A stretch of DNA of 64,000 bases from Fimbriimonadaceae bacterium. Its GTDB lineage: Bacteria > Armatimonadota > Fimbriimonadia > Fimbriimonadales > Fimbriimonadaceae. The notes under the pieces are model-generated. The model was not told where the DNA came from. It was given only the letters and a program-made list of their open reading frames with translations, and ran no database searches. The stretch lies in the NCBI GenBank assembly GCA_019454145.1, contig CP075366.1:1715564-1779563 (forward strand), in the 5' to 3' direction. Made by a program: the position numbers and the translations under genes. This document shows, piece after piece, positions 1 through 64,000 of the stretch; within the stretch, counting starts at the first letter, position 1, and every line of letters begins with the position of its first letter.

Positions 1-66
1 AGAAAAATGTACTTACGAATTCAAGACGACCGTCACTGGTATTCTGCTTGCGTTTTCGCTTTTCTC

Positions 67-792
67 ATGTTGCAATCCCCGCCTGACCCGGCTACGACCA
101 CTGGTAGCGCTAAAGATGTTCACCATCGCGCACCGAAGAAATCGATGGGCGAAGCGGTTCGGGATATGTTCAGTATTCGCTACCATGTCCGCCGATTCCG
201 CGAGGATATGATCGCGACCAAAGCAGCTCTGGAGAAACGTAAGAGTTTGCTGAACGGTGAAGCAACCCACGAAGAACTCCCAGAAATCTTCCGCGGCAAA
301 CTGATGGGAGTCTTCTTTGCTACTGGGTGGACGAACCTACTTGGAATTTTCTTAGGCGGCGTATTGCAGTACAGATTTGGAAGCCAATGGCTCGGCCTGT
401 ATGCAACCCCGTTTCTCTGCTTCATCGTAACGGCAATTGCATTTCAGATTGCCTGGTGGCTAGATAACCGTTCCATTTATCGAATGATTCACCGTGACCC
501 AGTTCACCAGTTTTTTGATCTACAAAAGGACATGGTTCCGGTTCACAGGGCGGCCTTACCAGTGGCGATTGGCTTCTCGCTTGTTAATTTTCTGATTAGC
601 TCACCAGTTCTCGCTTTGATCACTCTCATCAACCCAGAAGCCGGTAAGAACACTCCTGCCGGAGCACTGATCATGATCGTAGAATTCTTGTTTATCGGAA
701 GCTCTTTTGTCCGCATCATGGGCGACTTTTTTGACAAGCACAGCTTTACTCTCGCGGCAAAATATAAAGATATCTGCCGCGCAACAAATTAG
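67..792 (+). CDS. Four-helix integral membrane protein, unknown function
   Basis: A 241-residue protein if the ATG at 67 is used; the frame stays open upstream to an ATG at 7, but the extra residues look unlike a natural N-terminus and the start could lie elsewhere. A basic, helical N-terminal cytoplasmic stretch (about residues 20-70) is followed by four hydrophobic segments near 80-100, 110-131, 164-187 and 198-215. No catalytic motif or family was recognised. The stop codon overlaps the tail of the convergent glycosyltransferase gene by 4 nt. It may extend the envelope/lipid theme of the next three genes, but that is only proximity. Confidence 0.6.
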   Translation: MLQSPPDPATTTGSAKDVHHRAPKKSMGEAVRDMFSIRYHVRRFREDMIATKAALEKRKSLLNGEATHEELPEIFRGKLMGVFFATGWTNLLGIFLGGVLQYRFGSQWLGLYATPFLCFIVTAIAFQIAWWLDNRSIYRMIHRDPVHQFFDLQKDMVPVHRAALPVAIGFSLVNFLISSPVLALITLINPEAGKNTPAGALIMIVEFLFIGSSFVRIMGDFFDKHSFTLAAKYKDICRATN

Positions 793-1874
793 AGTTGCCT
801 GAGTTTTTCAACGATCTCTCGAGCGGCTTCCGGGTGGGCGTGCGCAACTGCCGCTTTGCTCATCTGTTCCAATTTGCCGCGATCACCGCTCATTTTTTGA
901 ACAAAAGTACGTAATTCATCTTCACTGCGTAAGATGTCGCCCGCTACAGCATCACGAATAAACTGGGCGTTGCCTTCTTCTTGCCCCGGAATCAAAAACG
1001 GCATATAGACGGCAAACGGAACTCCAACCGCCAACGCTTCAAAGGTGGTCAGCCCACCCGATTTGCCCACTAACAGGTGGGCGCTTCGCATTCGATCAGC
1101 CATTTCCTGTTGTGTGACGTGCCCTAAAACTTCAACAAGTGGATCTGCGCCGAACTCCGTTTCCAGTTCTAACCGAGCGGCTTCATTTCTTCCGGCGATA
1201 ACCGCCACCTTGGCTCCTGCATCCCGCACTGCTTTAACCGCGCCTACCAGTGGGCCGCCCCCAATTCCGCCGCTGCTCATCAAAACTGAAAGGTCTGCGT
1301 TCCAGTCCCGCTCTCCAACTCCGCGAAAAACCGGATGAATTGGTATTCCCGTCACCAAACTATGCCGTCCAATTTTCGGCAGTCGGCGGATCAACACTTC
1401 GCGTGACCATTCTTGGGGGACAAAAAAGTAATCGGGCCGTCCACGTAACCACATCCGATGAACATATAAATCCGTGACAACGATTGCGATTTTGAACCCA
1501 TATTCGCGCCGTAGTGGAACTAACCTCGGCTGAGGAAGGCTGTGCGTGCAAACCACCCAATCAGGCTTAGATTCTTGGATGGCTTGCTCAATCCGGCGGG
1601 TAAACCACCAGTCGAGCCCAGTCTGAAAGCCGTAGTTGAATAACGGGCGATCCGAGCTTCGGTAAAGGTGGCCCCAAACTTCCGGGCGATCTCGCACCAG
1701 CTTTTCATAACCGCCCCGGTACCAACTCCGAAATCCTTTTGGGCTGAAATCAAGGACGTCAACAACTTGCGCAAATAACCCTTGGCTCTCTGCATCGGCC
1801 GCGATCGCGTTTGCCGCCGACATGTGCCCGTTACCAGTAGAAGCCGAGAGAATGAGCAGACGCGGGGATTTCAT
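789..1874 (-). CDS. MGDG-synthase/UgtP-like glycosyltransferase (GT28, GT-B fold)
   Basis: A 361-residue GT-B glycosyltransferase resembling monogalactosyldiacylglycerol synthases and processive diacylglycerol glucosyltransferases (UgtP). The N-terminal lipid-acceptor loop SASTGNGHMSAANAI (residues 10-24) is diagnostic of the MGDG_synth N domain, and the C-terminal nucleotide-sugar site is seen as GKSGGLTTFEALA. The expected reaction is transfer of a hexose from a UDP-sugar to diacylglycerol at the inner membrane face, giving a membrane glycolipid; donor and acceptor cannot be told from sequence. It is the last gene of a three-gene minus-strand operon, with an ATGA overlap to the gene before it, so the two are translationally coupled. 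Confidence 0.82.
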   Translation of the reverse strand: MKSPRLLILSASTGNGHMSAANAIAADAESQGLFAQVVDVLDFSPKGFRSWYRGGYEKLVRDRPEVWGHLYRSSDRPLFNYGFQTGLDWWFTRRIEQAIQESKPDWVVCTHSLPQPRLVPLRREYGFKIAIVVTDLYVHRMWLRGRPDYFFVPQEWSREVLIRRLPKIGRHSLVTGIPIHPVFRGVGERDWNADLSVLMSSGGIGGGPLVGAVKAVRDAGAKVAVIAGRNEAARLELETEFGADPLVEVLGHVTQQEMADRMRSAHLLVGKSGGLTTFEALAVGVPFAVYMPFLIPGQEEGNAQFIRDAVAGDILRSEDELRTFVQKMSGDRGKLEQMSKAAVAHAHPEAAREIVEKLRQL

Positions 1875-2653
1875 GAGTTGCGAGCCTCTAGTTTACGTGC
1901 TCGCTTAATTAAAGTCCAGATTCTTCGACGATTGAGCCGTTGCAATAGGGCGCACCAAAAATCTCCCCAAAACACCCACAAAGTAAACGGCAGTGCCAAC
2001 CATAGTTCGTGATAAATAGCAAACACAATAGGAACGAGATCAATCGTCGCCATAGTGAGGTGAACGCATTCGTTCACCCGAGAGCCGTTTTCAAAAGCAA
2101 CCACATCCCGCAGCGAACTACCCCCAACAAACTCCAGCGTTTTGCCAGCTTGGCGTTCTTCTTTGCTGAGTTTCAGATGTGAGATCACCCATTCAACAAG
2201 GTCGCGGAACCCATAAACGCCCAGAACTTTGTATAAGCCGTCCGTCTCCCATTTTTTTGGTGCGAACAACCAATCACCCCACGTTTCGCAACGCACCATC
2301 GGGAGTTCTTTCTCTTCTTTTTCGATTGGCTGTAAGAGCTGAATGACCGTCGCCTTATAGCTTTCTAGCACTAACAATGAAGCATGGAAAAGGATGAGTA
2401 GTAAAAAAAATGAAGCGGGAAATACGGCGTTGAACTTCCAAAACATCAGCATGATCGGAACGTGCATCAATAGCCGCCAAAAGTTAGCAGACCCAAAATA
2501 CCGAGCGTCCATGCGGAGTTCGTTGATCTCGTGCGCCGAGTAATGTTCGTAGTTGGGTGCCTCAGCGAGTGTCGGCAGAGCTTCTTCACCCGTAATACGG
2601 CATGCAAAGAGATGCAAGGCTCTTACACCTAGCCGCTCTAGCACGTTCATCAT
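1871..2653 (-). CDS. Membrane protein in a glycolipid operon, unknown function
   Basis: A 260-residue protein with four hydrophobic segments in two pairs: two around residues 58-95 and two around 200-235. A hydrophilic middle section carries the conserved-looking run CETWGDWLFAPKKW. I do not recognise the family. A good ribosome binding site (TAAGGAG, about 2662-2668) lies upstream of a tandem ATGATG start; either ATG is possible. It sits between an LpxH-like phosphatase and an MGDG-synthase-like transferase, overlapping the latter by ATGA. A role in envelope lipid metabolism is therefore a reasonable guess. Confidence 0.7.
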   Translation of the reverse strand: MMNVLERLGVRALHLFACRITGEEALPTLAEAPNYEHYSAHEINELRMDARYFGSANFWRLLMHVPIMLMFWKFNAVFPASFFLLLILFHASLLVLESYKATVIQLLQPIEKEEKELPMVRCETWGDWLFAPKKWETDGLYKVLGVYGFRDLVEWVISHLKLSKEERQAGKTLEFVGGSSLRDVVAFENGSRVNECVHLTMATIDLVPIVFAIYHELWLALPFTLWVFWGDFWCALLQRLNRRRIWTLIKRARKLEARNS

Positions 2654-2668
2654 AAATAGGAAATCTCC

Positions 2669-3481
2669 TTACTTCGCCGCGGGAGAAACGAGTTTCTTGA
2701 TCGCTTCCCACGCTCCTAGTGTGAATTCTTGTTGAGAGTCTTGAGAAAACCTGAGGAGTTCTAACCGACCGTCCTCATGTTCAACGACCGCCGTGCAATG
2801 CTCCACCCAGTCTCCTGTGTTGACGTAAACAAATCCGTTGTCGCAAATTTGAATCTGCGGACGGTGAACGTGCCCGCAAACAACTCCGTCGAACCCGCTT
2901 TCCCTAGCGTAGTCCATGACCGACTGTTCGTAGTTTGTAGCCTTGCCAATAAATTTCTTAATTCCCCGCTTCGTTACCGTGGTGAAGTCAATCGGCCGCT
3001 TGCCATCTTTGTTGCGTTTTTTATTCAGCGCAGAATTCGCCATACCAAGGTATTCGTATGCCCAAGCTCCGATAAATGCAACGGGTTGATATTTGGTGCA
3101 ACTTCGGTCAAACAGATCGCCGTGAACAACTAATAAATCTCGACCATCAGCGGTCGTGTGCAAAAAGCTGTGTTCAATAAAGATATTGCCGAGTTGAACC
3201 CCGTGCATGCGCCGCATAAACGCGTCGTGGTTTCCTGGAGTGTAACGAACCACCGTGCCCTTGTTGCCTTTTTCCAGAACCTCGCGAATGATCCCCGTGC
3301 CCATCGGAGTCCATTTCCGGTCTTTGCGACCAACCCAGCCGTCAATCACGTCGCCGACAAGATACAAATAGTCGCAACTCACTGATTCCAAAAAGCGCAG
3401 AGCTGGTTCAGTTTGTGAACCAACCGCTCCCAGATGGATATCTGATACGAAGACCGAACGAAAGTGAGTTTGCGGCAACAT
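2669..3481 (-). CDS. LpxH-like metallophosphoesterase (UDP-2,3-diacylglucosamine diphosphatase family)
   Basis: A 270-residue calcineurin-like phosphoesterase. All metal-binding motifs are visible: DIH (D14, H16), GDVID (D44), GNHD (83-86), the H120-G-D motif and GHVH (203-206). The length and the GDVIDGW and GHVHRP contexts match the LpxH/YbbF group, which hydrolyses UDP-2,3-diacylglucosamine to lipid X in lipid A synthesis. No other lipid A gene is in the window, so related roles on other phospholipids or nucleotides remain possible. First gene of the three-gene minus-strand operon, 15 nt ahead of the membrane protein; no convincing Shine-Dalgarno before its ATG. Confidence 0.82.
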   Translation of the reverse strand: MLPQTHFRSVFVSDIHLGAVGSQTEPALRFLESVSCDYLYLVGDVIDGWVGRKDRKWTPMGTGIIREVLEKGNKGTVVRYTPGNHDAFMRRMHGVQLGNIFIEHSFLHTTADGRDLLVVHGDLFDRSCTKYQPVAFIGAWAYEYLGMANSALNKKRNKDGKRPIDFTTVTKRGIKKFIGKATNYEQSVMDYARESGFDGVVCGHVHRPQIQICDNGFVYVNTGDWVEHCTAVVEHEDGRLELLRFSQDSQQEFTLGAWEAIKKLVSPAAK

Positions 3482-3592
3482 GAATAGCCGGGCGTTTCCC
3501 CAGCCTATTGTACGCGATTAGCAATTTTATGGATTCAATGGTCTAGTCGTCTGGCAAGGTGCTCAAGTATCATCTGCCAATTCAAACCCGCA

Positions 3593-5131
3593 ATGGAGCA
3601 GGCAACCCACCAAGCCCCCATATCGAATTCAGCCGGAGGGTCACCGCATTGGCCTTCTTTGCTGGGAATCGCCGCGGTGACCTTTATCCTCCACCTGCTT
3701 TGTATTGGTGGTTACGGCTACTTCCGCGATGAGCTTTATTATCTGGAATGCGCCCGCCACTTTGATTGGGGCTATGTTGATCATCCACCTCTTTCGGTAG
3801 CTGTACTCAAGCTTTTTACGACTTTTCTGGGAGAAGCACTGTGGGTTGTACGGCTACCAGGAATCCTGGTTGGATGTATTTCACCGATCTTATACGGACT
3901 GGTGGCATACAAGCTAGGCGGAAATCGCTGGGCTCAATTTCTTGCCGCAACATTTGCCGGATTAGCTCCGGTTTACGCAGTGGTTAGCCACCTTTATTCG
4001 ATGAACGGAATCGATATCTGTTTGTGGGCGGCGGCGGCTCTGTGCTGGATTTCGGCTCAGACAAATCGAAAGCTCTGGCTATGGGTTGGATTCTTCTGCG
4101 GGCTTGCGCTTCTCAACAAACTGAGCGGCGCCTGGCTGCTCACCGGGATTGCGCTAGCAACTCTAACTACACCTAGACGAGATGAGTTGAAAAATGTCCT
4201 TCCGTGGCTAGGGTTAGGAATCGCCGTACTCTTATTCACCCCTCACTTTATTTGGCAGCAAGAACACAATTGGATCACACGAGAGTTCATCAAAAACGCG
4301 GCAATGAACAAGATGGTGCCCTTGCCGCCCCACATCATGGTTGGACTGCAAATCGTTGTCACGAATCCAGCCCTCAGCGTCATGTGGATCGCCGGAATCA
4401 TCTTGGCGATTCGAAATCCGCAATACCGCGTAATAGCGATCCCCTATTTGATGGTTCTCATCATTCTCTTTGTCACCCAGCGCGCGAGAGAGAATTACAT
4501 CGCCCCTGCTTACGTTTTTGTCGCCCCGATCGGAGCGATTTGGCTAGCCGATTGGCTTGCAAAATCAAAGACGCGGGTTATTTCTTACACTAGCATCACT
4601 GCTCTGCTGATGGCTTTTACACTCTCGTTAGCCCTGCCACTTCTTCCGCCCCCGGTTGTCATCGAAATTGCCGACATCAGCCCGATCAAGCCGCCGCCCG
4701 CAGAAAAAGGAGCTAAGAATCCGTTGCAAGGATTCGGCGATATGTTCGGCTGGCCGGAAATGGCCGAAGCGGCGGAAAAGGTGTGGTTTTCCTTGCCTGA
4801 AAAAGAACGCCTCCGCACCCCAATTTACGGACAAAACTACGGAGAGTCGGCCGCGGTTTCGTTTTATAGTCGAGATATCGAAGGCTTAAAAGTCATCGGT
4901 CGGCACAACAATTACTGGATTTGGGGGCCGGGAGATTGGGATGGGCAAACCCTCATCATCATTGGCGAAATCGGGCCGAACCTCCGCCGAGATTTTGATT
5001 CGATAGAAGAGATCACCCGGCTCGACCACAAATACGCCGTACCGGAAGAAGCCGACGCCCCAATTTCCATCGCCCGAGGGCTGAAGATTCCTGTCAAGGA
5101 TTTCTGGCAAAAAGTGCGACTAATTCAGTAA
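3593..5131 (+). CDS. ArnT/PMT-like membrane glycosyltransferase (GT39, PMT_2)
   Basis: A 512-residue polytopic membrane enzyme. The first periplasmic loop carries the signature RDELYYLECARHFDWGYVDH followed by PPL, where the DE pair (catalytic Asp in the family) and the HPPL turn are typical of ArnT and protein-O-mannosyltransferase relatives. About ten hydrophobic segments follow, then a soluble C-terminal domain from about residue 350. Members move a sugar from a polyprenyl-phosphate carrier to lipid or protein on the outer face of the membrane; the acceptor here is unknown. It is a single gene divergent from the LpxH-like operon. Confidence 0.85.
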   Translation: MEQATHQAPISNSAGGSPHWPSLLGIAAVTFILHLLCIGGYGYFRDELYYLECARHFDWGYVDHPPLSVAVLKLFTTFLGEALWVVRLPGILVGCISPILYGLVAYKLGGNRWAQFLAATFAGLAPVYAVVSHLYSMNGIDICLWAAAALCWISAQTNRKLWLWVGFFCGLALLNKLSGAWLLTGIALATLTTPRRDELKNVLPWLGLGIAVLLFTPHFIWQQEHNWITREFIKNAAMNKMVPLPPHIMVGLQIVVTNPALSVMWIAGIILAIRNPQYRVIAIPYLMVLIILFVTQRARENYIAPAYVFVAPIGAIWLADWLAKSKTRVISYTSITALLMAFTLSLALPLLPPPVVIEIADISPIKPPPAEKGAKNPLQGFGDMFGWPEMAEAAEKVWFSLPEKERLRTPIYGQNYGESAAVSFYSRDIEGLKVIGRHNNYWIWGPGDWDGQTLIIIGEIGPNLRRDFDSIEEITRLDHKYAVPEEADAPISIARGLKIPVKDFWQKVRLIQ

Positions 5132-5230
5132 GTTTTTGCCTCAAACCCTAGCAAACTCACTGCTAATTTCTTTAGTTGCGTCGGGAACAACATCTTTGAG
5201 GCAACTGTGTCTCCACCGTTGATTTTTTAG

Positions 5231-6010
5231 ATGGAAACCCGAGTCAGCAACGACCATATTGCGCCTGCGGCTATTCAAAGTCCGCTCTTGGTGAGCTTAC
5301 ATGCTCAGCAAGTGGCGCGGGTTAACGAGTCCCCATCTAGCCAAAAACCTTCGAGCGAACGCGACCCCAACCAAAATTTTGAGCGTGGTTTCATGCCGTT
5401 GGGTGAATCGAAGGAACAATACGACGCCCGTATTCTCCAATTACAGAACTCTCTCGATAAGATTTGGGCGTTCAAAAGCACGATAGGCCAACTCACAGAC
5501 CTGCTGGAATCAGTGGTTACAACTCTCGCACAAACTCCACTGGGGCCAGTCAGCAACCGCTCCAATCAACGGCTGATTCGGAGTGCGTCAGGAGCGGCAA
5601 AGGATATCATCAGCCACGCTGAGGTCAACGGCGAACCGCTGTTTAATGTAAACCAGCATTATCTTTCTGGGCGACCAATCAGCGCATTTGCGCAATCAGC
5701 GATTTCTGCTTATACACAAAACACGCGGATGCACGACTATCGGTCAAATGATCCTCCCCTTGTCCGCCAGGCGTTCGGCGTAGTAAAGTCGCAAATAGTC
5801 GGTCAAAACGGCGTTCTGTTGGCCTTGCAACGGCTTGCTGAGTTCGGCCCTCATTCTTCTGACCGGGCTAAAGAGGCCGTTAATGATGAAAAGCTCCGGC
5901 TGGTCAGCGTTGATCATGTTTTGGATGATGCAAAGGCTCGCGGTGTCGACCCTCTGCTCGAAAATCCGACTCAAAGCACAGACCGCCAAACAGTTGACGT
6001 GAGTTACTAA
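5231..6010 (+). CDS. Helical protein of unknown function with faint flagellin-like pattern
   Basis: 259 residues, no signal peptide or membrane segment. The first ~60 residues are polar and probably disordered. The rest is mostly helical with a segment (about residues 75-145) whose order of hydrophobics and the run AEVNGEPLFN faintly recall the D1 helix-then-NGxxLL turn of flagellins. The C-terminal half (about 185-240) is again helical, but the conserved flagellin N- and C-termini are missing. Function is unknown. The ATG at 5231 has no clear ribosome binding site. The gene ends 1 nt from the convergent mutS gene. Confidence 0.5.
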   Translation: METRVSNDHIAPAAIQSPLLVSLHAQQVARVNESPSSQKPSSERDPNQNFERGFMPLGESKEQYDARILQLQNSLDKIWAFKSTIGQLTDLLESVVTTLAQTPLGPVSNRSNQRLIRSASGAAKDIISHAEVNGEPLFNVNQHYLSGRPISAFAQSAISAYTQNTRMHDYRSNDPPLVRQAFGVVKSQIVGQNGVLLALQRLAEFGPHSSDRAKEAVNDEKLRLVSVDHVLDDAKARGVDPLLENPTQSTDRQTVDVSY

Positions 6011-6011
6011 G

Positions 6012-8576
6012 TTATTTCAACGACCGCTTCCACTCGTCTAGTTTCATCAAGGCTTCGAGCGGGCTAAGTTGGTTCACATCTAAATCTTTTAAGGCCTCTA
6101 CTACCGCATGAGGCTGTTCTTCAAATAGGGTCATCTGCATCGTCTGCAGGTTCGCGGGAACAGAAACCGGGGCTTGATCCTTACCTTCTAGTGCGGCAAG
6201 AACCTCTTCTGATCGGCGAACAACGCTCGGCGGAACTCCAGCCATTTTCGCAACGTGGATGCCGTAGCTTTTATCGGTTCCACCGGGCAAAACCTTGTGC
6301 GCCCAAACGATTTGGTCGCCACGTTCTTCAACGGCAACACGGAAGTTTGCGACTCCAGCGGTTTGTTCGGCGATCTGGTTGATTTGGTGGTAGTGGGTAG
6401 CAAACAGAGTTTTGGCTCTAGCACCTGCCAAATACTCCACCATCGCCCAAGCGATGGCAAGGCCATCGTAAGTAGAAGTTCCACGTCCGACTTCATCCAG
6501 CACAACCAAACTCCGTGCGGTGGCGTTGTTGAGGATGTTGGCACTCTCTACCATTTCAACCATGAAAGTGCTTTGCCCGAGGGCAATTTCATCTTTTGCC
6601 CCAATTCGAGTGAAGACTCGGTCACACAACCCAAGTCGGCATTTGGTTGCGGGAACAAACGAGCCGATTTGAGCGAGAACAACAATCATCGCCGCTTGCC
6701 TAAGGAAGGTTGATTTTCCGCTCATGTTTGGCCCCGTGAGCACGATAAGGCGGGTCTCTGCTGCAAGATTGAGGTCGTTCGGTACAAAACTGCCTACCCC
6801 GACATCCACCACTGGGTGCCGCCCCGCTTCGACTTCCAAAACGTCTTCGTCAACAATTTCTGGCTTCACGTAACCACGTGCAAGAGCGACCTCTGCGAGC
6901 GAACAAAGCACGTCAAGTTCAGCAATCACCCTTGACGTTTTCAAAAGCGATGCCCCAGCTACGGTAATTTGATTGCGCAACCGGCAGAACAATTCGTATT
7001 CAAGGTCAGCGGCTTTTTCTTCGGCTCCTAGAACCGCTGATTCGTGATCTTTGAGTTCAGCGGTGATATACCGTTCGGCGTTGGCAAGTGTTTGTTTGCG
7101 GATGTAATGCGCCGGAACTTGATCAGCATGAGACCGCCCGACTTCTAAGTAATAACCAAAAACTGAGTTGTATCCCACCTTGAGGCGATCTATGCCTGTG
7201 GCGGCCCGTTCCTGCGCTTCCAGCTTGGCGATATACCCCTTCCCATCGCGGGCCAGCGAGCGGAGTTCATCCAGTTCTAGATCGTAGCCGGCTTGAATGA
7301 CGCCGCCTTCCCTTGCTGATAATGGAGCCGTATCCGCAACCGACCTGCGGAGCAAATCAGCAAGTTCTCGGTGAAGGTCAAACTCAGCGCGAAGATCTTT
7401 GAGATGTTCAAGCGCAACTTTGCGAAGAGCGTCATCCACCAGCGGCAAGGCATCTAGCGAGTCTCTCAAACCGAGCAAATCGCGTGGTGAAGCTAAGCCA
7501 GAAGCGCACCGGCTGACACTTCGTTCGATATCAGAAATCTTTTTGAGAGCGGCTCTTAAATCAGAACGGACGAGCACATGGTTGGTAAAGCGCTCTACGG
7601 CACCCTGCCGAGAGCGGATCATCTCAACATCAAGTAACGGCTGTTCAATCCAGCGACGTAGAAGACGCGCGCCCATGGTTGTGACCGTGTCATCCAAAAC
7701 ACTGAGGAGCGTGTTTTTTCGCGATCCATCCGCCAGGTTTTGGGTAAGTTCCAAACTCCGTCGAGAGCTTGGATCAAGTTGCATAAAGCCATCGGTGGAA
7801 TACCAAGCCACGCCGTTGACATGAGCAAGGCCTAGCCCGTTGTGCTTGGCGTAATCCAGCACCATGCTTGCGGCGATTGCCGCACCTGGTTTATCATCCA
7901 ACCCAAACCCGCCGAGGTGCGTGACACCGAATTGCTCTCGGAGAGTGCGATCTGCTTTCCGCGCATCTGGCTGATCTCGATCAGTTGTGATCACTCCCAG
8001 ACCTTTAGAAATCGTTTCTTCAATGCCTGCACTTTGTTTTTGCGAAAACAATAGTTCGGCGGGCATCAGCCGTGCGAGTTCTTGCAAAACTCTATCGCTG
8101 GTCGCTTCGCCTTCAAACTCCGTAACCATGAACTCGCCAGTTGAAGAATCCAAGGTAGCGATCCCGGCCTTGCCATCGAGAATACAAAGCGCCGCTAAAA
8201 AATTATTTGCCCCGGGAGTGAGCATTGATTCTTCAATCAGAGTTCCCGAGGTTAGAACCCGAGTGACTTCACGGCGGACAAGCCCCTTTGCCTGTTTTGG
8301 GTCTTCTACTTGGTCGCAGAGCGCGACTTTGTAGCCTGCTTTGACCAAGCGAGCAAGATACTTTTCGACCGAATGGAATGGCACTCCCGCCATCGCGATT
8401 CGGCCATTGCTACCGTCTTCGCGGCCTGTTAGGGTGATCTCCACTGCGGCGGCGGCCGTTTCCGCATCCTCGCCATAGAACTCGTAAAAGTCACCGACCC
8501 GCATCGCCAACAAAACTCCCGGATGAGCTTCTTTCGCCCGGAAGTATTGCTGCAACATGGGGGTTTGAGCCTTCAT
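6012..8576 (-). CDS. mutS: DNA mismatch repair protein MutS
   Basis: An 854-residue MutS, full length for the family. The mismatch-sensing Phe-x-Glu is at F30-Y-E32 inside GDFYEFYGED. The C-terminal ABC-type ATPase has a Walker A GPNMSGKST at about residue 614, followed by the STFMVEM signature and the VVLDEVGRGTSTYDGLA Walker B/D-loop. It recognises base mismatches and small loops and recruits MutL by ATP-dependent sliding-clamp formation. No mutL is in the window. The gene stands alone, with its promoter in the 91-nt gap before the divergent holin-like gene. Confidence 0.98.
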   Translation of the reverse strand: MKAQTPMLQQYFRAKEAHPGVLLAMRVGDFYEFYGEDAETAAAAVEITLTGREDGSNGRIAMAGVPFHSVEKYLARLVKAGYKVALCDQVEDPKQAKGLVRREVTRVLTSGTLIEESMLTPGANNFLAALCILDGKAGIATLDSSTGEFMVTEFEGEATSDRVLQELARLMPAELLFSQKQSAGIEETISKGLGVITTDRDQPDARKADRTLREQFGVTHLGGFGLDDKPGAAIAASMVLDYAKHNGLGLAHVNGVAWYSTDGFMQLDPSSRRSLELTQNLADGSRKNTLLSVLDDTVTTMGARLLRRWIEQPLLDVEMIRSRQGAVERFTNHVLVRSDLRAALKKISDIERSVSRCASGLASPRDLLGLRDSLDALPLVDDALRKVALEHLKDLRAEFDLHRELADLLRRSVADTAPLSAREGGVIQAGYDLELDELRSLARDGKGYIAKLEAQERAATGIDRLKVGYNSVFGYYLEVGRSHADQVPAHYIRKQTLANAERYITAELKDHESAVLGAEEKAADLEYELFCRLRNQITVAGASLLKTSRVIAELDVLCSLAEVALARGYVKPEIVDEDVLEVEAGRHPVVDVGVGSFVPNDLNLAAETRLIVLTGPNMSGKSTFLRQAAMIVVLAQIGSFVPATKCRLGLCDRVFTRIGAKDEIALGQSTFMVEMVESANILNNATARSLVVLDEVGRGTSTYDGLAIAWAMVEYLAGARAKTLFATHYHQINQIAEQTAGVANFRVAVEERGDQIVWAHKVLPGGTDKSYGIHVAKMAGVPPSVVRRSEEVLAALEGKDQAPVSVPANLQTMQMTLFEEQPHAVVEALKDLDVNQLSPLEALMKLDEWKRSLK

Positions 8577-8667
8577 GAACTCTGTTCAGTATGTCGAATT
8601 CTGAAGCGAGTCTTTACTCCACCCCACAGTTCGTTTGCGGAACCAGCTAAAATACGTGAGGCGTGCC

Positions 8668-9054
8668 ATGAAAGTTCTGATTATTCGTTGGGTTGTTCTG
8701 GTTGTTTCAATAATTGCGGCCTCGTACCTCACAGGTTTTGTGATGAAGGATTCGATTATTGTTGACCCAACTCCTGGTGGGATCGGAGTGCTGTTTGTTG
8801 GTAGTGCCGTCCTGGCAATCGTCAACGCAACGCTCGGAAAGCTGCTCAAGCTCATGACATTGCCCCTTAACTGCATGACTTTCGGCTTGTTCGCACTGGT
8901 GATCAACGCCGCATTATTCTGGGCAGTCGGAAGTATGGGTTTGGGCTTTAAAGTCAACGGCTTTTTAGCGGCATTTGTTGGTTCACTGCTGGTTTCCGCG
9001 ATTTCGGCGGTGCTCGGCGTGTTTGTCCCTGATGAAAAGAAAGACAAAGACTAG
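8668..9054 (+). CDS. Phage-holin-family (YvlD-like) membrane protein
   Basis: 128 residues from the ATG at 8668, chosen because GTGAGG sits 6 nt upstream; an in-frame TTG at 8635 is less likely. Four hydrophobic helices separated by short loops, with a charged C-terminus (DEKKDKD), match the small 4-TM superfamily called phage holin family IV (PF04020, B. subtilis YvlD). Despite the name, chromosomal members are not known lysis proteins and their role is unclear. The 3' end overlaps the start of the YvcK gene by 23 nt, so the two are probably cotranscribed. Confidence 0.8.
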   Translation: MKVLIIRWVVLVVSIIAASYLTGFVMKDSIIVDPTPGGIGVLFVGSAVLAIVNATLGKLLKLMTLPLNCMTFGLFALVINAALFWAVGSMGLGFKVNGFLAAFVGSLLVSAISAVLGVFVPDEKKDKD

Positions 9055-10354
9055 CCGCCGCCTGCAAAATTGGCTTGCCCCGACGGCTCTTCTTTATAGA
9101 TATGTCCTTCTTGCCGTCGCGAGCCTAATTGTGCTTGCGCTAGGCATCCATATGAGTTTTCAGTACGTGTTGCAATCTATTTTTACTGGCATTGGCAGTA
9201 GCTGGGATAGCTTTGCTCGAAGCATTACAGGGACATCAGATGCCCGCCCTGTTACCCACATTGTGGGCGGCGTTTTGATGGGCGCAGGTGGCTACGGTAT
9301 TTTTCGAGGTGTTCGGGGATTCTTTCGTAAACTTGGAAGTGAAAGCCCAACTCCGGGCCGAAACGCACTCGTTACCGGATACTTGAAACGCCAGCAACTC
9401 GCTCGCGGCCCACGGATTGTAGCTTTAGGTGGTGGAACTGGTTTGAGCACACTTTTGCGAGGGCTCAAACAGTACAGCAGCAATATCACGGCAGTGGTTA
9501 CGGTCACCGACGACGGTGGCAGTAGTGGACGGCTTTCCCGCGATCTTGGGATTATTCCTCCCGGCGATATGCGGAACTGCTTGGTGGCCCTTGCCGACGC
9601 TGAAAAGCGTATGACCGATTTGTTCCAGTATCGGTTTTCATCGGTTTCTGGCCCGCTGAGTGGACATTCTATAGGCAACTTGCTATTAGCTGGATTCGTC
9701 GAACAAGCAAACGGCGACTTCGATCAGGCTTTAAGCTTGGCTTCTGAGGTTTTGGCGATCCGCGGGCGGGTCATTCCATCGACAACGGAAAAAGTCGTTC
9801 TCAAGGCATTGATGGAAGATGGTCAGGAGTTGGTCGGCGAAACCACCATTGTTGACTCTACACTCAAAATTCAGCGCATTTACCTCAGCCCATCACATGC
9901 GCGTCCCCATCCGTTGGCGATTGAAGCCATTCAGGAAGCTGACTTAATCGTTATCGGCCCCGGAAGCGTGTATACAAGTCTTGTTCCGAATCTCTTGATT
10001 CCCGGCATTGCCGAAGCTATCGGCGAAAGCAACGCAATTAAAGCTTATGTTTGTAACGTGATGACCCAATCGGGTGAAAGCGATGCTTTTTCGGCGGCAG
10101 AACACGTGATGGCTCTGCAAGCAAACGTTCCCAACCGAGTATTTGACTACGTGCTTGTGAACACCGCACCTCCTACCCAAGATTTGGCTTCTAAGTACAA
10201 GGAATCCGGTCAAGAATTAGTGATTGCCGATACTGATCGGATTAAACAAATGGGGTTCAAGCCGGTTACAGGCAATTTTATGAGCGAATCGGATTACGTT
10301 CGCCACGACCCGATGCGGGTAGCCGCCAGGTTGATCGATTTATTAAAGAAATGA
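9032..10354 (+). CDS. YvcK-family (CofD-like) protein with N-terminal membrane anchor
   Basis: 440 residues from the ATG at 9032. Two hydrophobic segments occupy about residues 18-45 and 75-100. The CofD-like domain then begins with RIVALGGGTGLSTLLRGL, followed by VTVTDDGGSSGRLSRDLGI and the PPGDMRNCL run typical of YvcK. B. subtilis YvcK binds UDP-GlcNAc and is needed for envelope synthesis under gluconeogenic growth. The extra membrane-anchored N-terminus is absent from B. subtilis YvcK (about 317 aa) but occurs in longer family members. The gene is first in a tightly coupled yvcK-gmk-coaBC run, with an ATGA overlap at its end. Confidence 0.88.
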   Translation: MKRKTKTSRRLQNWLAPTALLYRYVLLAVASLIVLALGIHMSFQYVLQSIFTGIGSSWDSFARSITGTSDARPVTHIVGGVLMGAGGYGIFRGVRGFFRKLGSESPTPGRNALVTGYLKRQQLARGPRIVALGGGTGLSTLLRGLKQYSSNITAVVTVTDDGGSSGRLSRDLGIIPPGDMRNCLVALADAEKRMTDLFQYRFSSVSGPLSGHSIGNLLLAGFVEQANGDFDQALSLASEVLAIRGRVIPSTTEKVVLKALMEDGQELVGETTIVDSTLKIQRIYLSPSHARPHPLAIEAIQEADLIVIGPGSVYTSLVPNLLIPGIAEAIGESNAIKAYVCNVMTQSGESDAFSAAEHVMALQANVPNRVFDYVLVNTAPPTQDLASKYKESGQELVIADTDRIKQMGFKPVTGNFMSESDYVRHDPMRVAARLIDLLKK

Positions 10355-10926
10355 GCAAACAACCTGGACTCGCCATGATTGTCAGCGGCCCATCGGGAGT
10401 CGGCAAAGATACAGTTATTGATGCATGGAAAAAACTTGACCAAACGGTTGAGCGAGTTATTGCATACACCACCCGTGCGCCAAGAGAAGGCGAGGTAGAT
10501 GGAGTTGATTATCACTTCGTCAGCCGTGAAAAATTTCAAAAACTGGCTGACGAAGGCTACTTTTTAGAGCACAAAGAGGTTCATGGCAACTTCTATGCAA
10601 CACCTTTGGTTGATCTTGAGCGTATGGTTGCCGAAGGCAAGACCGCGATCCTGAAAATTGATGTGCAAGGAGCGTTATCAGTTATGGAACTTCGCCCTGA
10701 CATCATATCGGTATTCATTCTGCCGCCCAGTTGGGAAGAACTTGAACGTCGGCTGACTGATCGCGGCACTGAAGACAAGGAAAAGCTAATTAAGCGACTT
10801 AGGAACGCACAGCTGGAAATTGACCAAGCGCCTCACTATCGATATCAAATAGTTAATGACATCGTAGAAAATTGTGTGGCTAAACTTCAACAAATCAAGG
10901 AGGAACTATGTCCAACATCGTTTTAG
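10351..10926 (+). CDS. gmk: Guanylate kinase
   Basis: 191 residues, slightly short of the usual ~200. The P-loop GPSGVGKD is at residues 13-20. The GMP-binding region shows TTRAPREGEVDGVDYHF, and the lid follows with the RLTDRGTEDKEKLIKRL run. The enzyme converts GMP and ATP to GDP and ADP. Its ATG overlaps the yvcK stop (ATGA) and its own 3' end overlaps coaBC by 19 nt. Many bacteria keep rpoZ between gmk and coaBC; here no omega gene intervenes. Confidence 0.97.
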   Translation: MSKQPGLAMIVSGPSGVGKDTVIDAWKKLDQTVERVIAYTTRAPREGEVDGVDYHFVSREKFQKLADEGYFLEHKEVHGNFYATPLVDLERMVAEGKTAILKIDVQGALSVMELRPDIISVFILPPSWEELERRLTDRGTEDKEKLIKRLRNAQLEIDQAPHYRYQIVNDIVENCVAKLQQIKEELCPTSF

Positions 10927-12086
10927 GGGTCAGTGGAAGCGTCGCCGCATACCGTGCGTGTGATTTAGCTCGTGATTTTATGCGCGCCGGGCACACGGTT
11001 AGGGTTTGCTTAACCGATGCCGCAAGTAACTTTGTTCAGCCCGCTTTGTTTGAAGCGCTCACCGGTCAGCCATGTCTCACCGATACATTTGAAGAGCCTG
11101 TAGCTGGCCGTATGGCTCACATTGATTGGGCACGTGCCGCAGATTTGATCGTCGTCGCCCCGGCAACTGCAAATACGATTAATAAGATCGCAAACGGGGT
11201 TGGTGACGACATGCTGACCACAATCTTGCTTGCGTCCACCGCGCCGATTCTGATCGCGCCAGCGATGAACCCTTCGATGTACAACCACCCGGAAACTCAG
11301 GCATCGCTCAAGAAGCTCTCCAACCGAGGAGTGCAGATAGTCGAACCAACCGAAGGCGAAGTCGCTTGCGGTGAAAATGGGCAAGGAAAACTCGCCAACA
11401 ACGCTCACATCTTGCGCGAATCGCTAGAGTTTTTGAGTCAATCCAAGCTTCTAGAAGGCAAAACTATTCTCATTACTTCTGGCCCAACCCAGGAGCCGAT
11501 TGATACGGTTCGATATATTTCGAACCGTTCTAGCGGGAAAATGGGATTTGCTATGGCTCGAGCCGCGCGCCTACTCGGAGCGCAAGTAATTTTAGTTTCT
11601 GGCCCGACTGATTTACTCACTCCGCCGGATATTCAGCTGGTGCCAGTAGTTACGGCGACTCAGATGTTAATTGAAGCGCAGAAGCATGCGGTTAAAGCCG
11701 ATTGGATTATTGGTTTAGCCGCAGTGGCTGATTATTCAGTTGCACAGCCATCGAATACAAAACTCCGGCGATCAAGTGAAGATATTCAAATCACTCTAAC
11801 GCCTAACCCCGACATCATCGGTACGTTAGCAAAGGAATTCCCTGATAAAAAGGTTATCGCATTCGCGGCAGAGCCATCGGCCGATACGGAATATGCCGCC
11901 GAAAAAATGAGGCGCAAGAGCGTTTCGGCAATTACTCTAAACGATATCTCCCGTTCCGATATTGGTTTCGGGAGTGATGAAAATGAACTTACTCTCATCA
12001 CTGCCGATGGAAAAACTTACGAATCCGGCAAGCAATCAAAGCTGGCCTGTTCGCTTTGGTTGCTTAAGATCCTCGCCGAAACCTAG
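10908..12086 (+). CDS. coaBC: Bifunctional phosphopantothenoylcysteine decarboxylase/synthetase
   Basis: 392 residues with both CoA-biosynthesis activities. The flavin-dependent decarboxylase (CoaC, residues 1-~180) shows the catalytic-type H71, the APATANT version of the PASANT motif (84-90), PAMNPSMY and the active-site Cys154 in VACGENGQGKL. The CTP-dependent synthetase (CoaB, ~185-392) begins with the GPTQEPIDTVRYISNRSSGK run. It makes 4'-phosphopantetheine from 4'-phosphopantothenate, CTP and cysteine. A very strong ribosome binding site (AAGGAGGA) inside the end of gmk fixes the ATG at 10908. Confidence 0.97.
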   Translation: MSNIVLGVSGSVAAYRACDLARDFMRAGHTVRVCLTDAASNFVQPALFEALTGQPCLTDTFEEPVAGRMAHIDWARAADLIVVAPATANTINKIANGVGDDMLTTILLASTAPILIAPAMNPSMYNHPETQASLKKLSNRGVQIVEPTEGEVACGENGQGKLANNAHILRESLEFLSQSKLLEGKTILITSGPTQEPIDTVRYISNRSSGKMGFAMARAARLLGAQVILVSGPTDLLTPPDIQLVPVVTATQMLIEAQKHAVKADWIIGLAAVADYSVAQPSNTKLRRSSEDIQITLTPNPDIIGTLAKEFPDKKVIAFAAEPSADTEYAAEKMRRKSVSAITLNDISRSDIGFGSDENELTLITADGKTYESGKQSKLACSLWLLKILAET

Positions 12087-12748
12087 CTGTGCGTCATTTT
12101 GATTGTGCCAGGAGCTTTGCCGCCATCCAACCATGCTTCGATCGTTGCTTCTAGGCTGATCCACAGTCCAGTTTTGGCATCGATCTTCCACGTTCCGCGA
12201 CCAACATAAGGTCTTTCCCTTCGGTCAGAGCCAAAAATGAACGTCACGGTTGCGATTCCGTCCCCAACAGATTTCAGTGAAAAGCTCATGCGAGCACCAG
12301 GGAAATCGCCTTTTTCGGGATATACATAGAGCCAACCATCGCCAACTTTAGTGGGTACCGAAGGCGCAACAAACCGGGTAGCCACCGCAACACGCATGGA
12401 TTCACCTTTGTCGTCAGTCTTGCCGAATTCTTTCACTGCTCCGTTGGGGAAATACTTCACGACGGTTTTGGTTTTACGGTCATCACGAATCTCTTGACCA
12501 CCAATCCGAACCAGTGCACCAAGGCTTTCACTTGTCATTTGGTAGCCTTCTTTTGAGACTGAGTCAACGGTTTGCTTCACTGCGGCATCAATAGAAAGTG
12601 GCTGACCGCCTTCCATGCCTCTGATTTCCATGGAGACATTTAGGGTCTGCCCTTTGGTTGGCATCCACTGCAACGCGTAAGCGTCATCAACTGGCCTGTT
12701 CGCAATTGTTGAAGCTAACGTGAAGAAAGCTAGTGTTAAGCAAGTCAT
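12083..12748 (-). CDS. Secreted protein of unknown function
   Basis: 221 residues with a short hydrophobic N-terminus (about residues 1-16) that may be a signal peptide. The remainder is a beta-rich domain with alternating hydrophobics. Its pattern (a KTVVKYFPNGAVKEF stretch, then GDGWLYVYPEKG, then a closing IDAKTGLWISLEATIEAWL) is like secreted DUF6263-type proteins, but I cannot assign it. No cysteines outside the signal region and no catalytic motif. Convergent with coaBC (4-nt overlap), divergent from the next gene across a 67-bp gap. Confidence 0.55.
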   Translation of the reverse strand: MTCLTLAFFTLASTIANRPVDDAYALQWMPTKGQTLNVSMEIRGMEGGQPLSIDAAVKQTVDSVSKEGYQMTSESLGALVRIGGQEIRDDRKTKTVVKYFPNGAVKEFGKTDDKGESMRVAVATRFVAPSVPTKVGDGWLYVYPEKGDFPGARMSFSLKSVGDGIATVTFIFGSDRRERPYVGRGTWKIDAKTGLWISLEATIEAWLDGGKAPGTIKMTHS

Positions 12749-12815
12749 ATTAGATAGACGTGTACTTGCAACTTGTGGAACGAATCAAAGCTAAAATTGC
12801 ATCAAAGGATTTAAG

Positions 12816-14228
12816 ATGAAAAAGTTAATGGTCATCATCGGTTTATTACTCACAGCCGTATGTTTTGCAGATACAACAATAAAGCTACCTCACACAATCA
12901 AGGTCGGTGACCATTACCTTTTTGCCGCCCCCGCACTACAAATCGCTTACGGTGCTATTGGCATGGTTGAAGTCAGCGGCGATTCTCGGTACATCGCTTT
13001 TCAATACGGCGGTCAGCTAAACAGAACTAAGATCAACTATTCGCCTGAATCAACGCCAGCAGAAGAATTCGCAAAGGATCCTAACAACGGTTTGTACGTC
13101 TATGACCGAGTCGCTAAGCAATCCAGCTTGGTACAACGGCTAGCCGTTCAGGGAGCAATCTTGGAATCGGCTACATGGGTGGAAGGTCTTTCTTTGCTCT
13201 ATCTGGAATACGCCACGGAATCTGGCTATACCACCGCCTTTTACAGTCCGCAAACAAAGAAATTCACAACGATAGTTAACCGGGCTCAAAACAGTCCAAT
13301 CTATCGGCAGCATTTTTACGTTCCAAATCAAAAAGTCCTCGTTTCAATTTGTTATGCTTACGATGAAAATAGAGCCTCGCCTCCCTGGCTAGAATTCTAC
13401 GATTCTAACGGCAACTATATTAAATCTCTCAACCCAAAATCTCTAATAAGGGGATCTGAATTCTTTGTGCAAAACGGGAAGTTGTTCAATGGGGTTTATG
13501 ATCGCACAACGAAAAGCGTTCGGATGTTTGAGCTGAATCTAAATACTGGAGAACTTATGCCAAGTAACGAGGTTTTTAATGAAGACTCCGAGAAGTATTC
13601 GGATCAGTTAGTTGCACATTTTGATTACAACCAAGGTGGCGTATATCTCATGGTTCAGTCAGATATTTCGGAGTACGAATCGCAGGCATACCAAGCCTCT
13701 ACACCTCCTGCCCTAGCAAATAATTCAGGAACAAAACAAGCAAAGGCAAAACCAGAAGTATTGATTATTACGAGAGACGGAATGTTTGGTGAAGTAATCG
13801 GCATGAATCAAGGCGTTTGGTACGTTGACCGTTCTGGCCTGTATCTCCTAGATTTAATTCCCATGAGTGCTAAGGACTATGACCTAGCACTTGCGGATCA
13901 GGTTAAAAGAGAAACTATGAACCGCGCCAAGCAAGTCGGCACGGCAATGATGATTTATGGGGCAGACTACGACGATTGCTTCCCACTTGCCCAAGGTTGG
14001 GCAGAATCAATTTATCCGTATATAAAAAATAACTCCCTAACCGACGGCTTTGTTTACATGTTAAACGGCGAAAACATGACGGAGATTGAAGACATCACTG
14101 GCACGATCATTGGGTTCATCGAAACACCTTACGGAACGGCTTATGTACGCGGCGATAGCAGCGTAGTCTGGAAAGATAAGCCCAAACCACTCGCTTATCT
14201 GAAAAGCTTAGAAGCACTTAGAAACTGA
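12816..14228 (+). CDS. Secreted propeller-like protein with a pseudopilin-type C-terminal domain
   Basis: 470 residues with a clear signal peptide (MKKLMVIIGLLLTAVCFA) and an AAAGGA ribosome binding site. Residues ~20-360 show repeated short beta-strand units with YVYDRVAKQ- and FYSPQTKKF-like turns, suggesting a beta-propeller. The last ~115 residues contain NRAKQVGTAMMIYGADYDD followed by SIYPYIKN, the core of the soluble domain of armatimonad/planctomycete G-type pseudopilins, yet the prepilin N-helix is absent. The normal C-terminal strand region (YVRGDSSVVWKDK) is also present. The combination suggests gene fusion or domain capture; function unknown. Confidence 0.65.
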   Translation: MKKLMVIIGLLLTAVCFADTTIKLPHTIKVGDHYLFAAPALQIAYGAIGMVEVSGDSRYIAFQYGGQLNRTKINYSPESTPAEEFAKDPNNGLYVYDRVAKQSSLVQRLAVQGAILESATWVEGLSLLYLEYATESGYTTAFYSPQTKKFTTIVNRAQNSPIYRQHFYVPNQKVLVSICYAYDENRASPPWLEFYDSNGNYIKSLNPKSLIRGSEFFVQNGKLFNGVYDRTTKSVRMFELNLNTGELMPSNEVFNEDSEKYSDQLVAHFDYNQGGVYLMVQSDISEYESQAYQASTPPALANNSGTKQAKAKPEVLIITRDGMFGEVIGMNQGVWYVDRSGLYLLDLIPMSAKDYDLALADQVKRETMNRAKQVGTAMMIYGADYDDCFPLAQGWAESIYPYIKNNSLTDGFVYMLNGENMTEIEDITGTIIGFIETPYGTAYVRGDSSVVWKDKPKPLAYLKSLEALRN

Positions 14229-15246
14229 GTTCGCAGTACGCCGCGAGTTTTTTGAGTTCGGCAACTAAGCCAGAAAACTGCTCTGAATCTAGGGCCTGCG
14301 ATCCATCGCTGAGGGCTTCATTAGGATCAGGATGCATTTCGATCATCACACCGTCTGCCCCCGCCACCATTGCCGCTTTTGCCATTGGCTCAACGAGATT
14401 CGCCACTCCCGTTCCGTGGCTCGGATCAACAACGACAGGCAAGTGAGTTAATCCTTTTAAGACCGGAACCGCATTGAGATCAAGTGTATTGCGGACGTAA
14501 GTTTTATCCATTGCGAGGATTCCTCGCTCACAGAGCACAACATCGTTGTTCCCTTGATTCAAAACGTACTCGCTAGCAAGGAGAAATTCATCAATCGTAG
14601 CCGCTGGCCCACGCTTGAGAAACACAGGTTTCATGCTTCTTCCGGCTTCAATCAACAGCGGGAAATTCTGCATACTTCTTGCCCCAATCTGTAACATATC
14701 TACGTGTTCGGCTACTAATTCCACCATATCTGGCGACATCACCTCGGTAATAGTTGCAAGCCCAGTTTCTTGGGAAACTTGCTTGATAATCTTGAGTCCC
14801 TCTTCTTGCAGACCTTGGAATGCGTAAGGGGAGGTTCGCGGCTTAAAGGCACCGCCTCGGAGCATGGTCGCTCCACTTGATTTCACCACTTTCGCCGCTG
14901 ATAAGAACTGATCGTAGCTTTCAACAGAGCATGGCCCGCCAATGACTACAAATCTCCCATCAGAAAAGGTAACTCCGCCCGCCGTGACTTCGGTCTTTTG
15001 AGGGTGAAATTCTAGTCCAGCAAGGCGGAATGGGCTGGAAGTTTGGGTGATCTTGCTGACGAAATCAAGGCGTCCGAGAATTGACTCCAAGTCAACTCGC
15101 TGATCTTGGCTAAGGCTAGAAGGAATCCCAACGGCTCGGCGTGGCTCGCCCGGCAGAACAAGCGGCTCAATTCCACGATGACGAATAATCTCGCAGACCT
15201 GGTCTATTTGAGCATCCGTTGCTCCAACCTTCATCAAAACCAACAT
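14218..15246 (-). CDS. aroF: 3-deoxy-7-phosphoheptulonate (DAHP) synthase, type I-beta
   Basis: 342 residues. An N-terminal ferredoxin-like regulatory domain (residues ~1-70, beginning MLVLMKVGATDAQIDQVCEI) precedes the TIM barrel, as in the Thermotoga-type enzyme whose FL domain mediates feedback inhibition by aromatic amino acids. Barrel motifs include VIGGPCSVES, LRGGAFKPRTSPYAFQG, LQIGARSMQN, LKRGPAATIDE and the VVDPSHGTG loop. It condenses phosphoenolpyruvate with erythrose 4-phosphate, the first step of the shikimate pathway; pheA at 53-54 kb is a terminal step. Its tail overlaps the convergent upstream gene by 11 nt. No Shine-Dalgarno is seen. Confidence 0.95.
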   Translation of the reverse strand: MLVLMKVGATDAQIDQVCEIIRHRGIEPLVLPGEPRRAVGIPSSLSQDQRVDLESILGRLDFVSKITQTSSPFRLAGLEFHPQKTEVTAGGVTFSDGRFVVIGGPCSVESYDQFLSAAKVVKSSGATMLRGGAFKPRTSPYAFQGLQEEGLKIIKQVSQETGLATITEVMSPDMVELVAEHVDMLQIGARSMQNFPLLIEAGRSMKPVFLKRGPAATIDEFLLASEYVLNQGNNDVVLCERGILAMDKTYVRNTLDLNAVPVLKGLTHLPVVVDPSHGTGVANLVEPMAKAAMVAGADGVMIEMHPDPNEALSDGSQALDSEQFSGLVAELKKLAAYCELSF

Positions 15247-15273
15247 GGCAGGCCGCAGAATACCAGCGGAATC

Positions 15274-17514
15274 TTACTGACCCAGGCTCAGCGATAATGC
15301 CTGCAGAATCGCCAAAACCATTGGTTTGTCTAGGTTTTCATTACTGCACACACACAAAGTAGACATGATGCAGAGAGGGCAGCCATCCACGCAATTACAT
15401 GATGATACGAGCTCATAGGCACGGGCCAAAAGCAGAGTTAAATCTTGGAATCCTTGTTCTACTAGCCCAAGTCCACCAGGAGCTAGATCATAGAGAAATA
15501 CGGAAGGTTCTAATTTGTCTGGTGCCACCATGTACCAAGCAGTACCGATATCCCGCCGGTCACACCCGGCAACGAGCGGAAGAACTGCTCCTAACACATG
15601 TTCCAAAGCATGAATTCCACCCGTCGCTGGCTCATTTCCAATTTCTAAGCCAGGAACGCTGTCCCATGCTAGTGAAATCCTCAGCGCAACGGTATCTATT
15701 GTTCTTGATTGCGGATCAAGCGGTTCTTCACTCAATATTGAGCCACCCTTCAGGGCAACCTTTTTGAACCCAGTAACTAGGGTGGTAACCGAAACCGCCT
15801 CTAGGGAAGCTTCAAATCTGTCCGTTTTAATTCCTCGTAGATTCGCTTGAGATTCGATAACACTCTGCACCGATGCCAATGTGTAGTAATCGCCTTCGAA
15901 GTTGCCTAGTTCAGCGCGACGCTGATTCCAATCAATAGCGTGGACTTGATAAGTTTCGCCTCGGTGTAAATACACTGCACCCACGTGAGCGTTCTGCATC
16001 GCCCGCCACCGCTCCATTTCTCCAAGGGAAAGCTCTCCAGCCCACAACTGCACAGATTCCCCGTCGGCATTGCGGATGTTCACATCTCCAGCGGGTGCCT
16101 TATGCGATGGATAAAACCACATTCCGGCGGAATGAACGAGCTCACCCGAATCAGCAAGTTCTTCGATTTCCCGTTCGACTCCCCATTCTCGAGCCTCCGT
16201 AGTGGAAATAGCCCGCTCATACGCTGCACACCTCAACTGCTTTGCTTGGATCACGGGATTCCTCACACTGGCAATGCTCGGCTCAGATTCTCCGACCAGC
16301 AAGTTAATCCGCCTTGCCAAAAATTGCTCCAGCGGATCGGCATGGGCGATCATGAGAGCCAACCCTTCTCGGCCCGCCCTTCCAGCCCGACCGGATTGCT
16401 GTAAAAAGCTCGCACGTGAACCGGGATAGCCATTCAGAATCACCATATCTAGCCCGCCGACATCAACACCCAATTCCATAGCGTTTGTAGTCGCGAGGCC
16501 CCTCAAGTCGCCGGAAAACAACCGCCGCTCAATGCCGCGACGCTCACTTGGCGTGTAGCCCCCACGGTAAGCATCAATCCAATGAGTGTTACCGTTGCTC
16601 TTTTCGAGTTCCTGCCGAGTCATCCGTAATACAAGTTCAACTCCGTTGCGTGACCGGCAAAAGACCATCGTTTTCACATGGTGAGAGACCGCTTCAGCCA
16701 GGAGTTGCGCGGATTCAAAATTGGGGCTCGGTGCAGAATCGGCTTCGAGATCAGGTGCTTCTACAACAATAATCTGCTTCGCCCCTTGCGGAGCCCCATC
16801 GGCAGAAATGAGCTTGGGAGCTCGCCCAGTTAAAGCTTCGAAATGCTGAACCGGGTTGCTGATAGTTGCCGAACTGGCAATGATCTGGGGGTTTGCCCCG
16901 TGCCACTGGCAGAGACGGAGTAAACGCCGCAAAATCCAGCCGACATGACCGCCAAAAGCACCTCGATAAATGTGGGCTTCATCAACTACGATCAGCCGTA
17001 GATTCTTAAGAAATCGAACCCAATTCTCATGCCCGGGGAGCATCCCGATATGCACCATATCGGGATTAGTAAGTACGATATTTGCCTGCTTTCTAATCGC
17101 GCTCCGATTACTCTTTGCCGTATCTCCGTCGTAAGTTGAGCAAAGAATTTCATCGCCCGGAATCAGATGTGCAAGCTTGCCCAATTGATCTTGAGCAAGG
17201 GCCTTTGTGGGAAAGAGAAACAGGCACCGTGCCGCTGGTTCGCTGAGGCAAGTCTCCAGAGCCGGAATTGTGTAGCAAAGCGACTTGCCGCTACCCGTTC
17301 CGGTCAGGATCATCAAATCGTTCTTCGCGGAAAACTGGGTGAAAGATTCTGCTTGGTGCGAGTAAAGGTTTCCTATTCCTGCCCGGCCAAGCCATTCGAT
17401 CAGTTTTGGCGACAGCTGAGTTGGAAGATCAGCGTATTCCCCTTCTTTTGCTGGAAGCTCAATTTGATGAACCCCACGTGAACCGAGCAACTGCGCGATT
17501 CGCAAATGATCCAT
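15274..17514 (-). CDS. MrfA/YprA-like DEAH helicase with DUF1998 cysteine domain
   Basis: 746 residues. Superfamily 2 helicase core with Walker A TGTGSGKS (71-78), DEAH box (178-181), SSATISNP motif III and the QSGRAGRAGR motif VI. The C-terminal DUF1998/MrfA metal-binding cluster is present as SCNCVDGCPLCIMSTLC. In B. subtilis MrfA is a 3'-5' helicase of an excision pathway for mitomycin-C damage; the partner nuclease MrfB is not next to this gene. Transcribed after tatC with only 2 nt between stop and start, so the two are likely cotranscribed although unrelated. Confidence 0.92.
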   Translation of the reverse strand: MDHLRIAQLLGSRGVHQIELPAKEGEYADLPTQLSPKLIEWLGRAGIGNLYSHQAESFTQFSAKNDLMILTGTGSGKSLCYTIPALETCLSEPAARCLFLFPTKALAQDQLGKLAHLIPGDEILCSTYDGDTAKSNRSAIRKQANIVLTNPDMVHIGMLPGHENWVRFLKNLRLIVVDEAHIYRGAFGGHVGWILRRLLRLCQWHGANPQIIASSATISNPVQHFEALTGRAPKLISADGAPQGAKQIIVVEAPDLEADSAPSPNFESAQLLAEAVSHHVKTMVFCRSRNGVELVLRMTRQELEKSNGNTHWIDAYRGGYTPSERRGIERRLFSGDLRGLATTNAMELGVDVGGLDMVILNGYPGSRASFLQQSGRAGRAGREGLALMIAHADPLEQFLARRINLLVGESEPSIASVRNPVIQAKQLRCAAYERAISTTEAREWGVEREIEELADSGELVHSAGMWFYPSHKAPAGDVNIRNADGESVQLWAGELSLGEMERWRAMQNAHVGAVYLHRGETYQVHAIDWNQRRAELGNFEGDYYTLASVQSVIESQANLRGIKTDRFEASLEAVSVTTLVTGFKKVALKGGSILSEEPLDPQSRTIDTVALRISLAWDSVPGLEIGNEPATGGIHALEHVLGAVLPLVAGCDRRDIGTAWYMVAPDKLEPSVFLYDLAPGGLGLVEQGFQDLTLLLARAYELVSSCNCVDGCPLCIMSTLCVCSNENLDKPMVLAILQALSLSLGQ

Positions 17515-17516
17515 AG

Positions 17517-18326
17517 CTAGTCCAGATGATTCAGGACGTCGTCCTCGCCATCTCGGTTTTTCATTGTTAACCGAGCGGCGGCAATGGAACCAAATGTCAG
17601 AACCGTCAGCGGTACGGCCATCACCATCATGCTCACTGGATCACCACTGGGAGTGATGATTGCCGTCACGAGGAAAACACCTGCCGTAGCATGTCGCCAA
17701 TAGCGTGTGATCGCTTGCGGCGTGATGATTCCAAGGCGAGCCATAAAGAACACAAGCAGTGGTAGTTGGAATCCGATTCCAAATGCCAGGATCATCTTAG
17801 TACAAAAATCAATAATCTCTTTTGGCTCTTGTAGGATTTCAATGTCCTTGAACCCCATGGCCATTCCGGCAAACCAGGAAATCGTTGGCGGCAGAATCCA
17901 CCATCCTAGAAACGCCCCAATAAAGAAGAGCCCAACAGAAACCGGCACGACTCGCTGAAGTGGTCTACGTTCATGCGGTCGCAAACCAGGAGAAATGAAT
18001 CCCCAAATCTGCATGACAGTAAACGGAATTGTAATAAATAAGCCCAGAAGGAAAGACATTTTCAAATAGAACATAAACGGCTCAGTCACGCTGCGCCATA
18101 CAATGCGATAGTTAAAATCGTTGGGCAAGCCACTTTTAATGTGAGACATGATCATTTCATAAAACGGCATCACTAAAAACCAGCCGACGACCATGCCCAC
18201 CGTTAGGAGAACGGCGATACGAACAATACGACTTCGAAGATCTTCAAGGTGCTCTCCTAAAGTCAAACGCAGTTCATCGTTATTGTCCGATGAACTGCGT
18301 TCTGTTTGGTCTAGCTTCAACGCCAT
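17517..18326 (-). CDS. tatC: Twin-arginine translocase subunit TatC
   Basis: 269 residues with six hydrophobic helices. The N-terminal signature LGEHLEDLRSRIVRI (about residues 23-37) supplies the conserved Glu/Arg surface that binds the twin-arginine signal. The periplasmic FISPGLRPHERR run and the YWRHATAG region are typical. TatC is the receptor for folded Tat substrates at the cytoplasmic membrane; no tatA/B is in the window. An AAAGG ribosome binding site lies just before the ATG. Confidence 0.96.
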   Translation of the reverse strand: MALKLDQTERSSSDNNDELRLTLGEHLEDLRSRIVRIAVLLTVGMVVGWFLVMPFYEMIMSHIKSGLPNDFNYRIVWRSVTEPFMFYLKMSFLLGLFITIPFTVMQIWGFISPGLRPHERRPLQRVVPVSVGLFFIGAFLGWWILPPTISWFAGMAMGFKDIEILQEPKEIIDFCTKMILAFGIGFQLPLLVFFMARLGIITPQAITRYWRHATAGVFLVTAIITPSGDPVSMMVMAVPLTVLTFGSIAAARLTMKNRDGEDDVLNHLD

Positions 18327-18366
18327 GACCTTTCTATTATTGGCGACTTTTCATGCGCCGCAGGAC

Positions 18367-19887
18367 TTATTTTTCGAGAGTGACCGTGTAGACAGAAGAT
18401 TGTCGAAGAATCATCTTCACTGGTACGGAGCCAGTGCTACTGTTACCGCGACCATCACCGTTGTTGAATCCGCTACCGCCAGTGTTTGTTGGGCCGCCTG
18501 GTCCACCACCGAAGGAATCTTGCATGAGTCGAAGAGAGTTTCGCTGATTAATCAAGCTACCAATTGAATTGGTAACGAATTGGAACGGTGCAACTCCGCC
18601 TGGGAAGTTGATTCTTCCGCCTTCATCGCCACCTGGCTGTCCGGTCGCCGGTCCACGACCGCCGCCAGTTCGTCCGCCACCGCCCGATGCTCCGGAAGAA
18701 GCTGGGCCGCCTCCGCCACCAGCTGCCTGTGGAGCAACTTCAACAAGAACTTCAACGGTAAACCGACCTTCTTCTTTGATCATAATTCCGCGATCGATGG
18801 CAAACCATTGAACTGATTCAAATTTGATGTTTTGAGCTTCGCCTTCAATTCCATTGAAGTTGCCAAAGTTCTTTAGGTCACGAGCACCTAATGCGAGTTC
18901 GCTTCGAATTTTCGCACATGGGACGCCTTGCTCCCACTCAACTCCTTCCAAAATGGCACTACCTGGGAGATTCTCCACGAACTTATCTTTGGTATTTCGA
19001 TTATCCAAATCCAGATCTGGTTGTGGGATCGCCGCTTGCCACTTATCTCCAACTTCCACATTTTTCGCAGGCATAACTGCAATTGGGAAGAGAGCGAAGA
19101 GGTCAAACCGGGCACCTTCACCACTGGTTCCTTCCATCGGGAAGTAAATCGGAAGGCTAGTGAAAACTTCACGACCAGTATCTGTCACCCGCATGAAAAT
19201 CGGGTGCATTTCAAAGTCCATGTACTTCTTCGCAGTTGTTTCACCGCTCACAATCAGCATTGCCGAATCTTTTCCTTTATCAGGCAATGCCTGCATACGG
19301 ATCAAACCTTCGGTTCCGTTTGCGGTTTTGTAAACATTTTCGTGAGCAATTAAGTAACGGACGTTTTCTTCGTCCAACTCAATTTCTGCTGCTCGTGATC
19401 CAAGTTGCGCTTGGGCTTGGGAAATCAACGCAATCGTAGATTTATCTTTGCGATTGTAAATGTATTCACGTCCGGGTGTGAACTTGTATCGCAATTTGAA
19501 TCCGTCTGGTCGACTTGCATTGATACTCGTGGAGTTATCAAGCGTGACGTTGACGCTTGATCGGTTCAGTACCATTGGAGCACCTTCTCGGTACAGGTAC
19601 AGAACGGCCTCAATTGTCAGAGGGCCATCAGCCAATCTGCGCTTCTTGGTGTCCAGTTTGTAAACATAGTCGTCGCCTTCAACATCAGGAACAACGGCTT
19701 CCAAAAACTTTCCGTTTACAAGAATTCCAAGGTAGCCACCTTCGGGAATGCTGTTTTTAGGAATTCGCACGTTCACAACTTCGCGAACCTTGGAACCGTC
19801 CGCTGGACGTCGAATAGTGAACGTTCCTTGCGCAAAGGCTCCTGCAACCAACACGGTCGCTAACGCTGCTGCCATCAATCTCTTCAT
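18367..19887 (-). CDS. Large secreted protein with Ig-like N-domain and Gly-rich insert, unknown function
   Basis: 506 residues from the ATG at 19887, preferred over an in-frame start 27 nt upstream because GGAGA lies about 10 nt before it and because a standard signal peptide then begins the protein (MKRLMAAALATVLVAGAFAQ). Residues ~20-110 look like an Ig-like fold (RRPADGSKVREVVNVRI). A long beta-rich body follows, then a glycine/proline/asparagine-rich low-complexity stretch at roughly 385-480. A short beta end closes it (SVYTVTLEK). No enzymatic motif. Two homogeneous Gly-rich blocks suggest a flexible extracellular linker. Confidence 0.65.
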   Translation of the reverse strand: MKRLMAAALATVLVAGAFAQGTFTIRRPADGSKVREVVNVRIPKNSIPEGGYLGILVNGKFLEAVVPDVEGDDYVYKLDTKKRRLADGPLTIEAVLYLYREGAPMVLNRSSVNVTLDNSTSINASRPDGFKLRYKFTPGREYIYNRKDKSTIALISQAQAQLGSRAAEIELDEENVRYLIAHENVYKTANGTEGLIRMQALPDKGKDSAMLIVSGETTAKKYMDFEMHPIFMRVTDTGREVFTSLPIYFPMEGTSGEGARFDLFALFPIAVMPAKNVEVGDKWQAAIPQPDLDLDNRNTKDKFVENLPGSAILEGVEWEQGVPCAKIRSELALGARDLKNFGNFNGIEGEAQNIKFESVQWFAIDRGIMIKEEGRFTVEVLVEVAPQAAGGGGGPASSGASGGGGRTGGGRGPATGQPGGDEGGRINFPGGVAPFQFVTNSIGSLINQRNSLRLMQDSFGGGPGGPTNTGGSGFNNGDGRGNSSTGSVPVKMILRQSSVYTVTLEK

Positions 19888-20060
19888 TCTAAAAATTCTC
19901 CGATACGCGACCACGACTCACGTACCTACTGGTCTTTCTACGCTTCAGACGCAACTTATAGTGCCAAACGTTACAGTTTGGTACCGACGTTGAATTAGCC
20001 CTACGCGGGGAAAAGTGTACCACTTGCAAGGCAAAAAATCGCGCAAAATAACTGCACCCA

Positions 20061-22280
20061 ATGTCCACTATTCCGCTTGATCTTGACACCCTAAACCCGA
20101 GACAACATGAAGCAGTTGTTCATGAAGGCGGGCCAGTCATGATCATCGCAGGAGCAGGCTCTGGAAAAACCCGGGTGATCACTTATAGAATCGCTCGTTT
20201 AATTCAAGAAGGCACTCCGCCATGGCGCATCCTTGCGGTTACTTTTACTAACAAGGCCGCAAAAGAAATGCGGGAACGAATCGAGCACCTAGTCGGCGAC
20301 CAAGCTAAAGATATATGGATGGGCACGTTCCACTCACTGTGTGCTCGGCTTTTGCGTATGGATGGCATGGCGATTGGCCTTGACCGCAATTTTGTTATCT
20401 ACGATGATTCAGAGCAAGTTTCGCTGGCTAAAGACATCATTAAAAAGCGAGGATTCGATGACAAAGCAATCCAGCCGCGAAGTGTTCTTGGCGAAATCAG
20501 CCGCGCGAAAGAGCAACTTCTCTCACCCGAAAAGTATGAAGAACGTGCGAGTAGTTTTTTCGAGCGTACTGTTTCAGGAATTTACAAAGACTATCAAAAA
20601 CGTTTGACGGCGGCAAACGCGCTTGATTTCGATGATTTGCTGTTCAAAGCCGTGCGATTGATGGATGAATCGCAAGTGGTGCGAGAAAAATACCAGGATA
20701 AGTTCCTCCACGTGCTGGTGGACGAATACCAAGACGTGAACCTCAGCCAATACCGATTGGCTGACCTTTTAAGTTCAAAACATCGCAATCTCACCGTAGT
20801 TGGCGATGACGATCAATCTATCTACGGTTGGCGCGGAGCGGATGTAAGCCTGATGATGCGGTTCAGCGTTGACCACCCGGATGCCAACCTCATCACCCTT
20901 GATCAAAACTACCGATCAACTCAGAACATTCTTAAAGGCGCGCACAGTGTTGTTCGGCATAACCGAACCAGAAACGACAAAAAACTTTGGACGGACAATG
21001 GCTCTGGCGAGCTTATTTCTATCGGCGAAACTGGCACGGAAAACGATGAAGCCAGGCTCGTAGTTGATACGATCATGCGCGAAGTTCGTACCGGGCGGCG
21101 TTCGTATGGAGATTTCGCAGTTCTTTACCGAACCAACGCTCAGTCGCGAGCGATAGAAGAAGCGTTCCTCGGTCACCAAGTGCCCCATATTCTTGTTGGC
21201 GGCACCCGATTTTATGACCGCAAAGAAATCAAGGATATGGTCGCCTATTTACGGGTGATCTGGAATTCCGCCGATGAAATCTCTCTTCGCCGGGTAATCA
21301 ACACCCCGGCCCGAGCGATTGGCCCGGGTGCGATTACGAAAGCTGAGCAATTCGCTGAATCGCAAGGGATTTCGCTGTTTGATGCGTTTGCCAGCCCGAC
21401 CTTTGAACAGGAACTCACGAAAAAAACTGTTCAAGGAATTCGCAACTTTACGAAAACGATCGAAGATGGAATCGAGCTTGCCGAACCAGGGCCAATCACT
21501 CCCGTTCTCAAACACGTCATGCAAGCAAGCGGATACTTGGACGAGCTTCGTGCTGACCGCACCGAGGAAGCTCAAGCCAGATTAGAAAACTTGCAAGAGT
21601 TGGTCAACGTAACCGCCCAATACGACACTGACCCCGCTAACGAAGTGAATCTTGGTTCATTTTTGGAAACGGTTGCCCTCGTCAGTGACATCGATACAAT
21701 GAAGGGCAATGGTGACGGGGTCAAACTGATGACGCTTCACTCTAGCAAAGGCTTAGAGTTCCCTGCCGTTTTCTTAATGGGATTAGAGGAAGGCGTATTC
21801 CCCCACTCGCGTGCTTTAGGTTCTGACAGTGAACTCGAAGAAGAGCGGCGCCTTTGTTATGTGGGAATGACCAGGGCGCGAGAAGCTCTCTATCTCACCT
21901 ACGCTCAGAGGCGATCTCAATACGGTCAAGCAAACTTTAACCCGCGAAGCCGGTTTATTGATGACCTCCCACGCGAAATCGTTGATCAAATGCCTGGAAC
22001 CACGATGTCGGCCCAATCATTTTCCCGACCGAGCGGGACTCCTCGGTTGGAGCCGCTTCGCACTGGCGGCTACGCGGTTGCGGAAGAACCACGCGAAAAA
22101 TCTGCGGGATGGACTCCGCCGTTTACGGTGGGTCAGAAAGTTAGCCATCGCAAATTTGGGATTGGGATTGTGGTCGCCTGCGCGCCTCTCAAAAACGATG
22201 CCGAAGTCACGGTTGCATTTCCAGGTGCAACAGGTATCAAAAAGATGGTTCAATCTCTTGCAAAGCTGGAGTCTGTTTGA
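20061..22280 (+). CDS. pcrA: ATP-dependent DNA helicase PcrA/UvrD
   Basis: 739 residues, a standard SF1A helicase. Motif I is AGAGSGKTRVITYRI (residues ~29-43). Motif II shows LVDEYQDVN, motif III GDDDQSIYGWRGAD, motif V TLHSSKGLEFPAVF and motif VI YVGMTRAREAL. The C-terminal Tudor-like domain (GQKVSHRKFGIGIVV) is the RNA-polymerase-binding feature of PcrA. Roles are nucleotide excision repair, removal of stalled complexes and clearing recombination intermediates. A lipoprotein gene follows with TTGA overlap. Confidence 0.96.
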   Translation: MSTIPLDLDTLNPRQHEAVVHEGGPVMIIAGAGSGKTRVITYRIARLIQEGTPPWRILAVTFTNKAAKEMRERIEHLVGDQAKDIWMGTFHSLCARLLRMDGMAIGLDRNFVIYDDSEQVSLAKDIIKKRGFDDKAIQPRSVLGEISRAKEQLLSPEKYEERASSFFERTVSGIYKDYQKRLTAANALDFDDLLFKAVRLMDESQVVREKYQDKFLHVLVDEYQDVNLSQYRLADLLSSKHRNLTVVGDDDQSIYGWRGADVSLMMRFSVDHPDANLITLDQNYRSTQNILKGAHSVVRHNRTRNDKKLWTDNGSGELISIGETGTENDEARLVVDTIMREVRTGRRSYGDFAVLYRTNAQSRAIEEAFLGHQVPHILVGGTRFYDRKEIKDMVAYLRVIWNSADEISLRRVINTPARAIGPGAITKAEQFAESQGISLFDAFASPTFEQELTKKTVQGIRNFTKTIEDGIELAEPGPITPVLKHVMQASGYLDELRADRTEEAQARLENLQELVNVTAQYDTDPANEVNLGSFLETVALVSDIDTMKGNGDGVKLMTLHSSKGLEFPAVFLMGLEEGVFPHSRALGSDSELEEERRLCYVGMTRAREALYLTYAQRRSQYGQANFNPRSRFIDDLPREIVDQMPGTTMSAQSFSRPSGTPRLEPLRTGGYAVAEEPREKSAGWTPPFTVGQKVSHRKFGIGIVVACAPLKNDAEVTVAFPGATGIKKMVQSLAKLESV

Positions 22281-22846
22281 AACACGTTGTCTATCTGCTT
22301 CCAATAGGATTAACTCTCTTTCTCAGTGGTTGCTATTCGTCGCACAAATTGATGCCGCTTGAGCAAGGGTCAGTGTGGACATACCAATGTAATCCAGGGC
22401 TAGTTTCACGGGTCGAGCAGTTTGAAATTACGAGCACAGTCCCTGTAGGAAAAGCCAGTGGAATCGCTTTGACATCTAGGCTCGGAACCACAACTCTTGC
22501 ATGGCAAGGAAATCATCTAGTAGCGGGCAAGTTGGCTGGATCTGAATTTTTCCCGCCGATTCCTTTGTTTGCTCCGCTTTCATCAAATGGTTCGCTAGAT
22601 TGGAAAGGCAAAATCCGCACGGCTGGCGTAATCACATCAGCATCGGCTTCACTCAAGTCCATCCAAACTGAAGAAAAAATTGGAACACGAACCGTTCAAG
22701 CCACGGAAACGACTCTGACCTTACAAGATGGCAAGAATTCCCACGAATTGTTGACCTGGTTTTCTGCCGGACTTGGCATAGTCCGGCAAGAACACCGAAT
22801 CAACGGGAGTTTGGTAAACCGACTGCGCTATATTTCCGGGCCTTAG
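22277..22846 (+). CDS. Lipoprotein of unknown function
   Basis: 189 residues starting at a TTG that overlaps the pcrA stop (TTGA), indicating coupling. The signal peptide ends in the lipobox FLSGC with Cys19 as the lipidated residue. The mature part is beta-rich with LEQGSVWTYQCNPG near its start and a HELLTWFSAGLGIVRQE segment near its end. That layout is shared by secreted domains that resemble DUF3108-like lipoproteins, but no assignment is secure. The stop abuts the convergent lexA stop. Confidence 0.65.
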   Translation: MKHVVYLLPIGLTLFLSGCYSSHKLMPLEQGSVWTYQCNPGLVSRVEQFEITSTVPVGKASGIALTSRLGTTTLAWQGNHLVAGKLAGSEFFPPIPLFAPLSSNGSLDWKGKIRTAGVITSASASLKSIQTEEKIGTRTVQATETTLTLQDGKNSHELLTWFSAGLGIVRQEHRINGSLVNRLRYISGP

Positions 22847-23479
22847 TTAAAAGGCCATGCCTTGATAGTCACGCAACAACCCAACAACGCGCCCAAGAAT
22901 TCGAGCCCCGTCGCTTTCGCTGACTTCAATCGGTTCGTATGCCGGGTTACTAGCGATCAGTTTGACTTCCCCATCACGCATGTGGAGTCTCTTTACAGTA
23001 GCTTCGTCGCCCATCAGCACCGCAACAAGTTCGCCATGTGAACCTGATTCTTGAGGCTTGATGACAACAAGGTCGCGAGGATTAATGCCCTCGCCGGTCA
23101 TCGAATCTCCTTTTACACGCAGGACAAAAGCGTTAGCGATATTCCGCACCATTTCGCTCGGTACGGGAATTAAATCTTCTGTGTATTGCTCGGCCAAAAT
23201 CGGGGCACCAGCCGCGATTGTTCCGAGTAAAGGCAACATGGAAACATTGACCGCACTCTGATAAGCCGGGTGGATTACTTTAATTGAGCGAGGAGTGTTT
23301 GCTCTCTCGATGCAACCCTTTTTTTCAAGAGCATCAAGGTGCACGGTTACGCCGCGTAAAGAACCAATACCAAAGCGTGCTCCGATCTCGCGAATCGAAG
23401 GTGGATATCCTTGCTCCGCATGGTAGTCGGAAATAAATCGCAGAATCTCTTCCTGTCGCGTTGTTAAACCTTTGGCCAT
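22847..23479 (-). CDS. lexA: SOS repressor LexA
   Basis: 210 residues. The N-terminal winged helix starts GLTTRQEEILRFISDYH and continues PPSIREIGARFGIGS, the usual LexA DNA-binding region. The self-cleavage site is A90-G91, the nucleophile S126 (in GDSMTGEGI) and the general base K163 (ATVKRL), so autoproteolysis should be intact. GAGG lies 6-7 nt before the ATG. It represses DNA-damage genes until RecA triggers cleavage; the promoter and a candidate operator are described separately. Convergent, abutting the lipoprotein gene. Confidence 0.97.
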   Translation of the reverse strand: MAKGLTTRQEEILRFISDYHAEQGYPPSIREIGARFGIGSLRGVTVHLDALEKKGCIERANTPRSIKVIHPAYQSAVNVSMLPLLGTIAAGAPILAEQYTEDLIPVPSEMVRNIANAFVLRVKGDSMTGEGINPRDLVVIKPQESGSHGELVAVLMGDEATVKRLHMRDGEVKLIASNPAYEPIEVSESDGARILGRVVGLLRDYQGMAF

Positions 23480-23506
23480 TGTTTTCCTCAGCAGATATAT
23501 CCTTAC

Positions 23507-23517
23507 GTCTGCCAGAC
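23507..23517. promoter_or_regulatory. Candidate LexA autoregulatory operator
   Basis: The 11-bp perfect palindrome GTCTGCCAGAC (GTCTG, one base, CAGAC) lies about 6-16 bp downstream of the -10 box of lexA, covering the expected transcription start. Its left half TCTGC also forms a second inverted pair with GCAGA at 23491-23495. Position is ideal for a repressor. It matches neither the E. coli (CTGT-N8-ACAG) nor the Bacillus (GAAC-N4-GTTC) LexA box, so assignment rests on location only. Confidence 0.45.
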
Positions 23518-23523
23518 ATTTAC

Positions 23524-23552
23524 ATTATTCACACTTTTTGTCTACTTGTCAA
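23524..23552 (-). promoter_or_regulatory. lexA promoter (TTGACA-17-AATAAT)
   Basis: A consensus -35 hexamer TTGACA (23547-23552, minus strand) is separated by exactly 17 bp from AATAAT (23524-23529). The start would fall near 23517, about 38 nt before the lexA ATG. It is one of the best sigma70-type promoters in the window. Confidence 0.75.
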
Positions 23553-23619
23553 GCCCTGAACCCAGACCCAGGAAACCATCCAATGTCAAAATAACGTTTC
23601 TTTCTCAGGAGTTACTGAA

Positions 23620-25359
23620 TTGTCAATCGTTCAAATTCGCAAAGCAATGGAAAACAAAGGGTGCCAAGTCATTCTTGGTCTGATAGCCCTGCTCCTCGTA
23701 CTGGGCATGGTCGCCGGAAGCCTTAACATGAGAGGAAACGGTCAGGAAGACCCCCGAAGTAATCCTGAACTCTTTACGGTTGGTTCTACCAAAGTGAACC
23801 TGCAGGAATTTAACGATAAGCTCAGTCTCACAGCAACGAATCAGGGAGCTTCACGCGGTACCCCTCAAGGCGAACTTGCCTTAAATGCCACAGTCGTGGA
23901 CAACTACGTGCAGTTAGCGGCAATTAAGGCTCTTGCGCAAGAAAAAGGGGTTGCAGTAACTAAAGAAAATATTCGTCAAATTGGTGAAGCGCAGGCAAAC
24001 CAATCCCTTGATCAGGCACGAGTGCAACTCATGATCAATGGTCAAATCAAGCCAGACGCTAGTGAAGCTGAAGCAAATAAACAGTTGGAAACAATACTTG
24101 GCAAGCCCCGTGATCAGTGGGTTAAAGATAATGTGGATGCACTTGAAAAGGATTTCAACGATCCTGAAAAGCAGAAAGAACTAAAGTCAAATTTACTCAG
24201 CGGCGCATTAGTTATTCACTATAAGAATAACGTCAAGTACACGGAAGAAGACTTAAAGAATTCGTTCTCCGAATACACGTTCGAGGTGCTGCGTTTTGAG
24301 GATTTGAAAAAGTCCCTCGGCGAACGGCAAGACGAGGCCCTTAAAGCTCTTGGCGAAGTCAAAAGCGGATCAAAGTTTGCCGATGTCCAAGCAAAATACA
24401 ATCCAGATGCAAAACAAGAGGATAAAGCCGTAACTCTCTCGGTTGGTCTTTTGGAAGTTGACTCCACGCTCAAAGGTTTGAAGGATCTCAAGGTCGGTGA
24501 AACCAGCGAAATTCTGTTGCAAAGTGGTTCGCCGGTAATTTACCAATTGAAATCGGTCACCACAAAGCTTCCTAAAGATTTCGAAGCGAGCAAGACTACT
24601 CTTCTCCAAAATGCGCGGGAATCGCGAGCAAATCGAGCCCTGGATGACGACTTTAAGGCCAAGCTCGATACGTTCAAACCAACATTTAAAGATAAAGGGT
24701 TGGAAATCGCCTACAACACCTACAAACTGCTGACTGACCAAGCCGCTCAGGCAGACGGCGTTAAATACGATGCAAGCCTAAAGAGTCAGCTAGCTGAAGC
24801 AAAGTCTTCTACCGCTGGCGGCAACTTAGTGGTCGCCGCTGAATTCATCCTAACCGAGTCTATCTATGCCAGATCAACGGCGGCAGAGCAGAAAGAAATG
24901 CTTAAGGATCGGATTGATGTTGCTCACCGGATGCTCGACAACTTTGAAGATGCCGACTTCCGCGTTCGATTTGCGCAAGAATTACTTAACGCAGGCGAAA
25001 AAGAAGAAGGATTTCTCTTCCTGAAAGAAGCCGCTGAGTTAAATTCAGACTACGAGGCAATGGGCGAGGCTGTTCATAGCCAGATTACTTCTATGAACGA
25101 CAAGGCACTAGCCGATAAAAAGTTCACAGCAGAGGAACACAAGACCATTAAAGATATCCTGGACAAATGGTCTGAGGAAAAGAAAATCGCGGACAAAGAG
25201 AAAGCTGAGGCCGAGGCTGAAGCCAAAAAAGCTCAAGAAGAACTGGATAAAGAAGTCGTTCCTGACCCGAGCGGCACATCTGGAACAACTGGTAGCACAC
25301 CTCCTAAATCTGGTTCAGCTACCGGAACTCCTGGCGGAACAGGAACTACAGGAAACTAG
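23620..25359 (+). CDS. SurA/PpiD-like membrane-anchored chaperone (SurA_N-type)
   Basis: 579 residues starting at TTG 23620, fixed by AGGAG 9 nt upstream. A single N-terminal transmembrane anchor (about residues 16-34) is followed by a SurA_N-like helical region and a degenerate parvulin-like domain (roughly 215-320). A long helical segment and a Lys/Glu-rich coiled stretch (about 510-550) precede a Gly/Thr/Ser-rich tail. The layout is like PpiD or SurA, which assist folding of exported and outer-membrane proteins. Whether prolyl isomerase activity remains is unclear, since canonical parvulin residues were not found. Confidence 0.72.
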   Translation: MSIVQIRKAMENKGCQVILGLIALLLVLGMVAGSLNMRGNGQEDPRSNPELFTVGSTKVNLQEFNDKLSLTATNQGASRGTPQGELALNATVVDNYVQLAAIKALAQEKGVAVTKENIRQIGEAQANQSLDQARVQLMINGQIKPDASEAEANKQLETILGKPRDQWVKDNVDALEKDFNDPEKQKELKSNLLSGALVIHYKNNVKYTEEDLKNSFSEYTFEVLRFEDLKKSLGERQDEALKALGEVKSGSKFADVQAKYNPDAKQEDKAVTLSVGLLEVDSTLKGLKDLKVGETSEILLQSGSPVIYQLKSVTTKLPKDFEASKTTLLQNARESRANRALDDDFKAKLDTFKPTFKDKGLEIAYNTYKLLTDQAAQADGVKYDASLKSQLAEAKSSTAGGNLVVAAEFILTESIYARSTAAEQKEMLKDRIDVAHRMLDNFEDADFRVRFAQELLNAGEKEEGFLFLKEAAELNSDYEAMGEAVHSQITSMNDKALADKKFTAEEHKTIKDILDKWSEEKKIADKEKAEAEAEAKKAQEELDKEVVPDPSGTSGTTGSTPPKSGSATGTPGGTGTTGN

Positions 25360-25364
25360 ACAAT

Positions 25365-26051
25365 ATGGCCGGTCGCTTGTATGTAGTGGCCGGCCCTATT
25401 GGCAACCTAAGCGATTTCTCTCCCCGCGCTCAAACCGTACTTTCAGAATGTGACCTTGTATTAGCTGAAGACACGCGAGTCACAGGCAAGCTTTTGCACG
25501 CATTTGAGATTTCTAAGCCAATGGCCACATTGAGTGAGCACACTCAGGAAGCAAAAATTCGCGCTTATTTAGACCGATTGGAGGACGGCGAAACCCTGGC
25601 TGTACTCACCGATGCCGGAACCCCTGCCATTAGCGACCCTGGTGCTCAGTTAGTGGATCTGGCTTTGAGTTCAGGCATAGAAGTAGTGCCGATCCCCGGC
25701 CCGAGTGCAGTAAGCACTGCACTGAGTGCGAGCGGTTTTTTTGCCCAAAGATATGCGTTTCTCGGATTTCTACCGCGCAAACCTGGCCCCGCTTCAAAGA
25801 TTATTGAACCGTTCATCGATTCCACGTTAACTTTAGTTTTTTTTGAAAGCCCACATAGATTTTTGAAAACTCTGGAAATTTTTGGACGTGTTCTGGGTTC
25901 ACGGCGATATGCGATCACGCGCGAACTCACTAAACTTCACGAGCAAATTTACCGTGGAACATTGCCAGATTTACCTTCGGATAAGCAGGTTCCACCCAAG
26001 GGCGAATTTACAATCGTAATAGAAGGCTCAAGAAAGCAGGAAATAGACTGA
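25365..26051 (+). CDS. rsmI: 16S rRNA (cytidine1402-2'-O)-methyltransferase RsmI
   Basis: 228 residues in the tetrapyrrole-methylase fold. Starts MAGRLYVVAGPIGNLSDFS, matching the VATPIGNLxD motif; the AEDTRVTGKLL and VLTDAGTPAISDPGAQLV runs (the latter at about residues 78-95) are diagnostic. PGPSAVSTALSASG and the FFESPHRFLKTL region complete it. It methylates the ribose of C1402 in the decoding centre using S-adenosylmethionine. It is 5 nt behind the chaperone gene and probably cotranscribed. Confidence 0.96.
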   Translation: MAGRLYVVAGPIGNLSDFSPRAQTVLSECDLVLAEDTRVTGKLLHAFEISKPMATLSEHTQEAKIRAYLDRLEDGETLAVLTDAGTPAISDPGAQLVDLALSSGIEVVPIPGPSAVSTALSASGFFAQRYAFLGFLPRKPGPASKIIEPFIDSTLTLVFFESPHRFLKTLEIFGRVLGSRRYAITRELTKLHEQIYRGTLPDLPSDKQVPPKGEFTIVIEGSRKQEID

Positions 26052-26060
26052 TAATTCAGC

Positions 26061-26066
26061 TATAAT
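26061..26066 (+). promoter_or_regulatory. Consensus -10 box upstream of polysaccharide-export gene
   Basis: A perfect TATAAT lies 43 nt before the chosen ATG at 26109. No good -35 is seen at the right distance. Just downstream is the short palindrome CGGAT-TT-ATCCG (26079-26090), which could be an operator or leader hairpin. Confidence 0.4.
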
Positions 26067-26108
26067 CCGGTTTGATTTCGGATTTATCCGTAAAGAGTGC
26101 GATTTGCG

Positions 26109-27038
26109 ATGAGTCAGTTAAGAAAGTTGGCAAGTATTTTGGTGGCCGGGGTTTTGGTTCAAACAGCCGTGGCGCAGGTGCCAGGCGAAACCTACCGCTT
26201 GCAACCAGAAGATGTATTAATCATTGCGGTTTATCGCGTTCCAGAAATCAACGCTGTACTTCCGGTTGGCCCAGATGGCAACATTTCTGCTCCGTTTCTT
26301 GGAACGGTAAAAGCGGGCGGAAAAACGATTAAAGAACTTGAAGCCGATTTAACTGCTGCCTACGTTGACCGGTTAAAGCTCAACGATCCAATCGTTTCGG
26401 TTACGATCCGCGAATATCGCCGTGTTAAAGCTTCAGTTGGTGGATTTGTCGGACGACCAGGCGTTTACGATATGCGCCCTGGTGACCGTCTTCTTGACCT
26501 AGTCAACGCAGGCGGTGGAACAAGCACTAATGGTCGTGCCGATCTTAGCAAAGCCTATTTAGTAAAGAAAAACAGCCAAGAACGAATTCCTATTGATCTC
26601 CGTGCTCTGCTCAATGGAGATAGTAGCCAAAACTACATTGTTGACGATGGCGACAACCTGATCGTCCCCGAGCAAAATGACAATCGCGTTATTGTAGCGG
26701 GACGAGTACAAAGAGCTGGCCCAGTGGATTACCGAGAGAATATGACCTTAACAGAGGTTGTTGAACAAGCTGGACAGGTTCCCCGCAAATCTAAGCTCAG
26801 TAAAGTCCAAGTTTTCCGACCACTACCTGGCCGCCCTGGCGACTTCCTGGCTATTGAAGCCGACCTCGTGGCATTTGCAGGGGGAAAGAGCGCCGCTGAT
26901 AACATTATTATGCGACCCGGCGACCTGGTGTTCGTACCTGATAGTGGAAACCTCGACTTTGAAATCATCAATTCCATTGCGAACGTGATTTTCATCTTTG
27001 ACCGATTTGGAATTAACCCGCTCGGAACAAAGAATTAA
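26109..27038 (+). CDS. Polysaccharide export (Wza/SLBB-type) secreted protein
   Basis: 309 residues from the ATG at 26109 (an in-frame GTG is 12 nt upstream). The signal peptide reads MSQLRKLASILVAGVLVQTA. A Poly_export domain follows, with YRLQPEDVLIIAVYRVPEIN and VGPDGNISAPFLGTVKAGGK. SLBB beta-grasp repeats then follow, seen in VGGFVGRPGVYDM and again VAGRVQRAGPVDY. Such proteins form or line the periplasm-to-outside conduit for exopolysaccharide. No Wzc kinase, Wzx or Wzy gene lies nearby. An extended hairpin just after the stop serves as the terminator. Confidence 0.88.
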   Translation: MSQLRKLASILVAGVLVQTAVAQVPGETYRLQPEDVLIIAVYRVPEINAVLPVGPDGNISAPFLGTVKAGGKTIKELEADLTAAYVDRLKLNDPIVSVTIREYRRVKASVGGFVGRPGVYDMRPGDRLLDLVNAGGGTSTNGRADLSKAYLVKKNSQERIPIDLRALLNGDSSQNYIVDDGDNLIVPEQNDNRVIVAGRVQRAGPVDYRENMTLTEVVEQAGQVPRKSKLSKVQVFRPLPGRPGDFLAIEADLVAFAGGKSAADNIIMRPGDLVFVPDSGNLDFEIINSIANVIFIFDRFGINPLGTKN

Positions 27039-27042
27039 CGCC

Positions 27043-27078
27043 AAGCACTCCGCACGAAAATTTTCGTGCGGAGTGCTT
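27043..27078. terminator. 36-bp perfect palindrome, shared bidirectional terminator
   Basis: The left arm AAGCACTCCGCACGAAAA is the exact reverse complement of the right arm TTTTCGTGCGGAGTGCTT, with no loop bases between. It sits in the 41-nt gap between the convergent polysaccharide-export and osmC stop codons. The A4/T4 centre means the hairpin tip is AT-rich rather than followed by a long U-run. It can serve both genes. Confidence 0.7.
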
Positions 27079-27079
27079 G

Positions 27080-27490
27080 TTACCGAACTTCAATTGTTGA
27101 AGTAATTTCCGGTACTGCCCTCAACGTTGCCATGACTGTGCAGTATTTTTCTTCGCTTAACTGTACTGAACGCGCAACCGCAGCTTCGCTTAAATTTTCA
27201 CCTGTAACAATATGCTTGATCGTAATTTTTTCAAAGGGTCTTGGCCATTCTCCTTCGATAGTACGTACGCCGTTGACTTCAATACGGTAGCTTGTGACAA
27301 CTTGCTGTTTCTTTTTCAGAATTGAAATCACATCCATCGCCGAACAAGCGGCTAGCGATCCGAGTAGCGCTTCTACTGGCGTTGGGCCAAGGTTGTGCCC
27401 TCCTGCTTCAGGATATGCATCCATCACGAAACTTTGACCGCTATCTCCGCTGGCCTCAAAAGCCATGTCCCCTTTCCAAATCACGTTCAT
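27080..27490 (-). CDS. OsmC-family peroxiredoxin-like protein
   Basis: 136 residues in the OsmC/Ohr fold. The two redox cysteines expected for peroxide reduction are C49 (GSLAACSAMD) and C117 (EEKYCTVM), in the usual contexts. GHNLGPTPVEALLGSL is the family signature. It resembles the YhfA branch more than Ohr, which has a different N-terminal part. It would detoxify organic hydroperoxides in the cytoplasm, but YhfA-type substrates are unknown. It precedes a tRNA-Sec gene in divergent orientation but uses Cys. Confidence 0.85.
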   Translation of the reverse strand: MNVIWKGDMAFEASGDSGQSFVMDAYPEAGGHNLGPTPVEALLGSLAACSAMDVISILKKKQQVVTSYRIEVNGVRTIEGEWPRPFEKITIKHIVTGENLSEAAVARSVQLSEEKYCTVMATLRAVPEITSTIEVR

Positions 27491-27587
27491 GCTGAGTATT
27501 TCACCACGTTCTTAAAGTACGTCCCATTGGATTTTGTTCTCCATGCCCAGGACAGATTGGTTCAAGCTCTAAAATGATTGGTCATAC

Positions 27588-27682
27588 GGGAGCGAATGGG
27601 TGCTGGTGTGCCCCCCGGTCTTCAAAACCGAGTGCGGCGCTTGAGGGCGCTGGGTGGGTTCGATTCCCACACGTTCCCGCCA
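27588..27682 (+). tRNA. selC: tRNA-Sec (anticodon TCA)
   Basis: A 95-nt selenocysteine tRNA gene with an encoded CCA end. Anticodon TCA (27622-27624) reads UGA, in the 7-nt loop CTTCAAA. The acceptor stem is 8 bp long in layout (GGGAGCGA at 27588 against ACGTTCCC at 27671), followed by discriminator G and CCA. The D stem is 6 bp (GGGTGC/GTGCCC) with the 4-nt loop TGGT, a tRNA-Sec hallmark. The variable arm is long (CGGCGC/GCGCTG), and the T arm GTGGG-TTCGATT-CCCAC is canonical. Two weak points: the eighth acceptor pair is A-A and the outermost anticodon-stem pair is C-A. Confidence 0.93.
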
Positions 27683-27714
27683 ATCGAAACTGTTTTGCTT
27701 ATCGTCTAAATTCT

Positions 27715-28674
27715 GTGAGTAACTCAGGCGCCTTGCTAATCGGCCAACTTATCGGCAAGAAAGCATCAATCCTAACAAACGAATCCGAAATTGACCACAG
27801 CCAACTCACATGGATTCATATTAGCGGACAGGTTTCATGCCTAGCGGTTGATAAGATCATCGAGGAGTTTCCCCTGACTTATGGAGATTTGGAAAACCAA
27901 TTTCTCAGGCTCGGCATCGAATATCGCGACAATGGGTTTGCTCTCCTTACCACTCACGCGAGTTGTGGCGAAGAGCCGATGTATTTCCCACTCGGAATCT
28001 TTGTTACTAAGGATGTACTTGTTACGATCGCTCCGCAAGAAGTGCCAGAGGTGACGTCACTTTTTCATCAGTGGATTTTGAATCCCGTAGAGCACGGCTT
28101 AAATGCGGGAGCTTTGCTTTACTCAATACTCGATCTGATTCTTGATTCATACTTCCCAGTTCTCGACACAATTCATGATCGAATTGAAGATATGGAGGAT
28201 GATATCTTCAAAAATTCGTTAGGAAGTTCCGCTAAAATTCTCCAGTTAAAAAAATTCTTGCTAGTAATGCGAAAACAAATCTCGCCAATTCGAGAAAACG
28301 TAAACTCTCTAATCCGACTTGGTCAGCCGATTATCGCCAAAGCACAACTACCTGAATATCAAGACCTTTACAATCACAGCCTGCGCATTAGCGAAAACAT
28401 TGACACTGGACGTGATATTATTACTGGTCTCCTTGATGTACAGCTAAACGTTGCTAGTAACCGTCTCAATGAGGTCATGCGTACTCTCACCGTCATCAGT
28501 ACGATCCTGATGTCGAGCGCTCTGATCGCAGGGATTTATGGCATGAATTTCAAGCACATGCCAGAGCTTGATTGGATGTATGGCTATCCGTTTTCAATTG
28601 GACTCATGTTACTTACAGGAATTGGCATCTATTTCTGGTTTAAAAAATTAGGTTTCGTCACACCTAAAACTTAA
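27715..28674 (+). CDS. corA: CorA-family magnesium/divalent cation channel
   Basis: 319 residues if the GTG at 27715 is used. An earlier start would lie inside the tRNA-Sec gene, so it was rejected; TTG 27733 is an alternative. The cytoplasmic funnel domain is followed by the willow helices (LKKFLLVMRKQISPIRENV) and two C-terminal transmembrane helices. The pore-mouth signature YGMN sits in GIYGMNFKHMPE, as in all CorA. It passively imports Mg2+ and sometimes Co2+ or Ni2+. No clear ribosome binding site is seen. Confidence 0.87.
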   Translation: MSNSGALLIGQLIGKKASILTNESEIDHSQLTWIHISGQVSCLAVDKIIEEFPLTYGDLENQFLRLGIEYRDNGFALLTTHASCGEEPMYFPLGIFVTKDVLVTIAPQEVPEVTSLFHQWILNPVEHGLNAGALLYSILDLILDSYFPVLDTIHDRIEDMEDDIFKNSLGSSAKILQLKKFLLVMRKQISPIRENVNSLIRLGQPIIAKAQLPEYQDLYNHSLRISENIDTGRDIITGLLDVQLNVASNRLNEVMRTLTVISTILMSSALIAGIYGMNFKHMPELDWMYGYPFSIGLMLLTGIGIYFWFKKLGFVTPKT

Positions 28675-29591
28675 TCCTCCCAATCCAATTTGTGCCGTCC
28701 AAATTCGTCTGTCGGCTCAACGTGCACCATGACCTTTCGGACAAAAGGCAGCTTTTCGGTCACAGCATCGTGCACTGCGTGCGCCAAGTCATGCCCTTCA
28801 CGTACCGTCAGTTCACCATCCACTAGCACGTCCAGATCAACAAAATAATCAAGTCCAAGTTTACGAACCCAACAGCGATGCGTTCCCTTAACGCCTTTTA
28901 TTGAATATGCGATATCCCGAATTTCGGCAACAATTTTTTGATCGGGAACAGCATCGGTCAGTTCGCTCAAAGCGGGTTTGAGCAGGTGCCATGCGTTGAA
29001 CATCATAATCCCCGCTGCAACCAGAGCCGCCCAGTCATCCGCAGCTTCCCACCCTTTGCCTCCGATGAGCGCAATGCTAATCCCTAGCAAAGCGGCAAGA
29101 GAAGTGATAGCGTCGCTGCGATGGTGCCAGGCATCGGCTTCCAGAGCCAAACTCCGCACTTGTTTGCCTCGGGTGCGAACAAAGCGAAACAGCCCTTCTT
29201 TTACGGCGACGACTCCGACCAAAACAACCAATGTAAAGGGAGCCGGAGCAAGATGAGGGGTGACAATTTCATGGACACTGCTCACTGCGACTGCAATCGC
29301 CGCAATAAACAAGGCAATCGCGATAACTGCCGCCGCCATTGGTTCAGCCCGGCCCTTGCCATAAGGATGCTTTTGACTTGGTGCCGCCGCAGCGACTTTT
29401 AAGCCAAAAAAAACAACGAGGGAACTTAAAACGTCCGAGCTTGATTCAACCGCATCTGCAATGAGGGCCTGCGAGTGGCCAAGCACTCCGGCTGCACCCT
29501 TTATGATTGCGAGTGCCCCGTTCGAGAACACTCCCACCAGCACCGAATGCCGGGCGAGTTTAACCGCCTCCGCCCGGGTTAGATCGCTCAT
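28671..29591 (-). CDS. Cation diffusion facilitator (CDF) metal exporter
   Basis: 306 residues with six transmembrane helices and a cytoplasmic C-terminal ferredoxin-like domain. The metal site shows DAVESSSD in helix 2 (ALIADAVESSSDVLSSL) and HHRSDA in helix 5 (DAWHHRSDAITS), the H/D arrangement of zinc or iron/manganese CDFs. GKGRAEPMAA follows after helix 2. It exchanges divalent metal for protons. It abuts a DinB-fold gene on the minus strand, but has a candidate promoter of its own. Confidence 0.92.
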   Translation of the reverse strand: MSDLTRAEAVKLARHSVLVGVFSNGALAIIKGAAGVLGHSQALIADAVESSSDVLSSLVVFFGLKVAAAAPSQKHPYGKGRAEPMAAAVIAIALFIAAIAVAVSSVHEIVTPHLAPAPFTLVVLVGVVAVKEGLFRFVRTRGKQVRSLALEADAWHHRSDAITSLAALLGISIALIGGKGWEAADDWAALVAAGIMMFNAWHLLKPALSELTDAVPDQKIVAEIRDIAYSIKGVKGTHRCWVRKLGLDYFVDLDVLVDGELTVREGHDLAHAVHDAVTEKLPFVRKVMVHVEPTDEFGRHKLDWED

Positions 29592-29597
29592 ACCGAA

Positions 29598-29626
29598 AGA
29601 TTAGCCCATAGACTTATCGCCGTAAA
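29598..29626 (-). promoter_or_regulatory. Candidate leaderless promoter of the CDF gene
   Basis: Minus strand: TTTACG (29621-29626), 17 bp, TAATCT (29598-29603), then six bases (TTCGGT) and the ATG. The -10 box overlaps the stop of the upstream DinB gene. The transcript would begin at or within one base of the start codon. Confidence 0.5.
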
Positions 29627-30065
29627 GCGTTTGGATGTAGTTCAACTGCCCATTGTGATAAGTCATGTTCCAGTTGTGGTAATTCATCACGCCGACTTTT
29701 GACCAAGGCTCTGGCCCCCAAAACTGCATTGTCCCAACAAGTTCTTCATCAGGAACAGCTCGAATAACATCACAGAGGGCAGAAGTTTTTTCTTTCAGCA
29801 TAGCAACGGCTTCATCCAGGGAAAGAGCGGCTTTGCTTTTTTCATACTCTTTCATCATTTCTGGTGTGAATTCGGGCATCTTCCAATTCTTCAAAACATC
29901 CACCATTGAAGAACAGATCAATGCGCATTCAGCTACTTGATCAAGGGCAGTTCTGCCTTCGTCCAATGGACTCCAGCTGGCTTTGTCGCCCATTTTTGTG
30001 GCTTGATGGATCAACCCATCAGCCGCACGCATTGTCTCGTCGGCAATAAAATCTTGAGCTCGCAT
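29601..30065 (-). CDS. DinB-fold (YfiT/bacillithiol-transferase-like) protein
   Basis: 154 residues of four-helix-bundle type. Three His positions of the DinB_2 metal site can be proposed: H22 (ADGLIHQATKMG), H129 and H136 (NYHNWNMTYHNGQLNYIQTL). The C-terminal YHNGQLNYIQT pattern recurs as HTNDHCAQIEYIQT in the fusion protein at 35.8-36.7 kb. DinB proteins are metal-dependent enzymes with varied thiol or sugar substrates; this one is unassigned. It starts directly after a near-consensus promoter, without room for a ribosome binding site. Confidence 0.75.
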   Translation of the reverse strand: MRAQDFIADETMRAADGLIHQATKMGDKASWSPLDEGRTALDQVAECALICSSMVDVLKNWKMPEFTPEMMKEYEKSKAALSLDEAVAMLKEKTSALCDVIRAVPDEELVGTMQFWGPEPWSKVGVMNYHNWNMTYHNGQLNYIQTLYGDKSMG

Positions 30066-30071
30066 ACCGAT

Positions 30072-30100
30072 AGTATATTTACGTCTACATTAAATGTCAA
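30072..30100 (-). promoter_or_regulatory. Strong promoter of the DinB-fold gene (TTGACA-17-TATACT), leaderless
   Basis: Minus strand: TTGACA (30095-30100), a 17-bp spacer, TATACT (30072-30077), then ATCGGT and the ATG at 30065. Both hexamers are near consensus with ideal spacing. Transcription should begin at the start codon, giving a leaderless mRNA. Confidence 0.7.
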
Positions 30101-30366
30101 GTATTATTGATTTCAAATTTGCTTGGTTCAGATCATCTTGAGTAGGAGACGCGGTTGCCACCTCATCATTTTTTCTCGAAAGAATCGGAAACTTTTCTGT
30201 GAATTGCCCATCAACGGCCAACTTTGCGATGACAGAAACAAAGTTTAAATGCACCTAGTAGATTTACTAGGTTAAAATTATATGCTGTTCAAGCATCAAG
30301 CTTTTTGGCATACTAAAAGAGTTCTTGAATGCACGGAATGTGCATTCTTATTTGGAGATGAATACG
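30101..30366. other. Intergenic region between divergent DinB and PEP-CTERM genes
   Basis: AT-rich spacer with no convincing reading frame. A perfect hairpin ACCTAGTA-GATT-TACTAGGT sits at 30253-30272, followed by an AT-rich run (TAAAATTATATG). The same 12-mer AGATTTACTAGG occurs at 42363-42374 before the M42 peptidase gene. It may be regulatory, but one shared 12-mer is weak evidence. Confidence 0.4.
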
Positions 30367-31362
30367 GTGACACCTAAAAACCTCAAACTGCTTAGCTCCG
30401 GTCTTTTGATCAGTGCCCTTGCCTGCACCGCGAGTGCTTCGCTTTTTTCTGACAACTTTGATGTAGACAACACGGCTGGGTGGCAATTTAACAGTAATAT
30501 GGCAGGTGACACCGCCTCACAAGCCGATGGTGGAAGTGCCGCAGACTTTTTCTTTGACTATTCAACTGTTGGCATCAGCTCAGCACCCAATTCAATTGGT
30601 GGAACAACCCGAGGCTTGCGAATGCAAACTGCAATCACGGGCACAGTTGGTGCCGCTCTGCAACATGGAATGAGCGTGTCACCAATCGGACAATCGTTCT
30701 CAGGCGACTATGTTCTCAAGTTTGATGCATGGCTCAACTACAACGGCCCTGCACCGGCTGGCGGAAACGGTTCGACTCACCTCACTACGGCAGGGCTTGG
30801 TTTTGGCACCGGAATTCAATCACCAGTACCTGGAATTACAGGCACTGTTTTTGGAACTACCGGAGACGGAGGTACCTCAGCTGACTGGCGAGCCTACAAC
30901 GGAAGCTCTTCGACCATCGCTCCAGCAACGGGAACATATGCGGCTGGTACTCAGGCGAGTGCTACAAATAATTCCGACCCTTATTACATGGGTTTGTTCC
31001 CAGGTAGCACCATTCCTGGTGCTCAATCTGCACTTGCACCTGCAACTCAAATTGGCACCGCAGCCGCTGGTACGACGGCTTTCTCGTGGCGCACATGGGA
31101 AATTACTCGTAGCGGAACAACGGTTTCTTGGTCCGTTGATGGCAACTTGATTGCAACTGTTTCCGGTGCTGTGTCAGGAACGAACAATATCATTTTTGGT
31201 CAATCGGATATCAATAATGGATTGTCTACCGACCCCAACTCATTGTTATTCCAATTTGGCTTGATCGACAACGTAAGCGTTGAAGCCGTGCCGGAACCGG
31301 CAACGATGACGGTTCTCGCTGGCGCCGCTGCTCTTGCCGCCTTGAAACGACGCAAAAAGTAA
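30367..31362 (+). CDS. PEP-CTERM surface protein
   Basis: 331 residues if GTG 30367 is the start; a TTTGGAG box ends 9 nt before it, whereas it touches the in-frame ATG at 30358 directly. The signal peptide is followed by a Thr/Ser/Gly/Ala-rich beta-sandwich body of the LamG/choice-of-anchor kind (WQFNSNMAGDTASQADGG, DYVLKFDAWLNYNGPAPAGG). The C-terminus has the PEP-CTERM sorting tag: VPEPATMTVL, a hydrophobic stretch, then KRRKK. Such proteins are cut at the tag by an exosortase and released or anchored at the surface with exopolysaccharide; no exosortase is in the window. A terminator follows. Confidence 0.85.
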   Translation: MTPKNLKLLSSGLLISALACTASASLFSDNFDVDNTAGWQFNSNMAGDTASQADGGSAADFFFDYSTVGISSAPNSIGGTTRGLRMQTAITGTVGAALQHGMSVSPIGQSFSGDYVLKFDAWLNYNGPAPAGGNGSTHLTTAGLGFGTGIQSPVPGITGTVFGTTGDGGTSADWRAYNGSSSTIAPATGTYAAGTQASATNNSDPYYMGLFPGSTIPGAQSALAPATQIGTAAAGTTAFSWRTWEITRSGTTVSWSVDGNLIATVSGAVSGTNNIIFGQSDINNGLSTDPNSLLFQFGLIDNVSVEAVPEPATMTVLAGAAALAALKRRKK

Positions 31363-31383
31363 TCCTCTCCAGTAATTGATCAT

Positions 31384-31420
31384 GACGCCCTGGGCCACTC
31401 GCCCGGGGCGTCCTTTTATT
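31384..31420 (+). terminator. Rho-independent terminator after PEP-CTERM gene
   Basis: A 12-bp stem (GACGCCCTGGGC, loop CACTC, GCCCGGGGCGTC with one G-T pair) is followed by CTTTTATT. It lies 21 nt after the stop and 29 nt before the aldehyde dehydrogenase ATG. Confidence 0.85.
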
Positions 31421-31448
31421 GAACCCATCCCTCTGCCAAACTCAGTAC

Positions 31449-32951
31449 ATGAGCCAATTTGCCGATGTCGTTAATAAACTGATACCGAATCTTTCTGAGT
31501 TTGCCGGGAACGACCTTCCCGTTCACACACCGATAGATGGCTCTCTGCTCACCACCCTTCGTTGCCACACGAGTATAGAAATTGATGCTCTCATCGCGCA
31601 ATCCCAAACTGCGTTCAAAGCCTGGCGACTGATCCCTGCCCCACGGCGTGGCGAACTGGTTCGGCAACTGGGCAACAAACTCCGGGAACGTAAAGAAGAC
31701 CTCGCTCAACTAGTTACATTGGAATGCGGAAAGATCATCGAAGAAGGCCGCGGCGAAGTTCAAGAGATGATCGACATTTGCGACTTTGCGGTGGGGCTCA
31801 GCCGACAGCTGTACGGACTCACAATCCAATCCGAACGGGCTAACCACACAATGCAGGAAAACTGGCATCCCCTCGGCCCAGTTGGAATCATTAGCGCGTT
31901 CAACTTCCCGGTTGCGGTGTGGAGTTGGAACGCCGCCCTTGCGTTTGTTTGTGGCGACAGCACCATTTGGAAGCCCAGCGAAAAAACTCCGCTCACTGGG
32001 ATCGCCGTTCAGAACATTCTCAATGAAGTCCTTGCCGACTTCCCTGATGCTCCTGCCGGACTGAGTCAACTGATCATTGGGCGCGCCGCCGAAGGCAATC
32101 AGATGGTGGAAGACACCCGAGTGCCGCTGATTTCCGCGACTGGCTCCACCCGCATGGGCCGAATCGTTGGCCCGAAGGTTGCCGCTCGATTTGGCAAATC
32201 GCTTTTGGAACTGGGTGGAAACAACGCGATCATCGTCACGCCGTCCGCTGATCTAGATGTTGCCTTGCCGAGCATCTTGTTCGGATCCGTTGGCACGGCT
32301 GGCCAACGATGCACCAGCACCCGGCGCGTATTTGTACACCAATCACGGTTCGACCAACTGTTCGAAACGCTGAAATCCGCATACCTTCAAATTGGCGCAA
32401 GCAAAATCGGTAACCCGCTAGAAGCCAGCACTCTCGTTGGGCCGCTGATCGATGAAGAAGCATTCACCTGTATGCAGAACGCGATCGAAGCAATTCGACC
32501 TCACGCAACTGAGGTCGTAGGCGGCGAGCGGGTTCTATCGGAAACAGGCGGCTATTACGCTCACCCGGCTCTGGTGAAAATCAATCACCACCACGAGGCG
32601 ATCCATCACGAAACCTTTGCCCCTCTCACCTACGTGATGCCTTATAGTTCTCTGGAAGAGGTTTTGGAAGTCCATAACTCCGTTCCTCAGGGCCTAAGTT
32701 CGGCGATCATGACCACCGATCTCCGCGAAGCTGAATACTTCAAGCAGAATTCCGACTGCGGCATCGCCAACGTCAACATCGGCACGAGCGGCGCAGAAAT
32801 CGGCGGAGCGTTTGGTGGTGAAAAAGAAACCGGCGGCGGACGTGAATCCGGCTCAGATTCTTGGAGGGCATATATGCGTCGGCAAACCAGCACAACGTAT
32901 CACGGAACGCAAAAACCCGCCCTGGCTCAAGGCATTACGTTCGACGTTTAA
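31449..32951 (+). CDS. Aldehyde dehydrogenase, ALDH7/alpha-aminoadipic-semialdehyde type
   Basis: 500 residues from the ATG at 31449, preferred because an earlier in-frame start lies inside the terminator. The NAD site and catalytic residues are visible: SATGSTRMGR, the general base Glu in LLELGGNNAII, the nucleophile Cys in GTAGQRCTSTRRVF and the EEVLEVHNSVPQGLSSAI region. The ELGGNNAI context, rather than ELGGKNP, is typical of ALDH7 (antiquitin, AmaB/Pcd). These enzymes oxidise aminoadipate semialdehyde in lysine catabolism. No saccharopine or pipecolate gene adjoins it, so the true substrate is open. Standing alone between terminator and spacer. Confidence 0.85.
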   Translation: MSQFADVVNKLIPNLSEFAGNDLPVHTPIDGSLLTTLRCHTSIEIDALIAQSQTAFKAWRLIPAPRRGELVRQLGNKLRERKEDLAQLVTLECGKIIEEGRGEVQEMIDICDFAVGLSRQLYGLTIQSERANHTMQENWHPLGPVGIISAFNFPVAVWSWNAALAFVCGDSTIWKPSEKTPLTGIAVQNILNEVLADFPDAPAGLSQLIIGRAAEGNQMVEDTRVPLISATGSTRMGRIVGPKVAARFGKSLLELGGNNAIIVTPSADLDVALPSILFGSVGTAGQRCTSTRRVFVHQSRFDQLFETLKSAYLQIGASKIGNPLEASTLVGPLIDEEAFTCMQNAIEAIRPHATEVVGGERVLSETGGYYAHPALVKINHHHEAIHHETFAPLTYVMPYSSLEEVLEVHNSVPQGLSSAIMTTDLREAEYFKQNSDCGIANVNIGTSGAEIGGAFGGEKETGGGRESGSDSWRAYMRRQTSTTYHGTQKPALAQGITFDV

Positions 32952-33042
32952 TGCCCGCATAAATACGAGACAATAGCATAAAAGAAAGAGTTAGCACATT
33001 TCGTCGAAACTCGCCAGTATAGACTCTGGTATATCGTACTTA

Positions 33043-34146
33043 ATGATTCGTACACTAAGTCTAATCGGAGCTCTAAGTGGGTTGGCCACAATTGCTTCAG
33101 CAGAATATTCGGTCACATTCCTTAATCCATTACCAGGTGATTTTGCGCTGGTCGTAAAGGATGTAAGCGATGATGGACAGTGGTTTGCGGGAATCAGCTA
33201 CGAACTGGGTGCTGGTGGAAGAGGTGTTCGATGGAAACTTGGCGAACAACCTAGCTTCCTCGACTTCGCATATGTTGACGGGATAAATAATTCTGGAACT
33301 GTAGCTGGAGCCGTTGCTCAGCCGTTTCCACTTTCTGGTAACAATCAAGCCGCAATTTGGCTCGCTGACGGCACAAAGATTCTATATCCGATGGCAACAG
33401 TTGGAACATCCACATTTTCTAGAGCGTTGGGTATCAATAATAACGGCTTAGTTGTGGGTCATGCACCAAGACCTCTTTCGTCGTTTGGACACGCCATTTC
33501 AAATGTTTTCTTCCCTGATTCATCCACTATTAATGATCTGGGAATATTGCCAGGTGATGCATTTCAGGGCCTGCAACGAGTAAACGATAACAATTGGGCA
33601 ATTGGAAATGGATCCCAAAATGGATCAACGCCAAGTGGATTTATTTATCGTCCCGGAACTGGTCTGAGTTACCTTAGTTCGGCGATTGTAGGCGGATACA
33701 CATCGGCAAGTGATATTAATAATAATAACTACGTCGCCGGTATTGCGGTTGGTGGTTCAAACAACGCGGTGGTATGGAATCCAGACGGTTCTATGAAAAC
33801 ACTTGGGGGAATTTTTGGCGGTGCCAAATCCATTAACAATCTAAATCAAGTCGTCGGTTCTGGGATTGTCAACAATAAAGAAAAAGCTTTACTGTGGAAT
33901 GACTTTGATTCAAATATTGTGCTCCAAGATTTTTTGCCTGAAATTTACAGAACAACTTGGGATCTCCGCACGGCAGATTTCATTAGCGACAACGGAAATA
34001 TCGTTGCAACCATGCTTGACCCAAATGGAACCTACTACACAGTTCTGCTGACACCTCAAGCGGTTCCTGAACCATTTTCTGCAATTGGAATAATCGGCAT
34101 TACCTCTCTACTGATCAAGAGGAAAAAGACGCGACCGAAGAAATAA
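33043..34146 (+). CDS. PEP-CTERM protein with HAF-like repeats
   Basis: 367 residues with a signal peptide (MIRTLSLIGALSGLATIASA). The body is a chain of HAF/DUF3466-type repeats, each with an INNxGxVVG-like turn: GINNNGLVVGHA, VNDNNWAIGNG, DINNNNYVAGIA and SINNLNQVVGSG, together likely forming a propeller. The C-terminal tag is VPEPFSAIGIIGITSL plus KRKKTRPKK, a good PEP-CTERM ending. The gene is more AT-rich than its neighbours. A -10-like TATATC ends 7 nt before the ATG, with no Shine-Dalgarno. Confidence 0.82.
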   Translation: MIRTLSLIGALSGLATIASAEYSVTFLNPLPGDFALVVKDVSDDGQWFAGISYELGAGGRGVRWKLGEQPSFLDFAYVDGINNSGTVAGAVAQPFPLSGNNQAAIWLADGTKILYPMATVGTSTFSRALGINNNGLVVGHAPRPLSSFGHAISNVFFPDSSTINDLGILPGDAFQGLQRVNDNNWAIGNGSQNGSTPSGFIYRPGTGLSYLSSAIVGGYTSASDINNNNYVAGIAVGGSNNAVVWNPDGSMKTLGGIFGGAKSINNLNQVVGSGIVNNKEKALLWNDFDSNIVLQDFLPEIYRTTWDLRTADFISDNGNIVATMLDPNGTYYTVLLTPQAVPEPFSAIGIIGITSLLIKRKKTRPKK

Positions 34147-34189
34147 TGACCTAGACATATTTGCCTCCGCAACAGCGAAACGCACCGTA

Positions 34190-34201
34190 TCGTAATTACG
34201 A
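34190..34201. promoter_or_regulatory. 12-bp perfect palindrome before dioxygenase operon
   Basis: TCGTAATTACGA ends 2 nt before the ATG of the ring-cleaving dioxygenase gene and overlaps the hexamer TATCGT (34188-34193), a possible -10. It is positioned like a MarR- or TetR-type operator. No regulator gene is adjacent, so the role is only inferred. Confidence 0.4.
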
Positions 34202-34203
34202 GC

Positions 34204-35175
34204 ATGACTAACCAAATACTCGGAATTCACCATGTGACCAGCATGTGCGGTGACCCGCAGGCGAACGTGGATTTTTATGCCAAAACGCTGGGAATGAAGA
34301 TGGTGAAGGTGACCATCAACTACGATGACCCGAGCAGTTACCATTTTTATTACGGCGACGGGCTGGGGCGACCCGGAACATTGCTCACCTTTTTCCCGTG
34401 GCCTTCCGCTCCGCGCGGAGTGACCGGGGTCAGCCAAGCCGACACTACTTCGTTTGCCGTTCCTAAAGGATCTCTAGGATTCTGGAAAGAACGGTTAGCC
34501 GCAAATGCAATAGAGGCGGATGAATCGGTTGAATTCGGATTCCCCACCCTCACTTTTCTCGACCCAAATGAGATGATCATCCAATTGGTTGAAAGTATTG
34601 CCACTCCGGCTACTAATGCGAACTATGGAGAAATTCCTGCTTCTTTTGCAATTCACGGATTCCACCACGTGCGACTCCTTTCCGCTCGCCCGGAATCAAC
34701 CGAAAAGCTTCTCACTGAGACAATGAATTACAGCTTAAAAGGAGAGGAAAACGACGTAAAATTATATGAAACTAATTTCACCGGCTCCACCTATGGGCGA
34801 TACATTCAGATTCCCCAGAACCCACAAGTGCCGTTTGGCCGTATGGGAACGGGCATCACTCACCATGTAGCATTCCGAGTTGCCGATGATCCATCGCATG
34901 AAGTGGTGCGCGAGCAGATCATGAACGCTGGGCAACGCCCCACGGAGATCATCGACCGCACGTACTTCCACAGCATCTACTTCCGAGAGCCGGGCGGCGT
35001 TTTGTTTGAAATCGCTACCGATAACCCAGGCAATACGGTGAATGAGGCGGCAGAAGAACTTGGTACCAGCCTCCAACTCCCCTCTTGGTTGGAACCACAG
35101 CGCGGAGCCGTTGCTGCTGGACTGCCAGAGTTCGTCGGCCCAACAGGAATCCACTTTCCAGGAGGCAAAAAGTGA
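34204..35175 (+). CDS. Ring-cleaving dioxygenase, VOC family (MhqO/LinE-like)
   Basis: 323 residues in two vicinal-oxygen-chelate halves. The N-terminal half opens ILGIHHVTSMCGDPQANVDF with the first metal His; the second half repeats it at AIHGFHHVRLLS. The third ligand is probably the Glu in GVLFEIATDNPG near residue 267. This is the MhqO/LinE/PcpA class that opens hydroquinone or catechol-type rings. B. subtilis keeps mhqO and the esterase mhqD under the quinone-sensing repressor MhqR. Here the esterase gene follows with a GTGA overlap and a strong ribosome binding site. Confidence 0.88.
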   Translation: MTNQILGIHHVTSMCGDPQANVDFYAKTLGMKMVKVTINYDDPSSYHFYYGDGLGRPGTLLTFFPWPSAPRGVTGVSQADTTSFAVPKGSLGFWKERLAANAIEADESVEFGFPTLTFLDPNEMIIQLVESIATPATNANYGEIPASFAIHGFHHVRLLSARPESTEKLLTETMNYSLKGEENDVKLYETNFTGSTYGRYIQIPQNPQVPFGRMGTGITHHVAFRVADDPSHEVVREQIMNAGQRPTEIIDRTYFHSIYFREPGGVLFEIATDNPGNTVNEAAEELGTSLQLPSWLEPQRGAVAAGLPEFVGPTGIHFPGGKK

Positions 35176-35768
35176 GCGAATTTCACTTTTCGTTCACACC
35201 GGGCGATGACGACAAACCCGTCGTTTTGGGCTTGCACGGTACGGGCGGAGATGAACATGCCTTCACGCAAATTCTCCAAGATATCGCGCCAAACTTTTCG
35301 ATTTTAGGCGTCCGTGGCCAAGTTTCGGAGTACGGTGCGAACCGCTATTTCCGACGATACGCTGAAGGAAAACTAGATTACGAAGATTTGGCTCTCCGCA
35401 CCGAAAAACTAACCAACTGGTTAAAATCGCGACCAGAAATTAGAGATAAGCAAGTAGTCGCATTGGGTTACAGCAATGGGGCAAATATGGCATCGAATTT
35501 ACTGCTGACCAATCAAGGGATTCTAAGCGGAGCAATTCTGCTCCGCCCGATGTTCCTGCCAACGCAAGCACCCAACCTCAATTTACAGAATGTCAAAGTG
35601 CAACTTCATGTAGGCATCACTGACCAAATCTGCCCGCCGGAGCAAGGTCAGCACATGGCAAGGGTTTTCCACGAAGCGGGTGCTGAAACCACACTCAAAA
35701 TGATTGAGTCCGGTCATAACCTCGTACAAGCAGACATTCTTGCAATCAAGAGCTTCCTCAGCGGCTAG
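35172..35768 (+). CDS. Alpha/beta-hydrolase, MhqD/YfhM-like carboxylesterase
   Basis: 198 residues from the GTG at 35172, chosen because AGGAGG lies 7 nt upstream and the GTGA overlaps the dioxygenase stop. The catalytic triad is readable: Ser in GYSNGANMA, Asp in GITDQICPPEQ and His in SGHNLVQ. An LHGTGGDE oxyanion region is near the start. It resembles MhqD and the carboxylesterase/phospholipase family. Acting together with the ring-cleaving dioxygenase upstream in quinone or aromatic detoxification is likely. Its stop overlaps the convergent fusion gene by 4 nt. Confidence 0.86.
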   Translation: MSEFHFSFTPGDDDKPVVLGLHGTGGDEHAFTQILQDIAPNFSILGVRGQVSEYGANRYFRRYAEGKLDYEDLALRTEKLTNWLKSRPEIRDKQVVALGYSNGANMASNLLLTNQGILSGAILLRPMFLPTQAPNLNLQNVKVQLHVGITDQICPPEQGQHMARVFHEAGAETTLKMIESGHNLVQADILAIKSFLSG

Positions 35769-36697
35769 AACCCCCAGTCACGGTCGCCCAGAATCGTCTG
35801 GATATATTCGATCTGCGCACAGTGGTCGTTGGTATGCCAAGCGGCGGCAAGCAGAACATCGCGAACTGATACCTGCCCTAATTTGAACGGCATATCAACG
35901 ATTCGATCCAAATCTTCAACCGTCAGCGATCTGGCATATTTCAGCCACGTTTCTGTATTTTTGTCCAGCAGCGCCAAAGCAGGTTCGATTTCGGTAAAGC
36001 CTTTCTCAAAATCTCGCATCGCCCGGTCTCCGTCGGCAGTGGTAGCGCCAGGATATGGTTTTCCGCCCAAGGTTGAACGAATCCAGTCAACAGACCAAGC
36101 GGAGTGAGCGACTAGGTGAATCACACTGCGCGCCGATTCGCCCGGCGACCAATTGAGCTTGTCGGCTGGCATCCGGTCTACTGCTCGCTTCATCCGCGCG
36201 ACCGCCTGCTCCAGACTGTTGCAAGCAGTTTCAACTTCGGCAATTAGCTGGCCTTCTCGAACCAGTCGGCCGGTGGTTTCTCGCAGGCCTTCGGCGGCAC
36301 CGTATTCGTCACAGATTTGACGCTTAGTTTCTGCGTCCTCAAATACCATTTTGAAAATAACACGGGTCACGCTTTTTGTAACTTCCTCAAATGTGATCAC
36401 TGCCTTAAAGCTGGCATGGGCGTCTTCGCCAGTTCCAAAGTGGTCGTATTCAATACCGGATTCATCCACTTTTGTGTAGCGAATGAAGTTGCCGTAATCT
36501 TTGCCATCTGGGCCATGCATGGTGTAATCCCATTCCCCGCCCGTTCTGAAATCTATTTTATGAGTGGTGGTGCTAAATCCTTCTGGCCCCCACCACCGGC
36601 TGAGTAATGCGGGATCCGACCAAAGCCGGGGCATCAAATCAATCCCGCACGGCACAAGCCGCTCCATCGCCATTTCGTTATCTGCTACTTTGGTCAT
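35765..36697 (-). CDS. SRPBCC (AHSA1-like) domain fused to a DinB-fold domain
   Basis: 310 residues joining two folds. Residues ~1-150 form an activator-of-Hsp90-ATPase-like SRPBCC domain (PRLWSDPALLSRWWGPEGF, GGEWDYTMHGPDG, the YDHFGTGE strand). Residues ~150-310 form a DinB_2 four-helix bundle with candidate metal His residues in HLVAHSAW and HTNDHCAQIEYIQ. SRPBCC domains of this kind usually bind hydrophobic small molecules. The gene starts 20 nt inside the ArsR regulator gene, a common SRPBCC-ArsR pairing, so the regulator probably controls it. Substrate and true function unknown. Confidence 0.85.
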   Translation of the reverse strand: MTKVADNEMAMERLVPCGIDLMPRLWSDPALLSRWWGPEGFSTTTHKIDFRTGGEWDYTMHGPDGKDYGNFIRYTKVDESGIEYDHFGTGEDAHASFKAVITFEEVTKSVTRVIFKMVFEDAETKRQICDEYGAAEGLRETTGRLVREGQLIAEVETACNSLEQAVARMKRAVDRMPADKLNWSPGESARSVIHLVAHSAWSVDWIRSTLGGKPYPGATTADGDRAMRDFEKGFTEIEPALALLDKNTETWLKYARSLTVEDLDRIVDMPFKLGQVSVRDVLLAAAWHTNDHCAQIEYIQTILGDRDWGF

Positions 36698-37043
36698 TAT
36701 TTCTCTCTGCTTCTAATTCACGTGCTACTGATTCCATCCGGTCAAAGCTCCCTTCCCAAAAAATCCGGTACTCCTCCAACCAATCGGTTGCTTCGGCGAG
36801 CGGTGTGGCATTGAGGGCTCGGTAACGAGTCTGTTTATCCTGTACCACCCGAACAAGACCCGCATCTTCCAACACTTTGAGGTGCTTAGAAATCGCTGGG
36901 CCGCTCATTTTAAACACACTCAAGAAATCGTTGACGGAGGCCATCTCGGTTTTGAGTCGGCGGACGATTTCGCGCCGAACCGGGTGCGCCAAAGCCGCGA
37001 ACACCGCATCAAGCGGCGATTCTTGCCATGTGCCTGCAACCAT
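36678..37043 (-). CDS. ArsR-family winged-helix repressor
   Basis: 121 residues. The wHTH core is ALAHPVRREIVRRL...MSGPAISKHLKVLEDAGLVRVVQD, with recognition helix PAISKHLKVL. No cluster of cysteines like the CxC of ArsR/CadC, so metal sensing is unlikely. Next to an SRPBCC gene, such regulators usually sense a small organic ligand or act as simple autoregulators. The ATG directly follows a promoter box with no room for a ribosome binding site. Its operator is described separately. Confidence 0.88.
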   Translation of the reverse strand: MVAGTWQESPLDAVFAALAHPVRREIVRRLKTEMASVNDFLSVFKMSGPAISKHLKVLEDAGLVRVVQDKQTRYRALNATPLAEATDWLEEYRIFWEGSFDRMESVARELEAERNNDQSSR

Positions 37044-37046
37044 TTA

Positions 37047-37079
37047 GTTATATAACCATATTGTTATACAATATGTCAA
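37047..37079 (-). promoter_or_regulatory. arsR promoter with operator palindromes between and over the -10
   Basis: Minus strand: TTGACA (-35, 37074-37079), then a spacer of 18 bp and TTATAT (37050-37055), six bases before the ATG. Between the boxes lies the inverted repeat CATATTGT-TAT-ACAATATG (37057-37075, perfect 8-bp arms). A second perfect palindrome GTTATATAAC (37047-37056) covers the -10. Repressor on the first would block polymerase. The -10 register is uncertain by one base. Confidence 0.65.
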
Positions 37080-37088
37080 CTGACTGTT

Positions 37089-38189
37089 CTACTTTCTTAA
37101 AATTGCCACACAGGCTTTTGCTCCGGTCGGAAAAATCGCGAGAATCACACCCTCGCCACTAAGCCCACGAAGCTCTTTCATCACCTTAGTTGGCTCCACA
37201 TCTACCCCGCGCTTTTTGACTGCGGTTGGTTTCCAGCCATTTTTCGCCATGACTTCCCGAACTGCCTTCGCCCTCCACGATCCTGACCAAAGAACTTCGT
37301 ACCGAGTGAGCCAAACCGAATCAACTGATTGCTCAGAGGTGACATAGCCGTTTGAATCCCCGAGAGCAGGCATATCGAAGTTGCCGAGGCAATGCGCCCG
37401 AATCGCGGCTGGATCGGCTTCGTAGAGGTATCGCTCTGGCTCGTCAACCGATTCATATAGTTCCTCTTGCGGCAACCGCGAACCAGATTCAATATGAACC
37501 GCATAGGTCGAGCCCTCGCCGGGGAATCTGAGCAGGAGTTCTCTGCATTCTCCGCCAAAACTGACGAATTCCCGGTTGCCGCCTAGTTCGTCAATCACCT
37601 CGTCGCGCAACATGGGGGTGAGTTTGAGTACGGCTCCCTTTGCAGAATTTGCGATTTTTATGAGCTGATTCAGCGGAGGACTGTACTCTTCTGCAGATAG
37701 CTTGCGGCTGTCTTTCCGTCTTGCCGGATCAGCGAATACATAGTCGGCGAACAGATTTTCTGATGCAGAATCGGCCTGAATTACTTCACCATCGAAATCA
37801 TGAATCTTCAAGTTGTGCCGAGCATAAGCCGCGTGTTCAGGGTCAAGTTCGTATCCAACCACCAACCCCCGATTGGCTAAAGCGATTAAATCTGCCCCGA
37901 TTCCTGTGGTCAAATCTGCGACCAGATAACCATCAGGAAAAAGCGAAGCGTGGTACTCGGCGATCCGCTCATGAGTCGCCATTTCCAGCCCAGGGCGAGT
38001 GAATAACATCTCGCGAGCACGTCCAAACTTCTCTGCCGCACGACGCCGCAATTCCCATTGAGTAACCGCCCATCTTGCTTCAGCATCGCCAAATTCTTTG
38101 GCTAATCGCGCAATGGCAGATGCAGAATTTCCCACTGATTCTGCCGCCGCAAGAGCCGTAATCATTCGTTCAGTGATCTTAAATTCCAA
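37089..38189 (-). CDS. Class I SAM methyltransferase with THUMP-like C-terminal domain
   Basis: 366 residues. A helical N-terminus (about 1-85) precedes a Rossmann methyltransferase with SAM motif VADLTTGIGADLIALA, motif II GYELDPEHAAYAR, and the catalytic-type motif FADPARRKD where DPAR replaces the N6-adenine NPPY. This family (THUMP_like) is of uncertain substrate, probably RNA. The start is uncertain: TTG at 38189 or ATG at 38165, neither with a ribosome binding site. Confidence 0.82.
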   Translation of the reverse strand: MEFKITERMITALAAAESVGNSASAIARLAKEFGDAEARWAVTQWELRRRAAEKFGRAREMLFTRPGLEMATHERIAEYHASLFPDGYLVADLTTGIGADLIALANRGLVVGYELDPEHAAYARHNLKIHDFDGEVIQADSASENLFADYVFADPARRKDSRKLSAEEYSPPLNQLIKIANSAKGAVLKLTPMLRDEVIDELGGNREFVSFGGECRELLLRFPGEGSTYAVHIESGSRLPQEELYESVDEPERYLYEADPAAIRAHCLGNFDMPALGDSNGYVTSEQSVDSVWLTRYEVLWSGSWRAKAVREVMAKNGWKPTAVKKRGVDVEPTKVMKELRGLSGEGVILAIFPTGAKACVAILRK

Positions 38190-38300
38190 ACGACTGCGCC
38201 CTCACGGGACTTAGTATCCCCCGTCCTGCCTGGTGAGCATATGCCAGATGTACACTTTCCAGCAGTGGCTCGCCACTTTTTGAATCTGGATTGAACTGAA

Positions 38301-39215
38301 ATGAGCACGACCAACGGCACTGCAAATTCCACCCCCGCACCCAACACCTGGCGCGAAAAAGTCGGCCTCGCCGAAATGCTAAAGGGTGGCGTCATCATGG
38401 ACGTTGTTAATCCAGAACAGGCGAAAATTGCCGAAGATGCAGGCGCAGTTGCGGTTATGGCACTGGAACGCGTTCCGGCCGATATTCGACGAGATGGTGG
38501 CGTTGCACGCATGTCCGATCCAGAAATGATTCTGGGCATTAAAGAGGTTGTTTCGATCCCCGTCATGGCGAAGTGCCGAATCGGTCACTTTGTCGAAGCG
38601 GAAATCCTTCAAGCACTCGAAATTGACTTTATTGACGAAAGCGAGGTTCTCACTCCGGCTGACCACGCTAACCACGTAGATAAACATGCGTTTACGATCC
38701 CGTTCGTGTGCGGTGCTCGCAACCTGGGTGAAGCTCTCCGCCGATGCGCTGAAGGAGCGGCTATGATTCGCACTAAAGGTGAAGCAGGTACCGGCGATGT
38801 GATTGAAGCAGTTCGCCACATGCGCACGATCATGAGCGAAATTCGCACGGTTCAAAACGCGCGCGAAGATGAGTTATTCGTTCTCGCCAAAGAGCACCAA
38901 GCTCCACTCGAATTGATCCGAGAAGTCAAGCGGCTCGGCAAACTGCCGGTGCCGAACTTCAGCGCGGGCGGAATTGCCACTCCGGCCGACGCTGCACTCA
39001 TGATGAAGCTCGGTGCAGAAACCGTTTTCGTTGGCAGTGGCATCTTCAAGAGTGGCGATCCTGCTAAACGAGCACGCGCGATTGTCGAATCAGTGCTCTT
39101 TTACAACGACGCGAAGAAGCTAGCGGAAATCAGCACCAACCTCGGTGAAGCGATGGTCGGCATCAACTGTTCGACCTTGCCGGAGCAAGAACAACTCGCC
39201 TCGCGCGGTTGGTAA
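38301..39215 (+). CDS. pdxS: Pyridoxal 5'-phosphate synthase lyase subunit PdxS
   Basis: 304 residues, typical length. Key residues: D34 (VIMDV), catalytic K91 (MAKCRIGH) and K159 ([10 protein letters not shown]), plus the phosphate-binding [14 protein letters not shown]. PdxS condenses ribulose or ribose 5-phosphate with glyceraldehyde 3-phosphate and ammonia to make PLP. The ammonia donor is the glutaminase PdxT, which is not adjacent here; in many bacteria pdxS and pdxT are neighbours. A long hairpin follows the stop. Confidence 0.97.
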
Positions 39216-39217
39216 GA

Positions 39218-39261
39218 TTTCTCTTAGAACTTTGCACGCAACTGCAACGTTCTAAGAGAAA
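39218..39261. terminator. Long hairpin after pdxS reaching the next start codon
   Basis: Arms TTTCTCTTAGAAC (39218-39230) and GTTCTAAGAGAAA (39249-39261) are exact complements. The 18-nt loop holds a second pair, TTGCA/TGCAA. There is no U-run after it, and its right arm ends on the A of the next ATG, covering the AAGAGA that could act as a ribosome binding site. Terminator or translational switch cannot be decided. Confidence 0.55.
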
Positions 39262-39635
39262 TGAAGTCATCTTGGCTCCACAAAAATTCACTATCAAATT
39301 TCGAAGTTATAGTGCTCGCTATAATATGTGTACTTAGTTTGTTTGGGTTGCTTTGGCTTTTTCATTTCAAAGATTTACATCGCGTGACAGGAGTCGCCCG
39401 TTTGGCTGGCAAGACGACAGTCGAGGTGAGGGCCGCGCTTGGTGAACCACAAGAAGTTACTTCGGAAAGCGAACACAACGCAGCTATTGAAGGGTCACGA
39501 GGGTCACTTGAGCCTGACCTTGAGCCACAACATGGTATTGATGAAGCTTGGCTCTACTATTTGGGAAACAACCACTACACTTACTTGTACTTCAAAAACG
39601 GAGTGGTAGTGCGGATATATCTTGGCGCGACATAA
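39261..39635 (+). CDS. Membrane-anchored BamE/SmpA-like small protein
   Basis: 124 residues with one transmembrane segment (about residues 15-35). The outer part has the order helix-strand-strand of the BamE/SmpA-OmlA fold: a helix TTVEVRAALGEPQEV and strands DEAWLYYLG then YTYLYFKNGVVVRIYLG. BamE-like domains often bind outer-membrane or peptidoglycan partners; this one has no lipobox, unlike real BamE. Role unknown. The start is uncertain, because the ATG lies at the edge of a hairpin. It leads an AT-rich block of accessory genes. Confidence 0.6.
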   Translation: MKSSWLHKNSLSNFEVIVLAIICVLSLFGLLWLFHFKDLHRVTGVARLAGKTTVEVRAALGEPQEVTSESEHNAAIEGSRGSLEPDLEPQHGIDEAWLYYLGNNHYTYLYFKNGVVVRIYLGAT

Positions 39636-39672
39636 CTATAATTTAATATTTATAGACCATAATATAGTTATG
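39631..39672. promoter_or_regulatory. Inverted-repeat operator/promoter of the winged-helix-nucleotidyltransferase pair
   Basis: CATAACTATA (39631-39640) and TATAGTTATG (39663-39672) are perfect 10-bp inverted arms, 22 bp apart. The right arm includes the ATG at 39670. TATAAT (39637-39642) and CATAAT (39658-39663, six bases before the ATG) could be -10 boxes. Its place fits autorepression by the winged-helix protein, as in many toxin-antitoxin pairs. Confidence 0.55.
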
Positions 39673-40029
39673 TCACGCAAGCCGAAAGAACTCCACTTGC
39701 CTCCAGGGTCGGAACTATTTGGAACTAAAACCGCAACCACGCTCATCCAACTGGTTTACGTCCTCAAAGATACATATGCCAAAGAGTTAGCCGATCTCAC
39801 TGGCCTAGGTGCGACGACAGTCAAGAACCAGTTAAGCAACTGGGAGAATACGGGAATAATCAGCCTGCGAACCGTCGGTCGGCAACGCATGGTGACCCTA
39901 AATCCACGGTTCTACGCTATCAATGAACTTTGCGCCTTGCTCGAACGGATGGTGCTGCAAAACCCTGAGATTTTGGAAATCGCCTCGGCTAAGCGTAGCC
40001 GACCACGCAAAACTGGCAAGGAGATTTAG
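39670..40029 (+). CDS. Small winged-helix DNA-binding protein (AbiEi/ArsR-like), candidate antitoxin
   Basis: 119 residues from the ATG at 39670; an in-frame upstream start lies inside the preceding gene and its operator. The middle is a winged helix: helices around VYVLKDTYAKELADLTGLG, recognition-type helix TTVKNQLSNWENTGI and wing RTVGRQRMVTLNP. The C-terminus is a short helix and a basic tail (SAKRSRPRKTGK). It resembles small ArsR-like or AbiEi-type antitoxins but lacks the second AbiEi domain. An inverted repeat over its start codon suggests self-repression. Next gene is 2 nt away. Confidence 0.72.
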   Translation: MSRKPKELHLPPGSELFGTKTATTLIQLVYVLKDTYAKELADLTGLGATTVKNQLSNWENTGIISLRTVGRQRMVTLNPRFYAINELCALLERMVLQNPEILEIASAKRSRPRKTGKEI

Positions 40030-40031
40030 AG

Positions 40032-40592
40032 TTGATTGACTCGTCATCAACCCTCACCGACATCGCATTTGCAGTCTGCACGGCGTTTGAAAAGTACGGC
40101 AAAACAATTGTGTTGACCGGAGGAAGAGCTGCGAGTATTTACGCGCCAGAGCAGTACCAATCAAGAAATTTGGACTTTATGATGCGATTCTCCGTGGCGG
40201 GCAAAGAAGCACTGGATGAACTCCAAAAACTTGGTTTCGAGCCGTCTGAGGGTTCAATGTACAAACATTCTAAAAACCCAATAACCATTGATTTTATTGT
40301 TGGGGACATATTGATCGGCGAGAGGCTGATTCAGGAGTGGGCAACAATGCGTCGACAAGCTCAAGTCCTGTTTTTACTTAAACGCACCGACTGCATTTGC
40401 GACCGACTTGCAAGCTACTTGTACTCGAACGACCTATCGGCCCTTAGTGCCGCCGCCGCTGTATACGCACGAACTCAGCCCGACATTGAACCCATTCGAG
40501 AATGGCTCATCCGTGAAAAAGCAGACGTAGATCAAACCCTAAATCGCCTACTTTCCATCGCAAGCCGAACCCCGCAGAACCCTAAACTGTAA
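40032..40592 (+). CDS. AbiEii/MenT-like nucleotidyltransferase-fold protein, candidate toxin
   Basis: 186 residues starting at TTG, 2 nt after the winged-helix gene. The nucleotidyltransferase signature is VLTGGRAASIYAPEQY followed by QSRNLDFMM, where the family usually has RxTxDxD or SRDxDF. The first Asp of the DxD pair is Asn here (NLD), and the second is kept. A third acidic strand is ITIDFIVGD. AbiEii and MenT toxins pair with an upstream winged-helix antitoxin in this order. Loss of the first Asp could reduce activity or mark a divergent subgroup; the target is unknown. Confidence 0.7.
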   Translation: MIDSSSTLTDIAFAVCTAFEKYGKTIVLTGGRAASIYAPEQYQSRNLDFMMRFSVAGKEALDELQKLGFEPSEGSMYKHSKNPITIDFIVGDILIGERLIQEWATMRRQAQVLFLLKRTDCICDRLASYLYSNDLSALSAAAAVYARTQPDIEPIREWLIREKADVDQTLNRLLSIASRTPQNPKL

Positions 40593-40602
40593 GAACATTG
40601 AG

Positions 40603-41280
40603 TTGACTAAATCGCAAAAGCTTCTTCTCCTTGCCTCCGCCGCTAGCATTCTGCTGTGGGCGGTTCCGGTTTTGCGAATCGCCATTCTGCCACTGATTTA
40701 TCTCAATACGCACTTCCATGAATTGGCACACGCGCTTGCCGCCTGGATATCGGGCGGCTCACCTGAGCGAATCCTTGTGTTCGCCGATGGGAGCGGCGTC
40801 ACGCCAATCTTGGGTGGAAACGCAATCCTTGTTGGGAGTGCTGGCTATATGGGAACCGCGATTCTTGGCTCAATCCTCATCCTAAACGGCCGGACTGAAA
40901 AGAAAGCTCGAACCGCATTGAAAACATTGTCTATCCTTTTGGGGCTCTCGCTAATATTGCTTGTAAAGGGAGATATCGCAGGAGTACTGAGCGCCATTTT
41001 CTGGATACCAGCACTTTGGCTTCTGGGAAGCCAACTAAAAGGAGACTCACTCAAATTTGCCGTGAAATTTATTGGGTTGCAGATGTCATTAACCGCTTTT
41101 CATGCCGTTCTCACTCTTTTTGAGATTACAGCTGCAACTGACGAGCACTCTGATGCAATGATTCTGCAGCAAGCAACTTATATTTCCGACGTAGTTTGGG
41201 CGTTTGGCTGGGTGGTGTTTGCGGTTCTGCTCGCTGGGTTCACTTTACGCTCGGTTTGGATAGACAATAATCGCACCTAA
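40603..41280 (+). CDS. M50B-like integral membrane metalloprotease
   Basis: 225 residues starting at TTG, 10 nt behind the nucleotidyltransferase. Around six hydrophobic segments. The zinc-protease motif HELAH is at residues ~37-41 (HFHELAHALAAWISGG), and SAGYMGTAILGSILI follows. Such proteins are the PF13398 (Peptidase_M50B) group; the usual third ligand NxxPxxxxD was not clearly found. Members are intramembrane proteases of unknown substrate. Its position at the end of the winged-helix and nucleotidyltransferase pair suggests one three-gene unit. Confidence 0.75.
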   Translation: MTKSQKLLLLASAASILLWAVPVLRIAILPLIYLNTHFHELAHALAAWISGGSPERILVFADGSGVTPILGGNAILVGSAGYMGTAILGSILILNGRTEKKARTALKTLSILLGLSLILLVKGDIAGVLSAIFWIPALWLLGSQLKGDSLKFAVKFIGLQMSLTAFHAVLTLFEITAATDEHSDAMILQQATYISDVVWAFGWVVFAVLLAGFTLRSVWIDNNRT

Positions 41281-41313
41281 ATCTCAATGCACAATTGAAA
41301 CAGTTATGCGGTT

Positions 41314-41345
41314 AAAAAAATGGGCAGAACCTAGGTTCTGCCCAT
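41314..41345 (-). terminator. Rho-independent terminator after PEP-CTERM gene (minus)
   Basis: A perfect 26-bp palindrome (41320-41345) with arms ATGGGCAGAACCT and AGGTTCTGCCCAT. On the minus strand it is directly followed by seven T. It ends 22 nt after the stop of the PEP-CTERM gene. Confidence 0.88.
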
Positions 41346-41367
41346 AAAAAGTTCCTAAGAATTTCTC

Positions 41368-42162
41368 TTAGCTTTTCTTATTCTTGCGTCGGCGAGCAAG
41401 CAAACCAGCAACGCCAAGACCGAGAACGGTCATTGTTCCTGGCTCAGGCACTGATTCAGTGTAGAGTCGCATCGCAACACCTTGAGTTGGCAAACCGAGT
41501 GTTCGGAAATCTGAACCCAACAGGGAGGTATTTGCGTTAGCAGGGGATGCTTGTGATGCGTTGCGGTAGTAACCAAAGTTTGGCGAGGTGCCAGCAGTGT
41601 TGTTGCCAACTGCCCATGCTCCACCAGTGTGGGAGTGCACGAGAGCGGGGGTCAACAAGTCGTTGGCAACCAGTCCGTTACCTGAATCAGCGAGGATCAG
41701 GATTTGCACACCGAGGTTCGAGGCAGAAGCCATGGTGACAGGAGCCGCAAAAGTGACATTCGGCACTGTTCCAGGAGCTACAAGATCTTGGAAAGTGTAA
41801 CGAGTACTTGCGTTCAACGTGGTGTTGGCGGCTAAGTTCAAGGTTACGGTAGAGACTCGGTTGGTGAATGCTGCAGCAGTACCACTTGTGGTGTTTGCAG
41901 CATTGTTCCAGAAACTAATTTGAAACTGAACAGCCGCATAAGTGGTGTTAGCAGTTGCAAAGTGGTTAAAGGAGAAGTCCATACCCACAAGGCTTACCGG
42001 GCCAGCTGCCACATTGCCCAAGCTGAATGCTTGTCCAAGCATCGCACGAGGGGTAGAGCCAGTACCAGTAAAAGTTGCATTGGTCATGTTATCCAAGACC
42101 AGATCGGCCTGAGAGGCCGCAGCCATAACGACAGCAGTCGCTACTATTAATAAACGATTCAT
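41368..42162 (-). CDS. PEP-CTERM protein, choice-of-anchor type
   Basis: 264 residues with a signal peptide (MNRLLIVATAVVMAAASQA). The body is an Asn/Thr/Ala-rich beta-sandwich (GPVSLVGMDFSFNHF, VQFQISFWNNAANTTSG, VGNNTAGTSPNFGYYRN). The tag reads VPEPGTMTVLGLGVAGL, then ARRRKNKK; the same TMTVL element appears in the PEP-CTERM protein at 30.4-31.4 kb. AGGAG is 12 nt before the ATG, overlapping a hairpin (arms GTCCACT at 42170 and AGTGGAC at 42197). Confidence 0.86.
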   Translation of the reverse strand: MNRLLIVATAVVMAAASQADLVLDNMTNATFTGTGSTPRAMLGQAFSLGNVAAGPVSLVGMDFSFNHFATANTTYAAVQFQISFWNNAANTTSGTAAAFTNRVSTVTLNLAANTTLNASTRYTFQDLVAPGTVPNVTFAAPVTMASASNLGVQILILADSGNGLVANDLLTPALVHSHTGGAWAVGNNTAGTSPNFGYYRNASQASPANANTSLLGSDFRTLGLPTQGVAMRLYTESVPEPGTMTVLGLGVAGLLARRRKNKKS

Positions 42163-42404
42163 TTGATTTGTCCACTCCTAGTCAAACTCTCGGCCTAGTG
42201 GACGAGAAGCGATACGGATTAAGCGAAACGATATCAGTTACAAGATGGATTTGTCGCGAGTAGAAAAATAATTTTTTTGGCGTTGAATCTAACCTTCAAA
42301 ATAATCCAGCAAAGATACGAGCTTTCACGCAGATTAGTGAACATTTTTTTAGGACGGATGGCAGATTTACTAGGCAGGATTTTAATCGCGGTAAAGTCAT
42401 ACTC

Positions 42405-43478
42405 ATGCGTCCGGAATCCCTCGAATTCCTCAAAAACCTCTGCAACACCCCCTCGCCGTCCGGCTACGAAGAGCGCAACGCAGAGGTGTACCGAAATTAC
42501 ACCAATCAATTTGCCCATAAAGTTGTGACTGATCAGCATGGTAACGTTGCCGCGATCCTCAACCCAGATGCAGCCACCAAAATTATGCTTGCTGGCCACA
42601 TGGATGAAATCGGATTTCAGATTCACTACATTGATGACAAAGGATTTCTCTACTTCCGAGGGATCGGCGGCCACGACACCATGGTTCCTCTCGGAAACCG
42701 CGTATTCGTGCACGGCAAAGAGCGCGTTGCCGGTGTTATCGGACGCAAGCCTATCCACCTCCTCGAATCAGGTGAAAAAGATAAGCGTCCAGAACTCAGC
42801 GATATGTACATCGATATCGGTGCGAGTAGCAAGGAAGAAGCAGAAAAATACGTCACCATCGGAGATTGCGCCACCTACCAATACGAATTTCAAATGCTGA
42901 TGGGCGACCGGGCCGTCGCGCGTGCATTTGATAACCGGGTGGGTTCATTTATTGTCGCAGAAGCTTTGAGAATGCTCAGTGAATCAGGCCGCTTGCACAA
43001 CGACGTAGGCGTTTATGCGGTTGCTACGGTTCAAGAAGAAGTTGGTCTGCGCGGAGCGCGAACCGCCGCCGGGTGGATTGGCGCACAAACTGGACTTGCC
43101 ATTGACGTTGATTTTGCAATTGATCATCCTGGCCTCAGTCAAACGAAATACGGCGTTGCTGATGTCGGTAAAGGCCCAACCATCACCCGAGGGGCAAACA
43201 TCAATCCGATTGTTTTTAAAATGCTGATGGAAGCCGCAGAAGCGGAAAGCATTCCTTTCCAAATTTCTGCAGAACCGGGCGGAACTGGCACAGATGCAAA
43301 CGCCATGCAGGTTAGTGGTGGCGGAATGGCTACCGGGTTGGTCGGTTGCCCTGTGCGCTACATGCACACCCCCTGCGAACTCCTCAGCCTGGCAGATGTG
43401 GAGCACACGGCTCAACTGATGGCAGGTTACTGTGCGTTGGTGACTCCAGAGACCGACTTCACACCTCGCGTTCTCTAA
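42405..43478 (+). CDS. M42-family aminopeptidase (glutamyl aminopeptidase/FrvX-like)
   Basis: 357 residues. Starts RPESLEFLKNLCNTPSPSGYE as usual in the family. The metal site includes the His in LAGHMDEIGF, the bridging Asp in ARAFDNRVG, the catalytic Glu pair in VATVQEEVGLRG, the Asp in AIDVDFAIDHPG and the C-terminal His in YMHTPCELL. M42 enzymes form tetrahedral dodecamers and trim peptides from the N-terminus, completing protein breakdown. The tricorn protease at 59-62 kb could feed it. TAAAGT ends 7 nt before the ATG; no Shine-Dalgarno. A terminator-like hairpin follows. Confidence 0.95.
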   Translation: MRPESLEFLKNLCNTPSPSGYEERNAEVYRNYTNQFAHKVVTDQHGNVAAILNPDAATKIMLAGHMDEIGFQIHYIDDKGFLYFRGIGGHDTMVPLGNRVFVHGKERVAGVIGRKPIHLLESGEKDKRPELSDMYIDIGASSKEEAEKYVTIGDCATYQYEFQMLMGDRAVARAFDNRVGSFIVAEALRMLSESGRLHNDVGVYAVATVQEEVGLRGARTAAGWIGAQTGLAIDVDFAIDHPGLSQTKYGVADVGKGPTITRGANINPIVFKMLMEAAEAESIPFQISAEPGGTGTDANAMQVSGGGMATGLVGCPVRYMHTPCELLSLADVEHTAQLMAGYCALVTPETDFTPRVL

Positions 43479-43492
43479 GTGAGGCTACGCAA

Positions 43493-43519
43493 TCCCTACC
43501 TTTGAAGAAAAGGTAGGGA
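43493..43519. terminator. Terminator-like hairpin after M42 peptidase gene
   Basis: TCCCTACCTTT and AAAGGTAGGGA are exact 11-bp arms with a 5-nt loop, 15 nt after the stop. No U-run follows, so termination is uncertain. Confidence 0.55.
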
Positions 43520-43610
43520 CTCCTAATGAGGTAAGTTTCAATTGAGAAATTTTTTATGTTTTATTTTGTCGGTTGCAATTGTTGCCATTCGACGATAGAC
43601 TAGAACCGCA

Positions 43611-44147
43611 ATGATTTCAACACTGTCGCTCAGCCTCGTTCTTGGAATGACTTCCCAAGACCCTAGTAGCATGGATTTCTTTACCCCTCCTAAGGAGCTT
43701 GACCAAATCAAATGGATGATGGGCAAGTGGAAAGGTACCGGCATGGGCCTCAACCCTGGCGGCGAAGGTGAAATGAAAATCGCCGGTAGCGCCAACTGCG
43801 CTATGGAACTCGGTCGCTGGGTTGCCTGGACAGGTAGCTACACCATGGGGCCGATGGGAACCATGAATGGTCGCATGATGCTGACCTACAACCCAATGTC
43901 CAAGAAGTTTGAGGGTACTTGGTTCGATAACATGGCTTCTTACGCCATGCCCTGCACTGGCTACATCGAAGGTAAATACCTTGTGCTTTGGAGCGAAGAA
44001 ATGGACGATCCGATGATGCCTGGTCAAAAAACCAAGTTCAAGATCACTTACTCCAACGAAGGCAAAAATAAGATCGGTCTCTCAGTAAAGTTCCGCATGG
44101 ATGGTCAATACCTGAATGCGGTTTCCATGAACTACACAAAAAAATAA
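43611..44147 (+). CDS. DUF1579 family protein
   Basis: 178 residues. The repeated pattern WMMGKWKGTGMG, WTGSYTMGPMG and the strand YNPMSKKFEGTWFDN are typical of DUF1579, a lipocalin-like small-domain family of unknown ligand. A short signal-like N-terminus (MISTLSLSLVLGM). A weak promoter with TTGCAA, 17 bp, TAGACT lies 9 nt ahead of the ATG; no ribosome binding site. Confidence 0.75.
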   Translation: MISTLSLSLVLGMTSQDPSSMDFFTPPKELDQIKWMMGKWKGTGMGLNPGGEGEMKIAGSANCAMELGRWVAWTGSYTMGPMGTMNGRMMLTYNPMSKKFEGTWFDNMASYAMPCTGYIEGKYLVLWSEEMDDPMMPGQKTKFKITYSNEGKNKIGLSVKFRMDGQYLNAVSMNYTKK

Positions 44148-44160
44148 TCAACGAACGCCA

Positions 44161-44204
44161 GAATCCCGCTTTGCGTCAAAACCCTTGTGCGCCGAGCGGG
44201 ATTC
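44161..44204. other. Inverted repeat flanking the pseudopilin start
   Basis: GAATCCCGCT (44161-44170) and AGCGGGATTC (44195-44204) are perfect 10-bp arms with a 24-nt loop that contains the GTG start at 44187. The right arm encodes the residues before the prepilin cleavage site. It may serve as terminator of the DUF1579 gene. Confidence 0.5.
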
Positions 44205-44852
44205 ACTTTGATAGAACTCCTAGTTGTGATCGCGATCATCGCAATTCTTGCGGCAATCCTCTTTCCTGTTTTTGCTCGCGCTAAAGAAGCGGCTAAGAAA
44301 ACCACCTGCACGAGCAATCTAAAACAACTCGGTACGGCGTGGATGTTGTACTTGGGCGATTACGACGACCGAATGCCCGACCGACGCGATCTAAAACTTA
44401 CGTCAGAAGGTGGGTTCAAACCCTGGACAACCTGGCCCCCAAGTGACCCTCGATCCGGCTGGCTGTTAGAACCGCTGTCACCTTATAAGACAAAAGGAGT
44501 TCATAGTTGCCCGAGCACCGAAGCGATTTGGAAGAACGAGATTCGGGTGACCCAAAACGATACCAACTACTGGTTCTGGCGGTTCGACCAAATCACCGAT
44601 CCCGTTCCGCAAGATAACTTCTGGGGCAAGTCTCCGGAGCAGGCGGTTTCCGATCTGCAAGCGGCGACGAACCCGTTTATCGGAATCCCCGAAGGGGTTG
44701 CCGATACCGAACTCGCCGTTGATCCGTATTTCCCACGAACGAATCCGACTATTCCGGTTGGTTTGCGTGGGAAAGGGGTTCATTTCGGCGGTAGGAATCG
44801 TTTATTTTTAGATACTCACGTGAAGTATCTGCGCGATCCTCGGACGGATTGA
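44187..44852 (+). CDS. Type II secretion/type IV pilus G-like pseudopilin
   Basis: 221 residues starting at GTG 44187. The prepilin leader is cut after G5 ([17 protein letters not shown]), with E5 of the mature protein as normal. The hydrophobic N-helix is followed by the [21 protein letters not shown] core shared with the soluble domain in the protein at 12.8-14.2 kb. A conserved C-terminal motif reads [22 protein letters not shown], the H-x9-DG like end of this pseudopilin group. No secretion or pilus assembly genes are in the window. No ribosome binding site; the start lies in a hairpin loop. Confidence 0.9.
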
Positions 44853-45408
44853 GGCGCGATTCACGGTGAATTTCCTGTTTCCCTCACCAAGCTTGGGGAG
44901 GGTGGTCGGCACGACCGGGTGGGGTTGACAAAATAAAGGCAGTTGAGTTCCTCCACGGGTTAAAACCCGTGCCACCCGGAATCAAAGTTCTCTAACGCAA
45001 TTGGAAGAGGTTATTCCGAATATTTCCCTCCTCAAGATTGGGGAGGGCAGGGCGGGGTTGATTGACAACGTTTGCTAAAAACAACCCACCTCTTAATCTC
45101 CTCCCAAACTTGGTAGGAAAAAACCGGATCTTCCTCCTCAATTCTGGGGAGGAATTAAAGGAGGGGTTATTCCGAAGATTTCCCTCCCCAAGCCTGGGGA
45201 GGGTGAGGGTGGGGTTGACTGAGAAGGTTTGCAAAAAACAACCCACATCTTATTCTCCTCCCAAACTTGGTAGGAAAAAACTGGATCTTCCTCCCCAATT
45301 CTGGGGAAGAATCAAAGGAGGGGTTAATCCTCACTTCCCTCACTAAGGCTAGGGAGAGCTGGGTTGAATCGTATAAAAAAGCCTGTTAACTTCCGCTAAA
45401 CTATCACT
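44853..45408. repeat. Gene-free spacer with tandem palindrome-rich repeats
   Basis: 556 bp with no plausible gene. A 22-bp palindrome of type CCCTCCCCAAG-CTTGGGGAGGG recurs in variant forms at 44881-44902, 45026-45047 and 45182-45203, and a degenerate version begins at 45338. Each is followed by a G-rich tract ending GGGGTTGA. Two near-identical tandem units of about 156 bp run 45011-45166 and 45167-45323. They also contain a second conserved half (CTCCTCCCAAACTTGG, then TTCTGGGGA, ending AAAGGAGGGG). The separate palindrome CACGGGTT-AA-AACCCGTG is at 44954-44971. A REP/MITE-like element is likely; no transposase is present. Confidence 0.75.
45397..45402 (+). promoter_or_regulatory. Candidate leaderless -10 box (TAAACT) of DUF1801 gene
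   Basis: TAAACT is followed by six bases (ATCACT) and the ATG at 45409. No ribosome binding site and no clear -35. The same hexamer and spacing precede the gene at 52678. Confidence 0.35.
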
Positions 45409-45816
45409 ATGAAATCGACCGTCGCATTCGCTACTCACGAGGAATACATGGCTTCCCTGCCGCCCGAAAAGCAGGCAGAACTCCAGCCGCTTTACGACCT
45501 CATCGTGAAAATTTTGCCCAAATACGAACGCGCGATGTTTGGCAACTTTATGGGATTTGGGCGGTATCGGTATCAAGGCAAAACCTGCGCCGGCGAGTGG
45601 TTCCACGTTGGGCTGACATCCAACAAAACCGGCCTGAGCCTTTACGTGTGTTGCACCGCAAACGGCAAGTACCTGGCAGAAGAAGCGAAGGACAAGCTCG
45701 GCAAAGCCACGGTCGGTAAGAGTTGTATCCGCACCTCGAAGTTAGCAAATTTGAATCTGGTTGAGGTCGAGAAGTTGCTTCACCGAGTGAAAGAGATCGA
45801 AGGCGAGACGACTTAG
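45409..45816 (+). CDS. DUF1801 (YdhG-like) protein
   Basis: 135 residues. SLPPEKQAELQPLYDLI and the ILPKYERAMFGNFMGFGRYRY region, then HVGLTSNKTGLSLYVCC, match the DUF1801 fold, seen in YdhG-like and YdeI-like proteins of unknown action. The last part has LNLVEVEKLLHRVKEIEGE. Overlaps the next gene by one base (TAGTG). Confidence 0.78.
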   Translation: MKSTVAFATHEEYMASLPPEKQAELQPLYDLIVKILPKYERAMFGNFMGFGRYRYQGKTCAGEWFHVGLTSNKTGLSLYVCCTANGKYLAEEAKDKLGKATVGKSCIRTSKLANLNLVEVEKLLHRVKEIEGETT

Positions 45817-46670
45817 TGAAAGAGACTTACTGCCGAATTGATGGAGTAATTGCTCGCGGGGCAAACAAGGCGGTCATATTTCGTCGCGGCCCATCAAAAG
45901 TCACTCAGATGCTCTTGTGGGATTTTAGTTCTGATGTAGTGACCCCAGGGCAATGGCTTAAAGCAAAAGTACATACGTCGGATGTGCTTGTTTCCGATGA
46001 TGCGAAATTTGTTGCCTATATGGCGGCAGATTATCGTTACAAAGCAAAACGAAAGTTTGGGTTTTGGCCAGAGCATTTGCGTGGCAACCTTTATAGGTGG
46101 ATTGCTGTAAGCCACCCTCCTTACTTCACGGCCATAGGACTGTGGCAACCATTTTTCTCCATCGGTAAGTTGGAGGCTCCCACGCAAGGAAATAGTCATA
46201 CAGGAATCCAACTTCCACAAGTCGCAATTGAACTCGCAACCCAAATATTCAACCCTAAGTTTTCCTCTCAGTTGGAACGTGATGGTTGGACATCACAGAA
46301 TACGAGTGAACAATTGAAGAATTTTAACAATTGGCGTAACAGGTTAAACCCAGCGGAAACTCTCACTTATCGAAAAGACTTTGGATGTGGGCATTTACTT
46401 TATCAAATCACGCAAAACCGCAGAAAGATTACAATCACTAACTCCGTAACAATCTTTGACAAAGAGTCGGTTGAGATAATGACGATTCAGGCAGAGCCTA
46501 CTCATCCCCTATGGATTGACATTGATAACTTTGGACGTGTGGTTTATGCGAATAAAGGTTGCCTTTGGGCGTGGGCGAACTTCCCCGAAGGCGAGCCTCA
46601 GCTAATCGCTGATTTGAACCCTAACACTTTTGAGGAAGTTGCTCCACCAGACTGGGCAACAAAACCTTGA
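45816..46670 (+). CDS. Protein of unknown function
   Basis: 284 residues starting at GTG that shares its G with the upstream TAG stop, so it is coupled to the DUF1801 gene. No signal peptide and no membrane segment. Many aromatic residues and strand-rich spacing (RGNLYRWIAVSHPPYFTAIG, KGCLWAWANFPEG) suggest a repeated beta-fold. No known family was recognised; its codon use looks like its neighbours. Confidence 0.5.
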   Translation: MKETYCRIDGVIARGANKAVIFRRGPSKVTQMLLWDFSSDVVTPGQWLKAKVHTSDVLVSDDAKFVAYMAADYRYKAKRKFGFWPEHLRGNLYRWIAVSHPPYFTAIGLWQPFFSIGKLEAPTQGNSHTGIQLPQVAIELATQIFNPKFSSQLERDGWTSQNTSEQLKNFNNWRNRLNPAETLTYRKDFGCGHLLYQITQNRRKITITNSVTIFDKESVEIMTIQAEPTHPLWIDIDNFGRVVYANKGCLWAWANFPEGEPQLIADLNPNTFEEVAPPDWATKP

Positions 46671-46825
46671 ATCTTATAGATTCCCTCCCCAAGCTTGGGG
46701 AGGGCAGGGCGGGGTTGACCAAAAGGCATTCTATTTGGTAACAATCACTCTCTCAAGCTCCCTCCAAATTTACGGGTAGAAGCTAAACTAACGGATTTCA
46801 GGAAGGAATAAAGGTCGAACTTAAA
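46671..46825. repeat. Further copy of the palindrome-rich repeat
   Basis: The perfect core CCCTCCCCAAG-CTTGGGGAGGG (46683-46704) is followed by the same G-rich tract ending GGGGTTGA as in the 45-kb spacer. A degenerate second half with GAAGGAATAAAGG follows to 46811. It is a solitary copy in the same orientation as those at 44.9-45.4 kb. Confidence 0.68.
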
Positions 46826-47749
46826 CTACTGCAAAACCCGAAGCGTGTTCGCCGCTTCCGGAGCGACGTATCCCGCGCGTTCAAGACGCTCGGCCATCAC
46901 CTTTTCACTGAACGCAATCGCGTTGTACGAACTCCGAATAAACGGACCGCTGGCGACGAAGGCAAATCCCATTTCCTCGCCGATCACTTCGTACTCTTTG
47001 AACACGTCCGGGTGGATGTACTCGACAACCGGAAGATGCTTCATAGTCGGGCGCAGATATTGGCCAATCGTGATTGCGTCAACGCCGAGATTGCGTAAAT
47101 CTTGGAGGGTTTTGACCACTTCATCCTTGGTTTCACCTAGGCCGAGCATGATGCCTGACTTGGTGTAGATCGTCGGGTCGATTTCCTTGACCATTTCTAG
47201 CAACCGCATAGTGCGGGAATATTTTGCTTGTGGTCGAACGATGGTGTGCAATCGCTCCACCGTTTCGATATTGTGGTTGTAGATTTCTGGATGGGCTTCG
47301 CACACCGTGCGGATGCACTCTTCTTTGCCCTTGAAGTCGGGCGTGAGGACTTCCACGATCACGTGCGGAAGTTCTTTGTGCAGGGCGTTGATGGTTTTAG
47401 CGAATTGCCCTGCCCCTTCATCTTTCAGGTCGTCGCGGGCCACGCTGGTGACAACGACGTGTTTGAGGCCGAGGTCTTTGGTGGTTTTGGCTACGTTTAG
47501 CGGCTCAAACGGGTCGAGTTCTAACCCCTTGCCAACTTTGATCGCGCAGAACCCACAGCTTCTGGTGCAGGTGTCGCCCAGAATCATAAATGTGGCGGTT
47601 TTTTTGCTCCAACATTCGGGCAAGTTGGGGCATCGTGCGCTTTCGCACACTGTGTGCAGGTTCTTCCCCCGCATCATTTGTTCTACTTCTTTGATCGTGT
47701 CCGGTCGCGGAAGTCGGATCGTCAGCCACTCGGGCAGGCGCTGGGCCAT
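46826..47749 (-). CDS. lipA: Lipoyl synthase
   Basis: 307 residues. The auxiliary cluster is formed by C35, C40 and C46 (CESARCPNLPEC) and the radical-SAM cluster by C61, C65 and C68 (CTRSCGFC). The C-terminal RSSYNA Ser ligand is present. It inserts two sulfurs into octanoyl groups on E2 or GcvH. No lipB partner is adjacent. A -10-like TAGAAT lies 7 nt before the ATG, with no ribosome binding site. Confidence 0.97.
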   Translation of the reverse strand: MAQRLPEWLTIRLPRPDTIKEVEQMMRGKNLHTVCESARCPNLPECWSKKTATFMILGDTCTRSCGFCAIKVGKGLELDPFEPLNVAKTTKDLGLKHVVVTSVARDDLKDEGAGQFAKTINALHKELPHVIVEVLTPDFKGKEECIRTVCEAHPEIYNHNIETVERLHTIVRPQAKYSRTMRLLEMVKEIDPTIYTKSGIMLGLGETKDEVVKTLQDLRNLGVDAITIGQYLRPTMKHLPVVEYIHPDVFKEYEVIGEEMGFAFVASGPFIRSSYNAIAFSEKVMAERLERAGYVAPEAANTLRVLQ

Positions 47750-47794
47750 CGGTTCAATTCTATCCTACGCCACGGCAAGGACCCGCGCAGTGAC

Positions 47795-48766
47795 TTACTT
47801 CTGAGAATCCAGCCGACGCTGCAGATCCTCTGGATTAGTTTCTCCGACAAGGATGCCATTGGGATCAATGAGCAATGTGGTTGGATATGCTTCAATGCCA
47901 TATTTGTCATGGGTATTGCCAGTTTTATCAAAAATTAAGGGAAATGGAGGAATGACGCCGCTCCACTTATTCTTAATAATGCTGTTCAATGCACCTTCGA
48001 TTTGTTCGCGACTTTCGCCATCCGGGCTGTGGATTGCCAAGATTTCAAACTTATTGCGACGTGATGAGTTCTTCTTAACGAATTCAAACCATTCAGGAAA
48101 TGCGCTAATGCAGGGGGCACACCAGGTAGCCCAGTAATCAACTACAACCCATTTGCCGCGCAAGGATTTGAATTTGAAATCTTTTGGCTCTGTCGCAGTA
48201 ATTTCCGGAGCATTTTTGCCAATGAAGGTCTTCCACTTAGTAATCTGCATCTGGATTAAAGTGCTTGGAAACGTAACTGCAACTTTTGCGGTTCTACACT
48301 CTTTGTGCGATATATCAACACTAAGATCACCTTGAGGCAACACAAACAAGTTATCGCCCCAAGTAGTTGAACCATAACCTATGACTTTGCCCTTAGAAGA
48401 AAAAGTAGACGATGACATTACGTCACTAACCTTTTCCTTGGATGCAAGAGAGATGTTAACTTTTTGCAACGAGAGTAACTGAATTTTTAGAGTTCCCTGA
48501 CTTGGTATCTCCGCAAACCCCGATTTTGTGGATGTAGAAGCAACCACCATACCGTTGTAGCATTCTTCGCGAGGAATACGGAATTTACCGTCAGAGCCGG
48601 TCCTGATTCCTGGATTTGCATAACCAATTTGAACAGTTGGCGCTGATGTTGAGAGTTTGAAAGTGGTGCCAACTTCCACGTCTTTTGCCACGGAACCATC
48701 CTCATTTATGACAACTCCCTCAACGTAAGCAGTCTGTAAAAGGAGGAGAGAGCAGAGTACAAGCAT
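47795..48766 (-). CDS. TlpA-like thioredoxin-fold protein with carboxypeptidase-regulatory-like domain
   Basis: 323 residues with a short signal peptide (MLVLCSLLLLQTA). Residues ~15-100 form a CarboxypepD_reg-like beta-sandwich (GVVINEDGSVAKDVEVG, GSDGKFRIPREE). Residues ~180-320 form a thioredoxin fold with the redox motif WATWCAPC (YWATWCAPCISAFP) and the EAYPTTLLIDPNG strand with cis-Pro. It likely reduces or isomerises disulfides in the periplasm. The motif uses Cys, so it is not a selenoprotein despite the tRNA-Sec gene. Confidence 0.85.
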   Translation of the reverse strand: MLVLCSLLLLQTAYVEGVVINEDGSVAKDVEVGTTFKLSTSAPTVQIGYANPGIRTGSDGKFRIPREECYNGMVVASTSTKSGFAEIPSQGTLKIQLLSLQKVNISLASKEKVSDVMSSSTFSSKGKVIGYGSTTWGDNLFVLPQGDLSVDISHKECRTAKVAVTFPSTLIQMQITKWKTFIGKNAPEITATEPKDFKFKSLRGKWVVVDYWATWCAPCISAFPEWFEFVKKNSSRRNKFEILAIHSPDGESREQIEGALNSIIKNKWSGVIPPFPLIFDKTGNTHDKYGIEAYPTTLLIDPNGILVGETNPEDLQRRLDSQK

Positions 48767-48812
48767 ATCTTCCGTACGCTATCTTTAAGTTGGGCAGTTC
48801 CCGCCATTACCG

Positions 48813-48838
48813 AAAAATTCGGCCCTAAGGAAAGGGCC
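48813..48838 (-). terminator. Rho-independent terminator after the DUF4349 lipoprotein gene
   Basis: Minus strand: GGCCCT, 6-nt loop, AGGGCC, then GAATTTTT. It lies about 50 nt after the stop of the DUF4349 gene and just ahead of the TlpA-like gene. Confidence 0.75.
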
Positions 48839-48888
48839 TATGTGTTTCGTCAGCTTCACTAATATCTTGGTTTCAAACGTACAAATCA

Positions 48889-49755
48889 CTATATTTTTTT
48901 CCTCCGTTTCCACCCAAGGAACCCAGCACCGCCGATGACCAAGAACGCAGGCGAATAAACCGCAAGCCAAATCACCATGGTTGCCACGCCCTTAAAGAAT
49001 GCGCCTGCGCTCGCGGTTGCTTCGCCCCATGCCTGATTCGCCCACCCCTTATCTTCGGCTTTCGCCAATGTTGTCACGGCATCTTGAGTAAGCGTGAGTT
49101 CCAGTTTGGAAAGTGCCGTGAGTTCTCCCAACGCCTTTTGTTTTGCCGCAATTTGTTCAATTTGGGTGCGCACGTCAGAAAGCTTAGATTGCACCGAAGA
49201 AATTTGCTCTAACCCTTTCGCCTGCTTCATCAGGTCGAGGTAACGATCTTCCTCTAACCGGAGGGTTTTCAGACGGGCCGCGATGTCAATCAACTGTTCA
49301 GTCACATCTTCAGATGAAAGTTGCTTGTAAGTAATCTTGCCCCGGTCAGCCATTTCGTCAATGACATCGTCGAAGTGTCCGATCGGAATCCGCAGATTCA
49401 TCACCACTTGGGGGTTTGCTTCGCCGTAGTTTTGGCTAGCTGAAGAATCCACGTATCCACCCAATCCATTAATCCACTTGACGATATCCCGTTCGGCTTG
49501 CTCAACTTCCTTGACTCGGACCGTCATTTTGCCTTCGCGAATCACGGCTCGGTTCATTTTCCCCGGTTCAGCAGGTCGGTTATTACTGAGCTGATTATTT
49601 TTTGCTTGAAAACCTGCCATTGATTCGGCAGGAGAGCTTGAATCGGCAGTGGTTTTACTTGCGGTGTAATCTCCGTACTCTGCTTCTTGCGCGCTACACC
49701 CTGCAAATACCAGTACGAAACCTAATCCAATCATTGACCAACTGAGCAACTTCAT
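48889..49755 (-). CDS. DUF4349 lipoprotein with coiled coil
   Basis: 288 residues. The lipobox VFAGC gives Cys20 as lipid anchor. A low-complexity Ser/Ala linker leads to the DUF4349 domain (VREGKMTVRVKEV-like strand, GGYVDSSASQNYG, VMNLRIPIGHFDDVIDEM, SSEDVTEQLIDIAARLKTL). A coiled coil (about 170-215) and a C-terminal transmembrane helix with KRRKK end follow. So it is fixed at both ends in the membrane. The family has no known function. A GGAGA ribosome binding site precedes the ATG. Confidence 0.86.
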   Translation of the reverse strand: MKLLSWSMIGLGFVLVFAGCSAQEAEYGDYTASKTTADSSSPAESMAGFQAKNNQLSNNRPAEPGKMNRAVIREGKMTVRVKEVEQAERDIVKWINGLGGYVDSSASQNYGEANPQVVMNLRIPIGHFDDVIDEMADRGKITYKQLSSEDVTEQLIDIAARLKTLRLEEDRYLDLMKQAKGLEQISSVQSKLSDVRTQIEQIAAKQKALGELTALSKLELTLTQDAVTTLAKAEDKGWANQAWGEATASAGAFFKGVATMVIWLAVYSPAFLVIGGAGFLGWKRRKKI

Positions 49756-49873
49756 AATTTTTCTCCGGCGGGAGTTAAACCCTTCCTCCGCCTAACACAT
49801 GAGTGTCGCGATTGGTTCCAAACGTTCAAAGTCCGGCCCCGCCGAAGCTCTTACCCAGTAGAATCGCACCCAT

Positions 49874-50788
49874 ATGCTGTTGCATTTTGGCGAGGATCTG
49901 TTAGCCGCAGAATGGCCGGGTGCGGTGGTTTGCATCGGCACATTTGATGGCATTCACCTTGGTCATCAGGCGTTAATCCAGCGCACGGTGGAGGTAGCCC
50001 GCGCTCAGCATCTCGCCAGCGTGATTCTCACTTTTGACCGCCACCCAGCTGCGATTCTTGCGCCAGATCGGGTGCCTCACTCCATTAACACTCTTCGTCA
50101 AAACCTCGCTCAAATCGAAGCCCTTGGCCCTTCGGCTTGCGTCATTCTTGAATTCAATCAAGAGCTTGCCGACTGCCCAGCAGAGCAGTTCTTTCAAAAG
50201 ATTCTCATCAACCATCTCCACGCCAAATCAATGGTGGTCGGGCACGACTTTGCATTCGGACACAACCGGGTTGGCACGGGAGAATGGCTGAAACAACGCA
50301 TTAGTTGCGAAGTGATTGACGCGGTTTCGATTCATGGCTTAAGAGTAAGTAGTTCAGAAATCCGTAAGGCTATTATTTCTGCAGATTTTGATGCCGCGAA
50401 ACAGCTTTTGGGGCGACCGTTTCAGTTGCAGGGAGTCGTAGTTCAAGGTCAGCAACTGGGCCGAACTTTGGGATACCCAACGGCTAATCTAGCGCGGTTT
50501 TCTGACCAAATCGTTCCCCAAAACGGAATCTATGTAACCACCGCACATACAGAGTTTGGTAGCTTCACAGCGGCGACAAGTATTGGTGTCCGGCCAACTG
50601 TTGGCGGTGAATCTCGATCAATAGAAGCGTTCCTTTTGGATTACCCTGGCGAATCCCTCTACGGGCAAACCATCAACCTCGATTTTCATGCTCGGCTCCG
50701 AGATGAACTCAAGTTCGACTCCATGGAAGACCTCAAAGCGCAAATGGCACTTGATGTCGAACAGACCCGCCAAATGGTTACCATCTAA
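49874..50788 (+). CDS. ribF: Bifunctional riboflavin kinase/FAD synthetase RibF
   Basis: 304 residues. The FAD-synthetase domain starts with CIGTFDGIHLGHQALI (nucleotidyltransferase GxFDGxHxGH) and has VVGHDFAFGHNRVGTG. The flavokinase domain begins about residue 190 with LGRTLGYPTANL and includes NGIYVTT and GVRPTVGGESRSIEAFLL. Makes FMN, then FAD, from riboflavin. A -10-like TAGAAT lies 9 nt before the ATG. Confidence 0.96.
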   Translation: MLLHFGEDLLAAEWPGAVVCIGTFDGIHLGHQALIQRTVEVARAQHLASVILTFDRHPAAILAPDRVPHSINTLRQNLAQIEALGPSACVILEFNQELADCPAEQFFQKILINHLHAKSMVVGHDFAFGHNRVGTGEWLKQRISCEVIDAVSIHGLRVSSSEIRKAIISADFDAAKQLLGRPFQLQGVVVQGQQLGRTLGYPTANLARFSDQIVPQNGIYVTTAHTEFGSFTAATSIGVRPTVGGESRSIEAFLLDYPGESLYGQTINLDFHARLRDELKFDSMEDLKAQMALDVEQTRQMVTI

Positions 50789-50827
50789 ACGCTTTTAATT
50801 AATTCCACGTCTTGTAAGCAAACGGCT

Positions 50828-51286
50828 ATGAAAAAACTGCTCATCGCAGTGCCTGTACTGGCGCTCATTGGTTTATTGGTCAGTGGATATGTTTTCGCCC
50901 CAAGCGATAAGGAGTTAATCCAGAGAGCTCTGGATGAGTCCACAACTGCGGCAAGAGAAGGCAAGCCAAGCCCGGTTCTAGATCATCTAAGTAGATCTTT
51001 CACTTATGGTGGCGAGGCCACAAGTACTTACGATATTTCTAAGCTTATACACCAAGCCAAACCGATCATAGTAATTCATGATCCTAGCCCTCAGATTGAT
51101 GGTGAATCGGCTCGCGTTGTTTCCCCAGTTTCTGTTACAGTGAGCTTTATGGGGCAAGATATTGACAGCACTTTCCCCGAAGTGAATATTGAGCTTAAAA
51201 AAGAGAATGGGTTTAAGTGGCTATTTGTGCCAGAACCGAGGTGGAGAATTACCTCTGTGAGCGCCCAATCTTTGCCTTCAAACTAA
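50828..51286 (+). CDS. Small exported protein, probable SnoaL/NTF2-like fold
   Basis: 152 residues with an N-terminal hydrophobic segment (residues 3-25) acting as an anchor or signal. SDKELIQRALDESTTAAREG and the strand-rich remainder, closing GFKWLFVPEPRWRITSV, suggest an NTF2-like cone fold. No active-site pattern found. It lies 39 nt behind ribF. Function unknown. Confidence 0.6.
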   Translation: MKKLLIAVPVLALIGLLVSGYVFAPSDKELIQRALDESTTAAREGKPSPVLDHLSRSFTYGGEATSTYDISKLIHQAKPIIVIHDPSPQIDGESARVVSPVSVTVSFMGQDIDSTFPEVNIELKKENGFKWLFVPEPRWRITSVSAQSLPSN

Positions 51287-51354
51287 TTTGTTTCGCTCGT
51301 CAAATAGTGTAACGACGCTCGAAAGTTGTTCCGATAATAGCGAAAAAGGTACGT

Positions 51355-52668
51355 ATGATTTTCGGGCGACGAGGGGTGCTAATTGGGCTGTACACTGCAT
51401 TAGCAGTGCCAGTCGTCGCTGTGCTTGGTTCGGCCGGCTGGCTATATTCCGATTTGTATATGACGGCTGACAGATACGAGCAGGTGTTGGCCGATGCATC
51501 AACTGAACAGATTCCAACTGAGCCAGCCGAGTTTTTGCGGATCGATTTGCCGAACAAAAGTAGCGACGCGGCACCTTTGTTGATCGCACTCAACAAACAA
51601 TGGCAAGCTGTTGATCCTGATCAAAGGACGAAAATTCAAAATCACGTGAGAGCAAACGCTCTGCCATCTGAAACGCAAGACCCGGAAACTGCCGAAATCT
51701 TAGCATTGGCTCAGCCTTTTATCAAACTATACAAACAGGCGGCAAACAAGCCGGATAGTAATATTGAGCGCGACTGGGCTTCATGCGAATCTCCGTTTGA
51801 ACCTAATTATCATACGATTATTGATATCAGCCGGTTAACTTGCTCTTATGCGATTGGCCAAGCAAGAGTCGGCTCTTCGGGTGAAGCTTTTACAACTTTG
51901 AATACAGTTCGTAAGCTCGGACAGCACATTTCCCGAGATTCCGGGCTAGATGGATTAGCTCTCCACTCTTTGCTAGAAACGATGTCCCTAACTGCGGCTG
52001 AGCAGATCATGTTCTTGTATGGCGACCGACCAGAAGTCATAAGCCAATTCAACAACTTTATAGATAGTAGAAAAACTGCCCCTAATATTGTTCGCAACTT
52101 AGAAGGCGAAGCAATGCGAACAATCGTGGTGCTTTCCGAACCTGATTCACATAAGAATCGCATTTTTGCAGGAGCAAAACTCTCTTTGCGAGGAGAAGCC
52201 TTCCAAAAGGCAGCGGCGGTCAGAATGACTGAATTTTGGATGACTGCAATCGGAACGGTCAGGGCGGTATATCCTGATGCGATTGCTTCCAATGAAGCGT
52301 ATCAAGAGGCAGTTCTGAGTTTCCAAGATCAGAAAACGCCGAGCCGTGTGGTTCCCAGTTCCATTGCCGAATGGAATGAAAATCGTATTCGCTCTGCGGC
52401 CGCATTGGAAGTCCGATACAAGATGGCCAAAGTGGCCGGAAAGCTGTTTGTCCAATACCATCGAGAGGGAAAATTTCCGGCTACATTCAGTGAGCTATCA
52501 ATTTCAACCAGCGATCCAATGACCGGTGATCCATTTAACTACTTGATTATTGAGGGCGGATTCCAGATTTTTGGTCGTGGCAGTAATGGAATTGATGAAG
52601 ATGGCCAGACCAACGGAGATATTGTTTTGCGCTTGAAAGACGGAGTGGTCTCAAACGAAGGCGTATAA
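51355..52668 (+). CDS. Membrane-anchored protein of unknown function
   Basis: 437 residues. AAAGG ends 5 nt before the ATG. One N-terminal transmembrane helix (about residues 8-32) is followed by a helical outer domain, with repeats like a TPR-like region around 150-300. The C-terminus has YHREGKFPATFSELSIS, DPMTGDPFNYLI, then RGSNGIDEDGQTNGDIVLRL, a motif set also seen in planctomycete-type secreted proteins. No enzyme motif. Function unknown. Confidence 0.6.
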   Translation: MIFGRRGVLIGLYTALAVPVVAVLGSAGWLYSDLYMTADRYEQVLADASTEQIPTEPAEFLRIDLPNKSSDAAPLLIALNKQWQAVDPDQRTKIQNHVRANALPSETQDPETAEILALAQPFIKLYKQAANKPDSNIERDWASCESPFEPNYHTIIDISRLTCSYAIGQARVGSSGEAFTTLNTVRKLGQHISRDSGLDGLALHSLLETMSLTAAEQIMFLYGDRPEVISQFNNFIDSRKTAPNIVRNLEGEAMRTIVVLSEPDSHKNRIFAGAKLSLRGEAFQKAAAVRMTEFWMTAIGTVRAVYPDAIASNEAYQEAVLSFQDQKTPSRVVPSSIAEWNENRIRSAAALEVRYKMAKVAGKLFVQYHREGKFPATFSELSISTSDPMTGDPFNYLIIEGGFQIFGRGSNGIDEDGQTNGDIVLRLKDGVVSNEGV

Positions 52669-52677
52669 ACTATTTGC

Positions 52678-53274
52678 GTGGGGGAAATTCAGCCGCTCAT
52701 TGGCGAACGAATCGCGGTTCGTGGTACTTCGGGAAGTGGCAAAACCACGCTCGCTCATAACATCAGCATTGCTCTAGGAATTCCTCACATAGAACTTGAT
52801 GCACTTTTTTGGAAGCCCAATTGGACAGAGACCCCCGATGACGAATTTGCTGCCTCAGTTGATCTAGCCACCCGCCAACCTCAGTGGGTAATTTGTGGCG
52901 GATTCACCCGAATTAGGAATCACATTGATCCCCGAACGGACACACTTATCTGGCTAGATTATCCATTTATGGTCGTGTTTTGGCAGTTGCTTAAAAGAAC
53001 AGTTCGACGGGGAGCGAAACGAGAGATGCTTTGGGGTCACTCACAGGAACGCCTGTGGTCACAGTTCTTTACGAAGCAGTCCATTCTATGGTGGATGATC
53101 ACAACTCACGGGAAAAATCATGAGAGGTGTGAGCTGTATTTTGTGAATCCTGATGACAGCAAAATCAATCACCGATTCCGGCACCCAAGAGATACTGAAA
53201 TCTGGCTAAACCAGGTGCGCAGCGCTATAAGCTCTGAAGCCCTTCATCATAGCTCGGATAACTTCCAAGGATGA
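52678..53274 (+). CDS. P-loop NTPase of the adenylate-kinase/FlaR type
   Basis: 198 residues starting at GTG. Walker A GTSGSGKTT (residues ~16-24) and LGIPHIELDALFWKPNW are typical of the small AAA/FlaR-like or shikimate-kinase-like group often labelled DNA-topology-modulation proteins; true function is unknown. WVICGGFTRIRN forms the second nucleotide-binding strand. The 3' end overlaps the pheA gene by 50 nt on the other strand, and the last ~20 residues may be a non-conserved extension. TAAACT ends 6 nt before the GTG. Confidence 0.78.
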   Translation: MGEIQPLIGERIAVRGTSGSGKTTLAHNISIALGIPHIELDALFWKPNWTETPDDEFAASVDLATRQPQWVICGGFTRIRNHIDPRTDTLIWLDYPFMVVFWQLLKRTVRRGAKREMLWGHSQERLWSQFFTKQSILWWMITTHGKNHERCELYFVNPDDSKINHRFRHPRDTEIWLNQVRSAISSEALHHSSDNFQG

Positions 53275-54343
53275 CGGTTTCAATTGCCACGCTACGCAAA
53301 TCGTTGATCGCTCGCATAACGTGTTGCTCGTTGCGATGCCCGTCCATGTCCACGTAGAACATATACTGGAAAGTACTCCTCGGATCAGGGCGGGATTCGA
53401 TCATCGTGAGGTTCACGTTATTCTCTACAAAACAGCCGAGAACTCGGTACAACTCACCACGGCGGTTCTTTAGTTTGAACATCAATGAAGTTTTATCGTT
53501 GCCGCTTGGAGCAGGTTCATTGAACCCAAGCACAACAAATCTGGTTCGATTGTTGGCGCTATCTTGGATGTGTTCGGCTAATGCCGTCAATCCGTACAAA
53601 CTCAAACTTACATCGTTGACGATTGCCGCCCCGGTGGGATCTTGAGAGGCCCGTATGGCCGCCATCGCGGTCGGCACGATTTCAACAATTTCTGCATTCG
53701 GCAGGTGGTTATGAATCCATTGTCGGCATTGCGCCGCGGGTTGCGGGCCTGCGTAAATCCGCTGAACTTGATCTATCTTTTCTGCTACTGAACCAAGGTG
53801 GTGGTGGACATCCAAAAATGTTTCAGAAACAATCTTGACCGGCGTATGAGGAAACATATCCAGAGTCTCTGGCACGATCCCCGCAACCGAATTCTCAATC
53901 GGTGCGACTCCGTAATCAGCCTGCCCGCGTTCAACCGCAAGAAACACTTCACGAATGTTCGCTACTGGCTCATGCTTCACACTTCGACCAAACACCTGAA
54001 TAGTGGCCTGATGCGAGAATGTTCCCTCCGGCCCCCAATATGCAACTTGTAAAGGTCGCTCTGCCGCACGGGCTGCGGATATTATTTCGCGAAATATGGA
54101 AATAAGCTGATCTGGCTTGAGTTGCTCGGAATCGGATTGGCGCAACTTCTCATAGATTTGGCGTTCCCGTTCTGGCGTGAAGAATGGACGGTCATCCAAC
54201 CCCTTGACTGCGCCGATCTCGCGAGCAAGCCCGACACGATCTTCCAAAAGCTGGATCAGTTGTTGGTCAACCTGATCAATTTCCGCACGAAGTTCCTCTA
54301 GCGTGCGTTTTGGTATGCCTGATTCGCCTTCTTCCCTGTCCAC
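53225..54343 (-). CDS. pheA: Chorismate mutase/prephenate dehydratase (P-protein)
   Basis: 372 residues with three domains. Chorismate mutase begins LEELRAEIDQVDQQLIQLL near residue 15. Prephenate dehydratase follows with YWGPEGTFSHQATIQVFG and the VAPIENSVAGIVPETLDM motif. The ACT regulatory domain starts SLMFKLKNRRGELYRVLG and has the TMIESRPDPRSTFQYMFY phenylalanine-binding turn. It makes phenylpyruvate from chorismate in two steps. The start is uncertain: GTG 54343 used here; a TTG at 54385 is in frame and leaves only 26 nt before the divergent cdaA gene. Confidence 0.93.
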   Translation of the reverse strand: MDREEGESGIPKRTLEELRAEIDQVDQQLIQLLEDRVGLAREIGAVKGLDDRPFFTPERERQIYEKLRQSDSEQLKPDQLISIFREIISAARAAERPLQVAYWGPEGTFSHQATIQVFGRSVKHEPVANIREVFLAVERGQADYGVAPIENSVAGIVPETLDMFPHTPVKIVSETFLDVHHHLGSVAEKIDQVQRIYAGPQPAAQCRQWIHNHLPNAEIVEIVPTAMAAIRASQDPTGAAIVNDVSLSLYGLTALAEHIQDSANNRTRFVVLGFNEPAPSGNDKTSLMFKLKNRRGELYRVLGCFVENNVNLTMIESRPDPRSTFQYMFYVDMDGHRNEQHVMRAINDLRSVAIETVILGSYPSYDEGLQSL

Positions 54344-54411
54344 TGGCCCATTTTGGCGCAATGATGTAGGTTCGCTCAGGCCCAAACTAGGTTAAACTGC
54401 AAAACATTCCC

Positions 54412-55275
54412 GTGGATCAGATTTTGAGCCGACTCGGGGTTCTTTTAGAACCATCTTGGCGCGGTGTAGTTAACGTCGTAGACATTCTTCTTGTCACGTA
54501 CCTCACCTACCGCTTGCTCAAACTTGTGCGTGGCACCCGGGCCTGGCGCGTAGTGCTCGGAATTGGGGTTTTTGTCGCTGCTTTAGCCCTGAGTGAAACT
54601 CTTGGCTTAAGGACTCTCCACTGGATTCTTGACAAAGCAACATTGCTCGCACCGGTGGCCTTGGTCATCCTCTTTTTGCCAGAACTCCGGCAAGCAATTG
54701 ATGGATTTGCCAAGTTCGGATTGTGGTCTGGTCGCTTAATTGGCGGCGAATCTTCGGCAGAAGAAACCGTGATTGAGCAAATTTCCCAAGCAGCTGAAGA
54801 AATGGCCGCTGATCGAACTGGAGTTCTTATCGTCATTGAGCGAACTACCCGGCTCGACGACATTGCTGAGAACGGAATTCCCGTTCACGCAGATATAACT
54901 GCTCCATTGCTGGGAGCTATCTTCTACGAAGGCAACCCATTGCACGACGGCGCAGTGATTGTTCGGCGGAATGAAGTCCTCGCCGCCGCCTGCCGTCTGC
55001 CCATGAGCGAATCGAGCCAGATCGGCGACAAATATCACATGCGGCACAGAGCCGGTATTGGCATGAGTGAGCAATCGGACGCGGTAGTTCTCATTGTCAG
55101 TGAAGAACGGGGCACAGTTCACCTGGCAATCGAAGGTGAACTCATCCATGTTGAAACGGGAGAGCCGCTTCGTAACCGGCTCAGAAAAGAACTCATTGTC
55201 GACCGTGAAACGGCCCGGAGCCGCCGACTACGACGCAAGAAAGCGAAAGTTGAAGAGGAGGTTTCAGTGCCATGA
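54412..55275 (+). CDS. cdaA: Diadenylate cyclase CdaA
   Basis: 287 residues starting at GTG. Three N-terminal hydrophobic helices (about residues 15-90) precede the DisA_N cyclase domain. The two catalytic motifs are LHDGAVIVRRN (DGA) and MRHRAGIGMSEQSDAVV (RHR). It makes c-di-AMP from two ATP at the membrane, controlling osmolyte and potassium handling and envelope homeostasis. The ybbR gene follows with an ATGA overlap. Confidence 0.95.
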   Translation: MDQILSRLGVLLEPSWRGVVNVVDILLVTYLTYRLLKLVRGTRAWRVVLGIGVFVAALALSETLGLRTLHWILDKATLLAPVALVILFLPELRQAIDGFAKFGLWSGRLIGGESSAEETVIEQISQAAEEMAADRTGVLIVIERTTRLDDIAENGIPVHADITAPLLGAIFYEGNPLHDGAVIVRRNEVLAAACRLPMSESSQIGDKYHMRHRAGIGMSEQSDAVVLIVSEERGTVHLAIEGELIHVETGEPLRNRLRKELIVDRETARSRRLRRKKAKVEEEVSVP

Positions 55276-56183
55276 AAAGGGAAAATATATTACTTTTAAT
55301 CGCAAGCCTTATTATATCAGTTGCGCTCTGGGTGCAGGTTCAACCAATGTTCGAGCCAGGCCGTGAACGTGAATTTAGTATTCCATTGAGTTTGGAAAAC
55401 AAACCCGAAAACCTTGCGATCTTTTCTGCTCCAGATGCTGTCACGATTGTTGCTTCCGGAACTCTTGCCGATTTAGACAAGCTTGATACAGCTACCGTAG
55501 AAGCATTCGTAAACTTAGAACGAATCAAAGCAGGACAAGCCAATTTTGCAGTGCAAGTTCGTGCGCCAGCAAACAGCGGGCTAACGTTCCGACCTAAGGT
55601 TCAAACTTTACAAATTACGGCAGAAAATGTGAGCCGGGCCATGAAAACCCTGTCCGTGGTTCCAACTGGTGCACCGCCAGATGGATTAGCTTACGGCAAT
55701 GCTGTTTGCCAACCTGCAGAGGTCAACATTTCTGGCCCTGAAAGCTATTTTAAGCAAGTTGCCAGTGTTCAAGTCACTCTCGATTTAACAAGGGCGCGTC
55801 CAGGAGTAAGCGTTTCGGTTCCTGTCGAAATATTGGATAAAGAAGGCAATCCGGTTCCCTCGATGATCGCTGATCCGCCTAAAGTAACCGTCGCAGCATC
55901 TTTCTCGGTGAGCATGGCATCGCGACCAGTCCCCGTTATTGTTGATTGGAGCGGTTCTCCAGCGCCTGGCTTTGAGATCACGGAAATACTAGTGAACCCA
56001 CAAAAGGTAGAAATATCGGGTGAAACCGAAACGATTAGTGGAGTAACCGTAATAGTCACCGAGCCGATTTCTTTAGAAGGCATCCGGGCTAACAAAGATA
56101 TTAAAGCTAAGCTCGTTGTTCCAAGCAAATCTAGTGTCGAGCCGATGACCGTGATGGTTACTATTCGCGTGAAGAAGCGGTAA
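55272..56183 (+). CDS. YbbR/CdaR-domain regulator of diadenylate cyclase
   Basis: 303 residues with one N-terminal transmembrane helix (about 5-25) and about three YbbR-type beta domains (ENLAIFSAPDAVTIVASGTL, ALSETLG-like region, CQPAEVNISGPESYFKQV). B. subtilis CdaR (YbbR) binds and modulates CdaA on the outer face. The ATG overlaps the cdaA stop (ATGA). In most firmicutes glmM is next; here a GNAT gene follows instead. Confidence 0.9.
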   Translation: MKRENILLLIASLIISVALWVQVQPMFEPGREREFSIPLSLENKPENLAIFSAPDAVTIVASGTLADLDKLDTATVEAFVNLERIKAGQANFAVQVRAPANSGLTFRPKVQTLQITAENVSRAMKTLSVVPTGAPPDGLAYGNAVCQPAEVNISGPESYFKQVASVQVTLDLTRARPGVSVSVPVEILDKEGNPVPSMIADPPKVTVAASFSVSMASRPVPVIVDWSGSPAPGFEITEILVNPQKVEISGETETISGVTVIVTEPISLEGIRANKDIKAKLVVPSKSSVEPMTVMVTIRVKKR

Positions 56184-56207
56184 AACAGCACGCAGCGAGA
56201 AAATTAC

Positions 56208-56981
56208 GTGATCGAAATTCGACCAATTCATGAACACGAATCGCCTGCTTTTCTTAACTTGTTGTGTACGGTTTTTGAGTTAGATAACGGGCGGGCCGGA
56301 ACCGTGTTTTATAGCGAGCCGTTCTTTGATATACGGAGAAAATGGGCGTTATTTTTAGATGGTCAAATGGCGTCAATTCTCACCACAACACCACTCCAGT
56401 TTGGGTTTGGTAAAGCAATCGGCATAGCCGGAGTGGGCACACTCATAGAACACCGGGGCAAAGGGTTGGGGCAAAAACTGCTAGAAGTGGTTTTGGAAGA
56501 AGCAGATAAAAACAGAGAAGGCGCGGCGATCCTGTTTGCTCACAACGAAGTTTTATACCAGCGGTGCGGATTCACAACTTTAGATGAGGTGATTAAAGGC
56601 AACATCAATGCGCCGTGCGCCTTGCCCCACGAACCCGCACTGCCACTCGCCCAAGTACAAGAAAAATACGCAGACTGGGCGAAATCTCACCCAATGCGGC
56701 TTCACCGAGATGATCGTAGGTGGAAGTATTGGAACTTCGTTTTTCGAGAATGTTATTCCGCTCCCGGTGGATACATCGCGAGCGAAACCACAATCTGCCG
56801 CGAAGCACTCGTCACTGATCAACCAGCAAAATGGCCACTCCTGAATAATGCTGAATGGTATGGCCTGCGATCTATGACGCAGATGCTGGGAGTCCCTTTA
56901 ATTAACGAACAACACCACTTACTCTTAATGGGACGCAACTTCCCAGATGTTCCCCAGATATTTATGAGTGATCAGTTTTGA
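56208..56981 (+). CDS. GNAT N-acetyltransferase (Eis/acetyltransf_9-like)
   Basis: 257 residues starting at GTG. GIAGVGTLIEHRGKGLGQKLLE holds the acetyl-CoA pyrophosphate loop (R-x-x-G-x-G/A). AILFAHNEVLYQRCGFTTL completes the GNAT core. The C-terminal part is a second GNAT-like or SCP-like domain, as in Eis-type enzymes that acetylate drugs or protein lysines. Substrate unknown. TTGA overlap with the next gene. Confidence 0.82.
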   Translation: MIEIRPIHEHESPAFLNLLCTVFELDNGRAGTVFYSEPFFDIRRKWALFLDGQMASILTTTPLQFGFGKAIGIAGVGTLIEHRGKGLGQKLLEVVLEEADKNREGAAILFAHNEVLYQRCGFTTLDEVIKGNINAPCALPHEPALPLAQVQEKYADWAKSHPMRLHRDDRRWKYWNFVFRECYSAPGGYIASETTICREALVTDQPAKWPLLNNAEWYGLRSMTQMLGVPLINEQHHLLLMGRNFPDVPQIFMSDQF

Positions 56982-57613
56982 ATACGCCACGTCGTCCTCT
57001 CATCCCCAAGGCTATGTCATTTGTTCCGGATGACAAAGAGGAACCGCAAGTCACTGATCGTTTTCTGGCGCGAATGCGAAAGTTCGGAACGGTCGAAATA
57101 GAATTAGGTGCCGCCAATAACTACAACCTACCAATCATATTTGGTTCTGTCTTAGCTACTTTCTTTGCCGTTTTTATTCTCTCCCCACTCTCTTCAGCGA
57201 TCGTGCCACTCTTTGGATTCGTCAGTGTACTAATTACTTTTCTTATGATGCAGAACTCTCGAATCAAGTGCAGAGTTATCAGTGAAGACCGCGATGAAAC
57301 AACTTTCGAGCGAGCAACTCTTTCTGGCAAATCCGCCAAGGCTCTACCGGGGGCAACTAACAATCAAAAAATCACTCATTATCAAATCGATCGAAATAAC
57401 TACCGCCCTCGCGTTTTGCTCGATAATGAGGCTCTACTTCTGCTTCAATTCACTCATGAAGAAGCGGGCAATTTCGCCAGTCAACCAGTCATCAAGGGCA
57501 ATGTTTGGGTCGCCAAGAATATTGACGACCCACAAATCCAAGAATTGCTCAAGTTATATCTGCTCGACTTATCAGCTAGCCTTTACACCCAAAACGTGTC
57601 GCAGAAATCTTAG
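56978..57613 (+). CDS. Two-helix membrane protein of unknown function
   Basis: 211 residues beginning at a TTG that overlaps the GNAT stop. Two adjacent hydrophobic segments (about residues 50-90) separate a short cytoplasmic N-part from a C-terminal domain with a mixed sequence. No motif recognised. The stop overlaps the convergent next gene by 4 nt. It could be coupled in expression to cdaA-ybbR-GNAT. Confidence 0.6.
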   Translation: MNTPRRPLIPKAMSFVPDDKEEPQVTDRFLARMRKFGTVEIELGAANNYNLPIIFGSVLATFFAVFILSPLSSAIVPLFGFVSVLITFLMMQNSRIKCRVISEDRDETTFERATLSGKSAKALPGATNNQKITHYQIDRNNYRPRVLLDNEALLLLQFTHEEAGNFASQPVIKGNVWVAKNIDDPQIQELLKLYLLDLSASLYTQNVSQKS

Positions 57614-58185
57614 TTGTTGCCACCCGATCCAGCCGCACGTGGTGCCGATGCAGTTTGACCCGCGACTTGCATAAAGGAATGAGTGACATTCCATTTTTTG
57701 ACCGTGGCGGTTGCAAGACCCGATTGAATTAAAGGGGAGTCATTCGCTACGGATTGAGCTACTTGTTCCGATCCGCTCACAAGCGCCATTCGTCCGCCAC
57801 TTTCAAAGTAGCCTTCCATCATGATTCCGCGGGCGTAAAAAACTTCCTTAACCCACTTTTCATGCTTTGCTTCAATATCTTGTGAACTAGTCATGGAAGC
57901 AGCATCTTTGGATCGCTCCCAGTTGATCACCCACACTGGCCCTCGGACTGTACTCATGCTCGAACCATCGGAGCCTGATCCTGTGCCAAACCCCATATGA
58001 CCGCCACCAAATGAACCTCCCTGTTGCGCTCCACTAGATGCCTGAGCCCGTGAAGAACTGCTTGCTGTCGCATTTCCGTTAGAAGTCTGACTATTACTTG
58101 TGGAAGTCGAGTTTTGTGCAAACGCAAAAACTCCTCCCACTAATGTCGTCGCACATGCCAGGGCTATTAAAACTGATCGTTTCAT
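57610..58185 (-). CDS. Secreted protein with YCII-like domain and low-complexity linker
   Basis: 191 residues from the ATG at 58185 (an in-frame start 30 nt upstream is less likely; AGAGGC is 6 nt before this ATG). The signal peptide is MKRSVLIALACATTLVGGVF. A Ser/Asn/Thr/Gly-rich linker covers ~25-75. The rest has the YCII-like arrangement (RGPVWVINWERSKDA, EKWVKEVFYARGIMMEGYF, SGSEQVAQSVANDSPLIQSG). YCII domains are dimeric ferredoxin-like folds with a Pro/His-containing pocket; here no conserved His is evident. Function unknown. Confidence 0.68.
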   Translation of the reverse strand: MKRSVLIALACATTLVGGVFAFAQNSTSTSNSQTSNGNATASSSSRAQASSGAQQGGSFGGGHMGFGTGSGSDGSSMSTVRGPVWVINWERSKDAASMTSSQDIEAKHEKWVKEVFYARGIMMEGYFESGGRMALVSGSEQVAQSVANDSPLIQSGLATATVKKWNVTHSFMQVAGQTASAPRAAGSGGNN

Positions 58186-58363
58186 GAATTTGCCTCTCTG
58201 TAAAAGGGTATCCAATAAACCTGCTCACAAGTTTCCTAAAACCTGCCATTTACTTGATTAAATCTTGCATCTTTTTGTTTGTTGCAATGGAAAGGATGCG
58301 AAGAATTTAGTTAGCACCGTAGTAGTTTCTTTCCTCCAAGCGATATGCTCCGCTTCTCACTAT

Positions 58364-58996
58364 ATGAAAATCTCCCAAGCCATCCCAATTGCCACGTCAG
58401 TGCTGTCTCTCGCGCTGGTCGCTACAGTTCAATTGAAGCCGTTCGACGAAAAAACCGAAGTCGCCGCTGCAAGAAAAGCGATTGAATCACGGTATTCCGT
58501 ACTCACAGAAGCCATTTACAATTCGGATATTGAAAAAGCCGATTCGGTGATTCACGAATACTTCACGATGCTCCCCATGCTGGACGGTGAAATTGATGAT
58601 GAAAATACTGAAGACGAAGGGGATTACCTCTCGGCAATTGAAGAAGGCTCAGCAATTTTGTCCATTCAAAAAGTCAACGTGCCGGAAGACGCCAAGCTTG
58701 AGCGCAAAATCACATCGTTCATTGCTGGTCGAAGGTTAGCCACCGCCGTTTATTCAGAAACAATGAAATCCGAGTTTGAAGACACTGAGGGCGAATACGG
58801 TGCAAAGGGCAAAATGCACAAACTCGAAACGGTCTCTATCTTTCACGACCAATGGTACAAAGGCATTTCAGATGACTCCGAGGAAATTGAGTGGTATTTG
58901 TACGACCGCGAAGCAACCTCAATCCTCTTCAAATTAGATGGCAAACCGTTCCAGCCATCAATGGATGACGGTCAACTAGCAAGACTTTTCAATTAA
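58364..58996 (+). CDS. Secreted protein of unknown function
   Basis: 210 residues from the ATG at 58364, which begins a signal peptide (MKISQAIPIATSVLSLALVA); an earlier in-frame start would not. The mature protein starts with a helical segment (RKAIESRYSVLTEAIYNSDI), then an acidic region (DENTEDEGD). Its layout resembles NTF2-like proteins (SVLTEAIYNSDIEKADSVIH). No active-site pattern. Function unknown. Confidence 0.6.
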   Translation: MKISQAIPIATSVLSLALVATVQLKPFDEKTEVAAARKAIESRYSVLTEAIYNSDIEKADSVIHEYFTMLPMLDGEIDDENTEDEGDYLSAIEEGSAILSIQKVNVPEDAKLERKITSFIAGRRLATAVYSETMKSEFEDTEGEYGAKGKMHKLETVSIFHDQWYKGISDDSEEIEWYLYDREATSILFKLDGKPFQPSMDDGQLARLFN

Positions 58997-59003
58997 AGGG
59001 TTT

Positions 59004-59027
59004 TAGGGCGAGGTTAACCTCGCCCTA
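59004..59027. repeat. Perfect 24-bp palindrome in a convergent gap
   Basis: Arms TAGGGCGAGGTT and AACCTCGCCCTA pair exactly, between a plus-strand gene ending at 58996 and the tricorn stop at 59036. No U-run on either side. It could terminate both genes or be a dispersed palindrome. Confidence 0.6.
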
Positions 59028-59035
59028 CGTTCTCA

Positions 59036-62000
59036 CTAGCCAGGGCCGAGGCGTTTCATCAATTCGGAAACCGCTCGCTCTAGCTGAGTATCGTGTCCAG
59101 CCCGGTACGCATTGACATCCCAAGGAACATCCACGTTCGGCTTGCGTCCATTAGCTTCAAGGTTTTCACCATTGATCGCATAAGCTCCGCTTGCTGGCAT
59201 TCTAATCGCCCCACCATCCCATAGGCTCCATGCAGAGGTTCCAATAACGCCGCCGCCAGTTGGTTCGCCGATCACCGGGCCGAGCTTCATGCGTTGGAAC
59301 CCTTCGCTGAAGATTTCCGCATTGCTGAATGAGTATTCGTTGGTCAAACAGGCCGCAGGGAGTTCAAGCGCGTTGCCTCGATAGATGTTCTCACTAAACT
59401 TCATGCCTGGCATATCACGATTGGTTCGGATGAGCCATGGCTCTTTGCGCATGATATTGAGGATGATGTGGCTTGTGTAGCCGCCACCGTTATAGCGAAC
59501 ATCAACAATTACGCCATCTTTGCCTTCCAAATCGGTGTCTATTTCCCGCAAGAAAGTATCGAGGCTAGGTTCATCCATTCCTTGAATATGAATGTAACCC
59601 AAACGTCCACCGCTTAAACGGTCAACGATCTCCTTGTTGTCGTTCACCCATGTGCGGTAGGTAATAGGCGACATAAGCTGAGCGGGAATTGGCTTGATCG
59701 TGACTGCAACATCGCTTCCGTTTCTCCGTACGACAAGGCTCACCTTTTTGCCAACTTGACCGTTCATCAGTTCGGAAAGTGACTGTTTATTGCCAATGAC
59801 TTTGCCGTTCACGCTGATGATCTGGTCGCCCTTCATCAATTTGCTATCTGGGTGGTCAGCGGGAGTGCCGGGATAAACACGATCAACCACATAGCGACCG
59901 TTGTTTAACGCCGACCAATCCCACTCGACGCCAAATACGCCTGTTGTTTCATTCACAGAAGGTCGGAATGTTTCGCTTGATGTCGAGCCTTGATGGCTAC
60001 TGTCTAATCGCTCTACCATCTCGCCCATCAAGTCGTAAAAGTCTTGCCGACTGGTGCAGTAAGGAACAATAGCGCCAAACTCTTTGCGAACGCCTTCCCA
60101 ATCCTTTCCGTGCATTTTGGGATCGTAGAAGTGGCGGTCAAGTGCCCACCATGCTTCTTCAAACAGAGCGGATTCTTCCGCCGCCATGTCAACTTTCATA
60201 ACTGCGTTGTAGTTAATCGGTTGCGCACCTGCAGGAGTGAGTACGGAGATTCGCCCACCTTGATTGATGTAAGTTCTTCCACCAGAAACGAGGACATCTC
60301 CTACCAAGCCGGTCACACCAGGCACAGGACGAGTGGAGCCATTCGCTAAGTTAATAGTTACAAAAGCTCCATCCACGTTAGCGTAGGCCTCGTTGCCTCG
60401 CGCTCCGTTCCAATAGCCTTGCGGTTCAAATCTGAGTTTTCTGCGCCGAAGTTCTATTGCATTTCTTTCAATTTTTAGCTCCGGTGATCCTTCCGCTGGA
60501 GGAGCCGCACCCATTTTGTCTAAGTCGTCTTCGCTGTAAGTGATAGCTTGCGGAACCAAGTCCACAACGTACATATAGCTATCGCTGTTACGAATTTCAC
60601 TGTAGTCATTGCCTTCAACCGCGGAGAATGCGAAATGTTTGAGATCTGGGCTAACAATTGGTCGACTCGCCCCTTTTCCTGCTCTGGTGATAAGTATTGA
60701 CTCCGAACCATCCCGCTTCGCCAAGTACAAACCAGTAGAACGAGTTTCTTGCCGCATAACAGCAATATGCGTGCTGTCCGCCGCCCACGAGTACACGGGG
60801 AATCCAGCAGCCACCGTGCTCATATCTCCTTCAAAAACTTTTACTGGCGTTCCACCGCTGCTAGGCATGACCATGACATCTCGGTTGCCTTGTACGAATA
60901 GAATCCATTTTCGATCCGGACTAAGAAGGGGCGCAAATGTATCCAAAGTTGGGTGCGAATAGAGGAGCGTGCTGCTACCGTCAGTTTTGAGAGTGTAGAG
61001 AGAGCGTTTGCTCTTTTCTCGGGCCGAGACATATACCGCCGTTTCATCATCAATCCATTGAGGATTTGAATCCGGCCGGACATTGTTTGTGAGTTGTCTT
61101 GTGGTTCCACCCGATGCCGGAAGGTAGAAGATTTCACCCCTGTAATCAATCATCATTAGCTTGTTGTTAGGGGATACAGAGAACTCACCAGCACCCGTTG
61201 AGCTTGCAAATTCTTGTATGGTCATACGGCGTGAATCTGATGGGGCAGAAATAGACATCGGCTCGGCTTTGCCAGATGCTAGGTCAAGCGTGTAGATTTC
61301 TGAATTTCTCTGAAACACGGCTCGATTGGCCGTCGCACTTACGCTTCGTATCGTTCCACCCGTAAAGTTAGTGATCTTAGTCGCCTTTCCTGAATCCACG
61401 TTTAACCGATAGATGTTGTGAGCCCCGTCTCGGTTAGACATCATCACAACTTCGTTGGAAGAAATGAATACCGGATTCATATCAAGTTTATCGTTCTGCG
61501 TGACTTGCTTGAATCCAGTAAGCGGAGCACCCGCCTTTGCTACCCAAACCTCAGCCGTATTCGAGCCTGACTGCCCTGGTTTGCGCCAATGCGATGCGCT
61601 TCCACCAGTATTGAAAGCAATGCGAGACCCATCAGGCGAAGCAGATGCGTAAAACTCCATTTCCAGGGGATGATCAGAAATCCTGACTATATCTCCGCCA
61701 GTAAGCGGAACTCTAAAAAGGTCTAATCTGCCCCAAGCAGAAGAATATCCATATACATAGCCATCTTTGCTTACGGAAGTAGGATATTCACTGGAGCTTT
61801 CGTAGTTCAGACGTTTAACATCCGAACCATCTGTATCCATTGAGAAAATGTCTTGGCTTCCAAATCGGTTGCTGTAAAAAACTATCTTCTTTCCATCCGG
61901 AGACCAGATGGGAAACCCTTCAATGGCCTCGTTGACAGTGAGCCGAGTCGCTTTGCCTCCCTGATAGGGAACAGTCCACACATCTCCTTGCCAAATGAAC

Positions 62001-62125
62001 GCAACCGTTGAACCATCTGGGGAGAGGGCAGGGTCTACGGTTCGTTTGATTTCATTTGGTGCGGCAATTGCTGCCGCGGATGCCAACACAGTGGTCAGTG
62101 CAAATACAAAAGTGCTTAGGCGCAT
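59036..62125 (-). CDS. Tricorn-type protease (S41 family with beta-propellers and PDZ)
   Basis: 1029 residues with a signal peptide (MRLSTFVFALTTVLASAAAI). TolB/WD40-like propeller blades follow, with repeated SPDGKKIVFYSNR and SPDGSRIAFNTGG turns. Then a helical bundle, a PDZ domain (about 750-820; LMKGDQIISVNGKVIG), and the TSPc core with catalytic Ser934 (FSNAEIFSEGF) and His in DSSHQGST. Tricorn degrades peptides released by larger proteases; this bacterial form is exported by its signal peptide. The start codon and its AGGA ribosome binding site are inside a perfect hairpin. Confidence 0.93.
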   Translation of the reverse strand: MRLSTFVFALTTVLASAAAIAAPNEIKRTVDPALSPDGSTVAFIWQGDVWTVPYQGGKATRLTVNEAIEGFPIWSPDGKKIVFYSNRFGSQDIFSMDTDGSDVKRLNYESSSEYPTSVSKDGYVYGYSSAWGRLDLFRVPLTGGDIVRISDHPLEMEFYASASPDGSRIAFNTGGSASHWRKPGQSGSNTAEVWVAKAGAPLTGFKQVTQNDKLDMNPVFISSNEVVMMSNRDGAHNIYRLNVDSGKATKITNFTGGTIRSVSATANRAVFQRNSEIYTLDLASGKAEPMSISAPSDSRRMTIQEFASSTGAGEFSVSPNNKLMMIDYRGEIFYLPASGGTTRQLTNNVRPDSNPQWIDDETAVYVSAREKSKRSLYTLKTDGSSTLLYSHPTLDTFAPLLSPDRKWILFVQGNRDVMVMPSSGGTPVKVFEGDMSTVAAGFPVYSWAADSTHIAVMRQETRSTGLYLAKRDGSESILITRAGKGASRPIVSPDLKHFAFSAVEGNDYSEIRNSDSYMYVVDLVPQAITYSEDDLDKMGAAPPAEGSPELKIERNAIELRRRKLRFEPQGYWNGARGNEAYANVDGAFVTINLANGSTRPVPGVTGLVGDVLVSGGRTYINQGGRISVLTPAGAQPINYNAVMKVDMAAEESALFEEAWWALDRHFYDPKMHGKDWEGVRKEFGAIVPYCTSRQDFYDLMGEMVERLDSSHQGSTSSETFRPSVNETTGVFGVEWDWSALNNGRYVVDRVYPGTPADHPDSKLMKGDQIISVNGKVIGNKQSLSELMNGQVGKKVSLVVRRNGSDVAVTIKPIPAQLMSPITYRTWVNDNKEIVDRLSGGRLGYIHIQGMDEPSLDTFLREIDTDLEGKDGVIVDVRYNGGGYTSHIILNIMRKEPWLIRTNRDMPGMKFSENIYRGNALELPAACLTNEYSFSNAEIFSEGFQRMKLGPVIGEPTGGGVIGTSAWSLWDGGAIRMPASGAYAINGENLEANGRKPNVDVPWDVNAYRAGHDTQLERAVSELMKRLGPG

Positions 62126-62158
62126 GATTCCTAGTTCTACTCGGAATCATGCGCCTAA
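62116..62158 (-). promoter_or_regulatory. 16-bp inverted repeat enclosing the tricorn start codon and ribosome binding site
   Basis: On the minus strand, arms TTAGGCGCATGATTCC and GGAATCATGCGCCTAA are exact complements with an 11-nt loop. The second arm holds AGGAATC and the ATG, so both would be paired in the mRNA. There is no U-run, so it is not a classical terminator. A translational block is likely. Confidence 0.75.
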
Positions 62159-62186
62159 TGCTTCACAATTTAGTGATTTTGTGTCG

Positions 62187-62651
62187 TTAGAGCTTCAAGT
62201 CAACAATACCGCTGACGCCGACACCATCAACTGCCTTAAGATTCTTGGCGTCGGTTGGATTATCGGTAGCGACTGGGATCAATGCCCGAATCCGGATTTC
62301 ATCACCGAACAGGCCACCTTCTGGGGACGCGACACATTTGACTTTATCAACATTTGACTTAGCTCCCATCACCTGAGCTGCACCAATAGCACCACGTGTG
62401 TTAAGCCCAATAGTGATAATCGGAACCACCTTTGTATATGATTTGGAATTATCTTTGTGTCCCGTCAAGCCGTTAATAGCCTTATTGATATCTGGCCCGA
62501 ATTGCTTGACAGCTGCACCTACACCTAGAATCTTGATGATCTCTCTGATTTGCGGCATACCCACCGCGGTCAAACCCATAACTGCGGCTACTGCAACTAA
62601 AACACGAAGATTAGGGCGATACCCTCTGACTAAGCGGCGATTTGGCTTCAT
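62187..62651 (-). CDS. Secreted protein of unknown function
   Basis: 154 residues from ATG 62651, with AAGGA about 8 nt upstream. An in-frame earlier start would place the N-terminus inside the next gene's terminator. One hydrophobic segment (about residues 18-38) acts as signal or anchor. The mature part is beta-rich (SYTKVVPIITIGLNTRGAIG, KVKCVASPEGGLFGDEIRIR, VDGVGVSGIVDLKL). No family recognised. It lies between the beta-barrel gene and the tricorn gene and may be cotranscribed with the latter. Confidence 0.62.
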   Translation of the reverse strand: MKPNRRLVRGYRPNLRVLVAVAAVMGLTAVGMPQIREIIKILGVGAAVKQFGPDINKAINGLTGHKDNSKSYTKVVPIITIGLNTRGAIGAAQVMGAKSNVDKVKCVASPEGGLFGDEIRIRALIPVATDNPTDAKNLKAVDGVGVSGIVDLKL

Positions 62652-62708
62652 TTTTCTGTCCTTCTCATTATTAAACGAACGAAAATGACCAAGAGTGACG
62701 TTTCCGGC

Positions 62709-62741
62709 AAAAAAAGCCCCCACTCCGAAGAGTGAGGGCTT
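62709..62741 (-). terminator. Strong terminator after the beta-barrel gene
   Basis: Minus strand: AAGCCCTCACTC, tetraloop TTCG, GAGTGGGGGCTT (12-bp stem with one G-T pair), followed by a T run. Very stable. It shows the next gene starts at 62651, not upstream. Confidence 0.9.
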
Positions 62742-62764
62742 GTCCCGTTAGTTGAAGATCAAGC

Positions 62765-64000
62765 TTAGAACTTAATCTTGACTTGAGTGCCGAAGAGGCC
62801 ACCTTGGAACTTGCCAGCGCCTGGTTGTCCAGGAACGCCAACACCCTTGCCGTCAGCATCGCTGTAAGCGTAGGTGAACATGATCGAAGAATTCTTCGAC
62901 ATGTTGTAGCCCAACATCAGGGTGTACCATCGTTGGAACGGATCTGGAGTAGCTCCATCGAACTTGAAGTCATAGTTTTCGTACTTAAGACCAAGGTCGA
63001 AGTAGTTGCTCAGTTTGTAGTTGAGGCCCAATGCGATGCTGGTTGCATCATCATCTTCGCTCAAGTAGCCACTGAACGCGTTATCGTTACCAGAGAGCAT
63101 TTCGAACTTGCCCCAGATGGTCAAGTCGCTGCTTGGCATGAAGTGGAGCATTGCGTTGAAGCCTTCCACGTTGGTTGGGTTGTACCAGGTACCGACTCGG
63201 CCCCAGCTACCAGCTGCCATGTAGTTAGCTTCGATGACTCGGTAGCCAACTTTAGCGCCCCAGTTGTTACCGTGGTAACCAAGAGCAACATCCCATGCAG
63301 TGTTTTCTTCATCGAGAACGTTGTGGGTGTTTTCGCTGAGGCTGGTTTTGCCGTAGGTACCGTAGAAGTGAACGTTGCCGAACTTCAGGTTTACGTCAGC
63401 ACCATAGGTGTTCATTCGGTTAGCAGGTCCGCTAGCACCAGCAAAACCTTCGAGGTTATCGCTGTTTTGGAACAAGTAAGCGAGGTTGATTCCACCCATT
63501 TCGCCGATTGGGAAGCCCAATTGGATACCGAGAACTTTATCGATTTGCTCACCACCAAATGGGATGTAGCTGATTTCGTAGTAGTCGTCGGTGAAGAATC
63601 GGTCGCCAATGTTTCCACCGAATACGGTGAGGTTTACAGCACCGAAGTTGAAATCAACGATTCCACCATCGAATGTCCATTCGCCATTGTCGCGCCAATC
63701 TTGCTTGTAGTAGTCCTTGGTGTAGCTGGTTCGTTGGAACAGGTAAGGGCTAACTTTGTGGCTTACGCGACCAAGTTGTGCCTTCATGCCTTGTCCGACG
63801 AGTTCGCCGTTGAAGGTTACTGCCAAGCGAGCGATACCGAGGGTGTTTGTCCAATCATCGTAGAACTGGTCGCCGATGTTGCTGACGTAACCTTCGTAGA
63901 ATCCGATTTCATCGAAAGTGTTGCCACCAACGATAACTGCATCGAATTGTGGTTCGCCTTCTTTACCGCCCTTCAGGGTGATGTAGGCTTCGTGGAATAC
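62765..64000 (-). CDS. Beta-barrel outer-membrane protein (porin-like), 5' end outside the window
   Basis: The frame is open to the window edge, so at least 412 residues are present and the N-terminus is missing. The sequence is a run of amphipathic strands of 9-11 residues with alternating hydrophobics and aromatic girdles (GNVHFYGTYGKTSLSEN, WGKFEMLSGNDNAFSGYL, FDLGLKYENYDFKFDG), ending in a strand GGLFGTQVKIKF with C-terminal Phe. These traits fit a 16-18-strand porin. In related bacteria such barrels carry an N-terminal SLH domain; that part is outside the window, so cannot be checked. Confidence 0.82.
   Translation of the reverse strand, partial: VFHEAYITLKGGKEGEPQFDAVIVGGNTFDEIGFYEGYVSNIGDQFYDDWTNTLGIARLAVTFNGELVGQGMKAQLGRVSHKVSPYLFQRTSYTKDYYKQDWRDNGEWTFDGGIVDFNFGAVNLTVFGGNIGDRFFTDDYYEISYIPFGGEQIDKVLGIQLGFPIGEMGGINLAYLFQNSDNLEGFAGASGPANRMNTYGADVNLKFGNVHFYGTYGKTSLSENTHNVLDEENTAWDVALGYHGNNWGAKVGYRVIEANYMAAGSWGRVGTWYNPTNVEGFNAMLHFMPSSDLTIWGKFEMLSGNDNAFSGYLSEDDDATSIALGLNYKLSNYFDLGLKYENYDFKFDGATPDPFQRWYTLMLGYNMSKNSSIMFTYAYSDADGKGVGVPGQPGAGKFQGGLFGTQVKIKF

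Follow-up and report, generated by a model that had tools for sequence, protein, structure and literature searches.

The window analysed here (that is, the whole 64,000-nucleotide stretch of contig CP075366.1 from a Fimbriimonadaceae bacterium) contains a 95-nt gene at 27588-27682 on the forward strand (genome 1743151), which ARAGORN calls as tRNA-SeC (tca), the sole tRNA called in the window, and whose bases 27588-27678 give the sole Rfam match in the window (cmscan; RF01852, 72.3 bits, E 7.5e-13, above the gathering score of 47). Its cloverleaf can be read directly from the letters, all on the forward strand: two 8-nt acceptor strands (27588-27595 and 27671-27678, the latter also seen in the 35-sequence alignment described below); a 2-nt linker; a D arm (27598-27613) with a 6-bp stem and the 4-nt loop UGGU; a 5-bp anticodon arm (27615-27632), in which the UGA-reading anticodon UCA occupies 27622-27624 (placed by ARAGORN at position 35); a long variable arm (27635-27652) with a 6-bp stem; a 5-bp T arm (27654-27670) with the loop UUCGAUU; and, at the 3' end, G73 followed by an encoded CCA. 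Direct reading confirms the layout that a first-pass annotation of this DNA had reported, namely the 8-nt acceptor, the 6-bp D stem with its 4-nt loop and the long variable arm.

When this gene (selC) is aligned with 34 relatives from the same order, 96.5% of cells fall in standard pairs, with 100% of cells paired in both the D arm and the T arm and 98.6% in the variable arm, and the anticodon loop CTTCAAA is invariant in all 35 sequences. Two-sided changes occur at 14 of the 30 pairs, a level reached in none of 500 shuffles, and in a control in which partners were shifted by one column pairing falls to 42-47%. (Single-strand folding gives a non-cloverleaf minimum, which is uninformative for tRNAs; a scan around selC found no sigma-70-like promoter or terminator pattern, such scans being weak evidence.) The earlier call of a tRNA-Sec with a UCA anticodon is thus borne out by ARAGORN, by RF01852 and by covariation, and its fold is accepted as tRNA-SeC by the tRNA scan (ARAGORN).

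The same annotation had flagged two unusual positions, an A-A at acceptor pair 8 and a terminal C-A in the anticodon stem, only the first of which stands. Pair 8 (A27595-A27671) is a genuine mismatch, so that the acceptor/T branch has 8 + 5 residues per strand yet only 12 standard pairs; bacterial tRNA-Sec with 12 branch pairs are on record (PMC5330540). It is also common. Within the order, 34 of the 35 tRNA-Sec have a non-standard pair 8 (G-A, A-A, C-A and, once, G-G), the 3' A being nearly always kept and the 5' base being G, A or C but never U; among other families of the phylum, non-standard and normal forms of the pair both occur. Outside the phylum, a sample of nine tRNA-Sec lying near selA, some of whose remaining parses are unreliable, includes A-C or A-A at this pair in three Gammaproteobacteria, a polyangiacean and a Henriciella-labelled contig, and for this reason the notion of a lineage peculiarity was dropped. 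Because pair 8 is non-standard across the order and in other phyla as well, the mismatch is by these comparisons a common variant rather than damage. Selection, as opposed to drift, for a non-standard pair 8 (G-A, A-A, C-A) in this phylum and some other bacteria seems doubtful; were it so, the mismatch might aid SelB acceptance or EF-Tu rejection of tRNA-Sec.

The supposed C-A mismatch, in contrast, gives way to a reading in which A27631 (position 43a), flanked by G27630 and G27632, is bulged out. The corresponding alignment columns 28 and 45 (here C27615-G27632) pair in 35 of 35 rows (C-G 22, G-U 10, U-A 2, U-G 1), whereas the alternative, pairing with the extra base, works in none of the 12 rows in which that base occurs; cmscan likewise handles A27631 as an insert. 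Such a 43a bulge is known from many 7/5 tRNA-Sec (PMC5330540).

Upstream of selC and divergent from it lies an osmC-like gene (27080-27490, reverse strand; PF02566, 71.6 bits), which is the neighbour of selC in 12 relative loci as well, mostly in divergent orientation at a distance of 55-120 bases, with a larger distance of about 0.9-1.6 kb in three of the 12. As a candidate selenoprotein it was rejected: ordinary Cys codons specify both of its conserved cysteines, and the gene lacks a TGA in all 12 relatives. The osmC-like/selC neighbourhood is conserved, and the gene may at most be regarded as a candidate for a selenium-related role. Downstream lies a corA-like transporter gene (27715-28674, forward strand; PF01544, 184.8 bits; TIGR00383, 208.6 bits), which is outside the selenocysteine (Sec) system. 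Its mechanically called reading frame (27574-28674) runs through selC; a start at 27574 is improbable, a GTG at 27715 being likelier. A corA gene follows selC here and in four relatives (G151, G152, G153 and G157); in the nearest relative (G154) no corA lies beside selC, and the gap between osmC and selC is occupied there by a different stretch, about 1.5 kb long.

As the first-pass annotation had stated, selA, selB and selD are absent from the window; all three genes, whose absence from the genome it had named as counting against its reading, are nevertheless present elsewhere in the source genome (G000; 2,758,789 bases in one contig, 99.6% complete). SelA is encoded at genome 438639-439691 on the forward strand (TIGR00474, 435 bits), SelB at 1576081-1577157 plus a C-terminal part on the reverse strand (TIGR00475, 334.5 bits), and SelD at 1998921-1999835 on the forward strand (TIGR00476, 344.6 bits), each above the curated NCBIfam equivalog cut-off; SelB retains its C-terminal winged helix (SelB-wing_3 domain). 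A selenouridine synthase (SelU) was not found in the genome, where one 25-residue fragment scores far below the cut-off. The nearest named relative is the Fimbriimonadaceae MAG ACE_ARM7, whose SelA is 95% identical.

The three genes are distant from selC and from one another. The genus and some sister genera share the selC region, including its divergent osmC-like gene, and G154 and G151 show a selC-selW-selD spacing similar to that seen here (about 120 and 135-160 kb). Because the region is kept in relatives and the spacing is similar, the dispersal of the Sec genes, and with it the isolation of selC, is by these comparisons an inherited arrangement. In Escherichia coli, too, selC has no linkage to selAB or selD. 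The earlier description of selC as standing alone is correct as to its isolation; that this is unusual is not upheld, the isolation being conserved in the lineage.

At least one selenoprotein had been expected, and two genes with an in-frame UGA were found, a minimum count obtained by searching the genome family by family. The first is selD itself, which has a single in-frame TGA (genome 1998951; MRLTHLVNCAG-U-ASKLGP); the U (CAGU-ASK) aligns to the Cys of the solved SelD structure 2yye, at the position of the catalytic selenium-binding loop (PMC13188914), and most SelD genes of the family carry one TGA. The second encodes a 78-residue SelW-like protein with a TGA at genome 1863673 within a CxxU motif (EYCVR-U-NYMPHAARV); exactly one in-frame TGA occurs in this gene in 23 of the 23 family genomes that have a PF10262 match. 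The first-pass annotation had pointed instead to formate dehydrogenase-like and peroxiredoxin genes, and here the search came out negative: no in-frame TGA was found among molybdopterin oxidoreductase/FdhA-like genes of the genome, nor in any of its 24 AhpC-TSA or 16 thioredoxin matches; CMD/AhpD has no match in the genome, and a coding-score screen for TGA read-through within the window gave no convincing selenoprotein. One congener (G156, 99% complete) has selC and a UGA-containing SelD and lacks the SelW-like gene; SelD may be its sole selenoprotein, or another family may have been missed.

Both UGAs are followed by a hairpin, with a UGA-to-apical-loop distance of 32 nt in selD (apical loop GGUUC) and 21 nt in selW (apical loop CGGGU), values that fall, together with the loop G, within the published limits for bacterial SECIS elements (PMC13188914). 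Among 26 sequences of the SelD hairpin 97.2% of cells are paired, and pair 31-45 is seen as G-C, U-A, A-U and G-U; the 3' base of this pair sits at the third position of an Arg codon, so the protein sequence does not dictate the pairing. Among 19 sequences of the SelW hairpin 96.8% are paired, and pair 21-33 is seen as C-G, A-U, G-C and U-G. Folded alone, the SelD region of the source genome outperforms 95% of shuffles (z -1.98), whereas its SelW hairpin is no better than shuffles (z 0.42), support for the latter being comparative only. Backed by these compensatory changes, both are predicted bacterial-type, SECIS-like hairpins. One member of the genus (G157) serves as a neat natural control on SECIS function: its SelD carries TGT (Cys) instead of the Sec codon, the hairpin has lost several pairs, and the fold has -7.1 kcal/mol versus -17 to -29 kcal/mol in the UGA forms; this genome retains selC and a UGA-containing SelW, and the other SelD genes of the genus have TGA.

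Across 85 family genomes, with selC scored as present at an RF01852 E below 1e-11 and SelD when over its cut-off, 47 have both, 35 have neither and 3 are discordant, with a single one of the two (1 and 2 genomes); the two co-occur (Fisher p 2.6e-20, with kinship ignored). Among the discordant genomes, G076 is incomplete and has a SelD fragment with a TGA, and G105 is incomplete. The third, G091, has a SelD-like gene (289 bits, no TGA) without a convincing tRNA-Sec, that is, either an orphan SelD or a SelD-like protein. Within the genus selC is present in 8 of 8 genomes. In G194 an RF01852 match of 57.9 bits, above the gathering score, is nevertheless called tRNA-Ser by ARAGORN; hence counts of tRNA-Sec that use only the gathering score of 47 come out too high.

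Judged from sequence—from the tRNA, from selA, selB and selD, from two in-frame UGAs with conserved SECIS-like hairpins and from co-occurrence—27588-27682 is almost certainly the selC of a complete, ordinary bacterial selenocysteine system. A tRNA-Sec-like molecule that operates without Sec, such as a selC* tRNA-Cys or an allo-tRNA reading UGA as Cys or Ser, would share the UCA anticodon and long arms that are common to some of these tRNAs (PMC7609411); yet selC* tRNA-Cys is marked by U73 and folds as 8/4, and allo-tRNAs are 8/4 or 9/3 (PMC7609411), whereas G73, the 8/5 layout, the RF01852 score of 72 bits and the full selA/selB/selD set with a UGA-containing SelD in the same genome make this reading highly improbable. 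Scarcely more credible is a decaying or relic selC that has outlasted the Sec trait, which the isolation of the gene and its non-standard pair 8 might suggest, given compensatory changes across the order, intact partner genes, two UGA genes with conserved hairpins and the recurrence of a non-standard pair 8 throughout the order as well as in other phyla.

For a functional selC, established knowledge of bacterial Sec systems suggests the following course: SerRS would load serine onto the tRNA-Sec; SelA would convert the Ser-tRNA into its Sec form, with selenophosphate supplied by SelD; and SelB would bring the Sec-tRNA to those UGA codons that have a SECIS hairpin behind them in the mRNA, where UGA would be read through. 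The users of this selC would then include at least selD, a selenoprotein helping to make its own precursor, and the small SelW-like redox protein.

No account of selenocysteine use in this lineage (Fimbriimonadaceae, Armatimonadota) turned up in a literature search; by sequence, the lineage has a complete, patchily distributed Sec trait with a predicted Sec-containing SelD and SelW, which leaves the known picture of the Sec system unchanged. Like bacterial tRNA-Sec generally (RF01852), the tRNA has UCA, 8-nt acceptor strands, a 6-bp D stem with a 4-nt loop, a long variable arm, a 5-bp T stem, G73 and CCA; it differs in having A-A at pair 8 and, in the anticodon stem, one additional bulged residue (43a). 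It resembles the 7/5 (12-bp) tRNA-Sec described with SecMarker (PMC5330540) in this bulge and in having only 7 standard acceptor pairs, but, unlike these, it keeps 8 residues per acceptor strand and so is an 8/5 form with one mismatch. From selC* tRNA-Cys and allo-tRNAs it is set apart by G73 rather than the U73 of selC* and by a 5-bp T stem rather than an 8/4 or 9/3 branch. The two proteins show no notable difference from known Sec-containing SelD and SelW-like proteins (PMC13188914, PMC1088965), with which they share a U in the selenium-binding loop, a CxxU motif and a bacterial SECIS just past the UGA.
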